Translations under genes and position numbers: made by a program
Assembly (NCBI GenBank): GCA_018262285.1
Contig: JAGTRX010000005.1
Span: 1-64,000, forward strand
Reading direction: 5' to 3'
Length of the DNA stretch: 64,000 nt
DNA from: Pseudomonadota bacterium
GTDB lineage: Bacteria; Pseudomonadota; Gammaproteobacteria; Burkholderiales; Rhodocyclaceae
Part shown: piece after piece, positions 1 through 64,000 of the stretch
Position numbering within the stretch: position 1 is the first letter of the stretch
Layout: every line of letters begins with the position of its first letter
Notes under the pieces: model-generated
What the model saw: the letters and a program-made list of their open reading frames with translations, nothing else
The model's database searches: none
Told to the model about the DNA's origin: nothing

Positions 1-228
1 CAGTGCCGACTTGGGTATTTCCAGTTCGGCCATGGATTTGGCCGAAAGGCGGTCGAAACGGTTGGTGTATTCGAGTACGGCGGCATCGCCGCGCGCTTTC
101 ACATCTTTCAGGATGTTATTGACGACATTGTCGATGCTGTCGTCCTGGGCGCCTTCAAAGGCCAGAATCTGGTCGAGCCGTTGTTTGAAGTCCGCGTCGG
201 TGGTTTTCAGGCGTTTGATGTTGATCAT
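1..228 (-). CDS. hisD: histidinol dehydrogenase, N-terminal part (cut by window edge)
   Basis: The reverse strand from 228 reads [14 protein letters not shown] and stays open to the window edge, 76 codons. HisD oxidises histidinol to histidine in two NAD-dependent steps, the last step of histidine synthesis. Only the N-terminal helical part is visible; no catalytic residue lies here. The start ATG overlaps the hisG stop by four bases (ATGA, 225-228), so translation is probably coupled. The hisG-hisD order is usual in Betaproteobacteria and supports the call more strongly than the short sequence does. Confidence 0.9.
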
Positions 229-875
229 GGTGATTGCTCCACTGCCCGTCGAAAGGCATCGATGATGGTTTGAATGGTTGAGGTTTTAATCTTTAGCGCC
301 GCCTGGTTCACGACCAGACGACTGGAAATGGGCATGATCTCTTCGACGGCGACGAGGTTGTTGGCTTTCAACGTGCCACCCGTCGACACCAGATCGACAA
401 TGGCATCGGCCAGACCGACCAGCGGTGCCAGTTCCATCGAGCCGTAAAGTTTGATCAAATCAACATGGACGCCCTTGGCGGCAAAATGTTCGCGCGCCGT
501 CTTGATATATTTACTCGCCACTTTGAGGCGGGCACCCTGCTTGACGGCATTCTGGTAGTCGAAACCGGCCGGCACCGCCACCATCATGCGACAGGCGGCA
601 ATTTTAAGGTCGAGCGGCGCGTACAGTCCTTCGCCGCCGTGCTCGATCAACACATCCTTGCCGGCCACGCCCAGATCGGCGGCGCCGTATTGCACATAGG
701 TCGGCACATCGGAAGCGCGGACAATGACCACACGCACACCCGGCTGATTGGTTTCGATAATCAGCTTGCGCGAGGTTTCGGGGTTTTCCTTCGGAACAAT
801 GCCGGCCGCCGCCAGCAACGGAAGCGTTTCTTCAAAGATGCGGCCCTTGGAAAGGGCTATAGTGATGCCGTTCAC
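225..875 (-). CDS. hisG: ATP phosphoribosyltransferase catalytic subunit, short form
   Basis: HisG joins ATP and PRPP, the committed step of histidine synthesis. The 216-aa protein begins [15 protein letters not shown] and contains [13 protein letters not shown] and the PRPP-binding stretch [17 protein letters not shown]. At 216 aa it lacks the C-terminal regulatory domain of the long form (about 300 aa). By family knowledge, short forms need the HisZ subunit for activity and feedback control; hisZ is not in the window. The start is GTG at 875. The promoter region upstream is the left copy of a duplicated segment that also occurs at 6785-6921. Confidence 0.96.
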
Positions 876-992
876 GGGGATTCTCAGAGTAAAATTTAAT
901 TATACTGCAACGCAGCAACTTGCCCACCGCCCCGACAACCACCAAACCCATCACGAAAGAGTATGAGCGCCATCACTTACGCCCTCGCTGCC
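865..992. repeat. left copy of island-flanking direct repeat
   Basis: This segment runs from the first hisG codons through the intergenic region into the start of a truncated transporter reading frame. It matches 6785-6921 in the same orientation. Over the first 68 bases I count 10 differences, all transitions; after that the match is patchier with small indels, then strong again from ATGAGCGCCATCA. The two copies bracket the RiPP genes. Confidence 0.85.
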
Positions 993-1004
993 GCCAGTTT
1001 CTGA
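963..1004 (+). pseudogene. truncated 5' remnant of the CDF transporter gene
   Basis: ATG at 963 opens a 13-codon frame, MSAITYALAAASF then TGA. Its first ten codons match the start of the intact transporter at 6892 (MSAIIYALTA). The remnant ends where the island begins. It shows that the transporter start once lay directly beside hisG. Confidence 0.75.
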
Positions 1005-1093
1005 TCCCATGCCCTTTTCGCCAGATTGTGTTGACGCGTGCCAACATTTTCCCCACCAACCTGATCCGGGCTTGACACCCGCCAGGAGTCCCC

Positions 1094-2518
1094 ATGCCCC
1101 CTGAATTGCTAATGTCCTTCAAGCCCACCATCACGGTCTTTGCCGACGGCGATGACCTGCTGGCCGCCGACGAGGATCGGCACGCCCTGCGCCTGATTGC
1201 GCCGGCGGCTCCCCTGCGCCGCCTGCTTGAAGCCCTGCAGGCGGGCGCACAAAGCGCCGCCAGCCTGTGCCGGAGTGAGCCTGGCGACCCCGATGCCGAA
1301 ATACTGCCCGTCGTTTTGCAGCGTCTGGCCGACAAGGGCTTTTTGCGCCTGACCTGGATGATCGGCGAACGCCGCCTGGCCACGCTCGAACCCTCTGCCA
1401 CCTTTCGCGTTCAGGAACCTGCCCTGACTGGCCGTTTCCGTCTTTCGCGCTTTGCCTTCCTGCGTCGCGAGGATGACGCCATGATCGTCGAAAGCGGTCT
1501 TGGCCATGCCCATCTCGTCCTCCATGATGAGATCCTGGCTGGACTCACCAGCCGGCTCGCCCGCCCGTATGATGCCGAAGAACTGTCGCGCTGCACGCCG
1601 GAAAGTGGCGACGAAGCATTTTCTGGCGCAGCCGCGACCACCCTGCTCTGGCTGCTCGTCAATGCCGGCGCTGCCTTTGCCTGTGACGAGCAGGGGCAAA
1701 TCGAGGAAGACCAGCGCACGGCTCTGCGCCAATGGGAATTCCACGATCTTCTTTTCCACAGCCGCAGCCGCGCCGGCCGTTACGGCAGGCCGTTTGGCGT
1801 TCCCTTCCGTTTTCTCGGCAAAATTCCTGCCCTGCCCGCCAGCAAGCCGCCCATGTCGGCAACGCGGATCGCCCTGCCCCGACCCGATCTTGAAGCTCTG
1901 GCCAGAAGCGACCCGCCCTTCTCGGCCGTCAGCGAGTCCCGCGCTTCCCTGCGCCCGGACAGGCGCCTGCCGCTGACACTCGACCAGCTGGCCGAATTTC
2001 TCTACCGCAGCCTGCGCATGCGCAAACTGCTGCCCGCCCAGCCTGAAAAAGGCCATCATTACGAAGCCAGCTTTCGCCCCTGCTGCTCGGGTGGCGCCAT
2101 TCACCCGCTGGAAGCCTATCTCGCCGTCCAGCAAGTCGAAGGGCTGGCACCCGGTTTTTACCATTACGATGCCCGCGATCATGTACTGGAACACCTGTCT
2201 GGGCTGACGCCACCAGTGCAACGCCTGCTGGCCGACACCTCGGCCGCCATGAACCTCGCCGGACCGGCCGATGTGTCGCTGACGCTGGCCGCCCGTGTTC
2301 CGCGCGTGACCTGGAAATACCAGTCCTTCGCCTACGCCCTCATCCTCAAGGACGTCGGTGCCCTCTACCAGCAAATGAATCTGGTGGCGACTGCACAGGG
2401 ACTCGCGGCCTGCGCCATCGGCACCGGTAATTTCGAAGCATTCGCCCAAGCCTCCGGGCTCGACCCCTGCGAGGAAACCGCCGTCGGCGAGTTTGTCCTC
2501 TGCGGCCGCCCGGCTTGA
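1094..2518 (+). CDS. SagB-type FMN-dependent azoline dehydrogenase of a RiPP cluster
   Basis: The C-terminal half (about residues 250-474) is a nitroreductase-fold SagB/McbC-type domain: a flavin-site stretch FRPCCSGGAIHPLEAYLAV near residue 328 and WKYQSFAYALILKDVGALYQ near residue 407, holding the Lys-Tyr pair typical of azoline oxidases. Such enzymes oxidise thiazoline/oxazoline rings to thiazole/oxazole after a YcaO cyclodehydratase has made them. The N-terminal 200 residues resemble the substrate-docking region of SagB-like proteins (weak, by eye). AGGAG at 1084-1088 sits well for ATG 1094. The precursor gene follows 123 bp downstream on the same strand, and the YcaO partner is convergent at 4362-6677. 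Confidence 0.88.
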   Translation: MPPELLMSFKPTITVFADGDDLLAADEDRHALRLIAPAAPLRRLLEALQAGAQSAASLCRSEPGDPDAEILPVVLQRLADKGFLRLTWMIGERRLATLEPSATFRVQEPALTGRFRLSRFAFLRREDDAMIVESGLGHAHLVLHDEILAGLTSRLARPYDAEELSRCTPESGDEAFSGAAATTLLWLLVNAGAAFACDEQGQIEEDQRTALRQWEFHDLLFHSRSRAGRYGRPFGVPFRFLGKIPALPASKPPMSATRIALPRPDLEALARSDPPFSAVSESRASLRPDRRLPLTLDQLAEFLYRSLRMRKLLPAQPEKGHHYEASFRPCCSGGAIHPLEAYLAVQQVEGLAPGFYHYDARDHVLEHLSGLTPPVQRLLADTSAAMNLAGPADVSLTLAARVPRVTWKYQSFAYALILKDVGALYQQMNLVATAQGLAACAIGTGNFEAFAQASGLDPCEETAVGEFVLCGRPA

Positions 2519-2641
2519 AAGCAGCATTTTTTCGGTAATTTTTCCTTGCGCAGGGTCACCGCGAAGCGTATTTTGACGGGGTATAAATTGTTTCATCAGC
2601 CCAGCCGTATTTTCGGCAACTCACATCAAGGAGGATGCAGC

Positions 2642-3364
2642 ATGAATAACCGCCCCATCAACGACGAGGAACTGTCCGCTTCTGCCAGTGCGAACGTGTC
2701 TTGTTTTCGTTGCATGAACCCCACGGGACTGCAGGACGAAGACCTGGCCAACTGCACCGAGGGTCAAGGACGATGCGCTGCATGCGCATGCCGCATCCCA
2801 GAAGTGCAGGACGAGGAACTCACAGCCTTGTCGGCTTACCCCTGCACGACCTGTAGCAATCTCTGCAGTAGAAATAATCCAGCAGCATTTCATGACGAAG
2901 AACTCACAGCATGGTCGGCTACCCCCTACGCAGCCCGTATCTGCACCTTCGTAGTGGAGAAAGACGAAGACTTGTCCATGAATGCAGAAGCCCAACGGCA
3001 GTGCTTTTACTGCCGGCCATCTCCGGCCGAGCTTCAGGACGAAGACTTGGCCATGAATGCTACCCAAATGCATTGTGGCGCTTGTTTCTGCACACACACA
3101 CAGGTCAAAGTGCAGGACGAAGACTTGTCCATCAAGTTGGAGGTTCAACGACAGTGTATTCGACAGTGTATTTGCAACCACCGGTCTCCGGCTGAGGTTC
3201 AGGACGAAGATTTAGCGATCAAGGCAGAGGCACCAGTGTGCATCGTGTGCCGCCTCTCACCTGCCGAAATGCAGGACGAGGAACTCGCCAGTGCGCCGGA
3301 ATTACAGCTTCGCCAGTGTTACCGCTGCGCCAGTCCAAGCTCTGCCGACCTACCGACAGACTGA
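2642..3364 (+). CDS. multi-core Cys-rich RiPP precursor with nine DE(E/D)L units
   Basis: 240 aa starting MNNRPINDEEL behind a strong AAGGAGG (2628-2634, 7-nt spacing). No enzyme domain, signal peptide or membrane segment. The motif DE(E/D)L recurs nine times, its Asp at residues 8, 32, 57, 85, 108, 133, 159, 188 and 212 (period 23-29), usually preceded by Q. Each is followed by 8-15 residues and then a Cys cluster: CFRC, CAACAC, CTTCSNLC, a lone C at 101, CFYC, CGACFC, CIRQCIC, CIVC, CYRC; 22 Cys in total. Several units end in PAE, PE, PAA or PTG just before the next motif. Inference: the YcaO/SagB pair converts core Cys to thiazol(in)es, with DE(E/D)L as repeated recognition site. I recognise no described family. 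An alternative is an unmodified metal-binding protein. Confidence 0.85.
   Translation: MNNRPINDEELSASASANVSCFRCMNPTGLQDEDLANCTEGQGRCAACACRIPEVQDEELTALSAYPCTTCSNLCSRNNPAAFHDEELTAWSATPYAARICTFVVEKDEDLSMNAEAQRQCFYCRPSPAELQDEDLAMNATQMHCGACFCTHTQVKVQDEDLSIKLEVQRQCIRQCICNHRSPAEVQDEDLAIKAEAPVCIVCRLSPAEMQDEELASAPELQLRQCYRCASPSSADLPTD
2663..3286 (+). repeat. nine imperfect tandem repeat units inside the precursor gene
   Basis: Units begin at the DE(E/D)L codons, often written caggacgaagacttg. Units 5 to 8 are closest to each other at DNA level (gacgaagacttg followed by tccatgaatgc or gccatgaatgc recurs), which suggests recent unit duplication; units 1 to 4 are more diverged. Unit lengths are 24, 25, 28, 23, 25, 26, 29 and 24 codons; the ninth unit runs to the stop. 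Confidence 0.88.
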
Positions 3365-3383
3365 CCAATCAACCAACCAGCAA

Positions 3384-3418
3384 ACGGGCGTTTCCCCGCG
3401 AGGAGACGCCCGTTTTTT
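3384..3418 (+). terminator. rho-independent terminator after the precursor gene
   Basis: A 12-bp stem (acgggcgtttcc with ggagacgcccgt, one G-T pair), a six-base loop and a T6 run, 20 bp after the precursor stop. On the other strand only three T follow, so it may also weakly end the convergent acetyltransferase transcript. Confidence 0.88.
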
Positions 3419-3445
3419 ATTACCTACCGGGAAAACCCGAAGCGC

Positions 3446-4339
3446 TCAAGCCGGCGCTGCGTAGAACTCACAAGTGCCGACCTGCTGCCAGCCAAAGCGC
3501 TCCATCAAGGCAATCGAGGCACGATTGTTCGGCCGCACCAGCGCCCAGGGCGGCAGCTTGCAGCAGTCCTTGAGGCGCTCTAGCGAAAGCGCTGCAATCC
3601 AGTCTGCCAGGCTGCTTCCCCAGTGGCGGCGGGCAACGGCAATGCTGCTGAAAAAGCCGGAATCCGTACATTCCGAATAGCCAACCACACTACCGGTTTT
3701 TTCCTCAACCGCAACAATCATCCAGCTATCGGCGCTATCGAGGATATCGGCCAGCATCTCCCCGCTCGTCGGCGGAACCACGCCCTCATTGACAAAGGCT
3801 TTGTTCATCAATTCGGCAATCCCAGAATCGAACGCCGCATCGCCGCCGGTATAGTGGCGGCAGGAAAATCCGGGAACCGGCTCAACACTTGGTATTTTAT
3901 CGCCAGCGCCCATCACCAGGCTGGTTTCCAGATGAACAAAGTCGGTAGCCAGAAGAAATTGGCGCACATCGTCCTGAAAACCTGGAACCCCGGCAATCAT
4001 GCGGGGAACCCCCTGTTGGCGCAGCGCCGTCCCGACCACCGCCTTCAACGCCCGGCCTATGCCCTGACGGCGGCTTCCTTTCCGCACCCAGAACATCAAC
4101 ATCTGGCTGCAGTCTTGATAAAACGGCCGGCGACCGGCGGCCATGACACCTTCAACGCAATCGCCGCGGCGGGCAACCAGCACCACGCTGTTTTGGCGGA
4201 AAGGCTCGTCCACCATCGACTGCCACATGGAACGCATGGGCGCGTTCTCAACCAGCAGTTGTTCTTCGCCAAGCATGCGCGCCAGCGCTGCATAGTGCTC
4301 CGGCGCAAGCGTTTCGATGATGAGTTCTGGGGGTGGCAT
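3446..4339 (-). CDS. tandem GNAT-family N-acetyltransferase in the RiPP island
   Basis: 297 aa with two GNAT folds. The N-terminal one carries the acetyl-CoA loop RRQGIG near residue 90-95. The C-terminal one ends with the usual PNNRASIALMERFGW helix, but its expected acetyl-CoA loop reads ARRHWGSSLAD, so that site looks degenerate. GNATs transfer acetyl groups from acetyl-CoA to amines. The gene lies 22 bp downstream of the YcaO gene on the same strand, so the two are probably co-transcribed, convergent to the precursor. Possible roles, all inference: N-acetylation of the mature peptides, self-protection, or an unrelated passenger. Confidence 0.8.
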   Translation of the reverse strand: MPPPELIIETLAPEHYAALARMLGEEQLLVENAPMRSMWQSMVDEPFRQNSVVLVARRGDCVEGVMAAGRRPFYQDCSQMLMFWVRKGSRRQGIGRALKAVVGTALRQQGVPRMIAGVPGFQDDVRQFLLATDFVHLETSLVMGAGDKIPSVEPVPGFSCRHYTGGDAAFDSGIAELMNKAFVNEGVVPPTSGEMLADILDSADSWMIVAVEEKTGSVVGYSECTDSGFFSSIAVARRHWGSSLADWIAALSLERLKDCCKLPPWALVRPNNRASIALMERFGWQQVGTCEFYAAPA

Positions 4340-4361
4340 GGTGTTTCCTGGCGAGGAGGGG

Positions 4362-6677
4362 TCAAAGGAAGAAGGGGATGGGATTGAGTTCGCTTTCGTC
4401 GGCCGGACGGTCGCGCCAGCCCATTCTGACCGGAACCTCGTACAACCTGGACGCGCCGCGCCGGTTCCAGAAATGGCAAAGGCCGGGCACGGCTACTCGC
4501 ACGCACGATAGTGGCAGGTCGGGGCGGCCGAGATCCTGCACAATGAAATCGTGCTTGTCCGCTACCAGCGCGATACAGTGGCGCAGGGCATCGGCGAGCG
4601 TCGCAAAATGTGGCGGCGGCAGATCGCGCACATCCAGCGGTGGTTCATCCGCCGCTTGCAGATAGGGGTGGCCAGACAGGGTTTCCTGATCGATCCATTG
4701 CTGGAAATCCGGATCGGCGGTGGACGCCGATTTGCCGTTCTGGTGGTCAAACAGCAGGATCTGGTTAAGTTCGGTCAGGGCGCGCAAGGCAGCCAGCCGG
4801 CCATCGAGATGGGCGCCAAAACCCATCAGGATGCGGCCGCCGGAATGGGTGGCGGAAAGCGCGACCGCCACCGGAATACCGAGGTCGGTGGTCAGGTCGA
4901 GCAGATGGAAGTTGCGGCCAATCGAGGCGTAATGTGCCTGCATGCGGGCGATGAAGGCGTCGTCCAGACCAGCGGTGGAAATGGCGCGCCGTTGCAGGCG
5001 GTTGTACCACCAGAGGCTGATGGCGTCGCGCTCGACGAGTTCAAGAAAACCTTGCAGGATAGCTTCTTCCAGGCTGCCACCGGAAGCGCAGCCGTTGGAG
5101 TCGGCAAAACAGAAGGGATGGTCGCCGGGCAGCCTATCGGCACGGTAGTCGAAATGGCAAAAGCGACTTGGCAGCCAACGTTCGGCATCGTCCCTGAGCG
5201 ACCACGCCGGCGACCAGTCGATAATGGCCTCTTCACGGAAAGGCTCGGGGATGTGACCCATGTCGCCCAAGCTTTGGTTCAGGGTTTGGCGTTCTGCGTA
5301 CTGGCGGGCGCTGAACTGGAGCAGCAGACGGGGGTCGGGCGCACAATCGCCGAGATCGCGCCAGCGCGCCTGCCGCCGCCTTTCGCTGCCGGACCACTGG
5401 CAGGCGTGGCGCTCGATGGCTTCGGCCAGGCAACTGATCCTGGCCTGCGCGTCGCTCAGTCCCTTGCCGGATGCGCCACCCGGACGGCCGAGCGTGCGGT
5501 TTTGCCGTGGGTCGGCCGGAGCACTGGCGCCCTGTGAGGCGGAATAGACGAACAAGCCGTCGGCAGGCGAGGTGAACTGGATGGCGGAGACAATACCAGT
5601 CAGCGGGCTGACGATGGTTTCCAGCTTTTGCAGCACGTCCGCCGGTTCCAGCGCGCGCCAGCCACCGTCTGCGTCGCGCAGGATGGAATCCCCGGCCAGG
5701 ATTACAGGCCTTGGGCGATCTTCCTGCCCGCTGACTGGCGTGCCGCAAGACGGGCAGTCGGCAAAACGGGGCAGCGGGTGGAGTTCACGCGCCGCTTCGG
5801 CGGTCGTCCAGGAAAGCAGATGGCGTTCGATATCCTGACGGCGCCCCAGGGCGTATTCGGCAAGCTCACGCGCCGCCAGCGCTTGCGCCAGCGCCAGCGT
5901 TGCCTTCGTCCAGGCACGCGCCGGGCGTGGACCCGATGGCGTAGGCGACACGACGCGGTCGCCGGGGCGGTGCTCAACCATGCGGCGCACCAGGCAGTGA
6001 TAACAGGCGCCACCTTCAACATGCGGCGCAATGACCGGGCCAAGCGAGGGGCGCAAGCCGCCTGGCTTGAAGGGAATCCAGGCCTTGCCAGCTTTTTGCG
6101 CCTGTTCCGCCCAATCGCGCAGCCCCGGCTGCAGGTAATCTTCGACCACGACGAGGGTGAGCGTGGCCGTTTCCGGTGTGGTAACGGTCAACCCTTCGGA
6201 GAGCAGCAGCGCGGCGAGGTCAGCCGAGGCAGCATGGCCGGCAGCGCCGTCACTGCCAAAGGGCAGAATAGCCACAGTAAACGCCGCCAGCTTGCCGGCG
6301 CTGGTTTCGGGTTCCAGGCCAGAGGCGCAAAGCCAGGCCAGGCGGGCGTGATCGGCGCGAGAATCGACCGGAATGACGTAGCCCTTGTTGACCATGGCAG
6401 CCAGGAAGTCGGCAAACGCATTTTCCTGCCCGGTACCCAACTTGGCCGCGAGGGCATGGATGATTTGGGCGCGGTTGTAGCGGCCATCGAGCAGGGGCAG
6501 GATGTGGACGTAGAACGGATCGTTGAGCTTGATGCTACGTTCTTCTGAAAGCAGCAAGAATTTGTTCCCGGTAAATTCGTGCAGTGAGAAATGCGGGGCA
6601 AGCATCAGGCGACTTTCGCCTGTGTCCGTGCCGGCAGTAGCGGACTGTTCGCCGGCGCGGGGCTTTATATTTTCCAT
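4362..6677 (-). CDS. fused RRE / E1-like / YcaO azoline cyclodehydratase
   Basis: 771 aa from ATG 6677, chosen for GAGGA ten bases upstream; an in-frame ATG at 6746 would add 23 residues. Residues about 25-105 look like a winged-helix RiPP recognition element (LLLSEERSIKL, LLDGRYNRAQII, NKGYVIPV). About 110-345 is an E1/ThiF-like scaffold with two zinc-type Cys pairs, CYHC and CPSC. About 360-771 is YcaO: CLAEAIERHAC, then SNGCASGGSLEEAI and ELVERDAISLWW for ATP/Mg. This class activates backbone amides with ATP and cyclises Cys/Ser/Thr to azolines. The C-terminus is NPIPFFL, not the PxPxP end common in azoline-forming YcaO proteins. The partner dehydrogenase and substrate are encoded convergently. 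Confidence 0.93.
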   Translation of the reverse strand: MENIKPRAGEQSATAGTDTGESRLMLAPHFSLHEFTGNKFLLLSEERSIKLNDPFYVHILPLLDGRYNRAQIIHALAAKLGTGQENAFADFLAAMVNKGYVIPVDSRADHARLAWLCASGLEPETSAGKLAAFTVAILPFGSDGAAGHAASADLAALLLSEGLTVTTPETATLTLVVVEDYLQPGLRDWAEQAQKAGKAWIPFKPGGLRPSLGPVIAPHVEGGACYHCLVRRMVEHRPGDRVVSPTPSGPRPARAWTKATLALAQALAARELAEYALGRRQDIERHLLSWTTAEAARELHPLPRFADCPSCGTPVSGQEDRPRPVILAGDSILRDADGGWRALEPADVLQKLETIVSPLTGIVSAIQFTSPADGLFVYSASQGASAPADPRQNRTLGRPGGASGKGLSDAQARISCLAEAIERHACQWSGSERRRQARWRDLGDCAPDPRLLLQFSARQYAERQTLNQSLGDMGHIPEPFREEAIIDWSPAWSLRDDAERWLPSRFCHFDYRADRLPGDHPFCFADSNGCASGGSLEEAILQGFLELVERDAISLWWYNRLQRRAISTAGLDDAFIARMQAHYASIGRNFHLLDLTTDLGIPVAVALSATHSGGRILMGFGAHLDGRLAALRALTELNQILLFDHQNGKSASTADPDFQQWIDQETLSGHPYLQAADEPPLDVRDLPPPHFATLADALRHCIALVADKHDFIVQDLGRPDLPLSCVRVAVPGLCHFWNRRGASRLYEVPVRMGWRDRPADESELNPIPFFL

Positions 6678-6784
6678 GTCGATTTTTTCCTCGTCTATCC
6701 AAGGGTCAAGTATACCGCCTGTGCCAACCGGTTTGCTCGCTAGCAAGGACTGAGCCTAGTCAAAATGCGGCTTCTGGAGGGGAC

Positions 6785-6921
6785 ATGCCGCTCACAGGAA
6801 TTCTCGGAGTAAAATTTGACTGTACTGCAACGTGGCAACTTGCCCACCGTCCCAACCCGCCCTGAACCCACCAAGAAAAACGAGAGAACGCATGAGCGCC
6901 ATCATTTACGCCCTCACCGCC
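6785..6921. repeat. right copy of island-flanking direct repeat
   Basis: Counterpart of 865-992. It begins with a relic of the hisG start (atgccgctcacagg), continues through the shared intergenic sequence including ggagtaaaattt and gcaacttgcccaccg, and ends in the first ten codons of the transporter. It supplies the transporter's present promoter region. Confidence 0.85.
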
Positions 6922-7788
6922 AATGCCGGCATTGCCGCCAGCAAGGCTGCCGCCGCCGTCTACACCGGTTCCACCGCCATGATGGCCGAAGCTGTCCATA
7001 GCGGCGCCGACTGCGCCAACCAACTGTTGCTGCTGTTCGGGCTCAAACAATCCAGGCGTCCGCCCTCGCCCCAACACCCGCTGGGCTACGGCAAAGCGAC
7101 CTACTTCTGGTCATTCATGGTCGCCGTCATGCTCTTTACACTCGGCGGCGCTTTTTCGATGTACGAAGGCATCCACAAGTTGATGCACCCCGAACCCCTG
7201 CATGACCCGTGGATTGCCATTATCGTGCTCAGTGTCGGCATTGTGCTGGAGGCCTGGTCTTTGCGCGGCTGCATCCATGAAATTCACGAAAAAGCCGGCA
7301 AGGTATCGCTGATTTCCTATTTCCGCGAAAGCCGCGAATCGGAACTGATTGTCATCATGGGCGAGGACATCGCGGCTCTTGCCGGTCTGGCGCTGGCGCT
7401 CATCGCCATCCTGCTGGCAATTCTGACTGGCAATCCGATCTTTGATGCGCTCGGCAGCGTTGGCGTTGGCGCGCTCCTCATCATCGTCGCCATCGGCGTC
7501 GGCGCCCAGGTCAAGAGCCTGCTGGTCGGTGAATCCGCCGCACCGGAACGCGAACAGGCCATCTCCCACTGGTTGGCTGCCCGCCCCGAAATTGCCGAAA
7601 TGTATAGCCTGATCACTTACCAGATGGGCAGCTATATCTTCGTCGCCGTCAAGGCGCGCATGGCTGAGTCGGAATCCGCCAGACACCTGACCGATGCCAT
7701 CAATGTCGTGCAGGATGGACTCAAGCAAAACTTTCCGGAAATTCGCTGGATCTTTTTCGAGCCCGACGATAAACGCGACAATCGTTAA
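6892..7788 (+). CDS. cation diffusion facilitator (CDF) family transporter
   Basis: 298 aa beginning MSAIIYALTANAGIAASK. CDF proteins are inner-membrane antiporters exporting divalent metals such as Zn, Co, Fe or Mn against protons. Several hydrophobic spans are visible, with AEAVHSGADCANQLLLLFG (HxxxD-type metal site in the second span), a second polar pair around MGEDIAALAGLALALI, and a soluble C-terminal domain. I chose ATG 6892 over the upstream in-frame ATG at 6832 because the protein then starts at the conserved region and matches the truncated copy at 963. Metal specificity cannot be told. It was probably the original neighbour of hisG before the RiPP island arrived. Confidence 0.9.
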   Translation: MSAIIYALTANAGIAASKAAAAVYTGSTAMMAEAVHSGADCANQLLLLFGLKQSRRPPSPQHPLGYGKATYFWSFMVAVMLFTLGGAFSMYEGIHKLMHPEPLHDPWIAIIVLSVGIVLEAWSLRGCIHEIHEKAGKVSLISYFRESRESELIVIMGEDIAALAGLALALIAILLAILTGNPIFDALGSVGVGALLIIVAIGVGAQVKSLLVGESAAPEREQAISHWLAARPEIAEMYSLITYQMGSYIFVAVKARMAESESARHLTDAINVVQDGLKQNFPEIRWIFFEPDDKRDNR

Positions 7789-7789
7789 A

Positions 7790-8266
7790 TCAACCTAGCC
7801 GCAAGCCGGCAAAAACTTCGCGCAGCAAGGCTTTCTCGCTGGCAATGATGCGATCACGTTTGCCGTAGGGATAATTGATCACCGCCGCCGCTGCAATATC
7901 CAGGCAACTGTCAAACAACTCCCGTTTGCGCCGCTCTACCCCCTGGCGATCAGAACCAGCATCCAGAAGGCGCAGACTCAATTGCCGAAGTTCACGCATT
8001 TTTTGCGGATCAGGCGGATTATTGAGAAAACGGTCGAGAAACGCTTCGGCCTCGCTGACCGTGACAATTTCTTCGCCATCAGCGCTGGTGTGAAGCTCGG
8101 CCAGGTGGCGTGTGACCTGATCGTACAGAATACTGACTTCCGCTGGCTGAATGACGCCATCCGCCCACATCAGTTCGATGAGCGGAATCAGAGGCAGCAG
8201 GTAGAGCTCTCGCGCTTGCAGTCCGTGCTCATCAAGCAATTCTTGAATATTCTCGTTCCAGGGCAT
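7790..8266 (-). CDS. TerB-like domain protein
   Basis: 158 aa, helical, no signal peptide. LMWADGVIQPAEVSILYDQV near residue 32 has the ADGxxxxxE pattern of TerB/TerB-like domains, whose molecular role is unclear (found in tellurite resistance and membrane-associated complexes). The C-terminal part repeats an acidic/helical pattern (RIIASEKALLREVF). It converges tail to tail with the transporter (1-bp gap) and lies 44 bp downstream of murA on the same strand, so it may be read through from murA. No other ter gene is near. Confidence 0.6.
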   Translation of the reverse strand: MPWNENIQELLDEHGLQARELYLLPLIPLIELMWADGVIQPAEVSILYDQVTRHLAELHTSADGEEIVTVSEAEAFLDRFLNNPPDPQKMRELRQLSLRLLDAGSDRQGVERRKRELFDSCLDIAAAAVINYPYGKRDRIIASEKALLREVFAGLRLG

Positions 8267-8310
8267 TTGCAGTAAACCTCAATCAGTTCGATAAAGAATG
8301 GCGAACCTGG

Positions 8311-9681
<1,371 letters not shown>

Positions 9682-10434
9682 TCAAGTCCGCAATTTCCAC
9701 CCGCGCTTAAGCAGCATCAGCGACCACAAAGAAAGCGCGACGAAAATGGCAAAGACCACGGCGAAGCCGCGTTCTGGCGACACATCGGAAACGCCAAAAA
9801 AACCATAGCGGAAGCCGTCAATCAAATAGAAGACGGGATTGTAATGCGAGACCTTCTGCCAGAAGGGCGGAAGCGAATGGATCGAGTAAAAAACGCCTGA
9901 AAGCATGGTCAAGGGCATGATGAGGAAATTCTGAAATGCCGCCAGTTGATCGAATTTATCCGCCCAGATGCCGCCAATCACCCCTAGTGCGCCAAACAAC
10001 CCTCCCCCCACCAGAGCAAAGGCCAGCACCCAAAAGGGCGCTTCGAGACGCAATGGTGTGAACCATAACGTTGCCAGCAAAACCCCGATACCCACAATCA
10101 AGCCGCGCAATATCGAAGCCAGCACATGTGCTGCAAAAAAGGTACCGTAGGAAATGGGGGGCAGCAGAACAAAGACGATGGAGCCGGTCACCTTGCCGAC
10201 AATCAGACTGGAAGAGGAATTGGCAAAGGCATTCTGCAAGACCTGCATCATCACCAGCCCCGGAACAAGGAATGCGGCATAGCGCACACCGTGCACCAAC
10301 ATTTGCTTATCGAGTACCTGCGCGAAAATCATCAGGTAAAGCAAGGCCGTCATGATGGGTGCCACGATGGTCTGGAAGGCCACCCGCCAGAAGCGCAAGC
10401 ACTCTTTGTAAAGAAGAGTCAAAAATCCCGTCAT
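9682..10434 (-). CDS. ABC-2 type transporter permease (YadH-like)
   Basis: 250 aa with about six hydrophobic segments and the ABC-2 pattern (FLVPGLVMMQVLQNAFANSS; a late GVFYSIHSLPPFWQKVSHYNP loop). It forms the membrane part of an exporter with the ATPase encoded just upstream; the genes overlap by four bases (10431-10434). In many Betaproteobacteria this pair sits between the mla operon and murA. The substrate is unknown; a role in envelope lipid or polysaccharide export is only inferred from context. Confidence 0.9.
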   Translation of the reverse strand: MTGFLTLLYKECLRFWRVAFQTIVAPIMTALLYLMIFAQVLDKQMLVHGVRYAAFLVPGLVMMQVLQNAFANSSSSLIVGKVTGSIVFVLLPPISYGTFFAAHVLASILRGLIVGIGVLLATLWFTPLRLEAPFWVLAFALVGGGLFGALGVIGGIWADKFDQLAAFQNFLIMPLTMLSGVFYSIHSLPPFWQKVSHYNPVFYLIDGFRYGFFGVSDVSPERGFAVVFAIFVALSLWSLMLLKRGWKLRT

Positions 10435-11330
10435 TGCTGCATCACCCGCACAAAAACCTCTTCCAGATCAGGCGGAGAAAGACGCATGTCGGTCACGGAC
10501 AAGCCAGCCTGTCGCAACTGCACCAAGACGTTTTCAATCAGCGCAAAATCATCGAGACGCAGGAGATGCATGCCATTCCTCTCGCCCGTCACCAGTGCCT
10601 GCAATTCTGCCGGCAGACTCGCCTCCGACGGCAAGCGTACCGCAAGGGTATGACCGGAAAAGCGGTTGAGTAAATTCTGCGTCGAATCAAGGGCAACCAG
10701 ACGACCTTCCTTGAGCAGCGCCAAGCGCCCACACAAGGCCTCGGCTTCTTCCAGGTAATGCGTGGTCAGGATGATGGTATGGCCTTCGCGGTTAAGGCGC
10801 CGCACGAATTGCCACAAACCCTGGCGCAATTCGACATCGACCCCTGCCGTCGGTTCATCAAGAACGATGACCGGCGGCTTATGTACCAGCGCTTGCGCCA
10901 CCAGCACCCGCCGCTTCATGCCACCGGAAAGTTGCCGCATATTGGCATTAGCCTTGGCAGTCAGGTCGAGTTGATCAAGAATCTCGTCAATCCAGTCATC
11001 GTTATGGCGCACGCCGTAATAACCGGACTGGATGCGCAGGGTCTCGCGCACGGTAAAAAAGGGATCGAACACCAGTTCCTGCGGCACCACACCCAACAGA
11101 CGACGCGCCTGCCGGTAATCGGTCTGCACATCATGGCCAAGCACGGCAAGGCTGCCGGAAGTCGGCTTCGCCAGACCGGCCAGACAGGAAATCAGGGTCG
11201 TCTTGCCGGCGCCATTAGGACCGAGCAAGCCAAAAAATTCGCCCGCTTCAATGTCGAGCGAAACTCCAGCCAGAGCTTCAACAGAGCCATAGCGCTTGAC
11301 CAGCCCAGAAATGGAAACGGCAACTGCCAT
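10431..11330 (-). CDS. ABC transporter ATP-binding protein (YadG-like)
   Basis: 299 aa. Walker A GPNGAGKTTLI near residue 37, signature LSGGMKRRVLVAQAL, Walker B VIVLDEPTAGVD and switch His in LTTHYLEEAE are all intact. The C-terminal 80 residues form the small extra domain common in CcmA-type exporter ATPases. It partners with the permease at 9682-10434. A dispersed repeat separates it from mlaB, so it may have its own promoter. Confidence 0.93.
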   Translation of the reverse strand: MAVAVSISGLVKRYGSVEALAGVSLDIEAGEFFGLLGPNGAGKTTLISCLAGLAKPTSGSLAVLGHDVQTDYRQARRLLGVVPQELVFDPFFTVRETLRIQSGYYGVRHNDDWIDEILDQLDLTAKANANMRQLSGGMKRRVLVAQALVHKPPVIVLDEPTAGVDVELRQGLWQFVRRLNREGHTIILTTHYLEEAEALCGRLALLKEGRLVALDSTQNLLNRFSGHTLAVRLPSEASLPAELQALVTGERNGMHLLRLDDFALIENVLVQLRQAGLSVTDMRLSPPDLEEVFVRVMQQ

Positions 11331-11349
11331 ATTGAAAATCTGAAATATC

Positions 11350-11467
11350 TTTCACCGCAAAGACGCAAAGAACGCCAAGGGTCGCAAAGGAAAAAACAAC
11401 GGCAAAACCAGGAACAGGGCATTAACGATTTCTTTGCGAACTTAGTGCCTTCGCGCCCTTACGGTAA
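11350..11467. repeat. dispersed inverted-repeat element, family 1 variant
   Basis: tttcaccgcaaagacgcaaag at the left end faces ccttcgcgcccttacggtaa at the right. It lies in the mlaB to ABC-ATPase gap. Similar ends occur near 60039 and 60750. Confidence 0.6.
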
Positions 11468-11476
11468 TTGTCGCGC

Positions 11477-11755
11477 TCAAACCGGCAACAGCTTATCGAT
11501 CCCGTAAAGCACAGCCAGCGCCTTTACACCGGCTGGCAGATTGATGAACCTCAGTTGCCGGCCGGCGGATTCGGCAGCGCGCAGCCAACCCAGCATGACC
11601 GCCAACGCGGAAGAATCCGCGTTCTCTACCGCCGCCAAATCGATCGTCTCGAAATTTTCAGAAAATACAGCGTTACCAGCGGTAAGCAAGGCGGCAGCAT
11701 TTGGCACCAGCATCGGCACCGTCACACGCAAACCCGCTTCTGTTCGCTCGATCAT
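11477..11755 (-). CDS. mlaB: STAS-domain protein of the Mla system
   Basis: 92 aa, a single STAS fold (ENADSSALAVMLGWLRAAES holds the usual DSSAL switch region). MlaB binds the MlaF ATPase and stabilises the MlaFEDB complex that moves phospholipids between outer and inner membrane. The gene overlaps mlaC by four bases and closes the mla operon. Confidence 0.85.
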   Translation of the reverse strand: MIERTEAGLRVTVPMLVPNAAALLTAGNAVFSENFETIDLAAVENADSSALAVMLGWLRAAESAGRQLRFINLPAGVKALAVLYGIDKLLPV

Positions 11756-12360
11756 TTTTTGCCGGCTTCGAGCGACTTGTTCTTGTTGGCAATCGCCTTG
11801 ATCAGGCCGTCAATGCCATTGGCGCGCACTTCCTGGCCGAATTGATCGCGGTAGTTGGTCACCAGACTGATACCGCCAACCACTACGTCATAGACTTTCC
11901 AGCCCTTGTCGAGTTTTTCCATGCTGTAATCGAGCTGAATCGGCTGGCCACCCGGCTGCAGGACTTCGGTCTGCACGGTAACCTCAGTCGCACCGGGGTT
12001 CATCTTGAAATTTTTGTAGCGCACCGTCTGGTTCTTGTAGCCGGTCAGGGCATTGGAATAGGTGCGCACCAACAAGGTTTTGAATTCCGCTGTCAGCCTC
12101 TGCTGTTGCTCCGGTGTAGCCTTGCGCCAGTCCTTGCCGACAGCCAGCGCCGTCATGTGCTGGAAATTGAAGTGTGGCAGCACTTTTTGGTCGATCAGTT
12201 CGATAGCACGTTTGGTATCACCATTGATCAAATTCTTGTCGGTGCGGACAATAAGCAACACTTCATCGGTGATGCGTTTGACCATGGCATCCGGCGTTTC
12301 CTGCGCCCAGACCGAAAACGCTAACAAAGCAGAAAGCGCAAAAAAAACGAAACGTTTCAT
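11752..12360 (-). CDS. mlaC: periplasmic phospholipid-binding protein MlaC
   Basis: 202 aa with a clear signal peptide (MKRFVFFALSALLAFSVWAQ). The mature part follows the MlaC/Ttg2D pattern (RTYSNALTGYKNQTVRY; GWKVYDVVVGGISLVTNYRDQF). It shuttles phospholipid across the periplasm between MlaA and MlaD. It lies 18 bp after mlaA and overlaps mlaB. Confidence 0.93.
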   Translation of the reverse strand: MKRFVFFALSALLAFSVWAQETPDAMVKRITDEVLLIVRTDKNLINGDTKRAIELIDQKVLPHFNFQHMTALAVGKDWRKATPEQQQRLTAEFKTLLVRTYSNALTGYKNQTVRYKNFKMNPGATEVTVQTEVLQPGGQPIQLDYSMEKLDKGWKVYDVVVGGISLVTNYRDQFGQEVRANGIDGLIKAIANKNKSLEAGKK

Positions 12361-12378
12361 CTTGATGTCCCTAAAAAA

Positions 12379-13098
12379 TCAATCTTCCAGCTTGGGCGGA
12401 TTGCCGTCGAAAATCAGGTTGCGGCGACGCTGCAAATAGGCATCCCGCACATAGGAATATTTGTCGAGAGCAGCTTCTTCCACCACTTTGTCGGAGGGCA
12501 GCAGACTCGCCCGCACATCGACAAAACGCAGAACCGTGGCGCTATTGCGTACCCGAATGTTGTCGATATGGGAGACCGGATCAACCGCGCTATCGACCAG
12601 CAAGCCAAAACTGTCACGAACTGTGCGCGGCCCGAAAATGGGTAGCACAAGATAGCCGCCATCGCCAGCGCCCCAGCGCGCGAAAGTCTGGCCAAAGTCC
12701 TCATTGTGCTTCTCCAGACCCATCTCGCTGGCGACATCGAACAGGCCGAAAATTCCAATGGTCGAGTTGATGAGCAGACGGCCTATATCGGAAGCGCCAC
12801 TACCCGGCTTGCCCTGCAAGCCATTATTGACCCCGATGAAAAGATCGCTGACATTGCCAAAAAAATTGCCGACACTCGCCTTCACCGGCAAGGGTGCAAC
12901 AGCGTCATAGCCTTTGGCCAGGGGCTTGACGATGACAGTGTCGATACCCTCATTGACCCCGAACATGGCACGATTGAAGCCCTCATAGGGGTCTGCCGGA
13001 TTATCACCAGCCGCAGCGACACCGGAAACAAGCAGCATCACAGCTGCGAGAAACCCCGTCAAACGTCCGCCAAAGATCTTCGATATTGTCTTCATCAT
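12379..13098 (-). CDS. mlaA: MlaA/VacJ outer-membrane lipid-asymmetry protein
   Basis: 239 aa. DPYEGFNRAMFGVNEGID and VLPIFGPRTVRDSFGLLVD are the family hallmarks. MlaA pulls misplaced phospholipid from the outer leaflet of the outer membrane. The N-terminus is a signal peptide, LLVSGVAAAGDNPADP, but has no lipobox Cys, whereas E. coli MlaA is a lipoprotein; here it may be released by signal peptidase I or held by its membrane helices. The start overlaps the mlaD stop by four bases. Confidence 0.93.
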   Translation of the reverse strand: MMKTISKIFGGRLTGFLAAVMLLVSGVAAAGDNPADPYEGFNRAMFGVNEGIDTVIVKPLAKGYDAVAPLPVKASVGNFFGNVSDLFIGVNNGLQGKPGSGASDIGRLLINSTIGIFGLFDVASEMGLEKHNEDFGQTFARWGAGDGGYLVLPIFGPRTVRDSFGLLVDSAVDPVSHIDNIRVRNSATVLRFVDVRASLLPSDKVVEEAALDKYSYVRDAYLQRRRNLIFDGNPPKLED

Positions 13099-13568
13099 TT
13101 TTTCTCTTGTCCTTCTGCCGCTTTGCCAAACAGGAACTGACCAATCATTTTTTCCAACACCACTGCCGATTGCGTCTTGAAGAACGCATCGCCAGACTTG
13201 AGCATTTTCTCGTCGCCACCGACATCCAGACCAATATACTGCTCGCCGAGCAAACCCGAAGTGTAGATAGCAGCGATGGTGTCCTTGGGGAAACTGTAAC
13301 GGCCATCCACCGTAAGGGTCACCACAGCTTCGTAGGTCTTGGGATCAAAATGGATATCCGCCACCCGCCCGACCACCACACCAGAACTTTTGACTGCTCC
13401 GCGCACCTTCAAGCCACCGATGTTATCAAACTTGGCCTTGAGCGTATAAGGATCGACGAAGTTATTGCCGGAAAGATTCCCGACTTTCAGCGCCAAAAAA
13501 ACAAGTGCGGCAAAACCAATTGCCACGAAAAATCCGACCCAAAGGTCAAGTGTAGTGCGCTTCATCAT
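13095..13568 (-). CDS. mlaD: MlaD, inner-membrane MCE-domain substrate-binding subunit
   Basis: 157 aa. One N-terminal transmembrane helix (LWVGFFVAIGFAALVFLALKV) is followed by a single MCE domain (FDNIGGLKVRGAVKSSGVVVGRV). MlaD forms a hexameric ring on MlaE and receives lipid from MlaC. It overlaps mlaE and mlaA by four bases on each side. Confidence 0.95.
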   Translation of the reverse strand: MMKRTTLDLWVGFFVAIGFAALVFLALKVGNLSGNNFVDPYTLKAKFDNIGGLKVRGAVKSSGVVVGRVADIHFDPKTYEAVVTLTVDGRYSFPKDTIAAIYTSGLLGEQYIGLDVGGDEKMLKSGDAFFKTQSAVVLEKMIGQFLFGKAAEGQEKK

Positions 13569-14359
13569 TGTCCCCGAAACATGAGTGCTGTCAGGATAAA
13601 GTCGGCAAAAAGTATGGCCAGAGCCGAAGTTACGACAGTACGGGTGGTGGCGCTGGAAACGCCCTCCGCTGTTGGCTCCGAATCATAGCCTTCAAAAACG
13701 GCGATCATCGACACCAGAACGCCGAACACAAAGCTCTTGATGACGCCATTGATGATATCGAGACGAAAATCCACCGCCGCCTGCATCTGCGACCAGAAGG
13801 AGCCATCGTCGACACCGATCATGACAACGCCGACCAGCCAACCGCCAAATACGCCCATGGCGGAGAAAAGCGCCGCCAGCAAGGGCATCGAAATCACGCC
13901 GCCCCAAAAGCGCGGCGCCACGACACGAGCAATCGGATTGACCGCCATCATTTCCATCGCCGACAACTGTTCAGTGGCTTTCATCAGGCCGATTTCCGCC
14001 GTAATGGCCGAACCGGCACGGCTGGCAAAGAGCAGCCCCGCCACGACCGGCCCCAGTTCCCGCACCAGCGAGAGCGATACCAGCACCCCCAGCGCTTCGG
14101 AAGAACCGTAGCGCTGCAGGGTTTCATAGCCTTGCAGTCCCAGCACCATGCCGACAAACAAGCCGGAAACCAGAATAATGATGAGCGAGAGCACACCGGA
14201 AAAATAAATTTCGCGGATGGTCAGATGGAAACGCCGAAAAGCCGTACCAGAGAGCCAGAAAACGGAAAGGAAGAAGCGCACCGCCCGGCCAAGACGGCAA
14301 ATGGCTGCAGTCACCTGGTGACCAATAGCACGGAAGAAGGCAAGAATTGTTTCAAACAT
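13565..14359 (-). CDS. mlaE: MlaE permease of the phospholipid ABC transporter
   Basis: 264 aa with about five hydrophobic segments and the MlaE/YrbE motifs (GLQGYETLQRYGSSEALGVL; RELGPVVAGLLFASRAGSAI; ATEQLSAMEMMAVNPI). It is the membrane channel of MlaFEDB. It overlaps mlaF by eight bases and mlaD by four. Confidence 0.95.
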   Translation of the reverse strand: MFETILAFFRAIGHQVTAAICRLGRAVRFFLSVFWLSGTAFRRFHLTIREIYFSGVLSLIIILVSGLFVGMVLGLQGYETLQRYGSSEALGVLVSLSLVRELGPVVAGLLFASRAGSAITAEIGLMKATEQLSAMEMMAVNPIARVVAPRFWGGVISMPLLAALFSAMGVFGGWLVGVVMIGVDDGSFWSQMQAAVDFRLDIINGVIKSFVFGVLVSMIAVFEGYDSEPTAEGVSSATTRTVVTSALAILFADFILTALMFRGQ

Positions 14360-15167
14360 GATCGTTCAACAACTCCTGACGATAATCCATGGCCGGATAA
14401 TGGAAGGGAACCGGCCCGTCGACTTCGGCATTGACGAATTGTTTGACGAAGGGCGCATCGGACGCGCGAATTTCATCTGCCGTACCCTCGGCAACGATAA
14501 CGCCTTGCGAAACAAAATAAACGTAATCGACAATTTTCAGGCATTCATAGACATCATGGGTGACGATGATCGAGGTCGCTCCCAGGGCATCATTGAGGTG
14601 ACGAATCAATTGTCCAACCACACCTAGGGAAATGGGATCAAGGCCGGCAAAAGGCTCGTCGTACATGATGAGCATGGGGTCGAGAGCGATGGTGCGTGCC
14701 AGTGCAACACGTCGTGCCATTCCGCCGGACAGCTCACTTGGCATCAGGTAAGCGGCACCGCGCAAACCCACGGCGTTGAGCTTCATGAGCACCAGATCAC
14801 GGATAATCTCCGGCGGCAAATCGGTGTGCTCACGCATTGGGAAGGCAACGTTATCAAATACCGACATGTCGGTAAACAAGGCGCCAAACTGGAAGAGCAT
14901 ACCCATGCGACGGCGCATGGCATAAAGAGCATCGACATCAAGGTTGGGAACATCGTATTCACCAACCCGCAACTTGCCACTGCTCGGGCGCAACTGCCCG
15001 CCAATCAGGCGCAACAGCGTTGTCTTGCCGCACCCCGAACCACCCATGACCGCAACCACCCGCCCCTTCGGGATGCGCATGTTGATGCCTTGCAAAACAG
15101 GGCGCTCATCGTAGGTGAACTGCAGGTTCTCGATCTGGAGAAGAATTTCTTCGGACACGGTTTTCAA
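14352..15167 (-). CDS. mlaF: MlaF ATPase of the phospholipid ABC transporter
   Basis: About 271 aa. Walker A GGSGCGKTTLLRLIGG, signature LSGGMARRVALARTI, Walker B LIMYDEPFAGLDP and the switch His in VTHDVYE are present. It powers phospholipid movement through MlaE. First gene of the operon. The furthest start is TTG at 15167; a GTG three codons later (15158) is also possible, and neither has a strong Shine-Dalgarno. Confidence 0.95.
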   Translation of the reverse strand: MKTVSEEILLQIENLQFTYDERPVLQGINMRIPKGRVVAVMGGSGCGKTTLLRLIGGQLRPSSGKLRVGEYDVPNLDVDALYAMRRRMGMLFQFGALFTDMSVFDNVAFPMREHTDLPPEIIRDLVLMKLNAVGLRGAAYLMPSELSGGMARRVALARTIALDPMLIMYDEPFAGLDPISLGVVGQLIRHLNDALGATSIIVTHDVYECLKIVDYVYFVSQGVIVAEGTADEIRASDAPFVKQFVNAEVDGPVPFHYPAMDYRQELLNDHV

Positions 15168-15381
15168 CTTTTCAATAAGCCTTGAATTTTAACAGACAGC
15201 CAAGCTTACGCTAACGCCACGGCATCGAAAAAAACGTATTTCTGCGCCGAATGCGACACGATTTCAAGCCGTCAAACCCATCCTCCGCCGCAGGGGATGC
15301 ATTGAATTTTGGAATTACTTCTGGCTCATGGCAAAATTGCGGTTTTTCTTCCTCGGTAAGACATTTTTTAAGGGTAAAACC

Positions 15382-18177
15382 ATGAGTGAGCGCAAGTACG
15401 TTTTTGATTTCGAAGAGGGCGACGGCAAAAACAAGATGCTGCTGGGAGGCAAGGGCGCCAACCTTTGTGAAATGACCCAGATTGGTCTCAATGTGCCACC
15501 GGGCTTCACTGTCAGCACCGAGGCTTGCAATGCCTACCTCGAAGTTCACCAGTTGCCGGCTGGCCTGATGGACGAAATCAAGGCACACATGACGGCGCTG
15601 GAGAAGAAGACCAAGAAAGGTTTCGGCAGCGACGATAATCCGCTACTGGTTTCAGTGCGTTCCGGCTCTTCGATGTCGATGCCAGGCATGATGGATACCA
15701 TCCTCAACCTCGGCCTCAATGATCAGTCCTTGAAAGGGTTGATCAAGCAAACCAAGGACGAACGCTTCGTTTACGACACCTACCGTCGCTTTATCCACCT
15801 TTTTGGCAAGATTGCGCTCGGTATCGCCGACGAAATGTTCGATAGCCAACTGCATGCCATCAAAAACAAATACGGTGCCAAAGATGACGTTGATCTGAAG
15901 GCGGATCAGCTCAAAGAAGTCGCGAGAGAATTTCTCGCTGTTGTCCAGCGCCACACCGGCAAGCCTTTCCCGCAAGACCCTTACGAACAGCTCGAAGTCG
16001 CCGTTGCTGCCGTTTTCCGTTCCTGGATGGGCAAGCGCGCCGTCGATTATCGCAAACAGTTCAGGATCACCAAGGATCAGGCCAACGGTACGGCAGTCAG
16101 CGTGTGCACCATGGTTTTTGGCAATATGGGCAACGATTCCGGCACTGGCGTTGGCTTCACCCGCAACCCCGGCACCGGCGAAAACGCCATTTATGGCGAA
16201 TATCTGGTCAATGCGCAGGGCGAGGATGTCGTCGCCGGCATCCGCACTCCCAAGCCCATCGCCGAGATGGAAAAGGAAATGCCGGAAATTTACCGGCAAC
16301 TCATGGAACTGCACAATCGCCTCGAATCGCACTACCACGAGGTGCAGGATTTTGAATTCACCATTGAAAAGGGCGTTCTCTACTGCCTGCAAACCCGCAA
16401 TGGCAAAATGAACGCTCGTGGCATGGTGCGCACCTCTGTCGATCTTTTCAACGAAGGCCTTATTTCCAAGGAACAGGCGCTGCTGCGCATCGACCCGGCC
16501 GTGCTCGAACAACTGCTGGTGCCGCAACTTTCACCCAGCTTCAAGGGCAAGTCGCTGGCGCAAGGTCTGGCAGCATCGCCCGGTGCGGCTTCCGGCAAGA
16601 TTGTCTTTGATGCCGATACGGCCGAAGAACGCGGTCTGGCCGGCGAAAAAATTATCCTGGTGCGCGAGGAAACCAAGCCGGAAGACATTCACGGCTTCTT
16701 CAAGGCGCAGGGCATCCTGACCAGCCGTGGCGGCAAAACCTCGCACGCTGCCGTTGTTGCCCGTGGCATGGGCAAACCTTGTGTTTCCGGCTGTGAGCAG
16801 ATTGTTATCGACGTCAACGTCCGCCGCGCCATTATCGGCACCACCACGCTGCACGAAGGCGATGTCATCACCATCGACGGCAGCACTGGTCACGTTTATG
16901 CCGGCGAAGTTCCGACTGTTGAAGCCGAAGTCAGCGAAGACATGATTACCGTGCTGGCCTGGGCCGATCAGGTTTCCCGACTCAAAGTCCTGGCCAACGC
17001 CGACACCCCGGAAGATGCCGCCAAGGCGCGCGAATTCGGCGCCGTCGGGATTGGCCTGTGCCGTACCGAGCGCATGTTCAACGGCACGGACCGCCTGCCC
17101 ATCGTCCAGGAAATGATCCTGGCCGAGACAACGGAAGAACGCCAGGCTGCGCTGGATCGTCTGCTGCCCATCCAGCGCAGCGATTTCAAGGGCATTTTCA
17201 AAGCTATGAAAGGCCTGCCGGTTACTGTCCGCCTGCTTGACCCGCCCATGCACGAATTCTTGCCGACTGCTTCGCAGCTTGAACTGGAAATCGCTCACCT
17301 GCACCACATGCGCGACACCATCCGGGGTCTGGAAGAATTGCCGGAAACCCTGAAGCTCCTGAATCCCAAGCTCTATCAGCAATATGCCGATGGACTCATC
17401 AAACTGATGGACGGTCTACATACCTTCAAGACCTCGCATCTGGAAGAGGATGCCGTCGCCAAGAAGGAAAAAGTGCTGAAGAAGGTTCGGGCGCTTTCCG
17501 AAGTAAACCCCATGCTCGGCCATCGCGGCGTGCGTCTGGGTATCACCTACCCGGAAATTTACGCCATGCAGATTCAGGCGGTGCTCGAAGCCGCTGCGCT
17601 GTGCGGTAAGGAAGGCGTTGAGGTACACCCGGAAATCATGGTGCCGCAGGTTGCCACTGTTGAGGAATTGAAGCGTATTCACGGCATCGTCCAGCGTCTG
17701 CACAAGCAGGTGGAAAAAACGCACGGCATCAATGTGCGCTTCAAGTTCGGTTCCATGCTCGAAGTCGTCCGAGCCTGCATGCGCGCCGAACGCATGGCGC
17801 AGATCGCCGAATTCTTCTCCTTCGGCACCAACGACCTGACCCAGGCCACCTTCTCGTTCAGCCGTGAAGACGCCGAAAACAAGTTCCTGCCCGCCTACAA
17901 CGAAACCGGCATTCTGCAGGACAATCCGTTCGAGGTGCTGGACGTCAAGGGTGTCGGCCAAGTCATGAAGATCGCCGTCGAAAGCGGCCGCAAGACTAAT
18001 CCTGACCTCAAGATCGGCATCTGCGGCGAGCATGGCGGTCACCCGGCTTCCATCCACTACTGCCACCATATCGGTCTGAACTACGTTTCCTGTTCCGGCC
18101 CGCGCGTGCCCATCGCCCGCCTCGCCGCTGCTCAGGCCAAGTTGAAAGAAGCCAGCTACGTGGTTAATCTCGACTGA
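15382..18177 (+). CDS. ppdK: pyruvate, phosphate dikinase
   Basis: 931 aa from ATG 15382 (MSERKYVFDFEEG), preferred over the in-frame ATG at 15328. PPDK interconverts pyruvate + ATP + Pi and PEP + AMP + PPi. Seen: the ATP-grasp region with LGGKGANLCEM, SVRSGSSMSMPGMMDTILN and VSVCTMVFGNMG; the phosphohistidine domain SRGGKTSHAAVVARGMGKP near residue 455; and the C-terminal PEP/pyruvate barrel with SFGTNDLTQATF and GICGEHGGHP. Stands alone with its own terminator. It probably serves gluconeogenesis or PPi-based energy saving. Confidence 0.97.
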   Translation: MSERKYVFDFEEGDGKNKMLLGGKGANLCEMTQIGLNVPPGFTVSTEACNAYLEVHQLPAGLMDEIKAHMTALEKKTKKGFGSDDNPLLVSVRSGSSMSMPGMMDTILNLGLNDQSLKGLIKQTKDERFVYDTYRRFIHLFGKIALGIADEMFDSQLHAIKNKYGAKDDVDLKADQLKEVAREFLAVVQRHTGKPFPQDPYEQLEVAVAAVFRSWMGKRAVDYRKQFRITKDQANGTAVSVCTMVFGNMGNDSGTGVGFTRNPGTGENAIYGEYLVNAQGEDVVAGIRTPKPIAEMEKEMPEIYRQLMELHNRLESHYHEVQDFEFTIEKGVLYCLQTRNGKMNARGMVRTSVDLFNEGLISKEQALLRIDPAVLEQLLVPQLSPSFKGKSLAQGLAASPGAASGKIVFDADTAEERGLAGEKIILVREETKPEDIHGFFKAQGILTSRGGKTSHAAVVARGMGKPCVSGCEQIVIDVNVRRAIIGTTTLHEGDVITIDGSTGHVYAGEVPTVEAEVSEDMITVLAWADQVSRLKVLANADTPEDAAKAREFGAVGIGLCRTERMFNGTDRLPIVQEMILAETTEERQAALDRLLPIQRSDFKGIFKAMKGLPVTVRLLDPPMHEFLPTASQLELEIAHLHHMRDTIRGLEELPETLKLLNPKLYQQYADGLIKLMDGLHTFKTSHLEEDAVAKKEKVLKKVRALSEVNPMLGHRGVRLGITYPEIYAMQIQAVLEAAALCGKEGVEVHPEIMVPQVATVEELKRIHGIVQRLHKQVEKTHGINVRFKFGSMLEVVRACMRAERMAQIAEFFSFGTNDLTQATFSFSREDAENKFLPAYNETGILQDNPFEVLDVKGVGQVMKIAVESGRKTNPDLKIGICGEHGGHPASIHYCHHIGLNYVSCSGPRVPIARLAAAQAKLKEASYVVNLD

Positions 18178-18194
18178 TCACTTCACACACTTAC

Positions 18195-18226
18195 AAAAAG
18201 CCCGCGTCATGACGCGGGCTTTTTTT
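18195..18226 (+). terminator. rho-independent terminator after ppdK
   Basis: aaaagcccgcgtc, loop atga region, gacgcgggctttttt: a GC-rich stem followed by seven T, 18 bp after the ppdK stop. Confidence 0.93.
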
Positions 18227-18253
18227 CGACGGCCACAGAAACACGAAGATAAA

Positions 18254-18279
18254 AAAACCAGACCCGCAGGTCTGGTTTT
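18254..18279 (-). terminator. terminator of the SDR/thiolase operon
   Basis: aaaaccagacc - cgca - ggtctggtttt is a perfect stem flanked by A and T runs, so it can work both ways. It lies 20 bp after the end of the minus-strand SDR gene. Confidence 0.85.
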
Positions 18280-18299
18280 GTATCCTGAAATCAGGAGTA

Positions 18300-19094
18300 T
18301 TACTTGGCGATACCACCCTTGTAGCACAGACCACCCGTTACTTCGAGGGTCGTGGCGTTGATGGCTTCGTTCTCGATAGCGTGACCGATGGCACGGGCGA
18401 TTTCTTCCGGCTCGATCAGGCGACCCAGATGCACGTCGGCACAGATGGCCTTCAGCGCGTCCTGGTTCATGCCGGCAACCATCGGGGTAGCAGTGTAGCC
18501 AGGGGCGATACCAACAACACGGATATTGGGGATGCCGCGCATCAGGAACTCACCAACCATGATCTTCGGCAGCAGAGCATCCGCAACCTTGGTCGAGGAG
18601 TAGTTCAACTGACCAACTTGACCGGCCTTGTTGACGGAGGAGATCGGCACCAGAATACCCTTGAAGCCGCCGTTGACCATGGCTTCGGCTGCATCACGCA
18701 GCGTCAGGAAAGTACCGGTCAGGTTGACGTCGAGGACGGGTTGCCACTTGTCCAGACCCATCTTGCGGGAGACCTTGCCGGTTTCCTTGTCGAGCGTCAG
18801 CAGCATGCTGTCCTTGATGATACCGGCGGAAGCGACGACGATGTTCAGCGCGCCGAAGGCATCGACAGCAGCCTTGATGAACTTGGCAGTATCGGCTTCG
18901 CTGGTGACATTACCCATGACGCCAATGGCTTCGCCGCCCATGGCCTTTACATCGGCCACAACGCGGTCGATGTTCTTTTGGTTCATGTCAACGATGGCTA
19001 CCTTGGCGCCATTCTTGACCAGATACTTGACGACAGCTTCGCCAATACCATTGCCACCACCGGTGACGAGTGCAACACTACCTTTGATTTCCAT
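18300..19094 (-). CDS. short-chain dehydrogenase/reductase
   Basis: 264 aa classical SDR: NAD(P) loop VTGGGNGIGEAV at residue 10, acidic residue after beta-2 (IVDMNQKN, favouring NAD), catalytic Ser in ISSVNKAG, and YSSTK near residue 168. It oxidises or reduces an alcohol/ketone, probably a CoA thioester, given the thiolase in the same operon. A 19-residue insert after IKDSMLLTLDKETGKVSRK is longer than in FabG. The SDR, the 100-aa protein and the thiolase run in one direction with good ribosome sites (GAGG here). Exact substrate unknown. Confidence 0.85.
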   Translation of the reverse strand: MEIKGSVALVTGGGNGIGEAVVKYLVKNGAKVAIVDMNQKNIDRVVADVKAMGGEAIGVMGNVTSEADTAKFIKAAVDAFGALNIVVASAGIIKDSMLLTLDKETGKVSRKMGLDKWQPVLDVNLTGTFLTLRDAAEAMVNGGFKGILVPISSVNKAGQVGQLNYSSTKVADALLPKIMVGEFLMRGIPNIRVVGIAPGYTATPMVAGMNQDALKAICADVHLGRLIEPEEIARAIGHAIENEAINATTLEVTGGLCYKGGIAK

Positions 19095-19175
19095 ATTTAT
19101 TACCTCTAAAAAATTCAGTTCAATTCATTGGTCAGGACAAACCTCCGGCTGAAACCCAGCCGGAGATCATTCCGA

Positions 19176-19478
19176 TCAAAGCTTCTTGGCCTGGGACGAA
19201 CTGTCCTTGTTCCAGTACACGAAATTGGCATGATTGACGGCGGGCGGGAAGTACTTGATATCGCCAACCGTAATCGGATGCACCGTATCGGGACCAATCA
19301 CTCTCACGCCAACCGGGAAAATGGTCTTGACCAGAGCAACCGCCTTGGCTTCGGCATCAGCATCGGCCACACCTGCGAACAGACCGGCAGCAACCAGCGC
19401 GTTGCCGTTCTTGATATCCCAAGCATTGCCGACCTTTTCGACCGTGAAGTCCATGTCGTTGTAGGTAAAACTCTTCAT
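19176..19478 (-). CDS. small unknown protein between thiolase and SDR genes
   Basis: 100 aa, start ATG 19478 behind GAGAGG. No Cys, no signal peptide, mixed alpha/beta character (FTVEKVGNAWDIKNGNALVAAG; KYFPPAVNHANFVYWNKDSS). I do not recognise the family. Its position between the two enzyme genes suggests a subunit or substrate-handling partner. It has no zinc-ribbon Cys, so it is not the OB-fold (DUF35-like) partner often found with thiolases of this class. Confidence 0.75.
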   Translation of the reverse strand: MKSFTYNDMDFTVEKVGNAWDIKNGNALVAAGLFAGVADADAEAKAVALVKTIFPVGVRVIGPDTVHPITVGDIKYFPPAVNHANFVYWNKDSSSQAKKL

Positions 19479-19502
19479 GATGACCTCTCGTAGGTTGGAA
19501 AA

Positions 19503-20750
19503 TTACAGCTTGCGCAGAACGGTGACGCAGTTGGTGACGGAAGAACCGCCAACGTTGAACGCCACACCGATGTCGGCCTTCTTGGCCTTGACGCCGATGG
19601 CTTCACCGATCAGTTGCTTGTGGATCAGGGCATGCATGGAAGCGCCAGTGGCGCCAACCGGGTGACCCTTGGACTTCAAACCACCGGACAGGTTGACGGA
19701 AACCTTGTCGTCGTCACGCGTGAAGCGGCCAGCCAGATAGTCATGTCCTGCACGACCGTCAGCCGAGAAACCAAGCGCTTCGGTGGACAGGATCTGGTTG
19801 ATGGTGAAGCAGTCATGCACTTCAGCCAGATTGACGTCGGAAGCCTTGATGCCGGCTTCAGCGTAAGCCTTGGCAGCGGCGTCCTTGCCGGCCATCAGTT
19901 CGTACATGTTCGGACGAACGTTCTCAGCCAGACGCTCGCAGGAATGGCCGATACCGGCGATTTCAGAAGCGCGGGCCTTGCGGGAACCGACATTGGCGGT
20001 AGCAGTAACCACCAGAGCGGCGGCACCATCGGAGACCAGCGAGCAGTCATGCAGACGCAGCGGTGCGGCGACCATGACGTTCTTGCACCGGCCTTTGGCG
20101 TCCAGCTCGTTCAGCGCCATGATTTCGGCCAGAGAAGCGGGGCCTTTCTTCTGGTGGGCCAGGGGGTTCTCGGCACCATTTTTGTAGCACAGTGCGCCAA
20201 CGGTATAGAGCATCTTTTCGAACTCTTCGTTCGGAATATTGTACTGTGCCTGATAACCCTTGGCATAAGCAGCAAACAGCATCGGGAAGGACCAGCCCTT
20301 GGAGCCTTCGCTCGGCCAGTGCGAGCTGCCGGCCAACACTGCCGTCATTTGCGGCGTCGGCAACAGGTTCATCTTTTCAACGCCGATGACCAGAATGTTC
20401 TTGTAACGGCCGGATTCGATACCATACACAGCATTGTAGAGAGCAACAGTCGAGGAAGCGCAAGCGCATTCGGCACGGCTCATCGGCTTGAAGCGCAGAG
20501 CCGGGTCGATTTCAACGGCCAGAGGAGCAACGTGTTCCTGGTTGTTGAAAGAACCTGGCGAGCAGGAACCAACAAATACGGCATCAATATCCTTGGCATC
20601 CAGGCCAGAATCCTTGATTGCGCCTTGACCGGCTTCGATAATCATATCGTAGTAGGTCTTGGTATCGGTCATCAGACCGGTGGCCTTGTCCTTGGTTACG
20701 AACGCACCGAATTCGGTGTTATAGGCGCCAATAATGCTTGCTTTAGACAT
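19503..20750 (-). CDS. SCP2-type thiolase (acetyl-CoA acyltransferase-like)
   Basis: 415 aa. Start taken at the second ATG (20750), which has AGGAG at six bases; an ATG two codons earlier directly abuts it. Nucleophile Cys lies in AECACASSTVALYNAV near residue 95; HDCFT near 312 and GGLKSKGHPVGATG near 363 complete the active site as in SCP-x thiolases. Such enzymes cleave 3-ketoacyl-CoA. First gene of a three-gene unit with the 100-aa protein and the SDR. This fits a beta-oxidation-like module, perhaps for aromatic or branched acids; the substrate is not deducible. Confidence 0.88.
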   Translation of the reverse strand: MSKASIIGAYNTEFGAFVTKDKATGLMTDTKTYYDMIIEAGQGAIKDSGLDAKDIDAVFVGSCSPGSFNNQEHVAPLAVEIDPALRFKPMSRAECACASSTVALYNAVYGIESGRYKNILVIGVEKMNLLPTPQMTAVLAGSSHWPSEGSKGWSFPMLFAAYAKGYQAQYNIPNEEFEKMLYTVGALCYKNGAENPLAHQKKGPASLAEIMALNELDAKGRCKNVMVAAPLRLHDCSLVSDGAAALVVTATANVGSRKARASEIAGIGHSCERLAENVRPNMYELMAGKDAAAKAYAEAGIKASDVNLAEVHDCFTINQILSTEALGFSADGRAGHDYLAGRFTRDDDKVSVNLSGGLKSKGHPVGATGASMHALIHKQLIGEAIGVKAKKADIGVAFNVGGSSVTNCVTVLRKL

Positions 20751-20772
20751 ATACATCTCCTATTAAAGAAAC

Positions 20773-21696
20773 TCAGCTCACCAGACTGGCAAGCCCCAAC
20801 AAAAAAAGCAGCAACATCCAGAAAACCGTCGCCCGCCAAACCAGGCCAACAGCGCTCTGCATGAAATCAACATTCGCCGGATCACCAACACCGAGCTCGA
20901 CCCTGTCTGTCAGGCCATCGCCTTCCAAGACCGGCATCCCCAGCTGAACACCCAAAGCACCCGCACCGCTCGCCAGCACGATCCCCAACTCCGAATCAGT
21001 CCACTGATCCGCCTGGGTACGCCAGCAATAAACAGCGTCCTCAAAGTCGCCGACTACGGCAAAAGCCGCCGCCGTCGCTCTGACGGGAAACCAGTCAATG
21101 ATAGCAAAAACCTGACGGGAAAACCTGACAAAATCACTATTACCTGCTGCCGGCCGCTCGCGCCAGTACTCGGCAAGAAGCGCCGAAAGGCGATAAAGCA
21201 CAGCGCCACAAGGGCCAGGCAAAATCACGAACCAGAGCAGTACGGCAAAGACATGGCGATGCGAAGCGGCCAGCGCCAACTCGATCGACAGACGGGAAAT
21301 ATCGGCCGACCCCATTTTTTCACAGGAACTTCCCCGCCATTCGGAAAGCAGGCTGCGCGCCCTCTCAAGCTCACCCTCGCCTAGAGCCTGCTGAATATCG
21401 GAATAGTGATGACTGAACTGGCGAAAGCCCATGGTCAGATAAAGCACCAGGACATTGAAAAGCAGAGCCAGAAGGGGATTGACGCGATAAAGCAGGAAGT
21501 GCAAGGCCAGCGCCAGCAGCGCAAAGGGCAGAACCAGGATCATCCAGGCCATGACACCATGCCGGTATGAGCCGGCGTTGATGTGCGATTCGACAAAATC
21601 GGCCAAAGCCTTTAGCGGAGCAGCGATCAGCCTCTGATATTGCAAGGGGCGCAACTGCTCAAGCAGGAAGACGATGATTAGCGACAGGAAACTCAT
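20773..21696 (-). CDS. CobD/CbiB-family membrane protein
   Basis: 307 aa with four to five hydrophobic spans. DWFPVRATAAAFAVVGDFEDAVYCWR matches the CbiB/CobD/AmpE family pattern, and YRLSALLAEYW is similar. CobD proper attaches aminopropanol in cobalamin synthesis, but no other cob gene is nearby, and many Betaproteobacteria carry this stand-alone relative, so the cobalamin role is doubtful. Its stop lies 22 bp before the thiolase start on the same strand. Confidence 0.7.
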   Translation of the reverse strand: MSFLSLIIVFLLEQLRPLQYQRLIAAPLKALADFVESHINAGSYRHGVMAWMILVLPFALLALALHFLLYRVNPLLALLFNVLVLYLTMGFRQFSHHYSDIQQALGEGELERARSLLSEWRGSSCEKMGSADISRLSIELALAASHRHVFAVLLWFVILPGPCGAVLYRLSALLAEYWRERPAAGNSDFVRFSRQVFAIIDWFPVRATAAAFAVVGDFEDAVYCWRTQADQWTDSELGIVLASGAGALGVQLGMPVLEGDGLTDRVELGVGDPANVDFMQSAVGLVWRATVFWMLLLFLLGLASLVS

Positions 21697-21799
21697 TCAG
21701 CGCAGGCGAAAAACCCCGGAAAAGCAGCTGGAAAAGGCGGCCAAGATACCACAAAAACACTGGCCGATCACGGCGAAAATGGACTTCGCCGCGACAAGC

Positions 21800-22642
21800 T
21801 CAGAGCATGAGGCTCTGACAGGTCTCGGCAAAACCCTTTTCGATCTGCGGCAACGCTTGCCGCAAAGCCAGCCAGTCGCCACCAACCCGTTCCCAAGCCA
21901 CCGGGTCGAGCGGCATGACCATATCTTCCTGTAGGCGTGAAAAATCAAGGGCATGCGCCGTCACATCCGCCACATGGATGAGATTGGCGATCGAATCCGC
22001 CTTTGCCGCTGCCGGCTCGTGGTGTTCCGACACCGCCTGATGCAAAGTTGCCGGAAAATGCCAGGTTTCAGCCAACATGCCGCCCACCTGGGTATGATCG
22101 ACACCCAGCACATCGCGTTCGGCGACGACGATAAAACAATCGTGCTGGCGTTGGTATTCCAACGCCTTGGCATACTCGACCGGAAAATTGGAGGCCAGGG
22201 CCAGTTGCCCGATGTCGTGCAACAGCCCGGCCGTAAAGGCGAGATCGCGATTGCAGCCCGCCATTTCGGCCAACCCCCAGGCCGCTAAGCTGGTGCCGAC
22301 GCAATGGCGCTGATAAATCTCGGCATCAAAACCACGGCATTGATCGGTACGGAAAGTGCTGTTCATTCCCACCGCCAGCACCATGCTGCGCACCGCCCGG
22401 AAACCGAGCACCACAACCGCCTCCTGAATCGTCCCCACCTTGCTCTGTAGGCCGTAGAAGGAGGAATTGGCAACACGCAACACCCGTGCCGTAATGGCCT
22501 GATCGTGCGAAATCTGGCGCGCCAGCTTGTCAACATCGACATCTTCCTGCGCGAAGCTGGCCAGCAGTTCCGTAACTGCCTGCGGCAAGGGCGGCAGTTG
22601 CTGCAGGCGAACGGCAATTTTGTCCTTGTGTAGGCTAGTCAT
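21800..22642 (-). CDS. HDOD-domain signalling protein
   Basis: 280 aa. The HDOD domain spans about residues 15-215 (QISHDQAITARVLRVANSSFYG; IQEAVVVLGFRAVRSMVLA; TAGLLHDIGQLAL; VLGVDHTQVGGMLAETWHFP). HDOD domains resemble HD hydrolases but usually act as scaffolds in c-di-GMP, motility or stress signalling. It overlaps the preceding small gene by four bases, which is itself coupled to the GGDEF/EAL-like gene. The three form one operon. Confidence 0.88.
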   Translation of the reverse strand: MTSLHKDKIAVRLQQLPPLPQAVTELLASFAQEDVDVDKLARQISHDQAITARVLRVANSSFYGLQSKVGTIQEAVVVLGFRAVRSMVLAVGMNSTFRTDQCRGFDAEIYQRHCVGTSLAAWGLAEMAGCNRDLAFTAGLLHDIGQLALASNFPVEYAKALEYQRQHDCFIVVAERDVLGVDHTQVGGMLAETWHFPATLHQAVSEHHEPAAAKADSIANLIHVADVTAHALDFSRLQEDMVMPLDPVAWERVGGDWLALRQALPQIEKGFAETCQSLML

Positions 22643-22956
22643 GCGCGGTGCTCCAGACGGTAATCGAAAATGGTCTGATAGAGCGCCCGACTTGTCTCGC
22701 TTTGACCAGCATGCCTGAATAGATAATCGATGCGCTCACGCAGATTCTGACGATAAGCCTCGACTCGCGCCGGATCTTCGACAACTTCCTGCTCTATCCT
22801 GACTGCCGGCACTTCACGCCGGACAAGGCTGGCAATTGTACTTTCACTCAAGGCCACACCCACCGGTATCAGTACCCGGCCACCTTCATCGACAACCGCC
22901 TCGGCCACCACCATTCCGGGCAGTAGCCGGTCGGTTGCTAAGTCTTCAACACCCAT
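22639..22956 (-). CDS. small protein resembling the N-terminal part of HD-GYP proteins
   Basis: 105 aa from ATG 22956, which overlaps the upstream stop as TGATG. An upstream in-frame extension lies wholly inside the preceding gene. LLPGMVVAEAVVDEGGRVLIPVG followed by LSESTIASLVRREV is the pattern seen before or inside HD-GYP and related regulators, where it forms a small beta domain. The rest is helical. No catalytic motif. Likely a signalling adaptor between the neighbouring EAL-like and HDOD proteins (inference). Confidence 0.7.
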   Translation of the reverse strand: MGVEDLATDRLLPGMVVAEAVVDEGGRVLIPVGVALSESTIASLVRREVPAVRIEQEVVEDPARVEAYRQNLRERIDYLFRHAGQSETSRALYQTIFDYRLEHRA

Positions 22957-25895
22957 CACAACTCGTCCTTCTGCAAAAATAGTAAATATCCATAAATCTC
23001 GCCGCCAATCACCACTTCGCGCCACCAAGCGCGGTAGGGCGTATCGCGCACCACCAATCGTCCGCTGCCGCCTTGCTGCGGAGCCTCCGGCAACATGGCT
23101 TGCAGCGATGTTCCCAGTACAGGCCAACGGTCGGCAAACAACTCCTGCGCCACCTCATTGACCAAAGCAAGCATACCCTCGCGATCAACGCCGAGCACCG
23201 GCCAGGGTAATTCTCCAACCACGGCCTGCAGTATCGCATAGCCGCTGCGATTACGAAGGTGCAGAAGACGATTTTCCGCCTCCAGATGCATGCGGCTTTC
23301 TTCCAGACGCACCAGCTCGCGCGCCGACAGCGCTGCGGCTTCCGCCAGATCGGCAAATTCCAGCGCCACCTGGCGACGCGCCAGCGCCTGCTGGAGCAGG
23401 CGGCATAGATGCTCGGGCAACAAGGGAAGGCGCAGGAGATGGTCGATGTCTCCGGTATTGGTAGCCTCCGCAACGCTGTTCCACACACAGGAATCTGCCA
23501 GCAGGAAACATTCACACTCCGGGTAGCGGCGGCGCGCCTCCTGCAACAACTCAAGCGCAGCAAAATCCTGACGCGGCGAGCCGCAAACAATGACATCCGG
23601 CCAGTTAGCGGCCAGCCATTCAAGCGCAGCCGCAACCCCGTCTACCGCCACGGCATGACAAGGCAAAGGCTCCAGCATCGCCAACACTTCCTGCTGCCCT
23701 TCAAACCCGGCCAGCAGAACGGTTGGCTGGCGTTTCACCGGTTTCTGCAAATGCGGCGGCAAACCATGTCTGCCAGCGAGGGTCATTTCAAGTTGTGACA
23801 CCGGCAAAGCGCGGGAGTAAAAATAGCCTTGAAAAGCGTCGCAACCATGCGAAATGAGCAATGCCAACTGCCCCTCGCTCTCGACGCCAACCGCCACCAC
23901 CTTGAGCTTGAGACTATGCGCCAGATTGATGATCGCACGGGTCAGCGAGGCATCATTATCGCCGGCGGTAATATCCTGTACGAAGGAGCGATCAACCTTG
24001 ACGGCATCAATAGGAAAGCGCCGAAGTTGAACCAGGCTGGAATAGCCGGTACCAAAACCGTCGAGTACCAGGCCGACACCGAGTTCCTTCAACCTGGCCA
24101 AGGTGTGCATGACTTTGGTCGCATGCTGCTGCATCAACATGCTTTCGGTCAATTCGAGTTCAAGCATTGAGGCTTGCAAACCGCTGGCAGAAAGCGCCGC
24201 CACAACATCATCGAATAGCGTTTCGGAATGCAACTGGCGCGCTGACAGGTTAACCGAAACGACCGGCACATCGACACCGGCCTTGTGCCAGGCGGCGACC
24301 TGTTCGCAGGCTTTGATCAACACCCAGCGACCGACCGGAAGAACAAGCCCGGTTTCTTCCAGCAAAGGCAGAAACTGTTCGGGCGTAATCAGGCCGCGAC
24401 TCGGGTGCTGCCAGCGCAGCAGCGCCTCGACACCCTGCACACGGCCACTGTGACAGCATAAGCGCGGCTGGTAATGCAAAATAAATTCGCCACGCACAAC
24501 GGCATTGCGTAAATCCACTTCCAGAAAAAGCTGGTCACGCATCGCCTCCTGGAGGTCTGGCGCATAAAGCTCGACATTGTTGCGGCCATCCTCCTTGGCG
24601 CGGCGCATGGCCAGCTCGGCATTACGCACCAGTTCATGGCGCTCTTCGCCATGCTGCGGATAGAAGGCAATACCAACACTCGCCGTGGCGAAAACTTCAT
24701 GACCTTCGACCTGCACCGGCAAGGCCAGCGTTTCAATCGCCCGCCGCGCCACCAGTTCGGCCTGGTCGACCTCGGCGGTATCGGCCAGAATGGCGGCAAA
24801 GACATCGCCGCCCAAGCGTCCGACCGTATCACCCTCGCGCACAACGCCAGAAAGCCGCCCCGCCACCTGGCGCAACAATTCATCCCCGGCGACATGACCA
24901 AGGGTTTCATTGATGACATGAAAGCGGTCGATATCGATAATCATCACCGCCAGCCGCATACCCTTGCGCCGCGAAATATTGAGCAGATTCTGCAGGCGGT
25001 CGTAAAAAGCGATCTGGTTGGGCAGCGCCGTCAGGGCATCGAACAGGGCAAGATGGGCGACCTGACTCTGATCGGCAACAAAACTGGTAATATCGTCGGC
25101 AATGCCGCCAATGCTGACGACATGGCCATCATCATCGCGAATGGCGAAATTGCGCGCGTGCAGCCAGCGCAAACGGCCATCGGAACGAACGACGCGGAAC
25201 TTCTCGTCGAGACCACCCATGCGACGTAAATGCAGGGCATTTTCGAGCTTTTCGCGGTCGTCGGCATGCACCGGCCGCAGCCAGTCGGCCGGATCGGCAT
25301 AAAGTTTATTGACCGATTCTCCCCAGATCTGCTCGTAGCCCGGGCTGATGTAGGTGAACTGCAGGGTGGCGGCATCGACCAGCCAGAAGCATTGTGGAAT
25401 ATTGCCCGCCAGTTGCAGAAAGCGCGCCTTGCTCTCGCCAAAGGCGTCTGCCGCATCACGCACCGCCTGCACGGTTTTCTCGCTATCGCGCCGCAACAGG
25501 CCATTGGCGCATTCGCGCTCGACCACCGGCAACAGGCGGGAAAGATTGCTCTTCAAAACAAAATCCTGAGCGCCGGATTCGAGCAGGCCCGAGGGCAGAA
25601 ATTTACTGTCGCGGTCAAGAATCAGGATGACCGGCACTGTCGGGTCGGCAACGCGGATGGTGTCGAGCGTTTCGGTCGCCGGCAAATTTTCCAGATTGCA
25701 ATTCAGGAGGATGATGCTCCAGCGCTGATCCTCGCAAAGCGCCGCTGCCAATTCCGAAGGATTGAAGGCATAGCGGGCAAAAACGGTATGGCCGCCACTC
25801 TGCAGCGCCTGCAGCAAACGTTCGCACTCCCGGGTTTCCGACTCGAGAATCAGTACGCTGAGAATATCTGCGGCTCCGGCCGATTTACCCGACAT
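22956..25895 (-). CDS. receiver-PAS-GGDEF-EAL protein with degenerate catalytic motifs
   Basis: 979 aa from ATG 25895. Order: receiver-like domain (about 15-130), PAS (165-285), GGDEF (290-455), EAL (475-720), a second receiver-like segment (about 735-850) and a PAS-like tail. The GGDEF signature reads GGDVF near residue 361. EALLRW, VNLSARQL and LELTES are kept, but the metal-binding DDFGTG reads DGFGTG (near 611) and the EGVE motif reads VGVE (near 670). By family knowledge these changes should remove cyclase and probably phosphodiesterase activity, so it may be a c-di-GMP-binding scaffold. First gene of the operon with the small protein and HDOD. Confidence 0.88.
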   Translation of the reverse strand: MSGKSAGAADILSVLILESETRECERLLQALQSGGHTVFARYAFNPSELAAALCEDQRWSIILLNCNLENLPATETLDTIRVADPTVPVILILDRDSKFLPSGLLESGAQDFVLKSNLSRLLPVVERECANGLLRRDSEKTVQAVRDAADAFGESKARFLQLAGNIPQCFWLVDAATLQFTYISPGYEQIWGESVNKLYADPADWLRPVHADDREKLENALHLRRMGGLDEKFRVVRSDGRLRWLHARNFAIRDDDGHVVSIGGIADDITSFVADQSQVAHLALFDALTALPNQIAFYDRLQNLLNISRRKGMRLAVMIIDIDRFHVINETLGHVAGDELLRQVAGRLSGVVREGDTVGRLGGDVFAAILADTAEVDQAELVARRAIETLALPVQVEGHEVFATASVGIAFYPQHGEERHELVRNAELAMRRAKEDGRNNVELYAPDLQEAMRDQLFLEVDLRNAVVRGEFILHYQPRLCCHSGRVQGVEALLRWQHPSRGLITPEQFLPLLEETGLVLPVGRWVLIKACEQVAAWHKAGVDVPVVSVNLSARQLHSETLFDDVVAALSASGLQASMLELELTESMLMQQHATKVMHTLARLKELGVGLVLDGFGTGYSSLVQLRRFPIDAVKVDRSFVQDITAGDNDASLTRAIINLAHSLKLKVVAVGVESEGQLALLISHGCDAFQGYFYSRALPVSQLEMTLAGRHGLPPHLQKPVKRQPTVLLAGFEGQQEVLAMLEPLPCHAVAVDGVAAALEWLAANWPDVIVCGSPRQDFAALELLQEARRRYPECECFLLADSCVWNSVAEATNTGDIDHLLRLPLLPEHLCRLLQQALARRQVALEFADLAEAAALSARELVRLEESRMHLEAENRLLHLRNRSGYAILQAVVGELPWPVLGVDREGMLALVNEVAQELFADRWPVLGTSLQAMLPEAPQQGGSGRLVVRDTPYRAWWREVVIGGEIYGYLLFLQKDEL

Positions 25896-25900
25896 TACTC

Positions 25901-26446
25901 CTACTCTCCCGTCCCAAGCGCCCACGCGGCCAGCCTATTGTAGTCCACACCACCGCGCACTGACAAAGAACGCACCAGAACAAATTCACGGCAATTCCAG
26001 CTCATCGCTGACACTGCCGGTAACCGATCAGGTGGCTTTATCATCTTGCGCACCAAGGTCATGTGCGGCACAAAACGCCGGTCTTCCAGACGAAAACCCT
26101 GAGCCCGCAAGCGCTGCGCCAAATCTTCTGCCAAAGCCCGCAAAGCAGCATCAACCTCGGTGCAGCCCGCCCACAGCAGATGATTATGTGGCCAGTAGCC
26201 GAGTCGATCAAAGCGTATGGCGAAATGGTCAGCCTCGACTCCGGACGCGGCCTCCAACACCGCCGGCAAGCGCTCGACCGCCACTTCGCCGAGAAAAGCC
26301 AAGGTAAGGTGCAAGGTTTCCGGCCGCGTTGCCCGTCCGCCCCAGCGCCGCGCCGCACCCTGCGCCAGCGCCGACAATTCAGCGACAACCTGTGATTCCG
26401 GCCAGAGGGCGAAAAAAAGGCGCATGGAATTGGGTGACTGACTCAT
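25901..26446 (-). CDS. thpR: RNA 2',3'-cyclic phosphodiesterase
   Basis: 181 aa from ATG 26446; ATG 26425 is an alternative and begins at the conserved MRLFFALWP. The two HxT motifs of the 2H phosphoesterase family are present, HLTLAF and HMTLVR. ThpR opens 2',3'-cyclic phosphates on RNA ends in vitro; its in vivo role is unclear. It ends six bases before the start of the GGDEF/EAL-like gene on the same strand. Confidence 0.9.
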   Translation of the reverse strand: MSQSPNSMRLFFALWPESQVVAELSALAQGAARRWGGRATRPETLHLTLAFLGEVAVERLPAVLEAASGVEADHFAIRFDRLGYWPHNHLLWAGCTEVDAALRALAEDLAQRLRAQGFRLEDRRFVPHMTLVRKMIKPPDRLPAVSAMSWNCREFVLVRSLSVRGGVDYNRLAAWALGTGE

Positions 26447-26453
26447 TCGAGAA

Positions 26454-26575
26454 AACTTTTCAACGCAAAGTGCCACAGAGAAAACCAATTCATCAATTGC
26501 TCACGCGCTAGCTTGAAATATCGAAATGTTTTCTCTGCGGTTCTCTGCGCCTTCGCGCCTCTGCGTTGAAGTTTT
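26454..26575. repeat. dispersed inverted-repeat element, family 1
   Basis: Left arm aacttttcaacgcaaagtgc, right arm gcgcctctgcgttgaagttt, with inner arms cagagaaaac and gttttctctg. It fills the gap between ispF and thpR. Same family as 9588-9681. Confidence 0.7.
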
Positions 26576-26577
26576 AC

Positions 26578-27054
26578 TCACCTGTGCCGAATCAGCACCA
26601 CCGCCTGCGCCTCGACTGCTTCACCACGGCCGAGATAACCGAGGGTCTCGTTGGTCTTGCCCTTGACGTTGACGCTGCCGGAATCAATGCCGAGATCAGC
26701 GGCAATGTTGTCGATCATGGCTGGCACGAAAGTAGCAATTTTCGGGCGCTGGGCGATGATCGTCGCATCAACATTGCCGATTTTCCAGCCAGCATCGCGC
26801 AGCAGTTCGACACTAGCCCGCAGCAGAACACGGCTGTCGACCCCGGCATAGCGCGGGTCGGTATCGGGAAAATGACGACCGATATCGCCCAGTCCAGCCG
26901 CCCCCAGCAGCGCATCGGTAATCGCGTGCAGCAAGGCATCGGCATCGGAATGACCGAGCAGGCCGCGTTCGAAGGGAATGGTGACGCCGCCCAGGATGAG
27001 TGGCCTGCCCTCCACCAGTTGATGCACATCGTAGCCCTGTCCGACCCTGATCAT
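26578..27054 (-). CDS. ispF: 2-C-methyl-D-erythritol 2,4-cyclodiphosphate synthase
   Basis: 158 aa, normal length. [21 protein letters not shown] provides the zinc Asp/His, and [25 protein letters not shown] the next catalytic stretch; [14 protein letters not shown] closes the active site. It makes MEcPP in the MEP isoprenoid pathway. The start overlaps the ispD stop by four bases; the two act in consecutive parts of the pathway. Confidence 0.97.
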
Positions 27055-27740
27055 TTCGTCACCTCCGCCAGAATTTTGCCTGCCAAGGCCAGATCAGCCG
27101 GGAAGGTTACCTTGAGATTGGTACTATCACCGCGCACCAGGCGCGGCCTTAAACCCATCGCTTCCACTGCCCCGGCTTCATCGGTGACGCCGGATGCCTG
27201 CGTCAGCGCCTCGCGCAGCAGAGCAAAGCGGAACATCTGCGGCGTTTGCGCCTGCCACAAACCATCACGCGGCTCGGTTGCCCGAATGCGACCTTCGGCA
27301 TCGGCGCGCTTCAAGGTATCCGCCACCGGCAGAGCCAGAATGCCTCCGACCGCATCGCCCGCCAGTTCATCGATCAGGCGTTGCAGGAGCGCTGCCGGAA
27401 GGCAGGGCCGGGCGGCATCATGCACCAGCACCCAGTCATCCCCGGCAGCCTCGGTCGCCGCCGCAGTCAAGCCGCCAAGCACGCTGTCGGCACGCGTCTC
27501 GCCGCCGACATAAGCGACTCTCAGTTTGTCGCCCAGGCATCCCCAGTCAAAACTTGTCCAGTGCGCATCTTCCGGTGAAAGAACAACCCAGACGCAAGAA
27601 ATGGCCGGGCAGGCGCAAAGTGCAGAAAGGGCATAATATATCAAGGGCTTGCCGTCGATTTGCAGGTATTGTTTGGGCACTTCCGCCCCGAAACGGGCGC
27701 CGCTGCCAGCAGCGGGAACGATGGCAATATGTTTGGGCAT
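27051..27740 (-). CDS. ispD: 2-C-methyl-D-erythritol 4-phosphate cytidylyltransferase
   Basis: 229 aa. Nucleotide-binding [19 protein letters not shown] at residue 8, [11 protein letters not shown] in the middle and [17 protein letters not shown] later are family hallmarks. It couples CTP to MEP. Divergent from the AmmeMemoRadiSam genes; 194 bp separate the two starts. Confidence 0.97.
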
Positions 27741-27854
27741 TTCGGCATTTTACCCGAGAAGGCCGGTCTCAGTGGACCTGCAAGAACCGCCCTTAAATGC
27801 CGATTAACTTTGGTAATAGTCCAAACGCATCCTACCCGTTTGAGGGTTATGTGA

Positions 27855-27870
27855 CCGGTATTATTACCGG
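27855..27870. promoter_or_regulatory. short inverted repeat in a divergent promoter region
   Basis: ccggta - ttat - taccgg lies between the divergent ispD and AmmeMemoRadiSam B starts, 65 bp before the latter. It could be an operator or a weak hairpin; no factor is recognised. Confidence 0.3.
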
Positions 27871-27934
27871 AATATTCCTGCCATATCGCCTAAAATGGGT
27901 TTGTGAGCCTGAAGCAAGGTGCCACGGGGAGAAC

Positions 27935-28762
27935 ATGATGGACATGGCTGACAACCCCAAAAAAACTCGCGAGCCGGTAGTCGCCGGGCGCTTTTACCCT
28001 AATGAGCCGCAAACACTCGCCAGCGAGATCTCCCGCCTGCTCGATTCGGTTGTGGTAAGCGACACCCGTCAACCCAAGGCCATTATCGCCCCGCACGCCG
28101 GCTATATTTACTCCGGCCGCACTGCTGCTGCCGTCTATACCCGCATCAAGCCCTGGAGAGGCACTATCCACCGCGTCATCCTGCTCGGCCCGAGCCACCA
28201 TACCGCCGTTGCCGGACTGGCGCTACCCTCGGTCGACGCCTTTGCTACGCCCTTGCGAAGCATCCCGCTTGATCAACAAGCGATGAGTGAGCTTCGCGCC
28301 TTGCCGCAAGTCGTCGTCAGCGACGCCGCCCACGCCAGCGAACATTCGCTGGAAGTGCAACTGCCTTTCCTGCAGTCTGTACTCGAATCCTTCACGCTGG
28401 TTCCGTTGGCGGTCGGCCAGGTGCAACCGGAAAGTGTTGCCGAGGTACTGGAGGCCGTGTGGGGTGGCGACGAGACCCTGATCGTCGTCAGTTCCGACTT
28501 GTCGCACTTTTTGCCTTACGCCAGCGCCCGGGTGCGCGACCGTATGACCTGCGACGCCATACTCGACTGCGACCCCAGTATTGACCCGCATGATGCCTGC
28601 GGCGCCCATCCGATCAATGGCCTCCTGCTTGCCGCTACGCGGCACAATTTGACACCGGAACTGGTCGAACTGTGCAATTCCGGTGACACGGCCGGCGACA
28701 AGAGTGCCGTCGTCGGCTATGCTGCCTTTGCCTTTTACCCAGAGAGCTCCGTGCCCGCCTGA
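27935..28762 (+). CDS. amrB: AmmeMemoRadiSam system protein B (MEMO1 family)
   Basis: 275 aa from ATG 27935 (another ATG follows directly), GGGGAG upstream. MEMO1 fold: IIAPHAGYIYSGRTAAAVY, LLGPSHHTAV, SEHSLEVQLPFLQ and VVSSDLSHFLPY carry the His/Asp/Cys-type pocket residues of the family. The family is related to extradiol dioxygenases but its bacterial reaction is not established. It is followed by AMMECR1 and radical SAM genes, the diagnostic trio. Confidence 0.9.
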   Translation: MMDMADNPKKTREPVVAGRFYPNEPQTLASEISRLLDSVVVSDTRQPKAIIAPHAGYIYSGRTAAAVYTRIKPWRGTIHRVILLGPSHHTAVAGLALPSVDAFATPLRSIPLDQQAMSELRALPQVVVSDAAHASEHSLEVQLPFLQSVLESFTLVPLAVGQVQPESVAEVLEAVWGGDETLIVVSSDLSHFLPYASARVRDRMTCDAILDCDPSIDPHDACGAHPINGLLLAATRHNLTPELVELCNSGDTAGDKSAVVGYAAFAFYPESSVPA

Positions 28763-28790
28763 CGGGCATGACGATGAGCAACCCCAAAAA

Positions 28791-29435
28791 ATGAAAGTTA
28801 TGCCCACTCCCCTCTCCCCCGACCCCTCTCACGTAAGCGGGCAAGGGGAGGTTGGTGAGCCGCTGCGCGGCATTGGTATTGAACAACGCGCTCACCTGGG
28901 CGCCAACCTGCTCATCCTGGCGCGTAACGCCATCGGTGAACGTTTCGGTGTCGCCAGCTGGCCTATTGCCGACCTGCCGGAACTGCACACGCCGGGCGCA
29001 ACATTTGTCACCCTGATGAAACGCGGTTCTCTGCGCGGCTGCATCGGCACCCTGTCCGCCTACCGGCCGCTAATCGACGATGTCCGCGCCAACGCCTGCG
29101 CCGCCGCTTTTTCCGACCCGCGTTTTGCGCCGGTCGATGCTGCCGAATTGCCTGTCATCGCGGTCGAGGTTTCGCTCCTGACAGTGCCAACGCCACTGTC
29201 TTTTACCAGCGAAGCCGATGCGCTGGCACAATTGCAACCCAATATCGACGGCGTCATCCTGCGTGTTCGCCATTACCGCGCCACCTTCCTGCCACAGGTC
29301 TGGGAACAGTTGCCGGACGCTCCCAGCTTCATGGCCCATCTCAAGCAAAAGGCCGGGCTGCCCGCCGATTACTGGAGTCCGGATGTCGTCCTGGAACGCT
29401 ATCAGGTCGAAAAATGGAAAGAGACAAGCGCCTGA
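28791..29435 (+). CDS. amrA: AmmeMemoRadiSam system protein A (AMMECR1 family)
   Basis: 214 aa if begun at ATG 28791. The AMMECR1 domain is clear from about residue 30: ATFVTLMKRGSLRGCIGTLS, DPRFAPVDAAELPVIAVEVS and GVILRVRHYRATFLPQVWEQ. The first 20 residues (PTPLSPDPSHVSGQGEVG) come from a CCCCTCTCCC / GGGCAAGGGGAG sequence like the dispersed repeat at 61304-61400, so the N-terminus may be repeat-derived or the true start may lie downstream. Function of the family is unknown. It overlaps the radical SAM gene by 22 bases. Confidence 0.88.
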   Translation: MKVMPTPLSPDPSHVSGQGEVGEPLRGIGIEQRAHLGANLLILARNAIGERFGVASWPIADLPELHTPGATFVTLMKRGSLRGCIGTLSAYRPLIDDVRANACAAAFSDPRFAPVDAAELPVIAVEVSLLTVPTPLSFTSEADALAQLQPNIDGVILRVRHYRATFLPQVWEQLPDAPSFMAHLKQKAGLPADYWSPDVVLERYQVEKWKETSA

Positions 29436-30496
29436 ACACGCCGGAATCCGAGCACCCGGCACGCTGGTGGTCAACCACCGCCGACGGCCATCTGCTGTGC
29501 GAACTTTGTCCGCGTAACTGCAGCCTGCGTGAGGGGCAGCGTGGGCTGTGTTTTGTGCGTCAGGCCAAAGACGGCCGCATGATCCTGACCACCTATGGCC
29601 GCTCATCCGGTTTCGCCATCGACCCCATCGAAAAGAAACCGCTGCATCACTTTTATCCCGGCAGCCGCATCCTTTCCTTCGGCACAGCCGGCTGCAATCT
29701 CAATTGCAAGTTTTGCCAGAATGCCGATATTTCCAAGGCCAAAGACACTGACCGCCTCGTCGTTGCCGCCTCGCCAACAGAAATTGCCCGTGCCGCCGAA
29801 CGGCAAGGGGTACCTGCTGTGGCCTATACCTATAATGACCCTATCATTTTTGCCGAATACGCCATCGATACTGCGCTGGCCTGTCGCGAACGCGGCATCC
29901 GCAATGTTGCCGTCACCGCCGGCTACATTCATCCGGTACCGCGTCAGGAATTTTTCGCCGTCATGGACGCCGCCAATATCGATCTCAAGTCCTTCAGCGA
30001 CTATTTCTACCACCGGCTGTGCGGCGGCCACCTGCAACCGGTGCTCGACACCCTGGCCTATGTCCACCACGAAACCGATTGCTGGCTGGAAATAACCACC
30101 CTCATCATCCCCGGCTACAACGACAGCCCGCAAGAACTAGCTGCCTTATCCCACTGGATCGCCAAGGAACTGGGCAGCGACGTGCCGCTGCATTTCTCCG
30201 CCTTCCGCCCCGCCTGGAAAATGCCGGACACGCCGCCGACGCCGCGCCAAACCCTGAGTCTGGCGCGAAAAATCGCTCTCGATGCCGGCTTGCATTACGT
30301 CTACACCGGCAACCTGCACGACAGGGAAGGCGGCACGACATTTTGCCCGGTCTGCCACGCCAAATTGATCGTGCGCGACTGGTATGATATCCATCAGTAC
30401 AATGTTGATCTGGATGGACACTGCCCCGACTGCCAGAACAGAATAGCCGGACACTTCGGCAACCGACCCGGAAAGCAGCCGTCTGCTCCAGGATAA
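29414..30496 (+). CDS. amrS: AmmeMemoRadiSam system radical SAM enzyme
   Basis: 360 aa. The CxxxCxxC cluster is in GTAGCNLNCKFCQN near residue 95. Additional Cys pairs near the N-terminus (LCELCPRNCSL) and C-terminus (FCPVCHAK, HCPDCQN) may bind further iron-sulfur clusters or zinc. It resembles pyruvate formate-lyase activating enzymes in its SAM core (AYTYNDPIIFAEYAID). The reaction is undefined. Starts within the end of the AMMECR1 gene, so translation is coupled. Confidence 0.92.
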   Translation: MERDKRLNTPESEHPARWWSTTADGHLLCELCPRNCSLREGQRGLCFVRQAKDGRMILTTYGRSSGFAIDPIEKKPLHHFYPGSRILSFGTAGCNLNCKFCQNADISKAKDTDRLVVAASPTEIARAAERQGVPAVAYTYNDPIIFAEYAIDTALACRERGIRNVAVTAGYIHPVPRQEFFAVMDAANIDLKSFSDYFYHRLCGGHLQPVLDTLAYVHHETDCWLEITTLIIPGYNDSPQELAALSHWIAKELGSDVPLHFSAFRPAWKMPDTPPTPRQTLSLARKIALDAGLHYVYTGNLHDREGGTTFCPVCHAKLIVRDWYDIHQYNVDLDGHCPDCQNRIAGHFGNRPGKQPSAPG

Positions 30497-30506
30497 TCAA
30501 GCTCTC

Positions 30507-31124
30507 ATGACCGCACTTCATCGCAACATTTTTTCGAGAACATCCCACGGCGCATTGCTCGGCCAACTGACACGACCGGAATACGCCAGCGCCCTGGTGC
30601 TGTTGCCAAGAACCGGGATCAGCCTGGCGCACGTCGACCTCTGCGCCGGACTGGTCGCCCGCAATATCGCCACCCTCAGCATCGAACTGCTGACCATCCG
30701 CGAAGCCCAGTTCCCCGACGCCACACATAACACCGCGCTCCTGACCGAACGCCTCACCGATACTCTCGATTTCATTCGTCACGATGGCGACATGCAGGAA
30801 TTGGCTCTCGGCCTTTACGCCGTTGATCACATCACCCCTGCCGCCATCCGTGCCACAGCACAACGCGACCGCGATGTGCTTGCCCTGGTGACCGAAAACG
30901 GTTTCATCAGCAATGCCGGCCGCGAATATCTGGAAGCGCTCGCCACACCGCTGCTTGTCTTGATTGATGTTGAAGATATTGCTGCCGCCAACGCCGCACG
31001 ACGCGCTTTCGATCTTGTTCAGGCAGCGCACGAATTGCGTCTGATCAATCCACACGAGGCGGCGAGCGAAGCCGCCGCCTGGTTCGAACGCTGGCTGGTC
31101 AGTCCTTCCCCGGCAACCACTTGA
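30507..31124 (+). CDS. alpha/beta-hydrolase-like protein lacking the nucleophile
   Basis: 205 aa, no signal peptide. The layout follows dienelactone-hydrolase-like proteins: [37 protein letters not shown] and a final AAWFERWL. Where the nucleophile elbow GxSxG should be, the sequence reads LGLYAVDHI, with no Ser or Cys. The equivalent of the catalytic His may be the one in INPHEAAS. It lies 10 bp after the radical SAM gene, same strand, so it probably belongs to that operon. It overlaps the convergent kinase gene by 26 bases. Probably a non-catalytic binding protein; assignment is by pattern only. Confidence 0.55.
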
Positions 31125-33654
31125 GCAGGGCTTCGTAAAGCACCTTGGGATTGATGGGCTTGGTGATAAAGTCTTCCATACCGGCCTCAAGACAGGCCTG
31201 CCTGTCCTCTTCGAAAGCATTGGCAGTCACCGCCAGAATCGGCAGTTTTCCCTTTTTCGGCAGTGATCGGATGGCGCGCGTTGCTTCCAAACCGTCCATT
31301 TTTGGCATCTGGATATCCATCAGCACCAAATCATAATTTCCGGCGCGCACCTTATCCACGGCTTGGCGGCCATCGACCGCAACATCGACGGCCAACCCCG
31401 CCACATGCAGCAATTCCATAGTCAATTCACGGTTGGCAGGATTATCCTCGGCCACCAGAATATGGGCGCCGGCATGACGGTCAAAGAGTTCAGCCTCGAT
31501 ACCCTTGCTGCTATCAAAGATAGCCAGCGGCATCATGCCCTGACCATGGCGCAGGTGAGCCGTAAACCAGAAAGTGCTGCCCTTGCCAAGTTTGCTTTCG
31601 ACACCAGCTTCACCACCCATCAGTTCGGCCAGCCGGCGCGTAATCACCAGGCCGAGGCCGGTGCCGCCAAACTTGCGGGTCATTGATGCATCACCTTGTG
31701 CAAAGGCACGGAACAGGGTGGGTATCTTCTTCGGCGCAATACCGATGCCGGTATCCTCGACTTCAAAACGCACGACCATCTCATCGCCCACCGTTTCCAA
31801 TAACTTGGCGCGCAGGGTGATCGTACCCTGTTCGGTAAATTTGATGGCGTTGCTGGTGTAGTTGAGCAAGGCCTGACGCAAGCGGGTCGGGTCGCCGCGC
31901 AGCCACAGCGGCACATCGGTGACTTCAACCTGGATGCTCAGCCCCTTGGCCTTCACCGGCTCCAGAATCAGGGAGCGCACATGGTCGAGAACGGCAGAGA
32001 GCGGGAAATTGCTTTGCTCGAGTTCGAGCTTGCCGGCTTCGATTTTGGAAATGTCGAGCACATCGTTAATCAGCGTCAGGAGGTGCGCAGCGGCACTGTC
32101 GATCTTTTCGAGTTGCACATCTTGTTCCGGGGTCGGTTTGGCATGGCGCAACAGATAGGTCAGGCCGACAATAGCGTTCATCGGTGTGCGAATCTCATGG
32201 CTCATATTGGCCAGAAAAGCGCTCTTGGCGACATTGGCGGCCTCAGCCAGTTCTTTGGCCTTTTCCAGCTCGATGGTGCGGGAGACAACCAGTTCGGTCA
32301 GGTGTGCACGATGCTTGTCGAGTTCCTGTTCGATCAGCTTGCGCTCGGTAATATCCCGGCTGATACCGTGAAAACCGACAACATTGCCATTTTCGTCACG
32401 ATCGGTCGAGGCGCGGATTTCCATCCAGATTGCCCGGCCATCCTTGCAGCGTTGTTCAACCTCGTAGGACGAGGTTGCGCTTGGCGGCATACCCGCTTTT
32501 TCCGCCTCCTGGCGCTGGCGGACAACTTCGTTGTGTATGCGCAGCCCCTCCTCGGTCATCAGGTCGGTGACTGATTTGCCAAGCGTTTCTTCGACCTTGA
32601 AGCCACGAATACGCTCGTCGGCCGGGCTGACGTAGGTGAGGCGGTGATCGCGATCCAGCTCCCAGACCACATCCGAAATATCTTCGGTCAATTGGCGGTA
32701 GCGCTTTTCGCTTTGCCGCAAGGCATTTTCAATCTCTTTGCGTTCGGTAATATCGATGGTGTAGCCTGCCAGATAGCGCTTTTCGTCCAGAAGAATGGGA
32801 AATTTGACCGTCCAGTAGTAATGCCCGTTAAACTCTTCTTCAACCCTGATGGTCTTGCCTTCCTGCAGGATTCGCATGTCGTCGGCGACCATATTTTTCG
32901 CCAGATCGGACGGAAAAAGCTCGTCCATGTTTTTGCCCAGCAAATCGGCCAGTGGCCTGCCCAGCATCGTTTCATAGTTCTTGCTCAAACGAATCGGACG
33001 GATATTCTCATCCTTGAAAAAAACATAGATGGGGCTGTTTTCCATGAAAGCATTGAAGATCGCTTCACTCTCGCGCAGCGCCTCTTCCACCCGCTGGCGC
33101 CCGGAGATATCAACGAAACTGCAACGCAACAAACGGCGATCCTTGGCCGGCATGTGGACAAAATGAACATCACAGAGTACTTCCTTGCCCTCGGCATCAC
33201 GGATGTAATGCTCAAAACTGGGCTTTTCGCCAGCACTGACGCGATCAAAGATTTGCAGAACAAACTGCCTGACACTCAATCCACCGAATTGATCCGGAAT
33301 CAAAAAACGCTCGGCATTTCCAGCCGCTAACAATTCTTCCCGGCTGCATTTGCTCAATCTCTCGGCGGCGGGGTTGCAATCGACAATACGATCAGCATCG
33401 ACGTCGTACAGTACAATGGCATCAGGCGCCTGCTCGACCAGCACCCGATAGCGCGCTTCACTTTCCAGCAAAACCTGTTCCACCCTGGACTGGCAACGCT
33501 TCTTTGCCAACATGGCAATTAGCAGCAGAACAAGGACAAAAAGGACAACCGTCAGCAGATTGACGGAAAAATCACCCTGTTCAAGGGATACCGCCTGCGC
33601 CAACGCGGGAAAGCCGAAACCTGCCGCACATAAAATCTTCAGACCTTGCCGCAT
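31099..33654 (-). CDS. hybrid sensor histidine kinase with three PAS domains
   Basis: 851 aa. A signal-like N-terminus and one transmembrane helix ([15 protein letters not shown], about 36-50), three PAS/PAC units (about 65-440; [15 protein letters not shown] ends the third), HisKA with [14 protein letters not shown] near 487, HATPase (NAIKFTEQG near 605) and a C-terminal receiver ([13 protein letters not shown] near 733, Asp in LVLMDIQMP near 779). It should relay phosphate from His to its own Asp; no phosphotransfer domain or partner is visible. Orphan gene, signal unknown. Confidence 0.93.
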
Positions 33655-33697
33655 GAACAGAACTCTCCTTTTGCTGCCATTCTACTGCACACTCTCA

Positions 33698-36600
33698 TCA
33701 ACCCACCGGTGCTTCATCGTCCTTGTTGCTCATTTCTGCCACTGGTTTGGCTTCTTGTGGTGCCGCATCAGGCTTCTTCGGACGCCGGCGCCAGTAGCCG
33801 CCGGTGCCGAAGCATTCCCAGGCCCACTTCACCCATTTCAGCAGCGAAGCCGCCAGCCAGAGTGCCCAGATCAGCATGACCACCCGGTATAAGAGCACCG
33901 GCACCGAGAAGACCCAGGCCTGCGCCGTCGTACCACCCAGCCGGTCGACGTACCAGCGCAAGTAAGAGGCGCTCGAACCATTGCCTTCGATCATCATGTC
34001 CGGATAACCGAGCAGGCCGGCCTGTACCGTGTAAAAGATCACCCCAGCCGCCACCAGTGTCCATAGCACCAACAAAATTTGCAGGAGGTTGAAACCCCAG
34101 CGCCCCGCCTCGCTCATCCAGCGTTGCCGCACTGCCAAAATGAGGAACCAGCCGCCGACCACCGCCGCACCAATCAGGGTCGATTGCGCCAGACCCAATC
34201 CCAACAGGAACCAGGCCAGAATACTCAGCGGCGTGAAACGCGAACGGCCAAGGAAGACAGCGATGGCCAGGACAACAACAAGGACGCCCCAGAACAGCAC
34301 CGCCGGCCCCAGACGCGGCCCACCGAGCGACAGGATGACGCGATCCTGCGGCATATTGATGTGCAGGCTTTCATTGACGCCTTGGGCGCCAACGCCAAAC
34401 GACTGCGTTGCAAACAGCCATTCCATGCCACGCGCCTCGCGCCAGACCAGCTTGATGCGCTGGGCGCCGGGAACGAGCGGAATGGTGACCTTGCGCCCTT
34501 CGGCCTGGATCGGTTGCACGCGACCGTTGATAGAGATTTCCATCAATTGCGCGCCTTCGGGCAACTGGAAGCTGTGGTTGCCGCCCTGGCTGCTGCGCAA
34601 CAACAGTTCGGTGGCGACATCGCTGGCGCGCTGACCTGGCGTCACGGCACTGACCAGTTTATCCACGGTCAGGGTCTGGCCGGCCTCGCCAGCCGGTTTG
34701 CTAATGGCGATGCCGATTTCCTCGCCCGGCCACGGCTGCCAACGCGGCGCCCAACGGTTGCCGCTCTGATGCAGGACGGGCGGGATGCCGGAAAGAACGG
34801 CATGCCACTGCGTCGACACATCAAGCATCCAGACTTCGATCTGGTTAACTTCGCGGCTGCTGACCAGCTTGAGCTTGGGCGCTTCCTTCAGGGTGCTGAC
34901 AAAGCTGGCACCCTCCTCGCCGCCCAACTGGACAATGGCCTGATCCGCTTCAACCCGCACCGAATTGTCATTGACCGATTCGCCTTCGAGCAGACGGATC
35001 TTGACCGCCACCGGCGCCTTGCTCGGGGCAGCGCGGACAATGCGTGTTTCCACCGTCCACCGCAAACCCAGTCGCAAAGTGCGTTCGACCTGCACCAGCG
35101 GCGGCAGGGAATCGCGCTGTGTTCCCGTTTCCTCGGCCTTGCCGGAAACCGCCTCGCGCGTCAGACTCAAGGCGCCCGAAGCCATTTCGCGGGCATCCAG
35201 CCCGGACATGTTCCAGCCCTTCAATTCCGAGCGCACTTCACGCACGGCCATTGGCAAGGCAATCTGCACGGTCGAAGCATCGCCGACATCGGAATCGAGC
35301 ACCACCTGATGCACGCCTTTCTCCAGCGCCAGCCACAGCGTACCGGAATCGGCGCGACGAATGACGGCCGGCTTGCCGTCCACCGTCGCCGCCGAGGGTC
35401 GCCACTGCGCTGCTTTGCCCGGCAAGGGCAGCATGACATTGGCAATGGCATGCAGTTCCAGGCGCAACTGGATGCGCGCCCCCTCTGCCGAGATCAGCAA
35501 GCGGGAAAGTTCGGCGCAATTGGGCGCGCAATCTGGCGGTGCTGTCAGCCGGTCACGCAGTTCGTCCAGAATGGCCGGAGTTGGGGGCATCGGCGGCGCG
35601 GCGTTGGTGGCAGCCTCAACCGAAGGTGCGGCTGCCGACAAAGCCAAAAGCAGGCCAAACAAGGCTGCCGTGGCAGCGCCAGCCCGTCGCGCGCAGAGCG
35701 GACATTTAGGCAACCGGCCGATGAGCGCCAACAAGGAGGCCACCATCAGGACGACACTCAACAGACGCCAAATAATGGTCAGCGCTGGCGGCATCAGGTA
35801 AAGATTCAACTCCTGTGTTTTCTCCACCGGCCCCTGCCAGATCAGACGGTGCGAACGCCAGTTCCAATCCGGCAAACCAGGACCCGTCTGATTTTTGGCG
35901 TTCGGATCGACTTCCTCAAGCTGAATCTGCGCTTTATCCTGCCGGGACATACCGGACATTTTGCTTTCCAGCCGCAGCATTTTGCCGCTGACACCTGCTT
36001 TGGCCGTCATGGCCTGGTTCACTTCCATCTTTCTTTTCATCACTTCGGCCTGCTGTCTGGCATCCGCCTGAACTGCCGGTGCACCATCTTCTTCGCTCTC
36101 TGCGGGCATGGGCTCTGGTGGCGGGGGCGCCATCGGCATCTTGTCATCAGATTCCACATTGGCTTCGGCTTTATAGGCCGCCATGCCGGGCAGGCTGAAT
36201 CCACGGCCAGCGCTCTGGCTCTGCAATTCGAGCGAGGGATAAAGCGACATGCGCACCTGATCGACTGCATAAGGCACCAGGATGACGAGCAGCACCGCCA
36301 GACAGATGCCCTTGCCCCAGTTCGCCAGCTTCTTGAACACCCCTTCCGGCAACACCCGGGTCAGTGCCAAAAAGGCCAGCAGGACAATCCATGCTACTTG
36401 CGGCGCGTCCTCCATATGCCAGGAAATGACCAGCGCCGCACCCAGCAGGGCACCAGTGCGCCAACCGAGCAATTTGAATGCAGCCAGGGCAGAGAGCAGG
36501 ACGAAGAAGAAATCCCACAGCGTCCATCTCGCCACCCAGGAACCTTCCGCCTTGTCGACACCACTGGCATGGAAAAGCCGCCAGCCCGGCGGCAAATTGA

Positions 36601-37930
36601 GCTGGGTCGACACCTGGTTGAAATCAGAAAGCCAGCCGGTGGCCAGCAGTTTGCCGCTGAAGTTTTCAATACGGCTGTCAGCGCCAATATTGGCCAAGCC
36701 TTGCCTGACCTCGATACCCAACGGATCGCCCGGTTTGAGTCGGGTCACCATCTGGTCAATACCGCTGGAGGCCGCCCGGCCAAGGACAGCGGGTGCTGCC
36801 ATTTCCAGACGCCAGGAACGCGATAGGGTACCCGTAATCTTGTCCTGCACCGTCGCGCCAGCACCGTTGAAATCGAGCCAGATTTCGCGGGCGATAGCGA
36901 GTTTGTCGGGATTGGGTGTCGGATTGCCGCGCCGGGTTTCGACGAGTTTCATCGTCTCCCCCGGCCGCAGGCGGTAGGCCGGATATTGCTTCCAGTGTTC
37001 CGGCATGGAAACCTGACGCGCATCAACCGAGGCCACACCCTCCACCGTCACCATGCGCAAATCGTTGCGGCCGACAAAGGACCAGATTTCCTCGGGCATT
37101 GCAGTAGCTTTGGGCAGCGACAGGCTCTTGGCTGGCGTCATCAAACGGCCGCGAATCTCGACTGGCCAGTTGCCGGCGCGCGCCTGCATCTTGAGGCTGC
37201 CGCCCTTTTCCAGACGGGCCGGCAAGGCACTGCCGATCGACTCCGGGATAAAGCCTTCCAATAACGCCGCATTGAGTTCGATTTCGCGCGGTTTGCCGGC
37301 GACGTCCAAATCGAAACGGGTCGTCACGCGCAGGGGAATCTCGTCGCTCACCAGCCGGTAGGTACGAATACTGACCGAGTCACGGCTTTCTTGTTGACGC
37401 GCCGCCTGTTGCAGCCAGACGCGGCCATCCTGGTCGGTCTGCGGGGTAACTGTCTTGCCGTCGATGCTTAATTGCAGAATGCCGGTAGCTCTGGGCAACA
37501 TCAGATTTTGCGGCATCTGCTTCCAGGGCAGGCTACCGGTCAGAGCATAGGCGCCCACCGGCAAGGTGACGAAAGGACGACCGTTTTTGGCCGCCACGGC
37601 CACCGTCTGGCCATTGGCCTTGACTTCCTGCGGCCAGTGTTCAGCTTCGCCCGGCAGTTCAACCCCGGCATTCGGCGCGTAGACCTGTACCTCCATCCGG
37701 AACTGGGCAGCAGCGGTACCCGCCTGCAAGGCCAGGCGCGAAGGCCAGACACATTCACCCGCATTACCACCAGCGAAGGTCTGCGGGCATTTCAGAGTGT
37801 CCCGGCCATGCAGCACCCAGGGCACCCAGGTTTTCAAGGGATCGGGAACCGACTCCACCGGCATCGGCGCTGCCGTGGCCGCTACAGATTGAAGAAGAAT
37901 GACCAATGCCAGCAGTTTTTTTATCGACAT
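33698..37930 (-). CDS. large envelope protein with internal duplication, unknown function
   Basis: 1410 aa from ATG 37930, behind GGGGG, with signal peptide MSIKKLLALVILLQSVAATAA. A periplasmic first half ends in hydrophobic segments (about 470-560). A linker rich in Met/Pro/Glu and a segment near 740 with CPLC and a second hydrophobic stretch follow. Residues about 790-1180 are again periplasmic and resemble the first half (PNAGVELPGEAEHW and ANVMLPLPGKAAQW occupy equivalent places; both halves share a VDGK/ANGQ turn). The C-terminus has several membrane spans and a charged tail. I do not recognise the family; no catalytic motif is obvious. It stands alone. Confidence 0.8.
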   Translation of the reverse strand: MSIKKLLALVILLQSVAATAAPMPVESVPDPLKTWVPWVLHGRDTLKCPQTFAGGNAGECVWPSRLALQAGTAAAQFRMEVQVYAPNAGVELPGEAEHWPQEVKANGQTVAVAAKNGRPFVTLPVGAYALTGSLPWKQMPQNLMLPRATGILQLSIDGKTVTPQTDQDGRVWLQQAARQQESRDSVSIRTYRLVSDEIPLRVTTRFDLDVAGKPREIELNAALLEGFIPESIGSALPARLEKGGSLKMQARAGNWPVEIRGRLMTPAKSLSLPKATAMPEEIWSFVGRNDLRMVTVEGVASVDARQVSMPEHWKQYPAYRLRPGETMKLVETRRGNPTPNPDKLAIAREIWLDFNGAGATVQDKITGTLSRSWRLEMAAPAVLGRAASSGIDQMVTRLKPGDPLGIEVRQGLANIGADSRIENFSGKLLATGWLSDFNQVSTQLNLPPGWRLFHASGVDKAEGSWVARWTLWDFFFVLLSALAAFKLLGWRTGALLGAALVISWHMEDAPQVAWIVLLAFLALTRVLPEGVFKKLANWGKGICLAVLLVILVPYAVDQVRMSLYPSLELQSQSAGRGFSLPGMAAYKAEANVESDDKMPMAPPPPEPMPAESEEDGAPAVQADARQQAEVMKRKMEVNQAMTAKAGVSGKMLRLESKMSGMSRQDKAQIQLEEVDPNAKNQTGPGLPDWNWRSHRLIWQGPVEKTQELNLYLMPPALTIIWRLLSVVLMVASLLALIGRLPKCPLCARRAGAATAALFGLLLALSAAAPSVEAATNAAPPMPPTPAILDELRDRLTAPPDCAPNCAELSRLLISAEGARIQLRLELHAIANVMLPLPGKAAQWRPSAATVDGKPAVIRRADSGTLWLALEKGVHQVVLDSDVGDASTVQIALPMAVREVRSELKGWNMSGLDAREMASGALSLTREAVSGKAEETGTQRDSLPPLVQVERTLRLGLRWTVETRIVRAAPSKAPVAVKIRLLEGESVNDNSVRVEADQAIVQLGGEEGASFVSTLKEAPKLKLVSSREVNQIEVWMLDVSTQWHAVLSGIPPVLHQSGNRWAPRWQPWPGEEIGIAISKPAGEAGQTLTVDKLVSAVTPGQRASDVATELLLRSSQGGNHSFQLPEGAQLMEISINGRVQPIQAEGRKVTIPLVPGAQRIKLVWREARGMEWLFATQSFGVGAQGVNESLHINMPQDRVILSLGGPRLGPAVLFWGVLVVVLAIAVFLGRSRFTPLSILAWFLLGLGLAQSTLIGAAVVGGWFLILAVRQRWMSEAGRWGFNLLQILLVLWTLVAAGVIFYTVQAGLLGYPDMMIEGNGSSASYLRWYVDRLGGTTAQAWVFSVPVLLYRVVMLIWALWLAASLLKWVKWAWECFGTGGYWRRRPKKPDAAPQEAKPVAEMSNKDDEAPVG

Positions 37931-38014
37931 ATTTCCCCCTTTTTTTGAGAGAAGGGGACTAGTTGAAACCCCTTTCCCCCTCACACCTCACCTCTTGGGA
38001 AACACTGATTCATT

Positions 38015-38083
38015 CGTCACCCCGGCAAAAGCCGGGGTCCAGTTCGTTAACTTTCCTGGATTCCGGCTTTCGCCGGAATGATG
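38015..38083. repeat. dispersed intergenic repeat, family 2
   Basis: cgtcaccccggcaaaagccggggtcc followed at 26 bp by attccggctttcgccggaatgat: two hairpins of the type found as intergenic repeats in many proteobacteria. Both flanking genes are on the minus strand, so it may end the chemoreceptor transcript. Confidence 0.75.
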
Positions 38084-38131
38084 TATCTGGATTTAATCAG
38101 TACCCCCTGACTCCTCGCCACTCACGCTTCT

Positions 38132-40171
38132 CTAAATCTTGAATTTCCCGACCGTCTCCCGCACTTCGCGCGTCAATTTTTCCAGACTTTCAGCCGACTG
38201 CAGCGACTGCTGGGCGGCATGACTGCTTTCTTCGGCCACATGCGCAACGCGCTCGGTCTGGTTGGCCATGTTCTGGCTGGCCGAACTCGATTCCGCCAAA
38301 GAATCTGTGATCTGGCGCACCACTTCGACCACGCGCTCCGAACCGGCGCGAATATCGCTTATGGCCGACCCCGCCTGCATTGCCAAAGCAGCGCCGCGTT
38401 CAACCTGAGCCACCGCCTCGGACATAGCATTGACGGCCTGATCGGCGCGCTGCTGGATGGAACCCGTCACACTGGCAATCTCGGACGTCGCCTGCGTCGT
38501 GCGCTCGGCCAGCTTGCGCACTTCGTCAGCCACAACGGCAAAACCGCGCCCGGCTTCACCGGCTCGCGCTGCCTCGATAGCGGCATTCAAAGCCAGCAAG
38601 TTGGTCTGCTCGGCCACCCCCTTGATCACCGAAACAATGCCAGAAATCTGCCGCGACTCATCTCCCAGCGCAGTAATTGCGGAAGATGTATTACGCACCT
38701 TGTCAGCAATGGCGTCCATTTCACTGGTGGCATCGAGAATGGTCTTGCCGCCTTCCTGCGAACGTTGGCCGGCGTCACGCGAAAGCGTCGCCGCCTCATT
38801 GGCGCTATCGGAAATCTGGTTGATACCAACACTTAATTCCTCAACCGAAGCGGCCATGTCGCTGGCCGAATCGCTCGCCAAACCGGAATTCTTGGCCGTG
38901 TCGCGTGCCGCTGACATCAAACTGCGCGCCGCTTCATCAACCCGGTTAACACTGCCCAGAATCTGGCCGAAAGTGCCGCGCAAAGCCTTCAACAAGCGCA
39001 GCACCGCTTCCGTCGTCTGACCAACTTCATCGTCACCATGCGCCGGCGCCTGTTTGGTGAAATCGTGTGTGCGCTCGATTTCGTTACAAAAGCCCTGCAG
39101 CTCCGCCAGCGGATGGGCAACCAAGCGCTTGACCGTGACCACGATAATGAGGGGCAAAACAACCAACATAATCAGCCCCGCCGCCAACATGACCCACTCC
39201 ACTGCCGTCACCCCCCGGGAAATCTCGGCGCTATCGGCGCGGCTGGCAATCAGCCAGTTGAATTCTGGAAACACGTCGTAACTCGCCACAATCAAGGGTG
39301 CCGACGAAGAGCCCTCGATCTTCCATTGATAGCGGATTTCCCCCGTCTTCTTTTCCAGCATTTCCCTGAAGGGGTACTTGCCTTGCGCATCCTGAAGCTC
39401 CAAAGAATTCTTGCCTTCCCGGGTTGGATGGACAAGATAAAAACCGTATTTCTCTTTGTCCGCCGCATTGGCGTTGATGACGAAAACGTAGCCGGTTTCA
39501 CCGAGCTTGAGCTGTTTAAGGCGTTCCTTGAACTTGATCAGGGCATCCGTAAAATCAACCCCGATGAACAGCACGCCAATCACCTTGTTACCATCCTTGA
39601 TCGGCTGGTATTTAGTGTAGTAATCGCGCCCGAAAAGCCTCGCCGGACCTTGATAACCCTCACCGGCCAGCAATTTGGCGTAAGCCGGATGTTTCTGATC
39701 CAGCGCGGTTCCGAATGCACGGCTGCCATCTTCCTTTTTCAGCGAAGTCGCCACCCGGATAAAATCTTTGCCATCGCGCACAAAAACTGTTGCCACTGTT
39801 TTGGTCTGGCTGAAAAAACGGTCGAGATAGACATGATCCTGATTGATCAGACGCGCACCGTTATACAGGGAAGGCACCGTATGATTGCCGATACGCATGG
39901 TGGCCGCCTCATCGAGCCGAAAGCGCTCAGGGTAGCCAAGACTCATGGCTCCGAGCAGGCGATCGGCCGTACTCGCCAGTTCATCAGCAAACACCTGCAC
40001 CGTACTCATCACCTGTTTGGTCGTTGTGGCCGAAACAGCTGACGCCGCTGCATCCTCATATCGGTTGCCTATCGTTTTGACCGCCACTCCGGCAATCAAA
40101 AACGCTACAAAAATGGCCAGCACCAGTACCAAAACCAGTTTCTGACCAATACGAAGACTACTGATCTTCAT
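38132..40171 (-). CDS. methyl-accepting chemotaxis protein with Cache sensor
   Basis: 679 aa from ATG 40171, GAAGGA eight bases upstream. Transmembrane helix ([20 protein letters not shown]), a periplasmic Cache-type sensor (about 40-315; [39 protein letters not shown]), a second helix ([19 protein letters not shown]), HAMP and the signalling hairpin with [20 protein letters not shown] near 530. No C-terminal NWETF-type CheR/CheB docking peptide. Ligand unknown. No che genes nearby. Confidence 0.93.
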
Positions 40172-40304
40172 GACTAATTCCTTCTTTTCATTTCCAAGTT
40201 GTGAAGCAGCAATACGGAGCGCTGAAATCATAATCCTTTTCGCCCGCTATAGAGTGGGCTGGCTCGTTATAATCGGCATCCTTGCGCTGTTTTGATGATT
40301 TTGC

Positions 40305-43300
40305 ATGCCCACCTGCCCCAATTTTTCATTTTCGTCTGCTCTACCCAAACCCGCTCACCGGCTTGACCTCGATGTCCCCGCCGGTTCAGCCGAGGCGCTG
40401 GCATTGGCGCAACTAGCTGAACATCAACGCACATTGGCAGTCGTGACGGCCAACGCCGCCGATGCCGCCCGTCTGCTTGAGGAAATCCCCTGGTTCGCCC
40501 CCGAGCTGCGCGTGCGCCTGCTGCCAGACTGGGAAACCCTGCCCTACGACCATTTTTCACCGCATCACGATCTGGTTTCGGAACGTCTCGCCACCCTATG
40601 GGCGGCCTTGCAAGGTGAAGTCGACATTTTGCTGGTTCCCGCTTCCACCGCTGTTTACCGGCTAACCCCACCGGCTTTTCTGGCCGCCTATACTTTCGCT
40701 TTCAGGAAGGGCGAAAAACTCGAAGCCGAGAAATTCCGCTCCCAGGTCACGCTGGCGGGTTACAACCATGTCACACAAGTAGTTTCGCCGGGCGAATATT
40801 CGATTCGCGGCGGCCTGATTGATCTCTATCCGATGGGATCGGCACTACCCTACCGCATCGACCTGTTCGACGACGAAATCGACAGCATCAAGAGTTTCGA
40901 CCCGGACAACCAACGCACCCTTTACCCGGTTTCCGAAATTTGCCTGTTGCCAGCCCGCGAATTCCCGATGGACGACAAGGGCCGCACCCATTTTCGCCAG
41001 CGCTTCCGCGAAGTGTTTGAAGGCGACCCGGCCAAATCGGGCATTTACAAGGACATCTCCAGCAGTATCGCCCCGGCCGGCATCGAATACTGGCTGCCAC
41101 TCTTCTTCGATGAAACCGCCAGTCTTTTCGACTATCTACCCAAGGATGCCTTGCTCATCCTGCAAGGCGACGTGCCCACCGCTATCGCCAATTTCTGGCG
41201 CGATACCCATTCGCGCTACAACCTGCTTTCCGGCGAGAAAAACCGCCCCCTCCTGCCACCTGCCGAACTGTTTCTCAGTGATGAAGACTTCTTTCTGGCC
41301 GCCAAGGCGTATGGCAGATTGGAAATAGGGGACAGATCACGGTTTTCCGGGGAAAACCGTGATCTGTCCCCTATTTCACCGTTGCCGCCTCTGGCCATCG
41401 ACCGCCGCGCTGAAGACCCGCTCTCGGCACTCAAATCTTTTATCGCCCAATTTCCCGGCCGCGTATTGCTGCATGCCGAATCGCCAGGTCGGCGCGAAAC
41501 TTTGAATGCACTGCTGATCGAACACGGCCTGAAGCCTGAAAATATTGCAAATTTCGCTGAATTTATCGCTTCCGACGCCAAACTCGGTCTGACCATTTCC
41601 CCCCTGCACGGCGGTTTTCAACTTCTCACTGCGCTCGCCCTCATCACCGAAAGCGAACTCTACGCCGGCATTCCCCGCCGCAGCCGGCGCGAAGCCCAGC
41701 GCAAGGCCGGGTTCGATAACTGGCTGAAAGACCTGACCGAACTCAAGGTCGGCGACCCGGTGGTGCACGAAAACCACGGCATCGGCCGTTATCGTGGCCT
41801 GATCCACATGGATCTCGGCGATGGTCCGATGGAATTCCTCGAACTGCATTACGCCAATGACGCCAAGCTCTTCGTGCCGGTGTCGCAACTGCACGTCATT
41901 TCGCGCTATTCCGGCGCCGACCCGGAAACCGCGCCGCTGCATACCCTCGGCTCCGGCCAATGGGAAAAGGCCAAAAAGAAAGCCGCCGAACAGGCGCGCG
42001 ACACCGCCGCCGAACTGCTCGCCCTTTATGCCATTCGCGCCGCCCGCCAGGGCCATGCCTTCGCCTTCAAGGAAAGTGACTACGACAACTTTGCCGACGG
42101 CTTCGGCTTCGAGGAAACGGCCGATCAGGCACAGGCCATCGCAGCGGTCATTGACGACATGCGATCGGGCAAACCGATGGATCGACTCGTCTGTGGCGAT
42201 GTCGGCTTCGGCAAAACGGAAGTCGCCTTGCGTGCCGCCTTCTGTGCCGTCGCCGGCGGCAAGCAGGTGGCTGTGCTGTGCCCGACCACCCTGCTCTGCG
42301 AACAGCATTTCCAGACTTTCTCCGATCGTTTTGCCGATTGGCCCATCAGAATTGCCGAACTTTCGCGCTTCAAGACCGCCAAGGAATCGGCGCAAGCGTT
42401 AGAGGAAATGGCCGACGGCAAACTCGACATCGTCATCGGCACCCACAAGCTGATCGGCAAGGACGTAAAATTTTCGCACCTTGGCCTCGTCATCATCGAC
42501 GAGGAACACCGCTTCGGCGTGCGCCAGAAGGAGGCGCTGAAATCACTACGCGCTGAGGTCGACGTTTTGACCCTCACCGCCACGCCCATCCCGCGCACGC
42601 TGGCGATGAGCATGGAAGGCATCCGCGATTTTTCGGTGATCGCCACCGCCCCGCAAAAACGCCTCGCCATCAAGACCTTCGTCAGCAAATTTTCCGACGG
42701 CATCATCCGTGAAGCCGTGTTGCGCGAACTCAAACGCGGCGGCCAGGTTTATTTCCTGCACAACGAGGTCGACACCATCGAAAACATGCGGGAAAAGCTG
42801 GAAAAGCTGGTGCCGGAAGCGCGCATCGTCGTCGGCCACGGCCAGATGAACGAACGCGAACTCGAACGCGTCATGCGCGATTTCACCGGCCAGCGCGCCA
42901 ACCTGCTTTTGTGCACCACCATTATCGAAACCGGCATTGACAACCCGCATGCCAACACCATCCTGATCAACCGTTCCGAGAAATTCGGCTTGGCGCAATT
43001 GCACCAGTTGCGCGGCCGCGTCGGTCGCTCGCACCATCAGGCCTACGCCTACCTGCTGGTGCAGGATGAAAAAGCGATGACCAAGCAGGCGCGCCAACGA
43101 CTCGAAGCCATCCAGCACATGGAAGAACTCGGCTCCGGCTTCTACCTCGCCATGCACGACCTAGAAATTCGCGGTGCCGGCGAGGTGCTGGGCGAAAGCC
43201 AGTCAGGCGAAATGCAGGAGATCGGTTTCAACCTTTACAGCGACATGCTCAACCGCGCCGTCGCCGCTCTGAAACTGGGCAAGGAACCCGATTTGACGCA

Positions 43301-43748
43301 GCCGCTCCGGCTCGACAGCGAGATCAACCTGCACACGCCCGCCCTGCTGCCGAACGCCTATTGCCCGGATGTGCACGAACGCCTGACCCTCTACAAGCGG
43401 CTGGCCAACTGCAGCGACGACGACGAAATCAGCGCCTTGCAGGAAGAACTGATTGACCGCTTTGGTGACCTGCCGCCGCAAGGCGCCTCGCTCATCGCCT
43501 CGCATCGCTTGCGCCTGCTGGCCAAACCCCTCGGCGTACAGAAACTCGATGCCAGCAGCGACCAGATTGTCCTGCAATTCATCCCCAATCCACCCATCGA
43601 GCCAATGAACATCATCAACCTGATCCAGAAAAACCGCAGCTACAAGCTGGCCGGACAGGACAAACTGGCGCTGGTTCGCCATTCACCGACGCTCGGCGAC
43701 AAGGTGGCAAATATCAAGGAAATGATCCGCGCTTTGACAGCCAAATAG
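40305..43748 (+). CDS. mfd: transcription-repair coupling factor
   Basis: 1147 aa, usual length. Mfd removes RNA polymerase stalled at DNA damage and recruits UvrA. UvrB-like N-terminal domains, the RNA-polymerase-interacting domain (VGDPVVHENHGIGRYRGL) and the RecG-like motor are visible: Walker A CGDVGFGKTEVALRAAF near 631, DEEHRFG near 732, HQLRGRVGRSHHQAYAY later, and a C-terminal regulatory domain. Odd: a 56-bp perfect-arm palindrome lies inside the N-terminal part and is translated in frame as about 19 residues (near 339-357). The family has variable linkers there, so function may be kept. Confidence 0.97.
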   Translation: MPTCPNFSFSSALPKPAHRLDLDVPAGSAEALALAQLAEHQRTLAVVTANAADAARLLEEIPWFAPELRVRLLPDWETLPYDHFSPHHDLVSERLATLWAALQGEVDILLVPASTAVYRLTPPAFLAAYTFAFRKGEKLEAEKFRSQVTLAGYNHVTQVVSPGEYSIRGGLIDLYPMGSALPYRIDLFDDEIDSIKSFDPDNQRTLYPVSEICLLPAREFPMDDKGRTHFRQRFREVFEGDPAKSGIYKDISSSIAPAGIEYWLPLFFDETASLFDYLPKDALLILQGDVPTAIANFWRDTHSRYNLLSGEKNRPLLPPAELFLSDEDFFLAAKAYGRLEIGDRSRFSGENRDLSPISPLPPLAIDRRAEDPLSALKSFIAQFPGRVLLHAESPGRRETLNALLIEHGLKPENIANFAEFIASDAKLGLTISPLHGGFQLLTALALITESELYAGIPRRSRREAQRKAGFDNWLKDLTELKVGDPVVHENHGIGRYRGLIHMDLGDGPMEFLELHYANDAKLFVPVSQLHVISRYSGADPETAPLHTLGSGQWEKAKKKAAEQARDTAAELLALYAIRAARQGHAFAFKESDYDNFADGFGFEETADQAQAIAAVIDDMRSGKPMDRLVCGDVGFGKTEVALRAAFCAVAGGKQVAVLCPTTLLCEQHFQTFSDRFADWPIRIAELSRFKTAKESAQALEEMADGKLDIVIGTHKLIGKDVKFSHLGLVIIDEEHRFGVRQKEALKSLRAEVDVLTLTATPIPRTLAMSMEGIRDFSVIATAPQKRLAIKTFVSKFSDGIIREAVLRELKRGGQVYFLHNEVDTIENMREKLEKLVPEARIVVGHGQMNERELERVMRDFTGQRANLLLCTTIIETGIDNPHANTILINRSEKFGLAQLHQLRGRVGRSHHQAYAYLLVQDEKAMTKQARQRLEAIQHMEELGSGFYLAMHDLEIRGAGEVLGESQSGEMQEIGFNLYSDMLNRAVAALKLGKEPDLTQPLRLDSEINLHTPALLPNAYCPDVHERLTLYKRLANCSDDDEISALQEELIDRFGDLPPQGASLIASHRLRLLAKPLGVQKLDASSDQIVLQFIPNPPIEPMNIINLIQKNRSYKLAGQDKLALVRHSPTLGDKVANIKEMIRALTAK
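41322..41377. repeat. 56-bp REP-like palindrome inside mfd
   Basis: Arms of 27 bp (gaaataggggacagatcacg... and its exact complement) around a GG centre, fully inside the coding frame. The ggggacagatcacggtttt type recalls palindromes associated with REP/RAYT-type transposases. I found no other full copy in this window and no transposase. Confidence 0.85.
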
Positions 43749-43758
43749 GCAAAGCTCG

Positions 43759-45075
43759 TTATCTCTCTCCAGACAGCACCAGCGTTACCATCAGGCCGCC
43801 TTCCGGGCGATTCTCGATCAGCAATTCGCCGTGATGCTGTCGGACAATACGCTCGACAATAGCCAGTCCCAGGCCAGATCCCGGCTTGCCACCGCGCGCC
43901 GCCTCCAGACGGACGAAAGGTTGACGGATGCGTGCCAGTTGATCCTCCGGAATGCCCGGCCCCTGGTCGAGTACGGCAATCTGTATGGTATTGCCGCGCT
44001 GCTGTGTGCGCAGAATGACATTCCCGCGATCTTCGGGGCTGTAGCGCAGCGCATTATCAATCAGATTGGCGATTGCACGCCGCAAGGCGACCGGCCGGCA
44101 CAACAAGGGCGACACCCCCGAGAGTTCCAGTTGCACCTTGCCAGCAGCCGTCGCCACGACGTCGCGCGCCATTTCGTTGATGTCGCACAGCGAGACGGCT
44201 TCGTCATCGCCCTGGCGGGCAAAGTCGATGAACTGGCCGACAATGGCATCAGCCACGGCAATATTGCGGATCATGCCGGCGATCAATTCCGCGTCCGGCT
44301 TGTCGTCATTGGCCATAATTTCTGCCGCCAGACGCAACTTGGCCAGCGGCGTGCGCAAATCATGTGAAACGCCAGCCAGCATCAAAGCACGGTCGCGGTC
44401 TGCAGTCTCCAGATCGGCCGACATCTGGTTGAAACTGGCAGCGAGTTGGGCAATCTCAACCGGTGCTTCTGGAATATCCACCGGCGCCTGCTGGCCACTC
44501 CCCACCTTTGCCGCAGCTTCGGCGAGCAGGCGCAGGGGCCAGTTGATGCGGCGCTGGATCAGTATGGCGCCGAACAGCGCGACCAGCCCGGTCACCAGCA
44601 TCACCCCGAGAAACGAAAGTCCCCGGTTGGAAAAAAGCGTGCCGCTGTTCAGACCGAACCAGTAGGTTTGGCCCTCGATCTGCGTGCCGATCCACAGCCG
44701 CTGTTCCGGCGATTCCTGCCATTCCAGCCTGTATTGCGCGCCCAGATGCCCGGACAATTGCCGCAAAATGGCTTTGACCAGCGGGCGCCGCGTTTCTGCA
44801 ATAACTTGCGGTTTACCGCTCGCCACCAACACTCCGGATTTTTCCAGACCGTTCAAGTAGCCCTGCCTCTGCTCGGCCGTCATGTTCCGCAGTGCCGCAC
44901 TGAGCATCTCAGTGCGCACGGTAATCGATTCACCCATCGCTGCCAGGCGCTGTTCCCTGACAAATTGCCGCAGCACCAGCCCGACACCCAGTTCTGCCAC
45001 CAGAATCAGTGCCGCCATCAGCAGCAGATTGCGCCCGAACAGCGAGCGCGGCGTCAGCAAAGTCCAGATTTTCAT
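43759..45075 (-). CDS. envZ: EnvZ-like sensor histidine kinase
   Basis: 438 aa from ATG 45075 (GGAG six bases upstream; ATGA overlap with the regulator gene). Two transmembrane helices (LLLMAALILVAELGVGLVL; GVMLVTGLVALFGAILI) enclose a periplasmic sensor; then HAMP, HisKA with GVSHDLRTPLAKLRLA near 237 and HATPase with DQGPGIPEDQLARI and GSGLGLAIVERI. It phosphorylates the OmpR-like regulator encoded just upstream. The RTPL box and order match EnvZ; osmotic sensing itself is inferred from the family. Confidence 0.85.
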   Translation of the reverse strand: MKIWTLLTPRSLFGRNLLLMAALILVAELGVGLVLRQFVREQRLAAMGESITVRTEMLSAALRNMTAEQRQGYLNGLEKSGVLVASGKPQVIAETRRPLVKAILRQLSGHLGAQYRLEWQESPEQRLWIGTQIEGQTYWFGLNSGTLFSNRGLSFLGVMLVTGLVALFGAILIQRRINWPLRLLAEAAAKVGSGQQAPVDIPEAPVEIAQLAASFNQMSADLETADRDRALMLAGVSHDLRTPLAKLRLAAEIMANDDKPDAELIAGMIRNIAVADAIVGQFIDFARQGDDEAVSLCDINEMARDVVATAAGKVQLELSGVSPLLCRPVALRRAIANLIDNALRYSPEDRGNVILRTQQRGNTIQIAVLDQGPGIPEDQLARIRQPFVRLEAARGGKPGSGLGLAIVERIVRQHHGELLIENRPEGGLMVTLVLSGER

Positions 45076-45806
45076 GATTTCTCCCCATCCGGAACGAAGA
45101 CATAACCAGCACCCCACACCGTCTGGATGAAGCGCGGCTGGCTGGGGTCCTTTTCGATCACTCGGCGCAAACGCAAAATCTGCACATCGATGCTGCGTTC
45201 GGTAATCCCCTGCTCACGCGCCGCCTGACGGCCGTGCGCCAGTTCGATCAGGCGCTCGCGCCCCAAAGTCCGCCCGGGATTCGTGGCCAGCGCCCGCAGC
45301 AAAGCAAATTCGCCCGAAGTCAGCTCGATTTCCTGCGTCCCCTGCAGCAAACGGCGCGCCGAGCAATCCAGTGTGAAATCACCGAACTGCACCAATTCCT
45401 TGCCAGCACTAGTCGAGCCAGCGGCAAACATGGATTGCCGGCGCAGCATGGCGTGCAGGCGCGCCGCCAGTTCGCGCGGCTCAAAGGGCTTGGGCAGATA
45501 ATCGTCGGCGCCCATTTCCAGACCGATAATGCGGTCGATTGGATCGCCTTTCGCCGTCAGCATCATGATCGGAATGGTTTCGCCGCCAGCGCGCAAGCGG
45601 CGGCAAATGGAAAGTCCATCTTCGCCGGGCATCATCAAATCGAGCACCAGCACATCGAAGCTCTCGCGCGCCAGGGTCTTGTCCAGCTGCGGCGCATCAT
45701 TCACCGCCCGCACGACGAAGCCCTGACCGCTCAAATAGCGCTGCAACAAGGCGCGCATTTCGGCCTCGTCATCAAGGATCAGGATTTTCGGCGGGTTCGA
45801 CATCAT
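45072..45806 (-). CDS. ompR: OmpR-family response regulator
   Basis: 244 aa. Receiver with ILILDDEAEMRALLQRYL, phospho-acceptor in DVLVLDLMMPGEDGLS near residue 58 and KPFEPRELAARL; winged-helix DNA-binding domain (LTSGEFALLRALATNPGRTLGRERL; ERSIDVQILRLRRVIEKDPS). AGGAG precedes ATG 45806. Closest by eye to OmpR. First gene of the two-gene operon; 219 bp separate it from the divergent esterase gene. Confidence 0.88.
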   Translation of the reverse strand: MMSNPPKILILDDEAEMRALLQRYLSGQGFVVRAVNDAPQLDKTLARESFDVLVLDLMMPGEDGLSICRRLRAGGETIPIMMLTAKGDPIDRIIGLEMGADDYLPKPFEPRELAARLHAMLRRQSMFAAGSTSAGKELVQFGDFTLDCSARRLLQGTQEIELTSGEFALLRALATNPGRTLGRERLIELAHGRQAAREQGITERSIDVQILRLRRVIEKDPSQPRFIQTVWGAGYVFVPDGEKS

Positions 45807-46025
45807 TGCATCTCCTCTGCAGGCTCCATTGTGCCCGCATTGGTTTCAGCTTATCAGCCAACGCGCACCCACTCCCGGCAAAAATGTTGCAAACGATTAC
45901 AAAGGCGCATACCGGTAACAAACGCCAATCAACTCGCCTCCGGCACTTACAACTTGAACGCATTTTGGCTTCTAGACTTCAGCCATGAAACTCTCTCACA
46001 ACCCAACAACAACCTGGAGACCATC

Positions 46026-46934
46026 ATGAAATCAAGCACGCTGCTCTTTGCACTTCTGGCCGCAGCCATCCTGCCTGCGGCGCAGGCCGCCGATACCGAA
46101 TACAGCCTGGTTCATCAGAAGCATGTCCGCACCTATCTGCTGCATACGCCCGAGCAACCCTCCTCAACTCAGGCGCGCCCTCATGCCCGCCGGCCGCTGG
46201 TCATGGTGCTGCATGGCGGCGGCGGCAATGCCGAAAATGCGGCCAGAATGTCGGGCATGAGCGCCATCGCCGACCGCGAGGGTTTTCTGGTGGTCTATCC
46301 GAACGGATCGGGCAAGCTGCGTAACGCCCTGCTCACCTGGAACGCCGGCAACTGCTGCGGCAAGGCATTTGAGGAACAGGTCGACGACGTCGGTTTCCTT
46401 AATTCTGTGATCGACCACGTCGCCCAGCGCCATCCGGTCGACCCGCGCCGAATCTACGTCACCGGCATGTCAAACGGCGGCATGATGAGCTATCGTCTTG
46501 GCTGCGAAACGCCTGCCCGCTTTGCCGCCATCGCTCCGGTCGCCGGCGCCATGAATGTCGACTGCAAACCCGCCGTGCCGCTGTCAGTGATTGCCTTCCA
46601 CGGCACCGCCGACGAACACGTGCTTTACGCAGGCGGCGTCCCGACCAAGAGCCGGCTGGCCGGCTCCAGAGTCGACACGGCCGTTCGCGACACCATCAAA
46701 TTCTGGTCAACGCGCAATGCCTGCCACACCTATTCGCGGGAAATGATCCACGAGGTCAAGACGGAAATCTGGAATCAATGCCGCGCCGGCACGACGGTCG
46801 AACTGGTCACGCTGGAAGGCTTCGGCCATGCCTGGCCCGGTGGCGAAAAAGGTTCACTTCTCGGCGACGACCCGACCGCATCGATCAAGGCCAGCGAGGT
46901 CATGTGGCAATTCTTCAAGCAGCACAGCCACTAA
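46026..46934 (+). CDS. secreted LpqC/PHB-depolymerase-family esterase
   Basis: 302 aa from ATG 46026, signal peptide (STLLFALLAAAILPAAQAA). VMVLHGGGGNAENAARMSG forms the oxyanion region, nucleophile Ser in VTGMSNGGMMSYRL near residue 147, FHGTADEHV the Asp region and GFGHAWPGG the His. Members hydrolyse polyhydroxybutyrate, feruloyl or acetyl esters; the exact substrate cannot be told. Paired Cys suggest disulfides, in line with export. Divergent from ompR. Confidence 0.88.
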   Translation: MKSSTLLFALLAAAILPAAQAADTEYSLVHQKHVRTYLLHTPEQPSSTQARPHARRPLVMVLHGGGGNAENAARMSGMSAIADREGFLVVYPNGSGKLRNALLTWNAGNCCGKAFEEQVDDVGFLNSVIDHVAQRHPVDPRRIYVTGMSNGGMMSYRLGCETPARFAAIAPVAGAMNVDCKPAVPLSVIAFHGTADEHVLYAGGVPTKSRLAGSRVDTAVRDTIKFWSTRNACHTYSREMIHEVKTEIWNQCRAGTTVELVTLEGFGHAWPGGEKGSLLGDDPTASIKASEVMWQFFKQHSH

Positions 46935-46971
46935 TAGACCGGATCCATCATTCACTGACAGGGAGATTCAC

Positions 46972-47379
46972 ATGAAAGCACGCACTCTTTCCATTCTGGC
47001 CATTTGCACCGCCTCCCTCATCGCCGCAATTCCAGAGGCCGAAGCCAGCAGCTTTTCACGCAGCCGTACACGCGGCGGCACGTTCAAAACCGCTTCAGGC
47101 GCAACGGGAGAACGCACCGCCACCAACACCCGTAGTGCCGACGGCACGTTCAATCACCAAAGCAGCATGACCGCCATCGGCACCAAGGGCAACATCAAAA
47201 GTTCCGGCAGCATGACCAAGACTGCCGATGGCAACGTCAGTGGGCAACGCAATACCACCGCGACCGACGCCAACGGCAATACCTACAATGGCAGCACAAC
47301 CTACAACAAGACGGATGGTCTCCAGCACACCAGTAGCTGCACCAATGCCGCTGGCGAAACCATTGCCTGCAAGAAATAG
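46972..47379 (+). CDS. small secreted Thr/Gly/Asn-rich protein
   Basis: 135 aa from ATG 46972 behind GGGAG; signal peptide (LSILAICTASLIAAIPEAEA). The mature chain is low complexity with repeated phrases such as SGATGERTAT, KSSGSMTKTADGN and TATDANGNTYNGSTTYNKT, and ends with a Cys pair (SSCTNAAGETIACKK). This looks like a beta-strand repeat surface or matrix protein. No family recognised. It lies between two secreted esterase genes on the same strand, 37 bp after the first. Confidence 0.72.
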   Translation: MKARTLSILAICTASLIAAIPEAEASSFSRSRTRGGTFKTASGATGERTATNTRSADGTFNHQSSMTAIGTKGNIKSSGSMTKTADGNVSGQRNTTATDANGNTYNGSTTYNKTDGLQHTSSCTNAAGETIACKK

Positions 47380-47469
47380 GAATTGAGAATGTGACCGGCC
47401 AACGGTTCCGGTTGGCCAGTCGCGCCGATTATACTGATCGTTTCCTGTTGCCGTGTTGCCGAGGTTGTC

Positions 47470-48447
47470 ATGAATCATTCATCCGTTTTTAGCAAATGCC
47501 GCTCCGCTCTGCTGACCAGCCTTTGCCTCCTGAGTCTGATTCCCGTTTGCGAGGCCGTGCAGGCGCAGGAAACGCAAGTCGGCGAGCAACCGCGTCAGGG
47601 GGGTTTCCGCAACCGCCTCCGAGAACGCCTGCAAGCCCACAGGCAGGGCGACAAAACAACCAGGGCGCCAAGTCATGCCGATCTCGCCTACGGCTCTGAT
47701 CCCTTGCAACGCATGGACGTTTATCTGCCCGAGAAGAAGATCGACAATGCACCGATTCTGGTCATGGTGCACGGCGGCGGTTGGCGGCGCGGCGACAAAA
47801 GGCTGGGGGCCGCCCTGCAGAACAAACTACCGTATTACAGCAGCAAAGGTTTCGCGCTGATTTCGCTCAATTACCGGCTGGTGCCGCAAGTCACACCAGT
47901 TGATCAGGCGCACGACATCGCCAAGGCTCTGGGCTTCATTCAGGGCAATGCCGAAAAATGGGGTGCCGACAAAACCAAAGTGGTGCTGATGGGTCATTCA
48001 GCCGGAGCCCACTTGGTGACGCTGGTGACCGCCGATGCTCGCCAGAACTTTGCCAAGAATAACCTGCCCTGGCTCGGCACCATTTCACTGGACGGTGCTG
48101 CTGTCGATGTCGAAAGATCAATGCGCGAGGACGGATCCCGACCTTTGCTCGGCAACATTTACAACACTGCTTTCGGCAGCGATCCGGCGCTGTGGAAAGC
48201 CGCCTCGCCGATGGCGCAATTGCGCTCCGGTGCCGCGCCAATGCTGATCGTCTGCTCAACAACGCGTCCCGACAAACCCTGCAAACAAACCGATGATTTC
48301 GTCGCCAAAGCAAAACAAATGGGCGTACGCGCCAGCACCTTGCCGGTCGCAATGTCGCACGGCGAAATCAATGCCGATGTCGGATTGGACAACAACCTCA
48401 CACGCGCCATCGACCAGTTCATGGTCAGCCTTGGGCTGAAACTATGA
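47470..48447 (+). CDS. secreted alpha/beta hydrolase, esterase/lipase type
   Basis: 325 aa. Signal peptide ends around PVCEAVQAQ; a basic linker follows. VMVHGGGWRRGDK (HGGG oxyanion motif near residue 101), nucleophile Ser in LMGHSAGAHLVTLV near 176, and a C-terminal MSHGEINADVG with the likely catalytic His. The HSL/BD-FAE-like pattern suggests a short-chain or feruloyl esterase. The 3' end is partly duplicated at 50170-50246, on the far side of the next gene. Confidence 0.85.
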   Translation: MNHSSVFSKCRSALLTSLCLLSLIPVCEAVQAQETQVGEQPRQGGFRNRLRERLQAHRQGDKTTRAPSHADLAYGSDPLQRMDVYLPEKKIDNAPILVMVHGGGWRRGDKRLGAALQNKLPYYSSKGFALISLNYRLVPQVTPVDQAHDIAKALGFIQGNAEKWGADKTKVVLMGHSAGAHLVTLVTADARQNFAKNNLPWLGTISLDGAAVDVERSMREDGSRPLLGNIYNTAFGSDPALWKAASPMAQLRSGAAPMLIVCSTTRPDKPCKQTDDFVAKAKQMGVRASTLPVAMSHGEINADVGLDNNLTRAIDQFMVSLGLKL

Positions 48448-48651
48448 TCTTGATTAGAAAGACAACTAACGATCCAAGGCAATCAGTCGGGGTAAGTTGC
48501 GCCAACGTCTGCAAAGCATCGGCTGCGGACATTATGTTTTAGGAATCCCGACGGCCAGCAGTTAGAATGACTACTATACGATATGAGTTGTGCACTATGT
48601 CCAAGCCAGCATGGTTTGGCTCGTCGAAGGCTGTCATCGGGATGATAGGTA

Positions 48652-50064
48652 GTGGCTGACAAGTATGTGCCCCTAAAGGTAACAACCCCCAACCCCGGAG
48701 GCCAAGAACCTTCGCCCATGATGCGGGTTGTTATTCCATACGCAACGATCTCCGCGCTGTGGATTCTCCTGTCGGACGCTGTTGTTAGCTTTCTATTCCC
48801 CGACCCGACCCAGATCGCTATCGTAAGTACCTTGAAAGGTTGGTTCTTCGTAGCGGTAACCTCAGTTCTGCTCTTGATCTTGATACGTCGATACCGGTTC
48901 CGATTGAAGCAACGAGACAATGCTCTGCGGGAAAATGAAGCGCGTTACCGAAAGATTTTTGAGACTGCACTGCTTGGTATTGCAACAACAGACTCCAGCG
49001 GAAGAATCACCAGCTTCAACGAGGCTTTCCGCGTCATGGTTGGCTACGACGCCGAGAGTCTATGCCGAATGAACTATGCCGATCTCACCCACCCAGATGA
49101 CATTGGTTGTGAGCGGGGGTTTTTCAATGAGATTCTGGCGCGACAGCGTGACCAATATCGGGTAGAGAAGCGCTATCTCGACCATGATGGGCGCATCCTA
49201 TGGGTTGATCTTTCGGTGACCGCAATCCGCGACTCGAGAGGAGATGTCGATAGTTTTGTTGGCATGGTTCACGATATCACTAAGCGCAAACAGGCTGAAA
49301 CGGAACTGATCGCTGCCAAGACATCCGCTGAAAGTGCGAACATCGCCAAGTCGCGCTTCCTTGCCGCCGCCAGCCACGATCTTCGCCAACCGATGCAGGC
49401 CATCAGCCTATTCAGCAACGCATTGGCCGAAACGGAATTAAGCGCCGAGCAAGAACGGATCAGCAAGTACCTCACGCAGTCGATTCAACTGCTGAGGGAT
49501 CTGCTGAACGCATTGCTGGACCTTTCGAGATTCGATGCTGACGTGGCCAGGGCGTCTCACGAATTCATCCTCGCGGAAGAACTGGCTCGAAGGATAGATG
49601 CCAATTTTTCGAGCATGGCAGCCGAGAAGTCTTTGCGCTTCAAGTTATGGTTCCCGTTCAAGGCAATGGCAATCCAGACTGACGGCAAGCTTCTCATGAG
49701 ACTGCTGGGCAACCTGGTCGAGAATGCCATAAAATACACCTCGAAGGGCGGCATTCTGGTCAGCATTAGCCGTAGGGGTGATCAGGCGTTGATTCGGGTC
49801 TGGGATACCGGGATCGGCATCGCGCCTGAACACCTCGACGACATATTTGAAGAGTACTTCCAGATTGGCAATAGTGAGCGTGACAACGACAAGGGGCTTG
49901 GACTTGGTCTTTCCATCGTCAGTCGCATCGCGAGACTACTCACCGATATCAAGTGCCGCTCCCGACCGGGGAAGGGAAGCGTCTTTGAACTCAGCCTGCC
50001 CCTTGCAGAGCATCTCCCCACGGAAACCGCGGTCGATAATGGGCACCGAGCCACCACGGCATAA
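48652..50064 (+). CDS. PAS-domain sensor histidine kinase, probably acquired
   Basis: 470 aa from GTG 48652; ATG 48718 is a plausible later start. Two N-terminal hydrophobic helices (about 28-48 and 60-80), PAS/PAC (98-215; SFVGMVHDITKRKQAE), HisKA with AASHDLRQPMQAISLFS near 241, and HATPase ([46 protein letters not shown]). It has no receiver domain and no regulator nearby. Codon use looks less GC-biased than the neighbours (by eye), and the gene is bracketed by an intact esterase and a decayed copy of that esterase's 3' end, so it looks inserted. Confidence 0.85.
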   Translation: MADKYVPLKVTTPNPGGQEPSPMMRVVIPYATISALWILLSDAVVSFLFPDPTQIAIVSTLKGWFFVAVTSVLLLILIRRYRFRLKQRDNALRENEARYRKIFETALLGIATTDSSGRITSFNEAFRVMVGYDAESLCRMNYADLTHPDDIGCERGFFNEILARQRDQYRVEKRYLDHDGRILWVDLSVTAIRDSRGDVDSFVGMVHDITKRKQAETELIAAKTSAESANIAKSRFLAAASHDLRQPMQAISLFSNALAETELSAEQERISKYLTQSIQLLRDLLNALLDLSRFDADVARASHEFILAEELARRIDANFSSMAAEKSLRFKLWFPFKAMAIQTDGKLLMRLLGNLVENAIKYTSKGGILVSISRRGDQALIRVWDTGIGIAPEHLDDIFEEYFQIGNSERDNDKGLGLGLSIVSRIARLLTDIKCRSRPGKGSVFELSLPLAEHLPTETAVDNGHRATTA

Positions 50065-50169
50065 AATTCGTATCGTCATTTTTTCGATCTCAAGCAGACG
50101 TTGACGCTTTGCTCAGTCAATGACTGCAAATGGCCGTTTCCCAACCCTAAATTGAAAAGTACATGATCA

Positions 50170-50246
50170 GATCAACGATCTCGTCGCCAAGGCCTAGCAA
50201 ATTGGCATACACGCCATCGACCAGTTCATGGTCAGACTCGGGCTAA
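50170..50246 (+). pseudogene. decayed duplicate of the esterase 3' end
   Basis: gatctcgtcgccaaggc matches gatttcgtcgccaaagc at 48294-48310, and cgccatcgaccagttcatgg plus tcagactcgggctaa matches 48404-48441 (the end of the esterase gene). The middle, about 75 bp, is deleted, and a TAG interrupts the frame. Confidence 0.75.
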
Positions 50247-50360
50247 CACCGAGATAAGGCACTCGAAAAGCAAGCCTTCGGCAAGTCTGCTGCGCATTTG
50301 TTACAATCCGTCTCAAAGCACTTGCAGCACTTTTGCCATTTGCATCGTAAACAACCAAGA

Positions 50361-50389
50361 CGGCGCGCCTGCGGGCGTGCCGTGTTTTT
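50361..50389 (+). terminator. hairpin with T-run upstream of DAHP synthase gene
   Basis: cggcgcgcc - tgcg - ggcgtgccg followed by tgttttt, 26 bp before ATG 50415. It lies upstream of, not after, a gene in this direction, so it may be an attenuator for the DAHP synthase gene or the old terminator of the disrupted locus. No leader peptide with aromatic codons was found. Confidence 0.6.
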
Positions 50390-50414
50390 CGCTACGGAAG
50401 GTATCAATCAAAGT

Positions 50415-51494
50415 ATGCCCCAACGCCATCTCGAAAATATCAACGTTACCGCCTTCGACGTCATGCCGACGCCGGATGAAATCCATCAGCGCCTGCCGCT
50501 TTCCGAAGCCGCCAGCCGCACTGTCGATGAAGGCCGCGAAACCCTGCGCCGCATCCTTGATCGCAAGGATCATCGCCTCTGTGTCATCGTCGGCCCCTGT
50601 TCGGTGCACGATCCGGTGGGCGCCCTTGATTACGCCCAGCGCCTGAAGACACTGGCTGAAGACATTGGCGACACACTGTTCTTCGTCATGCGCGTCTATT
50701 TCGAAAAGCCACGCACCACCACCGGCTGGAAAGGATTCATCAACGATCCTTTCATGGACGACTCTTTCCGCGTCGATATCGGCATGGAAAAGGCGCGCGA
50801 ATTCCTGATCCAGATCAACGAACTTGGTTTGCCCGCCGCCACCGAAGCGCTTGATCCGACCGCACCGCAATATTACGGCGACCTGATTGCATGGACGGCC
50901 ATCGGCGCCCGCACCACCGAATCACAAACGCACCGCGAAATGTCCTCGGGTCTCTCCACCCCGGTCGGTTTCAAGAACGGCACCAGCGGCGATCTCACCG
51001 TGGCCGTCAATGCCATTCTTTCCGCTTCCAAGCCACATTCCTTCCTCGGCATCAACGGCCAGGGCTCGGTGGCGATCGTCCGCACCACCGGCAACCGTTA
51101 TGGCCATGTCGTTTTGCGCGGCGGCGACGGCCGCCCCAACTACGACACGGTTTCCGTCTCGCTGGCCGAACAGGCTCTGAGCAAGGCCAATCTGCCCGCC
51201 AATCTGATCGTCGACTGTTCGCACGCCAACAGCTACAAGAAACCGGAACTGCAACCGCTGGTCATGAACGACATCGTCAACCAGATCCGCTGCGGCAACA
51301 AGTCCATTGTCGGCGTCATGATCGAATCAAACCTTGTCGGCGGCAGCCAGCCCATCCCGATCCCCAGCAAGCTGACCGACCTGAAATACGGCTGCTCGGT
51401 CACCGATGCCTGCCTGGGCTGGGAAGAGACTGAAAACACGCTGCGCGAGGCCGCCAGCAAGCTGCGCGACCTATTACCCAAACGCAATGCCTGA
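50415..51494 (+). CDS. aroG: 3-deoxy-7-phosphoheptulonate (DAHP) synthase, class I
   Basis: 359 aa from ATG 50415; the in-frame upstream extension covers the hairpin and was rejected. CVIVGPCSVHDP, KPRTTTGWKGFINDP, GARTTESQTHRE and LIVDCSHANSYKK carry the PEP, erythrose-4-phosphate and metal ligands of the AroG/AroF/AroH type. It condenses PEP with erythrose-4-phosphate, the first step of the shikimate pathway. Which amino acid inhibits it cannot be told. A DUF1015 gene follows after 15 bp. Confidence 0.95.
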   Translation: MPQRHLENINVTAFDVMPTPDEIHQRLPLSEAASRTVDEGRETLRRILDRKDHRLCVIVGPCSVHDPVGALDYAQRLKTLAEDIGDTLFFVMRVYFEKPRTTTGWKGFINDPFMDDSFRVDIGMEKAREFLIQINELGLPAATEALDPTAPQYYGDLIAWTAIGARTTESQTHREMSSGLSTPVGFKNGTSGDLTVAVNAILSASKPHSFLGINGQGSVAIVRTTGNRYGHVVLRGGDGRPNYDTVSVSLAEQALSKANLPANLIVDCSHANSYKKPELQPLVMNDIVNQIRCGNKSIVGVMIESNLVGGSQPIPIPSKLTDLKYGCSVTDACLGWEETENTLREAASKLRDLLPKRNA

Positions 51495-51509
51495 TTTCGG
51501 AAGTTCAAC

Positions 51510-52739
51510 ATGCCCCTGATCCAGCCCTTTACCGGTCTTCGCCCTACCACCGAGCGCGCCGCCGAAGTCGCCGCCCCGCCCTACGATGTGCTTTCCAGTG
51601 CGGAAGCACGCCAGCGCGCCGCTGGTCAGGAATGGAATTTTCTGCACATTTCCAAGGCCGAAATCGATCTGCCGCCGGAAACCGATCCTTACTCCCCGAC
51701 CGTCTATGCCAAGTCGGCTGAAAACTTTCAACGCATGATCGCCGCCGGCGTGCTGAACCGCGATAGCACGCCGCTTTATTACGCCTATCGCCTGATTATG
51801 GGCGAGCACAGGCAAACCGGCCTGGTCGCCACCGCATCGGTCGCCGATTACGACAGCAACCGCATTCGCAAACATGAATTCACACGGCCCGACAAGGAAG
51901 ATGATCGCGTCCGCCAGATCGAAGCGCTGAATGCGCAAACCGGCCCGGTGCTGCTGGCCTATCCGGACGCGCCGGAAGCTGACGCCCTGATCGCTGCTGC
52001 AACAAGCAAAATGCCGGTGGCCGACGTCACTAGCCTGGAGGGCGTGCGCCATACGATCTGGCTGATCGATGATGCCCAGGCCATCGAGCGCATCACCGCC
52101 ATTTTCGACGCCATGCCCAATCTCTACATAGCTGACGGCCATCATCGATCCGCCGCCGCCTCGCGCGTCGCCGCCGCCCGCCGTGGCAAGAGTGCAGGCA
52201 ACAGCGCCGAATATTTTCTGTCAGTGATTTTCCCGGCCAACCAGATGCGCATCATGGATTACAACCGCGTCGTCATCGATCTCAACGGCCTGTCGCCGGA
52301 GGCCTTTTTGGCGCGCCTGAGCGAATCCTTCTCGATCAGCGCCGAAGAAGGCCGTGTTCATCCCGAAAATCCCGGCGTCTTCGGGATGTATCTGAAAGGT
52401 CAGTGGATACGCCTGGAAATCAACCCTGCCCTCATCCCAGCCGCCGACCCGGTCGCCCGTCTCGACGTCAGCCTGCTCTCCGATCACCTGCTGGGGCCGA
52501 TTCTCGGCATTGCCGATCTGCGCCGCGACAAGCGCATCGACTTTGTTGGCGGCATCCGTGGTCTGGAAGAACTGGAACGGCGTGTAGACAGTGGCGAAAT
52601 GGCGGTTGCTTTCGCCCTGCACGCCACGCAGATGACCGACCTGATGGCCGTCGCCGACTCGAACAATGTCATGCCGCCGAAATCGACCTGGTTTGAACCC
52701 AAACTGGCTGACGGACTGGTTTCGCACGTCATTGACTGA
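51510..52739 (+). CDS. DUF1015 family protein
   Basis: 409 aa, soluble. LIQPFTGLRPTTERAAEVAAPPYDV at the start and LYIADGHHRSAAASRVA in the middle are the DUF1015 hallmarks, along with FFAVIFPANQMRI-like and DNNVMPPKSTWFEPKL at the end. The function of the family is not established; the conserved His/Asp cluster suggests an enzyme. It lies 15 bp after the DAHP synthase gene and 8 bp before the LuxR gene, so the three may be co-transcribed. Confidence 0.88.
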   Translation: MPLIQPFTGLRPTTERAAEVAAPPYDVLSSAEARQRAAGQEWNFLHISKAEIDLPPETDPYSPTVYAKSAENFQRMIAAGVLNRDSTPLYYAYRLIMGEHRQTGLVATASVADYDSNRIRKHEFTRPDKEDDRVRQIEALNAQTGPVLLAYPDAPEADALIAAATSKMPVADVTSLEGVRHTIWLIDDAQAIERITAIFDAMPNLYIADGHHRSAAASRVAAARRGKSAGNSAEYFLSVIFPANQMRIMDYNRVVIDLNGLSPEAFLARLSESFSISAEEGRVHPENPGVFGMYLKGQWIRLEINPALIPAADPVARLDVSLLSDHLLGPILGIADLRRDKRIDFVGGIRGLEELERRVDSGEMAVAFALHATQMTDLMAVADSNNVMPPKSTWFEPKLADGLVSHVID

Positions 52740-52747
52740 ATGTTCGC

Positions 52748-53500
52748 ATGAGGACAGGCAAGAATAGCAACACCCTGCTCCTGGAAATCATCCAGAAGGC
52801 CCCCAGGGTCTGCGACATTGCCAGCCTCAACGAACTGCTGGATGGCCCGCTCAAGGCGCTGCTGAAATACGGTGTAATGATCTGCGGCACCGGGTTCTAT
52901 CTCGAAAATGGCAGTTATGGGCACCAATATCATTCGCGTGGTTTTCCAGAAGAGTATTTCCGCGATTTAGCCCAGGCGGATGGCAGCATTGACAGCCCCT
53001 TGATGCGGCTGTGGCGGGAAGAGCGCAAGCCGCTTTATTTCCAGAGCAAACGTGACGACCACCTCTTCCCGGTCGAATGGATTCGGATTTTCAACAAGCA
53101 CAATCTGCAAAACATCATCGGCCACGCCATGTTCGACCGCCGGGGAAAAGTCGGCAGCACTTTTATTTTCGCCAGACTGGAAGGCCAGGTGGGTGAAAAA
53201 CATGCCGAATATCTTGAACAAGTCACCCCCAGCCTTTGCCTGGCACTTGCTCAGGGGTTGCCGCCCCATCCGGAGGAAGAAAGTTTTCCCGGTGCCACAC
53301 GCTCACTGCTGAGTCGCAAGCAGTGCGATATCCTGCAATGGGTTCATTTGGGAAAAACCAACTGGGAAATCTCCAAAATTCTTGAAGTCTCGGAAGACAC
53401 AGTCAAATATCACATCCATCAAGCCATGATCAAACTGAACACCAAGACACGCGCCCAGGCCATTGGCCGCGCTTTGGAAATTGGGCTTATTTCGCCATAA
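52748..53500 (+). CDS. LuxR-family transcriptional regulator (solo)
   Basis: 250 aa. The C-terminal helix-turn-helix (about 185-248; LSRKQCDILQWVHLGKTNWE, VSEDTVKYHIHQAMIKLN) is typical LuxR/GerE. The N-terminal 170 residues show the layout of LuxR sensory domains (MICGTGFYLENG; YHSRGFPEEYF), but I cannot confirm an acyl-homoserine-lactone pocket. No luxI-type synthase gene in the window, so it is a solo. Its target may be the PHB depolymerase gene 307 bp downstream (inference from position only). Confidence 0.85.
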   Translation: MRTGKNSNTLLLEIIQKAPRVCDIASLNELLDGPLKALLKYGVMICGTGFYLENGSYGHQYHSRGFPEEYFRDLAQADGSIDSPLMRLWREERKPLYFQSKRDDHLFPVEWIRIFNKHNLQNIIGHAMFDRRGKVGSTFIFARLEGQVGEKHAEYLEQVTPSLCLALAQGLPPHPEEESFPGATRSLLSRKQCDILQWVHLGKTNWEISKILEVSEDTVKYHIHQAMIKLNTKTRAQAIGRALEIGLISP

Positions 53501-53807
53501 ATGATCCGATAATCCGCAACAACAAATACGGCAGTAGCACAAATCAATTCCGGGCGCAAGACAAAAAGAACACACCAAACGGGTAAATAATTAGCGCAAC
53601 CGGCAATCTCCAGAAAGATGGCGGAACGGGGCTTTTCCGCAACCCGACCGGCAATTTTCACCCCAAACCAATATCCGCAAATCTATCTGTCAAGAGGGGT
53701 TTCCCCCAATACAAATAAAACCCAGGGTGATCAGACTTGGTTCCGCGGCAAACAAAACCCGTTTGCAAAAGCAACGCAGTCAATCAAACCATTGGGGGAA
53801 AACCATT
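53501..53807. other. non-coding leader region of the PHB depolymerase gene
   Basis: 307 bp without a supported gene, AT-richer than the flanks. One short hairpin (gcggaa/ttccgc, 53621-53640) is visible. No clear sigma-70 promoter, riboswitch or operator could be assigned. Confidence 0.5.
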
Positions 53808-55481
53808 ATGCTCAACATGAAAAAATCAGCGCTCTGTATCTCGGCAGCACTTGCAGTTTTCAGCACTTCATCGCACGCCGGCTGGACCAGTTCGGAAGTC
53901 GATTTTGGCGGACTGAAAGCCTATGTTTACACACCGGGCGCAGCAGCCCCGGCAGCAGGTCGGCCGCTGTTCATCACCTTGCACGGCTGCGGTCAGAAGG
54001 ACTCCGATATTATCAAGTCCAATCTGGGAGGAATGGCCGATAAGTACAACGCCATCGTTGTGGTGCCGGCTGTCGGGCATGGTGTGATCGCAAGCTGCTG
54101 GGATTATGGCAATACCGGTTCGACGCCAAACATGCTGGACGCTGCATCCATAGTCAAGGGCACCAAGGCTGCCATTGCCAATAGCACTTACAAGATTGAT
54201 CCAAACCAGGTCTACATCAGCGGCATTTCTTCGGGCGGTGCCTATGCCATGGCGGTTGGTTGTGCCAACCCTGACCTGTATGCCGGTATTGGCAGCGCCG
54301 CCGGCCCCACCGTTGGATCCAGCCAGGGTAGCGCAATGTCCGGTACCGGCGACGCTACCACCATGGCCAATTGGTGTAAAAAACAAGCCGCAGGGAAAGA
54401 GGAATTTTTCAAAACTCAATTATGGGCGCAAACCTACGGCGCTGAATTGCCCTCAAGTGATGGCCTGTGTTCGCCCAAGTTTATCGAACCCAACCATAAG
54501 GCGGCACAGCTTCTGCTGGGCCTGACTGGTGGCGCTGATCACGAAAAGGACATCAAGTTTACCGGCGCGACAGCAGGCAATACCGGCACTGCCGAGAACG
54601 AGCACTACATCAAGGATGCCAATGGTGCCAAGCGTATCGCCTTGATTGAAGTGCCGGGAATGCAGCATAACTGGCCCGGCGGCACCGGATCGACCGGCAG
54701 CTATGTCAGCACCAAGTTCGACTTCGGTTTGTGGATGGCAGCAAACTTTACAGAAAACAATTGCCGTATGGCCGCCAACAAGGGCAAGCCGCAGTGTGGC
54801 GTTGCCGATGGCAAGGTTACGGGTCTGGCCTGCACAGTAACTAAAGACTCGGTCAGCCTGACCTGGAAGGCGCCTGCCGGCGTCACCATCGACGGTTACA
54901 GCGTCAAGAACGCAACGCTGAATGCAAGCCAGAAGACGACCGCCACCAGCCTGACCTGGACAAATCTGAACAAGGGGACGGCCTATACCTTTACTGCAGC
55001 AGCCACTGCTGGCGGCATCACCTATCCGGAATCGGATGCGGTAACTTGCACGCCGGACACCATCAGCCCGCCGTCTGGTCTGGCAGCAACGCCGGCCGCC
55101 AAGAGCGTTCAATTGTCCTGGACAGCTGTGAGTGGTGCAACGAAGTACAACATCTATCGCAATGGTACGGGTGTCGGCAGCGCTACCACAACCAGCTACG
55201 CCGATAACGGCCCGCTGACCACCAGTACGACTTACGAATACTGCGCCACGGCCGTGAATGGTTTGAATGAAGAAAGTGCCAGAACCTGCGTTTCGACCAA
55301 GACGCTGCCGGATGCCGTTGCAGTCTCGGATACTTGCACCTATCACTATATTAACAAGCGTCTGGACGTCAATGGCTACCTGGCCTGCGGCAAGAAATAT
55401 GGCTACATCAACAAGGTCTCGCTGTATCAATGCAGCACAGGCTGGACTGATCAGGCCAGCTGCGCCCCGAGAAGTTTCTAA
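53808..55481 (+). CDS. extracellular poly(3-hydroxybutyrate) depolymerase with fibronectin III domains
   Basis: 557 aa from ATG 53808 behind GGGGG, signal peptide ending near SSHAG. Catalytic domain about 25-325: LFITLHGCGQKDSDI (oxyanion), nucleophile in YISGISSGGAYAMAV near 140, PGMQHNWPGG with the His. Then two fibronectin type III-like repeats (VTGLACTVTKDSVSLTWKAP; PSGLAATPAAKSVQLSWTAV) and a Cys-rich C-terminal domain likely to bind the polymer. It cleaves PHB outside the cell. It is distinct from the shorter LpqC-type esterase at 46026. Strong terminator follows. Confidence 0.9.
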   Translation: MLNMKKSALCISAALAVFSTSSHAGWTSSEVDFGGLKAYVYTPGAAAPAAGRPLFITLHGCGQKDSDIIKSNLGGMADKYNAIVVVPAVGHGVIASCWDYGNTGSTPNMLDAASIVKGTKAAIANSTYKIDPNQVYISGISSGGAYAMAVGCANPDLYAGIGSAAGPTVGSSQGSAMSGTGDATTMANWCKKQAAGKEEFFKTQLWAQTYGAELPSSDGLCSPKFIEPNHKAAQLLLGLTGGADHEKDIKFTGATAGNTGTAENEHYIKDANGAKRIALIEVPGMQHNWPGGTGSTGSYVSTKFDFGLWMAANFTENNCRMAANKGKPQCGVADGKVTGLACTVTKDSVSLTWKAPAGVTIDGYSVKNATLNASQKTTATSLTWTNLNKGTAYTFTAAATAGGITYPESDAVTCTPDTISPPSGLAATPAAKSVQLSWTAVSGATKYNIYRNGTGVGSATTTSYADNGPLTTSTTYEYCATAVNGLNEESARTCVSTKTLPDAVAVSDTCTYHYINKRLDVNGYLACGKKYGYINKVSLYQCSTGWTDQASCAPRSF

Positions 55482-55516
55482 GTGCAGAAGTAAAGATTTA
55501 TCCTCGTAGTGTGTTT

Positions 55517-55542
55517 GGCCACCTTCGGGTGGCCATTTTTTC
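55517..55542 (+). terminator. terminator after PHB depolymerase
   Basis: ggccacc - ttc - gggtggcc followed by attttttct, 36 bp after the stop codon. The convergent kinase gene ends three bases further on. Confidence 0.9.
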
Positions 55543-55545
55543 TGA

Positions 55546-57369
55546 TCAAGCTTGAATGTCTTTCCTGTTGGCGGGGAAAGACAAAATGAAAGTGGAACCA
55601 TGCCCCAATTTTGATGTGACCTTCAAACTTCCACCCAGAACAGCCGTCGCAATCTGATGCGAGATCGAAAGCCCGAGACCGGTGCCGCCGCGCCCCATGC
55701 GCGTCGTGAAGAAGGGGTCAAAAATACGTTTCTTGGTGGCCGCATCCATGCCGTTTCCATTATCCCGTACCGTCAGCCTGACCATACCTTTAATATTCAG
55801 ATGCGCCGCCACCAGGACTTCACCGCTTTCGCGGCCATCAAAGGCGTGAATAAAGGCATTCTGGATCAAATTGGTCAGCACCTGCACCAGCGGCCCCGGA
55901 TAACTGTCACACTCAATGCCTTCAGGCACTTCGACATTGACTTGCCAGGCCGGCATTTTGAAACTCGGCCGCAAGGTCACCAAAACATCATCAACCAGCG
56001 TACGCAAATCAAATTGGCGGCGGTGTTCCGTCGTCTGATCGACGGCTATCTGCTTGAAACTATGGACGAGATCGGAAGAACGCTTGCAGGAGCGATAAAG
56101 CAAATCGCACATTTCCTCGGCAGAATTCAAAAAATCCAGTAGTGACGATTTCTTGAGCTGGCCTTCATTCGTCAGCCGGTTGAATTGTTTCGCTTTTTCC
56201 TGCAGCGTGCTGGCCACCGTCAGCGCATTGCCAATCGGCGTGTTGAGTTCATGCGAAATGCCGGCCACCAACGAACCCAGTGAAGCCAGTTTTTCCGATT
56301 GCAGCAATTCGGCCTGGGCATTTTTCAGGGTATCAAGCGCTTGGCTAAGAGCAACCGTCCGTGCCACCACCTGCGACTCGAGCGAGGCATTGAGCGTTTT
56401 CATCGCCTCTTCCATCTGCAAGCGTTCGGTTTGATCGAGCAGAGAGGCAACGGTGCGCAGTTCGCCCTCGACTTCAATCCTGACCACCGTATGCAGATAG
56501 CTGCGCACGTTGCCATCGCGCGCGACAAAATCACGCATGGTGGAAAAAGTTCCGCCGTGCTGCGTAATGGCCTCTAAAGCACGGGCGCGCACTTCCGGTG
56601 AAGGCCAGAATTTGATTTCCAGCGTCGTTTTGCCACGCACCTCGCTGGCTTGCCAACCAAAAGCCTTTTCCCAGGCTTCGTTGACTTCGTAAATCGTACC
56701 GTCCGAAGTCCGCGTCATCATCAGGGGCGACGGACTGGTGCGGAACAACAAAGAAAACCGTTCTTCCGAATAGCGCAATGCCTCCAGCTGGATTTGCAAG
56801 GATTGCCGCGTTTCCTGCAGGCTGTCGAACTGCTTGCGGAAACTCTTGCCGAAGAATCCGGCCAGATAACCGGACATCATGACAACCAAGCCGTAACTGA
56901 TGTAATAGTCATTTGCTTGCCGCTGTATCATCCGTAACCAACCCGAGGATTCGAAAAGAAACAACAACCCCAGGGCAAACAGCGTCATTAAGGACATCAG
57001 GACAGCACTGCGCTTGCCGAGCAACCAACCAGTCAGCATGATGAAGGCGGGCATCCCCACAAGAACCGGTGTCCGGATACCGAATACCAGAAAACACCAC
57101 CCTATCAACAGCGCCCAGAAACACCAGATGATCAAGGAAATCGCCCGGCGTACATCGTTCCGTATGACATGATAGAGGCTGATACAGCCTACCACCGCCA
57201 TCCAGAAACCAAAGGCATTGCGGAAATCGGGGCCGGCAAAGTAAAAATACCCAACGCCAACAGGAATTCCAAGGGCAACCAGCAATACGGCAAAACCCTT
57301 GACCAGTGGCAGCGCATCCTGCGCGCTCCAGATCGCCTCGATATTGGGTTCCCGCCTATCCGAACTCAT
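55546..57369 (-). CDS. membrane histidine kinase with PAS domain
   Basis: 607 aa. About six hydrophobic helices in the first 190 residues, a MASE-like integral sensor; then a coiled coil, PAS (about 205-325; EVNEAWEKAFGWQASEVRGK), HisKA with GISHELNTPIGNALTVAS near 373 and HATPase (QVLTNLIQNAFIHAFDGRE; GTGLGLSISHQIA). The HELNTPIGN box puts it near the HPK4-type kinases. No regulator gene adjacent. Signal unknown. Confidence 0.9.
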   Translation of the reverse strand: MSSDRREPNIEAIWSAQDALPLVKGFAVLLVALGIPVGVGYFYFAGPDFRNAFGFWMAVVGCISLYHVIRNDVRRAISLIIWCFWALLIGWCFLVFGIRTPVLVGMPAFIMLTGWLLGKRSAVLMSLMTLFALGLLFLFESSGWLRMIQRQANDYYISYGLVVMMSGYLAGFFGKSFRKQFDSLQETRQSLQIQLEALRYSEERFSLLFRTSPSPLMMTRTSDGTIYEVNEAWEKAFGWQASEVRGKTTLEIKFWPSPEVRARALEAITQHGGTFSTMRDFVARDGNVRSYLHTVVRIEVEGELRTVASLLDQTERLQMEEAMKTLNASLESQVVARTVALSQALDTLKNAQAELLQSEKLASLGSLVAGISHELNTPIGNALTVASTLQEKAKQFNRLTNEGQLKKSSLLDFLNSAEEMCDLLYRSCKRSSDLVHSFKQIAVDQTTEHRRQFDLRTLVDDVLVTLRPSFKMPAWQVNVEVPEGIECDSYPGPLVQVLTNLIQNAFIHAFDGRESGEVLVAAHLNIKGMVRLTVRDNGNGMDAATKKRIFDPFFTTRMGRGGTGLGLSISHQIATAVLGGSLKVTSKLGHGSTFILSFPANRKDIQA

Positions 57370-57435
57370 GTTGCCGCTTGTGGCGTCATTACGCCCACTC
57401 CAGTGAAATGTGTCGGCGCATTATAGCCGGGCTGA

Positions 57436-57630
57436 TCAGTTCACTTCGTCAATCCAGGCCTGCTGAATGGCTTCGAGGATTTTTTCACCACAGTGCTGGG
57501 GATCGTCGTTGAAGCCGGGCAGCGCCATCACCCAGTCGCGCAGATCAACAAAATTGATTTTGAGCGGGTTCTCGTCAGGATGCGCTTCCGCAAGTTCGAT
57601 GGCGATGTCGTTGATGTCGGTCCATTTCAT
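57436..57630 (-). CDS. iscX: IscX, iron-sulfur assembly modulator
   Basis: 64 aa, standard size. MKWTDINDIAIELAEAHPDE and KINFVDLRDWVMALPGFND are diagnostic. IscX binds IscS and iron and tunes cluster assembly. It overlaps fdx by four bases and ends the isc operon. Confidence 0.95.
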   Translation of the reverse strand: MKWTDINDIAIELAEAHPDENPLKINFVDLRDWVMALPGFNDDPQHCGEKILEAIQQAWIDEVN

Positions 57631-57968
57631 TTCCTGCCCTCCTTCGCCATATTGATGGAATAGCGTGGAATTTCGATCACCAGCGGCGTCTCACCGACGA
57701 TAGCCTGGCAACCCAGGCGGGAATTGGGTTCCAGCCCCCAGGCTTTGTCGAGCAAGTCTTCTTCGACCTCTTCGGCCGGTTCCAGTGAATTGAAACCTTC
57801 GCGCACAATAACGTGGCAGGTGGTGCAGGCACAGGACATTTCGCAGGCGTGATCGAGTTCGACGCCATTGGCCAGCAAATTTTCACAGATCGATTTGCCG
57901 GCGTCGGCTTCGACCACGACGCCTTCCGGGCAAAGCTCGGAATGTGGCAAGACAACGATTTGGGTCAT
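57627..57968 (-). CDS. fdx: [2Fe-2S] ferredoxin of the Isc system
   Basis: 113 aa. Cluster ligands in CEMSCACTTCHVIV (three Cys) and CQAIVG. LLANGVELDHACE and EEDLLDKAWGLEPNSRLGCQ match Isc ferredoxins. It donates electrons for cluster assembly on IscU. A dispersed repeat (58016-58115) separates it from hscA, so coupling to the upstream genes may be weaker than usual. Confidence 0.95.
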   Translation of the reverse strand: MTQIVVLPHSELCPEGVVVEADAGKSICENLLANGVELDHACEMSCACTTCHVIVREGFNSLEPAEEVEEDLLDKAWGLEPNSRLGCQAIVGETPLVIEIPRYSINMAKEGRK

Positions 57969-58015
57969 GTTTCCTCCTTGAAAAACACTAAACCATAGGC
58001 AGAACGCCGGGTTTT

Positions 58016-58115
58016 GTCATTGCGACCGCAGCGTGGAGGGAGCGTCATTGCGAACGGAATGAAGCAATCTATTCCAGCCCCAAGATTGCCACGGGCCTGC
58101 GTCCCTCGCAATGAC
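58016..58115. repeat. dispersed intergenic repeat, family 3
   Basis: gtcattgcgaccgcagcg, an inner gtcattgcgaacggaatgaa, and agattgccacgggcctgcg...ccctcgcaatgac: the GTCATTGCGA / TCGCAATGAC palindromic type common between genes in many bacteria. It lies within the isc operon between hscA and fdx. Confidence 0.75.
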
Positions 58116-58119
58116 CGAT

Positions 58120-60015
58120 TTATTCCGACGATGAATGCCCCTTCTCCAAACCATCCAGTTCCGCCAGCGTGCGGCCGGAAAGGGCGCGGTTGATATTCTG
58201 GTCCATGCGGCGCTGGGCGAATTCCTGCGTGACCTGCCCCAGTTCATCCATCATCTGATTGATCTTGAGACGATTGTCGCCCAGTATGGTGGTCTGCAAT
58301 TTGCCAATGGCAGTCTGAATCTGGGTAATTTCGGTGGCGGCGAGCAGGTGCGCGTCCTGTGCCAGCGCCGCGCTGGTGGCTTCGATCAGGCGCTGCGCTT
58401 CGACCTGCGCTTCCTTCAGCGCGCGGCGCATAGCATCGTCCTTGGCGTGCGCCATCGAATCCTTCAGCATGCCGGTCACTTCATCGTCGGAAAGCCCATA
58501 CGACGGCTTGACGGTGATGCTGGACTCAAGGCCGGTCGTCTGTTCACGGGCCGAAACGGAAAGCAGCCCGTCGGCATCGATCTGGAAAGTGACGCGGATG
58601 CGCGCCGCACCCGCCACCATCGGCGGAATGCCGCGCAATTCAAAGCGCGCCAGCGAACGGCAATGATCGACCATTTCGCGCTCGCCCTGCACAACATGAA
58701 TCGCCATCGCCGTCTGGCCGTCCTTGAAGGTGGTAAATTCCTGCGCCCGCGCCACCGGAATGGTCGAGTTGCGCGGAATCACCTTTTCGGCCAGTCCGCC
58801 CATGGTTTCCAGCCCGAGCGACAGCGGGATGACATCGAGCAGCAACCAGTCGTCACCGCTGGTGCGATTCCCCGCCAGCAGATTGGCCTGCGTCGCAGCA
58901 CCAATCGCCACCACCTTGTCGGGGTCGAGATTGGTCAGCGGCTGCTGGCCAAAAAATTCGCCCACCACCTGCTGCACCTGCGGCATGCGCGTGGCGCCGC
59001 CAACCATGACAACGCCCTTGATGTCTTCCGGCTTCAAGCCGGCATCGCGCAGCGCCTTTTTGACCGACTGCAGAGTCTTGGCAATCAGCGTTTTGGTGAT
59101 GCCGGCAAAGGACTCAACATCCAGTTTAAGGTCAATCACCTCGCCGGTGGAAAGCTGCGCCGTCAGCGGGGCTTCAGCGTGAGTGGTCAGATATTCCTTG
59201 GCTTCACGCGCCCGCGTCATGAGCAGGCGGGAATCGTGCGGCGACAACGGCTGCGGCCGGGCCTGTTCAAGCGTCCAGCAGAAAATGCGATGGTCAAAAT
59301 CGTCGCCACCCAAGGCCGAATCGCCGCCGGTGGACAAGACCTCGAAAATGCCGCGCGTCAGCCTGAGGATGGAAATATCGAAGGTGCCACCACCGAGGTC
59401 ATAAACAGCGTAAGTGCCTTCCGCCGCGTTATCGAGGCCATAGGCCACCGCCGCCGCCGTCGGTTCGTTGATCAGGCGCAGGACATTGAGTCCGGCGAGA
59501 CGGGCCGCATCCTTGGTCGCCTGACGCTGGGCATCGTCGAAGTAAGCCGGCACGGTGATGACCGCGCCCACCAGTTCGCCTCCCAACGCTGCCTCGGCCC
59601 GCAAGCGCAGACATTTGAGAATTTCGGCCGAAATCTCGACCGGGCTTTTAACCCCAGCACAGGTCTTGAGTTTGAGCATGCCCGGCGTATCGACGAAGTC
59701 GTAGGGCATGGCTTCGATATGGGCGATATCCTGGATTCCGCGCCCCATGAAACGCTTGACCGAAACGATAGTGTTCTTGGGATCGCGCGCTTGCTGGCGC
59801 TCCGCCGCGTGGCCAACTTCGGTGACACCATCCGGCAGATAGCGCACGATGGAAGGCAGCAAAGGGCGACCATGCTCATCGGCAAGCACCATCGCCTGAC
59901 CGCTGCGGACGGTGGCAACCAGCGAATTGGTAGTACCCAGATCGATGCCCACCGCCAGCTTGTGCTCATGCGGCAGCGCGGAATCTCCGGGTTCGGCAAT
60001 TTGAAACAGAGCCAT
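58120..60015 (-). CDS. hscA: Hsp70-type chaperone HscA
   Basis: 631 aa. [38 protein letters not shown] and [20 protein letters not shown] are the Hsp70 nucleotide motifs; the substrate-binding half is present ([20 protein letters not shown]). HscA with HscB acts on the LPPVK motif of IscU to pass on clusters. Start ATG 60015. Normally hscB is directly upstream; here a DUF429-like gene lies between. Confidence 0.97.
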
Positions 60016-60095
60016 GATTTATCCTGAAAAACTAATTCTTTCACCGCAATGGAGCGACATGCCGCAAAGCAAAGATGAGTGGCTGAACATTATTT

Positions 60096-60683
60096 CTAAC
60101 ATGGAAACCAATAAGAAACGGTATGACCACTTGGGAAAAACGGAGCCTGCTCCTCCAACCGAATATCTTGCCAACCTGAGAAACGCTCTGCTGCAGCCCA
60201 AGCAGCAAACGCAGCAAGTGCTGCATCTCGCTCATGTTCGCTTGGGGCATTGGGAAGATTTTCCGAAATGAACTCTCTAGCGGCAGGATGAACGCGAAGA
60301 AGTGCCTTCGGATGCGCTTCTGTGACTATGACGGAAGGCCACAAATTCGCTGCTAGGCGCGCAACAAGTATGCCTTGGACTAAGCATGCACCTCGTAACG
60401 AATTGACATGCCCAACTGTGCCTGAACTTCCGCCAGCGGCACAGACCAACTTACGAATGAATGCATCAGCTCTACGATCCCCCTCAGATACCCAGTAAAG
60501 CGGGGCATCGATTCCAACTGCTACCGGCGCCTCGTTAGCCGATTGTTTTGCTTCATTTAACGCAATCAATGCACTCGACGATATACCCGTCTTGAGAGCG
60601 ACAGGTAAACCAGACTCGCCAATTTGCAAGCTCGCCCAACCGAAACTCTTCAAGCCACCAGGATCAAAGCCAAGTAGATTCAT
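60096..60683 (-). CDS. DUF429-like predicted nuclease inserted in the isc operon
   Basis: 195 aa. Acidic residues in the RNase H-like layout: Asp in LLGFDPGG, Asp in VAVGIDAPLYW, Glu in VTEAHPKALL and Asp in ERDAALAAFAAWAA. This fits DUF429, predicted nucleases of unknown role. Base composition is visibly lower in GC than hscA and hscB, and inverted-repeat ends (about 60039 and 60705-60754) lie on both sides. It may be a late insertion that still sits in the operon direction. The family call is by pattern only. Confidence 0.65.
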   Translation of the reverse strand: MNLLGFDPGGLKSFGWASLQIGESGLPVALKTGISSSALIALNEAKQSANEAPVAVGIDAPLYWVSEGDRRADAFIRKLVCAAGGSSGTVGHVNSLRGACLVQGILVARLAANLWPSVIVTEAHPKALLRVHPAAREFISENLPNAPSEHERDAALAAFAAWAAAERFSGWQDIRLEEQAPFFPSGHTVSYWFPC

Positions 60684-60704
60684 GACACTCCAAATACATA
60701 ACTA

Positions 60705-60754
60705 TTCCTTCGCGGCCCTTTGCGTCTTCGCGCCTTTGCGGTAAATGTCTTTTC
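60705..60754. repeat. dispersed repeat, family 1 (half element)
   Basis: ccttcgcggccctttgcgtc followed by ttcgcgcctttgcggtaa, like the right end of the element at 11350-11467. The possible left partner (tttcaccgcaatggagcg, near 60039) lies on the other side of the DUF429-like gene. Confidence 0.55.
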
Positions 60755-60760
60755 CAAAGC

Positions 60761-61288
60761 TCACTCTTCCAACGCCGCCAGGGCATCCTCAATTTCGGTC
60801 AACAATCTTTCCATAAACATCAGCCGGCGCACCGCCTCGGCCGCTTTCGGCCAATCCGCCAACTCATCAATCAAGGCTGCCAGTTCGCCATAGTGCGCGG
60901 TCAGATCAGCGTTCAAGCGCTCAAGCAATTGTTCCAGTTCGTGATGGTCGCCACCGGCACGGGCATCGGCCACCGCCTCGCGCCATTCCATCTGCTCCAT
61001 CAGGAATTCGGCGGGCATGGCGGTATTCTTGTCGGCCTGCACGTCGTGGCCTGCCAGATGCAGCAGGTATTTCGCCCGTTCCAGCGGTTTTTTCAGGGTG
61101 CGATAGGCTTCGTTGGCCTGCGTCGCCCACTGCATGGATAAGCGCTTTTCTGCATCGCCCGCTGCCGCGAAGCGGTCGGGGTGAACCTCGGCCTGCAAGT
61201 CTCGGTAACGACGGTCGAGTTCAGCCAGCTCCAGCGCAAAACGCCGAGGCAGGTCGAACAACGAGAAAAAATCAGCGGTTAAATCCAC
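60761..61288 (-). CDS. hscB: J-domain co-chaperone HscB
   Basis: 175 aa from GTG 61288, with GAGG seven bases upstream; a TTG one codon earlier is an alternative. DFFSLFDLPRRFALELAEL, EVHPDRFAAAGDAEKRL (HPD motif) and ATQANEAYRTLKKPLERAKY form the J domain; the C-terminal helices bind IscU. It stimulates HscA. Confidence 0.95.
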   Translation of the reverse strand: MDLTADFFSLFDLPRRFALELAELDRRYRDLQAEVHPDRFAAAGDAEKRLSMQWATQANEAYRTLKKPLERAKYLLHLAGHDVQADKNTAMPAEFLMEQMEWREAVADARAGGDHHELEQLLERLNADLTAHYGELAALIDELADWPKAAEAVRRLMFMERLLTEIEDALAALEE

Positions 61289-61303
61289 CAAAGCACCTCA
61301 AAA

Positions 61304-61400
61304 CTCCCCTCCCCCCTCGCGGGGGAGGGGCTGGGGGAGAGGGGGCGGATCGTTGCTCGTTACCCCTCTCCCTAACCCTCTCCCGCAAGGGGAGAGGGGA
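61304..61400. repeat. dispersed intergenic repeat, family 4
   Basis: ctcccctcccccctcgcggg...ggggagagggg paired with cccctctccctaaccctctc...gcaaggggagagggg: nested G/C-rich inverted repeats between iscA and hscB. Related sequence lies in the 5' end of the AMMECR1 gene near 28803-28855. Confidence 0.75.
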
Positions 61401-61423
61401 CTTAGAACCGATGGCCCAGCCAC

Positions 61424-61747
61424 CTAAACCGTGAACGATTCGCCGCAGCCACATTGGTCTTTGACATTGGGGTTATTGAACTTGAAGCCCTCGTTCAATC
61501 CTTCCCGCGCATAGTCCAACTCCATGCCATCGAGGTAAGGCAGACTCTTGGCATCGACCACCACCTTGACGCCATTGCTCTCAAACACGGTATCGTCTTC
61601 GCCGGTTTCGTCGACAAATTCCAGCTTGTAAGCCATGCCGGAACAGCCGCTGGTGCGCACACCCAAGCGCAGGCCGAAGCCCTTGCCGCGCTTGGTCAGG
61701 TAATTGGCCACATGCTTGGCCGCCTTTTCAGTCAGAGTCACTGGCAT
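61424..61747 (-). CDS. iscA: A-type iron-sulfur carrier IscA
   Basis: 107 aa. The three ligands are in [14 protein letters not shown] and [32 protein letters not shown] opens the family domain. IscA carries clusters or iron to [4Fe-4S] targets. One base separates it from iscU. Confidence 0.96.
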
Positions 61748-61748
61748 A

Positions 61749-62132
61749 TCAATCTCCGTGCTTTTTCTTGTAGTCGGCCACCGCCGCCTTGATGGCGTCT
61801 TCAGCCAGAATGGAACAATGGATTTTCACCGGCGGCAGCGCCAGTTCTTCGGCGATGTCGGTATTCTTGATCGTCAGCGCCTGATCGACGCTTTTGCCCT
61901 TGACCCATTCGGTCACCAGCGAGGACGAGGCAATGGCCGAGCCGCAACCATAGGTCTTGAATTTAGCGTCTTCGATGACGCCATCCTTGTTGACCTTGAT
62001 CTGCAATTTCATCACATCGCCGCAGGCCGGTGCACCGACCATGCCAGTGCCAACGCCCTCTTCTTCCTTGGCGAAGGAGCCAACATTACGCGGGTTTTCG
62101 TAGTGGTCGATGACCTTTTCGCTGTAGCTCAT
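61749..62132 (-). CDS. iscU: iron-sulfur scaffold IscU
   Basis: 127 aa. Cluster ligands in [32 protein letters not shown] and [16 protein letters not shown], the HscA docking motif, is intact. Clusters are built here from IscS sulfur. It lies 10 bp after iscS. Confidence 0.97.
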
Positions 62133-62142
62133 AGTTTTCTCC

Positions 62143-63375
62143 TTAGTGTGCCGCCCACTGCACAGTATTCAAATCAACGCCTTCCTGGACCATTTCCCAG
62201 AGCGGCGACATTTCGCGCAGCTTGCCGATCTTCTGGTGCAATTGTGCGATGGCGTAATCGATTTCCTCTTCGGTCGTAAAGCGGCCAAGAGTGAAGCGGA
62301 TGGAGGAATGCGCCAGTTCGTCGTTGCGACCGAGCGCCCGCAGTACGTAGGACGGTTCCAGACTGGCCGAGGTACAGGCCGAACCGGAAGAGACCGCCAG
62401 ATCCGGCAGCGCCATCATCATCGATTCACCTTCGACGTAGGCGAAGCTGATATTCAGGTTGTGCGGCACGCGATGGTCAAGATCGCCATTGACGTAGGTC
62501 GCCGGCAAATCCTGAATGCCTTGCAGCAGACGGTCGCGTAGCGCCCCGATGCGCTGGTTTTCTTCAGCCATTTCGGCCTTGGCAATGGCATAGGCCTCGC
62601 CCATGCCGACGATCTGGTGCGTTGCCAGTGTGCCGGAACGGAAACCGCGCTCATGACCGCCGCCGTGCATCTGCGCTTCCAGCCGCACGCGCGGTTTGCG
62701 GCGCACATACAAGGCGCCGATGCCCTTGGGGCCGTAGGTCTTGTGGGCGGAAAAGCTCATCAGATCGACCTTGAGCGCCACCAGATCAATGTCCACCTTG
62801 CCGGTCGCCTGCGCTGCATCAACGTGGAAAATGATGCCCTTGCTGCGGCACAACTCGCCGATTTCGGCAATCGGCTGGATGACGCCGATTTCATTGTTGA
62901 CGAACATCACCGACACCAGCACGGTATCGGGACGCAAGGCCGCCGCCAGGACTTGCAGGTCAATAAGACCGTTTTCCTGCACATCGAGGTAAGTCACTTC
63001 AAAGCCCTCGCGCTCAAGGTCGCGGCAGGTGTCGAGCACCGCCTTGTGTTCGGTCTTGACCGTGATGATGTGCTTGCCCTTGGTCCCGGCATAGAAATGC
63101 GCCGCGCCCTTGATGGCAAGATTGTTCGATTCGGTTGCGCCAGACGTCCAAACAATCTCCTTGGGGTCGGCATTGACCAGCGCCGCTACTTGGGCACGCG
63201 CATTTTCGACCGCTTCGTCGGCCACCCAGCCAAAGCTGTGCGAACGCGAGGCAGGATTGCCGAATTGCTCGGTCAAGTAGGGGATCATTTTCGCGGCAAC
63301 ACGCGGATCGACCGGGGTTGTCGCCGAATAATCCAGATAGATGGGCAGTTTCATGACATTTTCACTTTCATTCAA
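62143..63375 (-). CDS. iscS: cysteine desulfurase IscS
   Basis: 410 aa from ATG 63375 (AGAGG six bases upstream); ATG 63354 ([14 protein letters not shown]) is the start used in many relatives. PLP site [30 protein letters not shown], and the sulfur-carrying Cys in [16 protein letters not shown]. It supplies sulfur from cysteine for clusters, tRNA thiolation and cofactors. A second desulfurase gene lies 13 bp upstream. Confidence 0.97.
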
Positions 63376-63388
63376 GACCTCTTAATCT

Positions 63389-64000
63389 TCAGATCGTCAC
63401 AGCGCTCATTCGTTTCAAAGAAACCGAAATTTCTTGCAATGCAGCAAGAAAACGCTCGATCTGATCCTGAGTATTCGCCATCCCCAGGCTCACCCGCACC
63501 GCGCCAAGCGCCATTTCCGGCGCCACCTGCATCGCCAGTAACACATGCGACGGCCCCGGATGCACGCTGGAACAGGCCGAACCGCTCGCCACCGCAAAAC
63601 CGGCACGGTCGAGCTTACCAACCAGTGTTTCGCCATCGATTTCCGGCAGCGCGAAAAAACTCGTATTGGGCAGACGCTTGGCCGCTTGAGCAAAAATTGT
63701 CGCGCCCAAGGCCAGCAATCCCGCCTCCAAATGGTCACGCAAGGCTTGCAGACGCTGCGGCGTTTCATTCAGACGCTGCGCTGCCAATTCACAAGCCATG
63801 CCAAACCCGACAATGGCCGCGACGTTTTCGGTGCCAGAACGTAACTCGCGTTCCTGACCACCACCGGCAATGAGCGGCTGCAATCCCATGCGCTTGTCGA
63901 CGACCAGCGCCGCTGCGCCTTGCGGGCCATAAACCTTGTGCCCTGAAACCGTCATGGCGCAAACCCCAGCCGCATTGAGCGCCCGAAAACCCAGTGGCAA
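63389..64000 (-). CDS. second cysteine desulfurase, C-terminal part (cut by window edge)
   Basis: 203 aa visible; the N-terminus lies beyond the window. PLP Lys in MTVSGHKVYGPQGAAALVV, GGGQERELRSGTEN and the Cys in VASGSACSSVHPGPSHVLLAM are present. It is a NifS/IscS-type class V aminotransferase, clearly different from IscS just downstream. In many Betaproteobacteria the isc cluster starts with iscR followed by such a second desulfurase; iscR would lie outside the window. Confidence 0.9.
   Translation of the reverse strand: MPLGFRALNAAGVCAMTVSGHKVYGPQGAAALVVDKRMGLQPLIAGGGQERELRSGTENVAAIVGFGMACELAAQRLNETPQRLQALRDHLEAGLLALGATIFAQAAKRLPNTSFFALPEIDGETLVGKLDRAGFAVASGSACSSVHPGPSHVLLAMQVAPEMALGAVRVSLGMANTQDQIERFLAALQEISVSLKRMSAVTI

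What the first reader, a model, noticed from the sequence alone, without database searches (positions are those of the whole stretch)
2642..3364. Multi-core RiPP precursor: nine DE(E/D)L-spaced Cys-rich cores with almost no leader
Seen: nine units of 23-29 residues, each with (x)(Q/N/H/K)DE(E/D)L, a spacer and a Cys cluster (mostly CxxC, some CxxCxC or CxxxCxC). The first motif is only seven residues from the N-terminus, so there is no classical leader. Known: azol(in)e peptide precursors usually have one leader and one core; repeated recognition sites around cores are known in cyanobactins and some other RiPPs. Inference: each unit carries its own recognition site and yields a small peptide with two or three thiazol(in)es, so one gene could give about nine related products. 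I know of no described family with this layout.
Basis: partly seen in the sequence, partly recalled or inferred. Interest (0 to 1): 0.95.

Follow-up and report, generated by a model that had tools for sequence, protein, structure and literature searches.

The report
Leader-per-core thiazole-peptide precursor array
This bacterial gene encodes nine short cysteine-containing repeats, each led by its own predicted enzyme-docking motif, and it sits beside genes for enzymes that likely turn cysteines into thiazole rings, so a single gene would likely yield a set of related small peptides; relatives in nine other genomes carry up to about 25 such repeats.

Summary
Confirmed and extended. The ORF at 2642-3364 (240 aa) is nine units of 23-29 aa, each opened by DE(E/D)L; eight hold a Cys cluster, unit 4 one Cys. 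Beside it lie a SagB/ThcOx dehydrogenase, a tandem GNAT and a docking-E1-YcaO fusion whose nearest solved relatives are the cyanobactin heterocyclases LynD and TruD. Starting from that enzyme I found 13 further precursors of this build in nine other genomes (all Pseudomonadota), with about 3 to 25 units; YcaO, SagB, GNAT and precursor are the only genes common to the six lineages compared. In the window, 8 of 9 motifs also match the L(X)4L leader motif published for this enzyme type; in some relatives that spacing shifts or fails. At two Cys sites examined, replacements are mostly Ser or Thr, as heterocycle sites would allow. Best reading: every unit carries its own docking site and core and is likely cyclodehydrated, oxidised, released and N-acetylated. 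Chemistry, releasing protease and product are untested. The four-gene cassette is an insertion between hisG and a CDF gene. I judge it a new variant of a known kind (multi-core azole RiPPs); ten paper searches showed no family with this layout.

The parts
2642..3364 (+). multi-core precursor, 240 aa, 22 Cys, nine units, no Pfam or NCBIfam hit
2628..2635 (+). Shine-Dalgarno AAGGAGGA of the precursor
   Evidence: read from the sequence
2663..2734 (+). unit 1 DEELSASASANVSCFRCMNPTGLQ
2735..2809 (+). unit 2 DEDLANCTEGQGRCAACACRIPEVQ
2810..2893 (+). unit 3 DEELTALSAYPCTTCSNLCSRNNPAAFH
2894..2962 (+). unit 4 DEELTAWSATPYAARICTFVVEK (one Cys only)
2963..3037 (+). unit 5 DEDLSMNAEAQRQCFYCRPSPAELQ
3038..3115 (+). 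unit 6 DEDLAMNATQMHCGACFCTHTQVKVQ
3116..3202 (+). unit 7 DEDLSIKLEVQRQCIRQCICNHRSPAEVQ
3203..3274 (+). unit 8 DEDLAIKAEAPVCIVCRLSPAEMQ
3275..3361 (+). unit 9 DEELASAPELQLRQCYRCASPSSADLPTD
3382..3415 (+). terminator-like hairpin, 14 pairs, then T run
1094..2518 (+). SagB/ThcOx-type dehydrogenase, predicted azoline-to-azole oxidation
   Evidence: TIGR03605 152.6 bits against cut-off 78.4; PF22767 and PF00881
3446..4339 (-). tandem GNAT N-acetyltransferase, predicted N-acetylation of released peptides (or self-protection)
   Evidence: PF00583; AlphaFold2 model pLDDT 90.6; best solved matches are tandem GNATs
4362..6746 (-). docking (RRE) / E1-like / YcaO fusion cyclodehydratase; listed start TTG 6746, ATG at 6677 likelier (first 40 residues low-confidence; matches to relatives begin later)
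   Evidence: TIGR03604 224.1 against 219.25, TIGR03882 85.5 against 36.9; LynD 4v1v TM 0.81/0.85
865..958 (+). left copy of a direct repeat (hisG 5' end and intergenic; start of a CDF remnant just beyond): insertion scar
6785..6878 (+). right copy of that direct repeat, 80% identical, overlapping the listed start of the CDF ORF 6832-7788

Best explanation
The gene encodes nine tandem units and is the likely substrate of the neighbouring LynD/TruD-type YcaO enzyme, whose docking domain is predicted to bind the hydrophobic-x-D-E-(D/E)-L motif that opens each unit and whose catalytic domain would close that unit's cysteines into thiazolines. The SagB-type enzyme would then oxidise them to thiazoles. 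The units would be cut apart by a protease that is not in the cassette (a general host peptidase, or the YcaO itself in the way reported for MusD), and the tandem GNAT would acetylate the freed N-termini. Docking site and core thus travel together as one module of about 20-30 residues, and arrays change by whole modules. Shown by sequence and comparison: the units, the cassette, its recurrence, the motif match in the window, the enzyme families. Inferred: docking, ring formation, oxidation, release, acetylation.
For: YcaO, SagB, GNAT and precursor are the only genes common to the six lineages compared (9 loci given, YcaO of one lineage at another site; remaining shared frames are opposite-strand readings of these genes or shared by at most three lineages). 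Of the 80 loci kept, 8 hold the GNAT (tblastn E 1e-5) and the same 8 hold a multi-unit precursor in a six-frame scan: their main precursors score 63-384 bits, the best ORF of the other 72 loci 11.0, the best in reversed DNA 10.1. A profile of the window's nine units alone still finds L003 (38.6) and one precursor of L002 (32.2) against 13.3 for the control. In the genome of L007, whose YcaO has no SagB or GNAT beside it, a 633-aa precursor with 25 motifs and 58 Cys lies with SagB and GNAT on another contig. Two T. profundimaris strains hold a second precursor with its own GNAT next to it. Motif: 8 of 9 window units have a hydrophobic residue five places before the Leu (3.5e-5 from the protein's own composition), the L(X)4L motif that extends the docking-domain sheet of LynD; in MprC's leader Val or Phe rescue loss of the Leu (PMC12455567, passages). 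The YcaO model matches LynD structures titled as in complex with substrate and cofactor. At the distal Cys before an R-I/V-S type tail (five precursors) 34 of 39 units have Cys and the 5 exceptions are Ser; in T. profundimaris-type units Thr stands at the third Cys in 5 of 11 distinct units and Ser at the second in 1 of 11. Unit number differs between close precursors. Precedents, read as passages: GodH, a GNAT, acetylates goadsporin; thiovarsolins come from a repeating core, without a cluster protease, and are N-acetylated.
Against: No product, mass or binding datum exists. No protease or exporter was recognised in the window's cassette; the genome's one S8 peptidase hit is on another contig. 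The hydrophobic -5 rule fails or weakens elsewhere: Chromatiaceae 1 of 4, Albimonas 3 of 8 and 0 of 4, L005 1 of 4, second Thalassospira precursors 0 of 3 and 0 of 3; in L003 it is 3 of 19, with the residue at -6 in 15 of 19. The first Cys of the T. profundimaris-type units is Gly in 3 of 11, and of 68 units split, 13 have one Cys and 4 none. The window-only profile does not lift L005, L009, L012, L013, the main precursors of L004 and L006, nor the second ones of L002, L004 and L006 over its control; L006's second precursor scores only 6.6 with the full unit profile. L010, L011 and L014, in the same YcaO clade, show neither precursor nor GNAT. The L012 and L013 precursors were looked for because the GNAT was there, and the unit profile includes them, so part of the 8-of-8 agreement is by construction.
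Confidence: 0.74

Rival explanations
1. The array is modified unit by unit but is never cut: the product is one long polypeptide bearing up to about 20 thiazoles, a multivalent molecule like repeat graspetides.
For: No protease recognised in the cassette. Graspetides with several modified repeats in one chain are known (passages and reference titles).
Against: Unit number differs between strains, and a GNAT lies directly next to 11 of the 14 precursors (not next to the two further precursors of the L002 genome, and separated by SagB in L146), which makes most sense if new N-termini are produced. Thiovarsolins are thought to be released by host peptidases without a cluster protease.
Confidence: 0.17
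2. A Cys-rich metal- or thiol-binding protein, unmodified, whose CxxC pairs bind metal; the YcaO and SagB act on something else.
For: CxxC is a metal-site pattern; a CDF metal transporter lies next to the cassette; the only PDB hit to the precursor is CRP1 (a LIM protein, recalled) at E 0.81, chance level.
Against: The CDF gene belongs to the host backbone: two genomes of the same genus have hisG and CDF side by side without the cassette. Precursors recur with YcaO, SagB and GNAT in six lineages. Cys gives way to Ser and Thr at sites examined. 13 of 68 units have a single Cys.
Confidence: 0.05
3. The YcaO makes thioamides or other backbone changes rather than azol(in)es.
For: YcaO enzymes can do this, and the thiovarsolin YcaO acts on a repeating core.
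Against: The enzyme passes the azole-type models TIGR03604 (narrowly, 224.1 against 219.25) and TIGR03882, a SagB/ThcOx dehydrogenase accompanies it, its solved relatives LynD and TruD are heterocyclases, and the repeated targets are Cys with some Ser/Thr.
Confidence: 0.04

Closest known systems
Cyanobactins (PatE with PatD/TruD/LynD; muscoride with MusD)
   Same: Closest heterocyclase by sequence and fold; several cores on one precursor; ThcOx-type oxidase; docking through a short leader motif.
   Different: Cyanobactins have one N-terminal leader with RSI for the heterocyclase and flank 1-4 cores with protease signals (PMC4663559, passages); here the docking motif itself is repeated before each core, the stretch before the first motif is seven residues in the window, no PatA/PatG-type protease was found in the cassette, and arrays have about 3 to 25 units.
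Goadsporin and other linear azol(in)e peptides (LAPs/TOMMs)
   Same: Cyclodehydratase, dehydrogenase and a GNAT that acetylates the N-terminus (PMC5303826, passages); that its cyclodehydratase is a docking-YcaO fusion is recalled.
   Different: Single leader and single core; goadsporin also has dehydroalanines and a peptidase-bearing transporter; no array.
Thiovarsolins (VarA/VarY/VarT)
   Same: YcaO product from an imperfectly repeating core, up to five repeats, no cluster protease, N-acetylated product (PMC6511847, passages).
   Different: Thioamide made with TfuA, tripeptide products, one predicted leader before the repeats, Actinobacteria.
Multi-core graspetides (AMdnA, plesiocin; chryseoviridin recalled)
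   Same: Several cores in one chain; an engineered precursor with two leaders gave more fully modified product (PMC13003496, passage), which fits the logic of repeated docking sites.
   Different: ATP-grasp ester/amide chemistry, not azoles; unrelated enzymes.
NHLP-leader azole RiPPs (MprE/MprC, NstC/NstD)
   Same: L(X)4L leader motif recognised by the docking domain of a YcaO (PMC12455567, passages).
   Different: Long folded leader (81 residues in MprE); separate precursor genes rather than one array.

Membership tests
[quoted passage not shown]
   TIGR03604 and TIGR03882 above cut-off in one protein; LynD/TruD fold
[quoted passage not shown]
   TIGR03605 above cut-off
[quoted passage not shown]
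   Seven residues before the first motif; leader-like motif repeated before each of nine cores
[quoted passage not shown]
   no chemistry available
Cyanobactins | PatA/PatG-type S8 proteases in the cluster | tested here: not met
   No peptidase among the genes shared by the loci; the one S8 hit of the genome is on contig C10, the window is C50
Cyanobactins | LynD/TruD-type heterocyclase | tested here: met
Cyanobactins | one leader with RSI, cores flanked by RSII/RSIII | tested here: not met
Thiovarsolins / thioamidated RiPPs | YcaO-TfuA pair | tested here: not met
   No TfuA hit among the six window proteins scanned; no further gene shared by the lineages
NHLP or Nif11 leader RiPPs | precursor hits an NHLP/Nif11 model | tested here: not met
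   No Pfam or NCBIfam family hits the window's precursor at E 0.1; three relatives on Pfam and seven on NCBIfam gave one hit, below its cut-off and to another family
Metallothionein-like metal protein | metal bound by free Cys | not testable with these tools
   sequence evidence speaks against it

The most novel reading that the evidence does not exclude
A new architecture of azole RiPPs in which leader and core are fused into one self-contained module of about 20-30 residues, and a gene is nothing but an array of such modules: the enzyme docks anew at each unit, modules are gained, lost and diversified independently, and one gene encodes a small library of N-acetylated thiazole peptides, up to about 25 in a marine alphaproteobacterium.
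Probability: 0.6. Interest if true: 0.87.

Novelty: new variant of a known kind. Interest (0 to 1): 0.8.

Why it matters
It would make an open question in RiPP biosynthesis directly testable: whether an enzyme works through a multi-core substrate from one leader or docks at each core. A natural module that carries its own docking site would also be a simple unit for building thiazole-peptide libraries, and strains with different unit numbers exist in Thalassospira. The family looks unannotated: the window's precursor hits no Pfam or NCBIfam model, nor do the relatives scanned above any cut-off, and its genes are easily missed in GC-rich genomes, as with Albimonas, where longer overlapping frames hid them from my first listing.

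Tried and rejected
Protein search with the window precursor alone found only itself; the profile of 11 precursors added six, two named Thalassospira and four unnamed but close to those in sequence. Tandem-repeat finding on DNA gave no array. My first motif scan of 80 loci found the two precursors of L002 and three chance-like ORFs; it missed L003 through my own length limit and the others because their motifs differ; those came from reading neighbouring frames. The CDF transporter as a metal link was rejected: it is next to hisG in relatives without the cassette. PHROGs hits to three precursors were weak and scattered. Plasmid records hold no relative of the precursor and only distant YcaO, all under 60% identity. 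No tRNA gene in the window. A sigma-70 consensus scan found no promoter before the precursor. A search for other conserved genes (protease, exporter) common to all lineages found none; a cyclic-peptide ABC exporter was identified beside L009 and L010, with relatives in Albimonas.

Full report
OBSERVATION. The ORF is there as described: 240 aa, 22 Cys, nine DE(E/D)L motifs, units of 23-29 aa, seven residues before the first motif. Shuffling the residues 100,000 times never gave more than two motifs. Unit 4 has only one Cys, so eight units carry a cluster. The frame has a Shine-Dalgarno run and a hairpin of 14 pairs after the stop. It matches no Pfam or NCBIfam family, and a search of about 5.8 billion proteins (2699 candidates scored) returned only itself. 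The motif is kept while its codons vary.

NEIGHBOURS. SagB/ThcOx dehydrogenase 1094-2518 (+), precursor 2642-3364 (+), tandem GNAT 3446-4339 (-), docking/E1/YcaO fusion 4362-6746 (-). The AlphaFold2 model of the fusion (33 sequences, mean pLDDT 82.1) matches LynD (4v1v, TM 0.81/0.85), TruD (4bs9) and MusD (7u58); a profile search of PDB sequences ranks the same three first. The GNAT model (11 sequences, pLDDT 90.6) matches tandem GNATs: the clavulanate-cluster protein, mycothiol synthase and, at rank 36, PamZ; that PamZ is a self-resistance enzyme is recalled.

CASSETTE BOUNDS. Two of three same-genus genomes have hisG and the CDF gene side by side with under 100 bases between them (L151, L153; in L150 neither CDF nor murA was found in the fetched stretch). 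In the window the four genes lie between these two, flanked by imperfect direct copies of the hisG-CDF junction (865-958 and 6785-6878, 94 nt, 80%), the left copy running on into the first codons of a CDF remnant. So the cassette is an insertion and the CDF gene is not part of it. In its own order, 2 of 399 genomes hold a YcaO match at E 1e-90: itself and one at 35% identity; of 61 genomes in the relatives search, itself included, only itself at E 1e-50.

RELATIVES. A profile of 33 YcaO fusions against genome contigs returned 80 loci, the best of 518 stretches that encode a relative. GNAT occurs in 8 of the 80 (L002-L006, L009, L012, L013; E 1e-5) and a multi-unit precursor in the same 8; the other 72 have no ORF above 11.0 bits, against 10.1 in reversed DNA and 63-384 for the main precursors. 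Second precursors found by eye score 16.4 (L004) and only 6.6 (L006) there; both stand next to a second GNAT. Whole-genome searches of 14 genomes (window, L002-L014) added a 633-aa precursor with 25 motifs in the genome of L007, with SagB and GNAT on another contig than its YcaO, and a third precursor in the genome of L002. Together: 14 precursors in 10 genomes: window 1; Rhodospirillales MAG 3; four Thalassospira 1, 2, 1, 2; Chromatiaceae MAG 1; two Albimonas 1 each; marine alphaproteobacterium 1. Negative cases in the same YcaO clade: L010, L011, L014 without precursor (E 0.01) or GNAT (E 1e-10); L008's genome has a partial GNAT match (7e-44) and a 58-aa ORF with one unit (14.1 bits), which I leave open. 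In the tree of 39 YcaO rows (window, L002-L039) the 9 cassette rows fall in one clade of 14 (100/100); the label needs two changes against a shuffled mean of 8.3, none of 500 shuffles as low; one gain is not shown. In an order of 297 genomes YcaO (E 1e-130) and precursor profile (E 1e-5) hit the same five genomes (only 12 candidate places per genome were scored, and most of those genomes supplied rows of the profile). In Thalassospira 5 of 29 genomes have a YcaO match, four at 51-54% identity and one at 35%. In 369 genomes of the class of the Chromatiaceae MAG only that MAG has it (E 1e-130).

UNIT ANATOMY. Over 70 motifs of 12 precursors (the motif patterns were chosen by me, so the acidic columns are partly by construction): acidic at -3, -2 and -1 in 74, 81 and 60%, Leu in 69 of 70, then mostly small residues and Pro, and Cys most often 9-11 residues after the Leu (29, 40, 20%) and again at 13-14. 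In the window 8 of 9 units have a hydrophobic residue at -5. This is the L(X)4L spacing described for PatE/LynD and MprE/MprC; in MprE7 Ala at both Leu abolished, and Val or Phe rescued, product (PMC12455567, passages). The -5 rule holds in L002 (7 of 7) and in the main precursors of L004 and L006 (7 of 7, 2 of 2), shifts to -6 in L003 (15 of 19), and is weak or absent in L005 (1 of 4), L009 (1 of 4), L012 (3 of 8), L013 (0 of 4) and the second Thalassospira precursors (0 of 3, 0 of 3). Of 68 units split, 13 have one Cys and 4 none. At the distal Cys before an R-I/V-S type tail (five precursors) 5 of 39 are replaced, all by Ser; in T. profundimaris-type units Thr stands at the third Cys (5 of 11 distinct units), Ser at the second (1 of 11) and Gly at the first (3 of 11). 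Ser and Thr are the other residues that such enzymes cyclise, so this leans towards ring formation rather than metal binding.

MODULE TURNOVER. Close T. profundimaris-type precursors carry different numbers of the NLA-type unit: L004 5, L006 2, P0043 3, P0042 3, P0046 2, P0047 1. P0042, P0046 and P0047 come from contigs of about 1 kb, where assembly may have collapsed repeats; L004, L006 and P0043 lie on long contigs.

MECHANISM. Shown: sequence, families, recurrence, motif match in the window. Inferred: docking at each unit, thiazoline formation, oxidation, release, N-acetylation. Release lacks a cassette enzyme. [quoted passage not shown] thiovarsolins are thought to be freed by host peptidases and N-acetylated (PMC6511847); GodH acetylates goadsporin (PMC5303826). 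A GNAT lies directly next to 11 of the 14 precursors.

NOVELTY. Papers seen as passages only: PMC4603692 (the term 'multiple core' not found), PMC5934393 (multi-core precursors called rare), PMC8939145, PMC4663559, PMC13003496, PMC10349150. Ten searches, judged by their listings, showed no azole family with a docking motif before each core; subscription papers are mostly outside that library. I therefore call it a new variant of a known kind.

Noticed in passing
window 865-958 and 6785-6878: The four-gene cassette is bracketed by 80% identical direct copies of the hisG-CDF junction, so recombination between them could remove it; the donor and means of insertion are unknown.
   Followed up: partly
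L009, L010, L012, L013 and parts of the sister loci among L007-L023: Beside the YcaO in several of these loci lie genes like SPFH (Band_7) and DUF697 proteins, small membrane proteins and a cyclic-peptide-export ABC transporter (TIGR01194; family scans run on L009 and L010 only); some of these loci have no visible precursor.
   Followed up: partly
L147 9314-9490 (+): 58-aa ORF with one EDLDGR-type unit in the genome of L008; perhaps a single-core relative, perhaps chance (14.1 bits).
   Followed up: no
L006 4793-5329 (-): 178-aa ORF with several GGLSTLxYGG-type repeats in Thalassospira profundimaris, unrelated to the arrays.
   Followed up: no
L004 1683-3147, L006 1328-2738: A second precursor-GNAT pair in the same neighbourhood, with more diverged units; in these strains each precursor has its own GNAT next to it.
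   Followed up: partly
   Followed up: no
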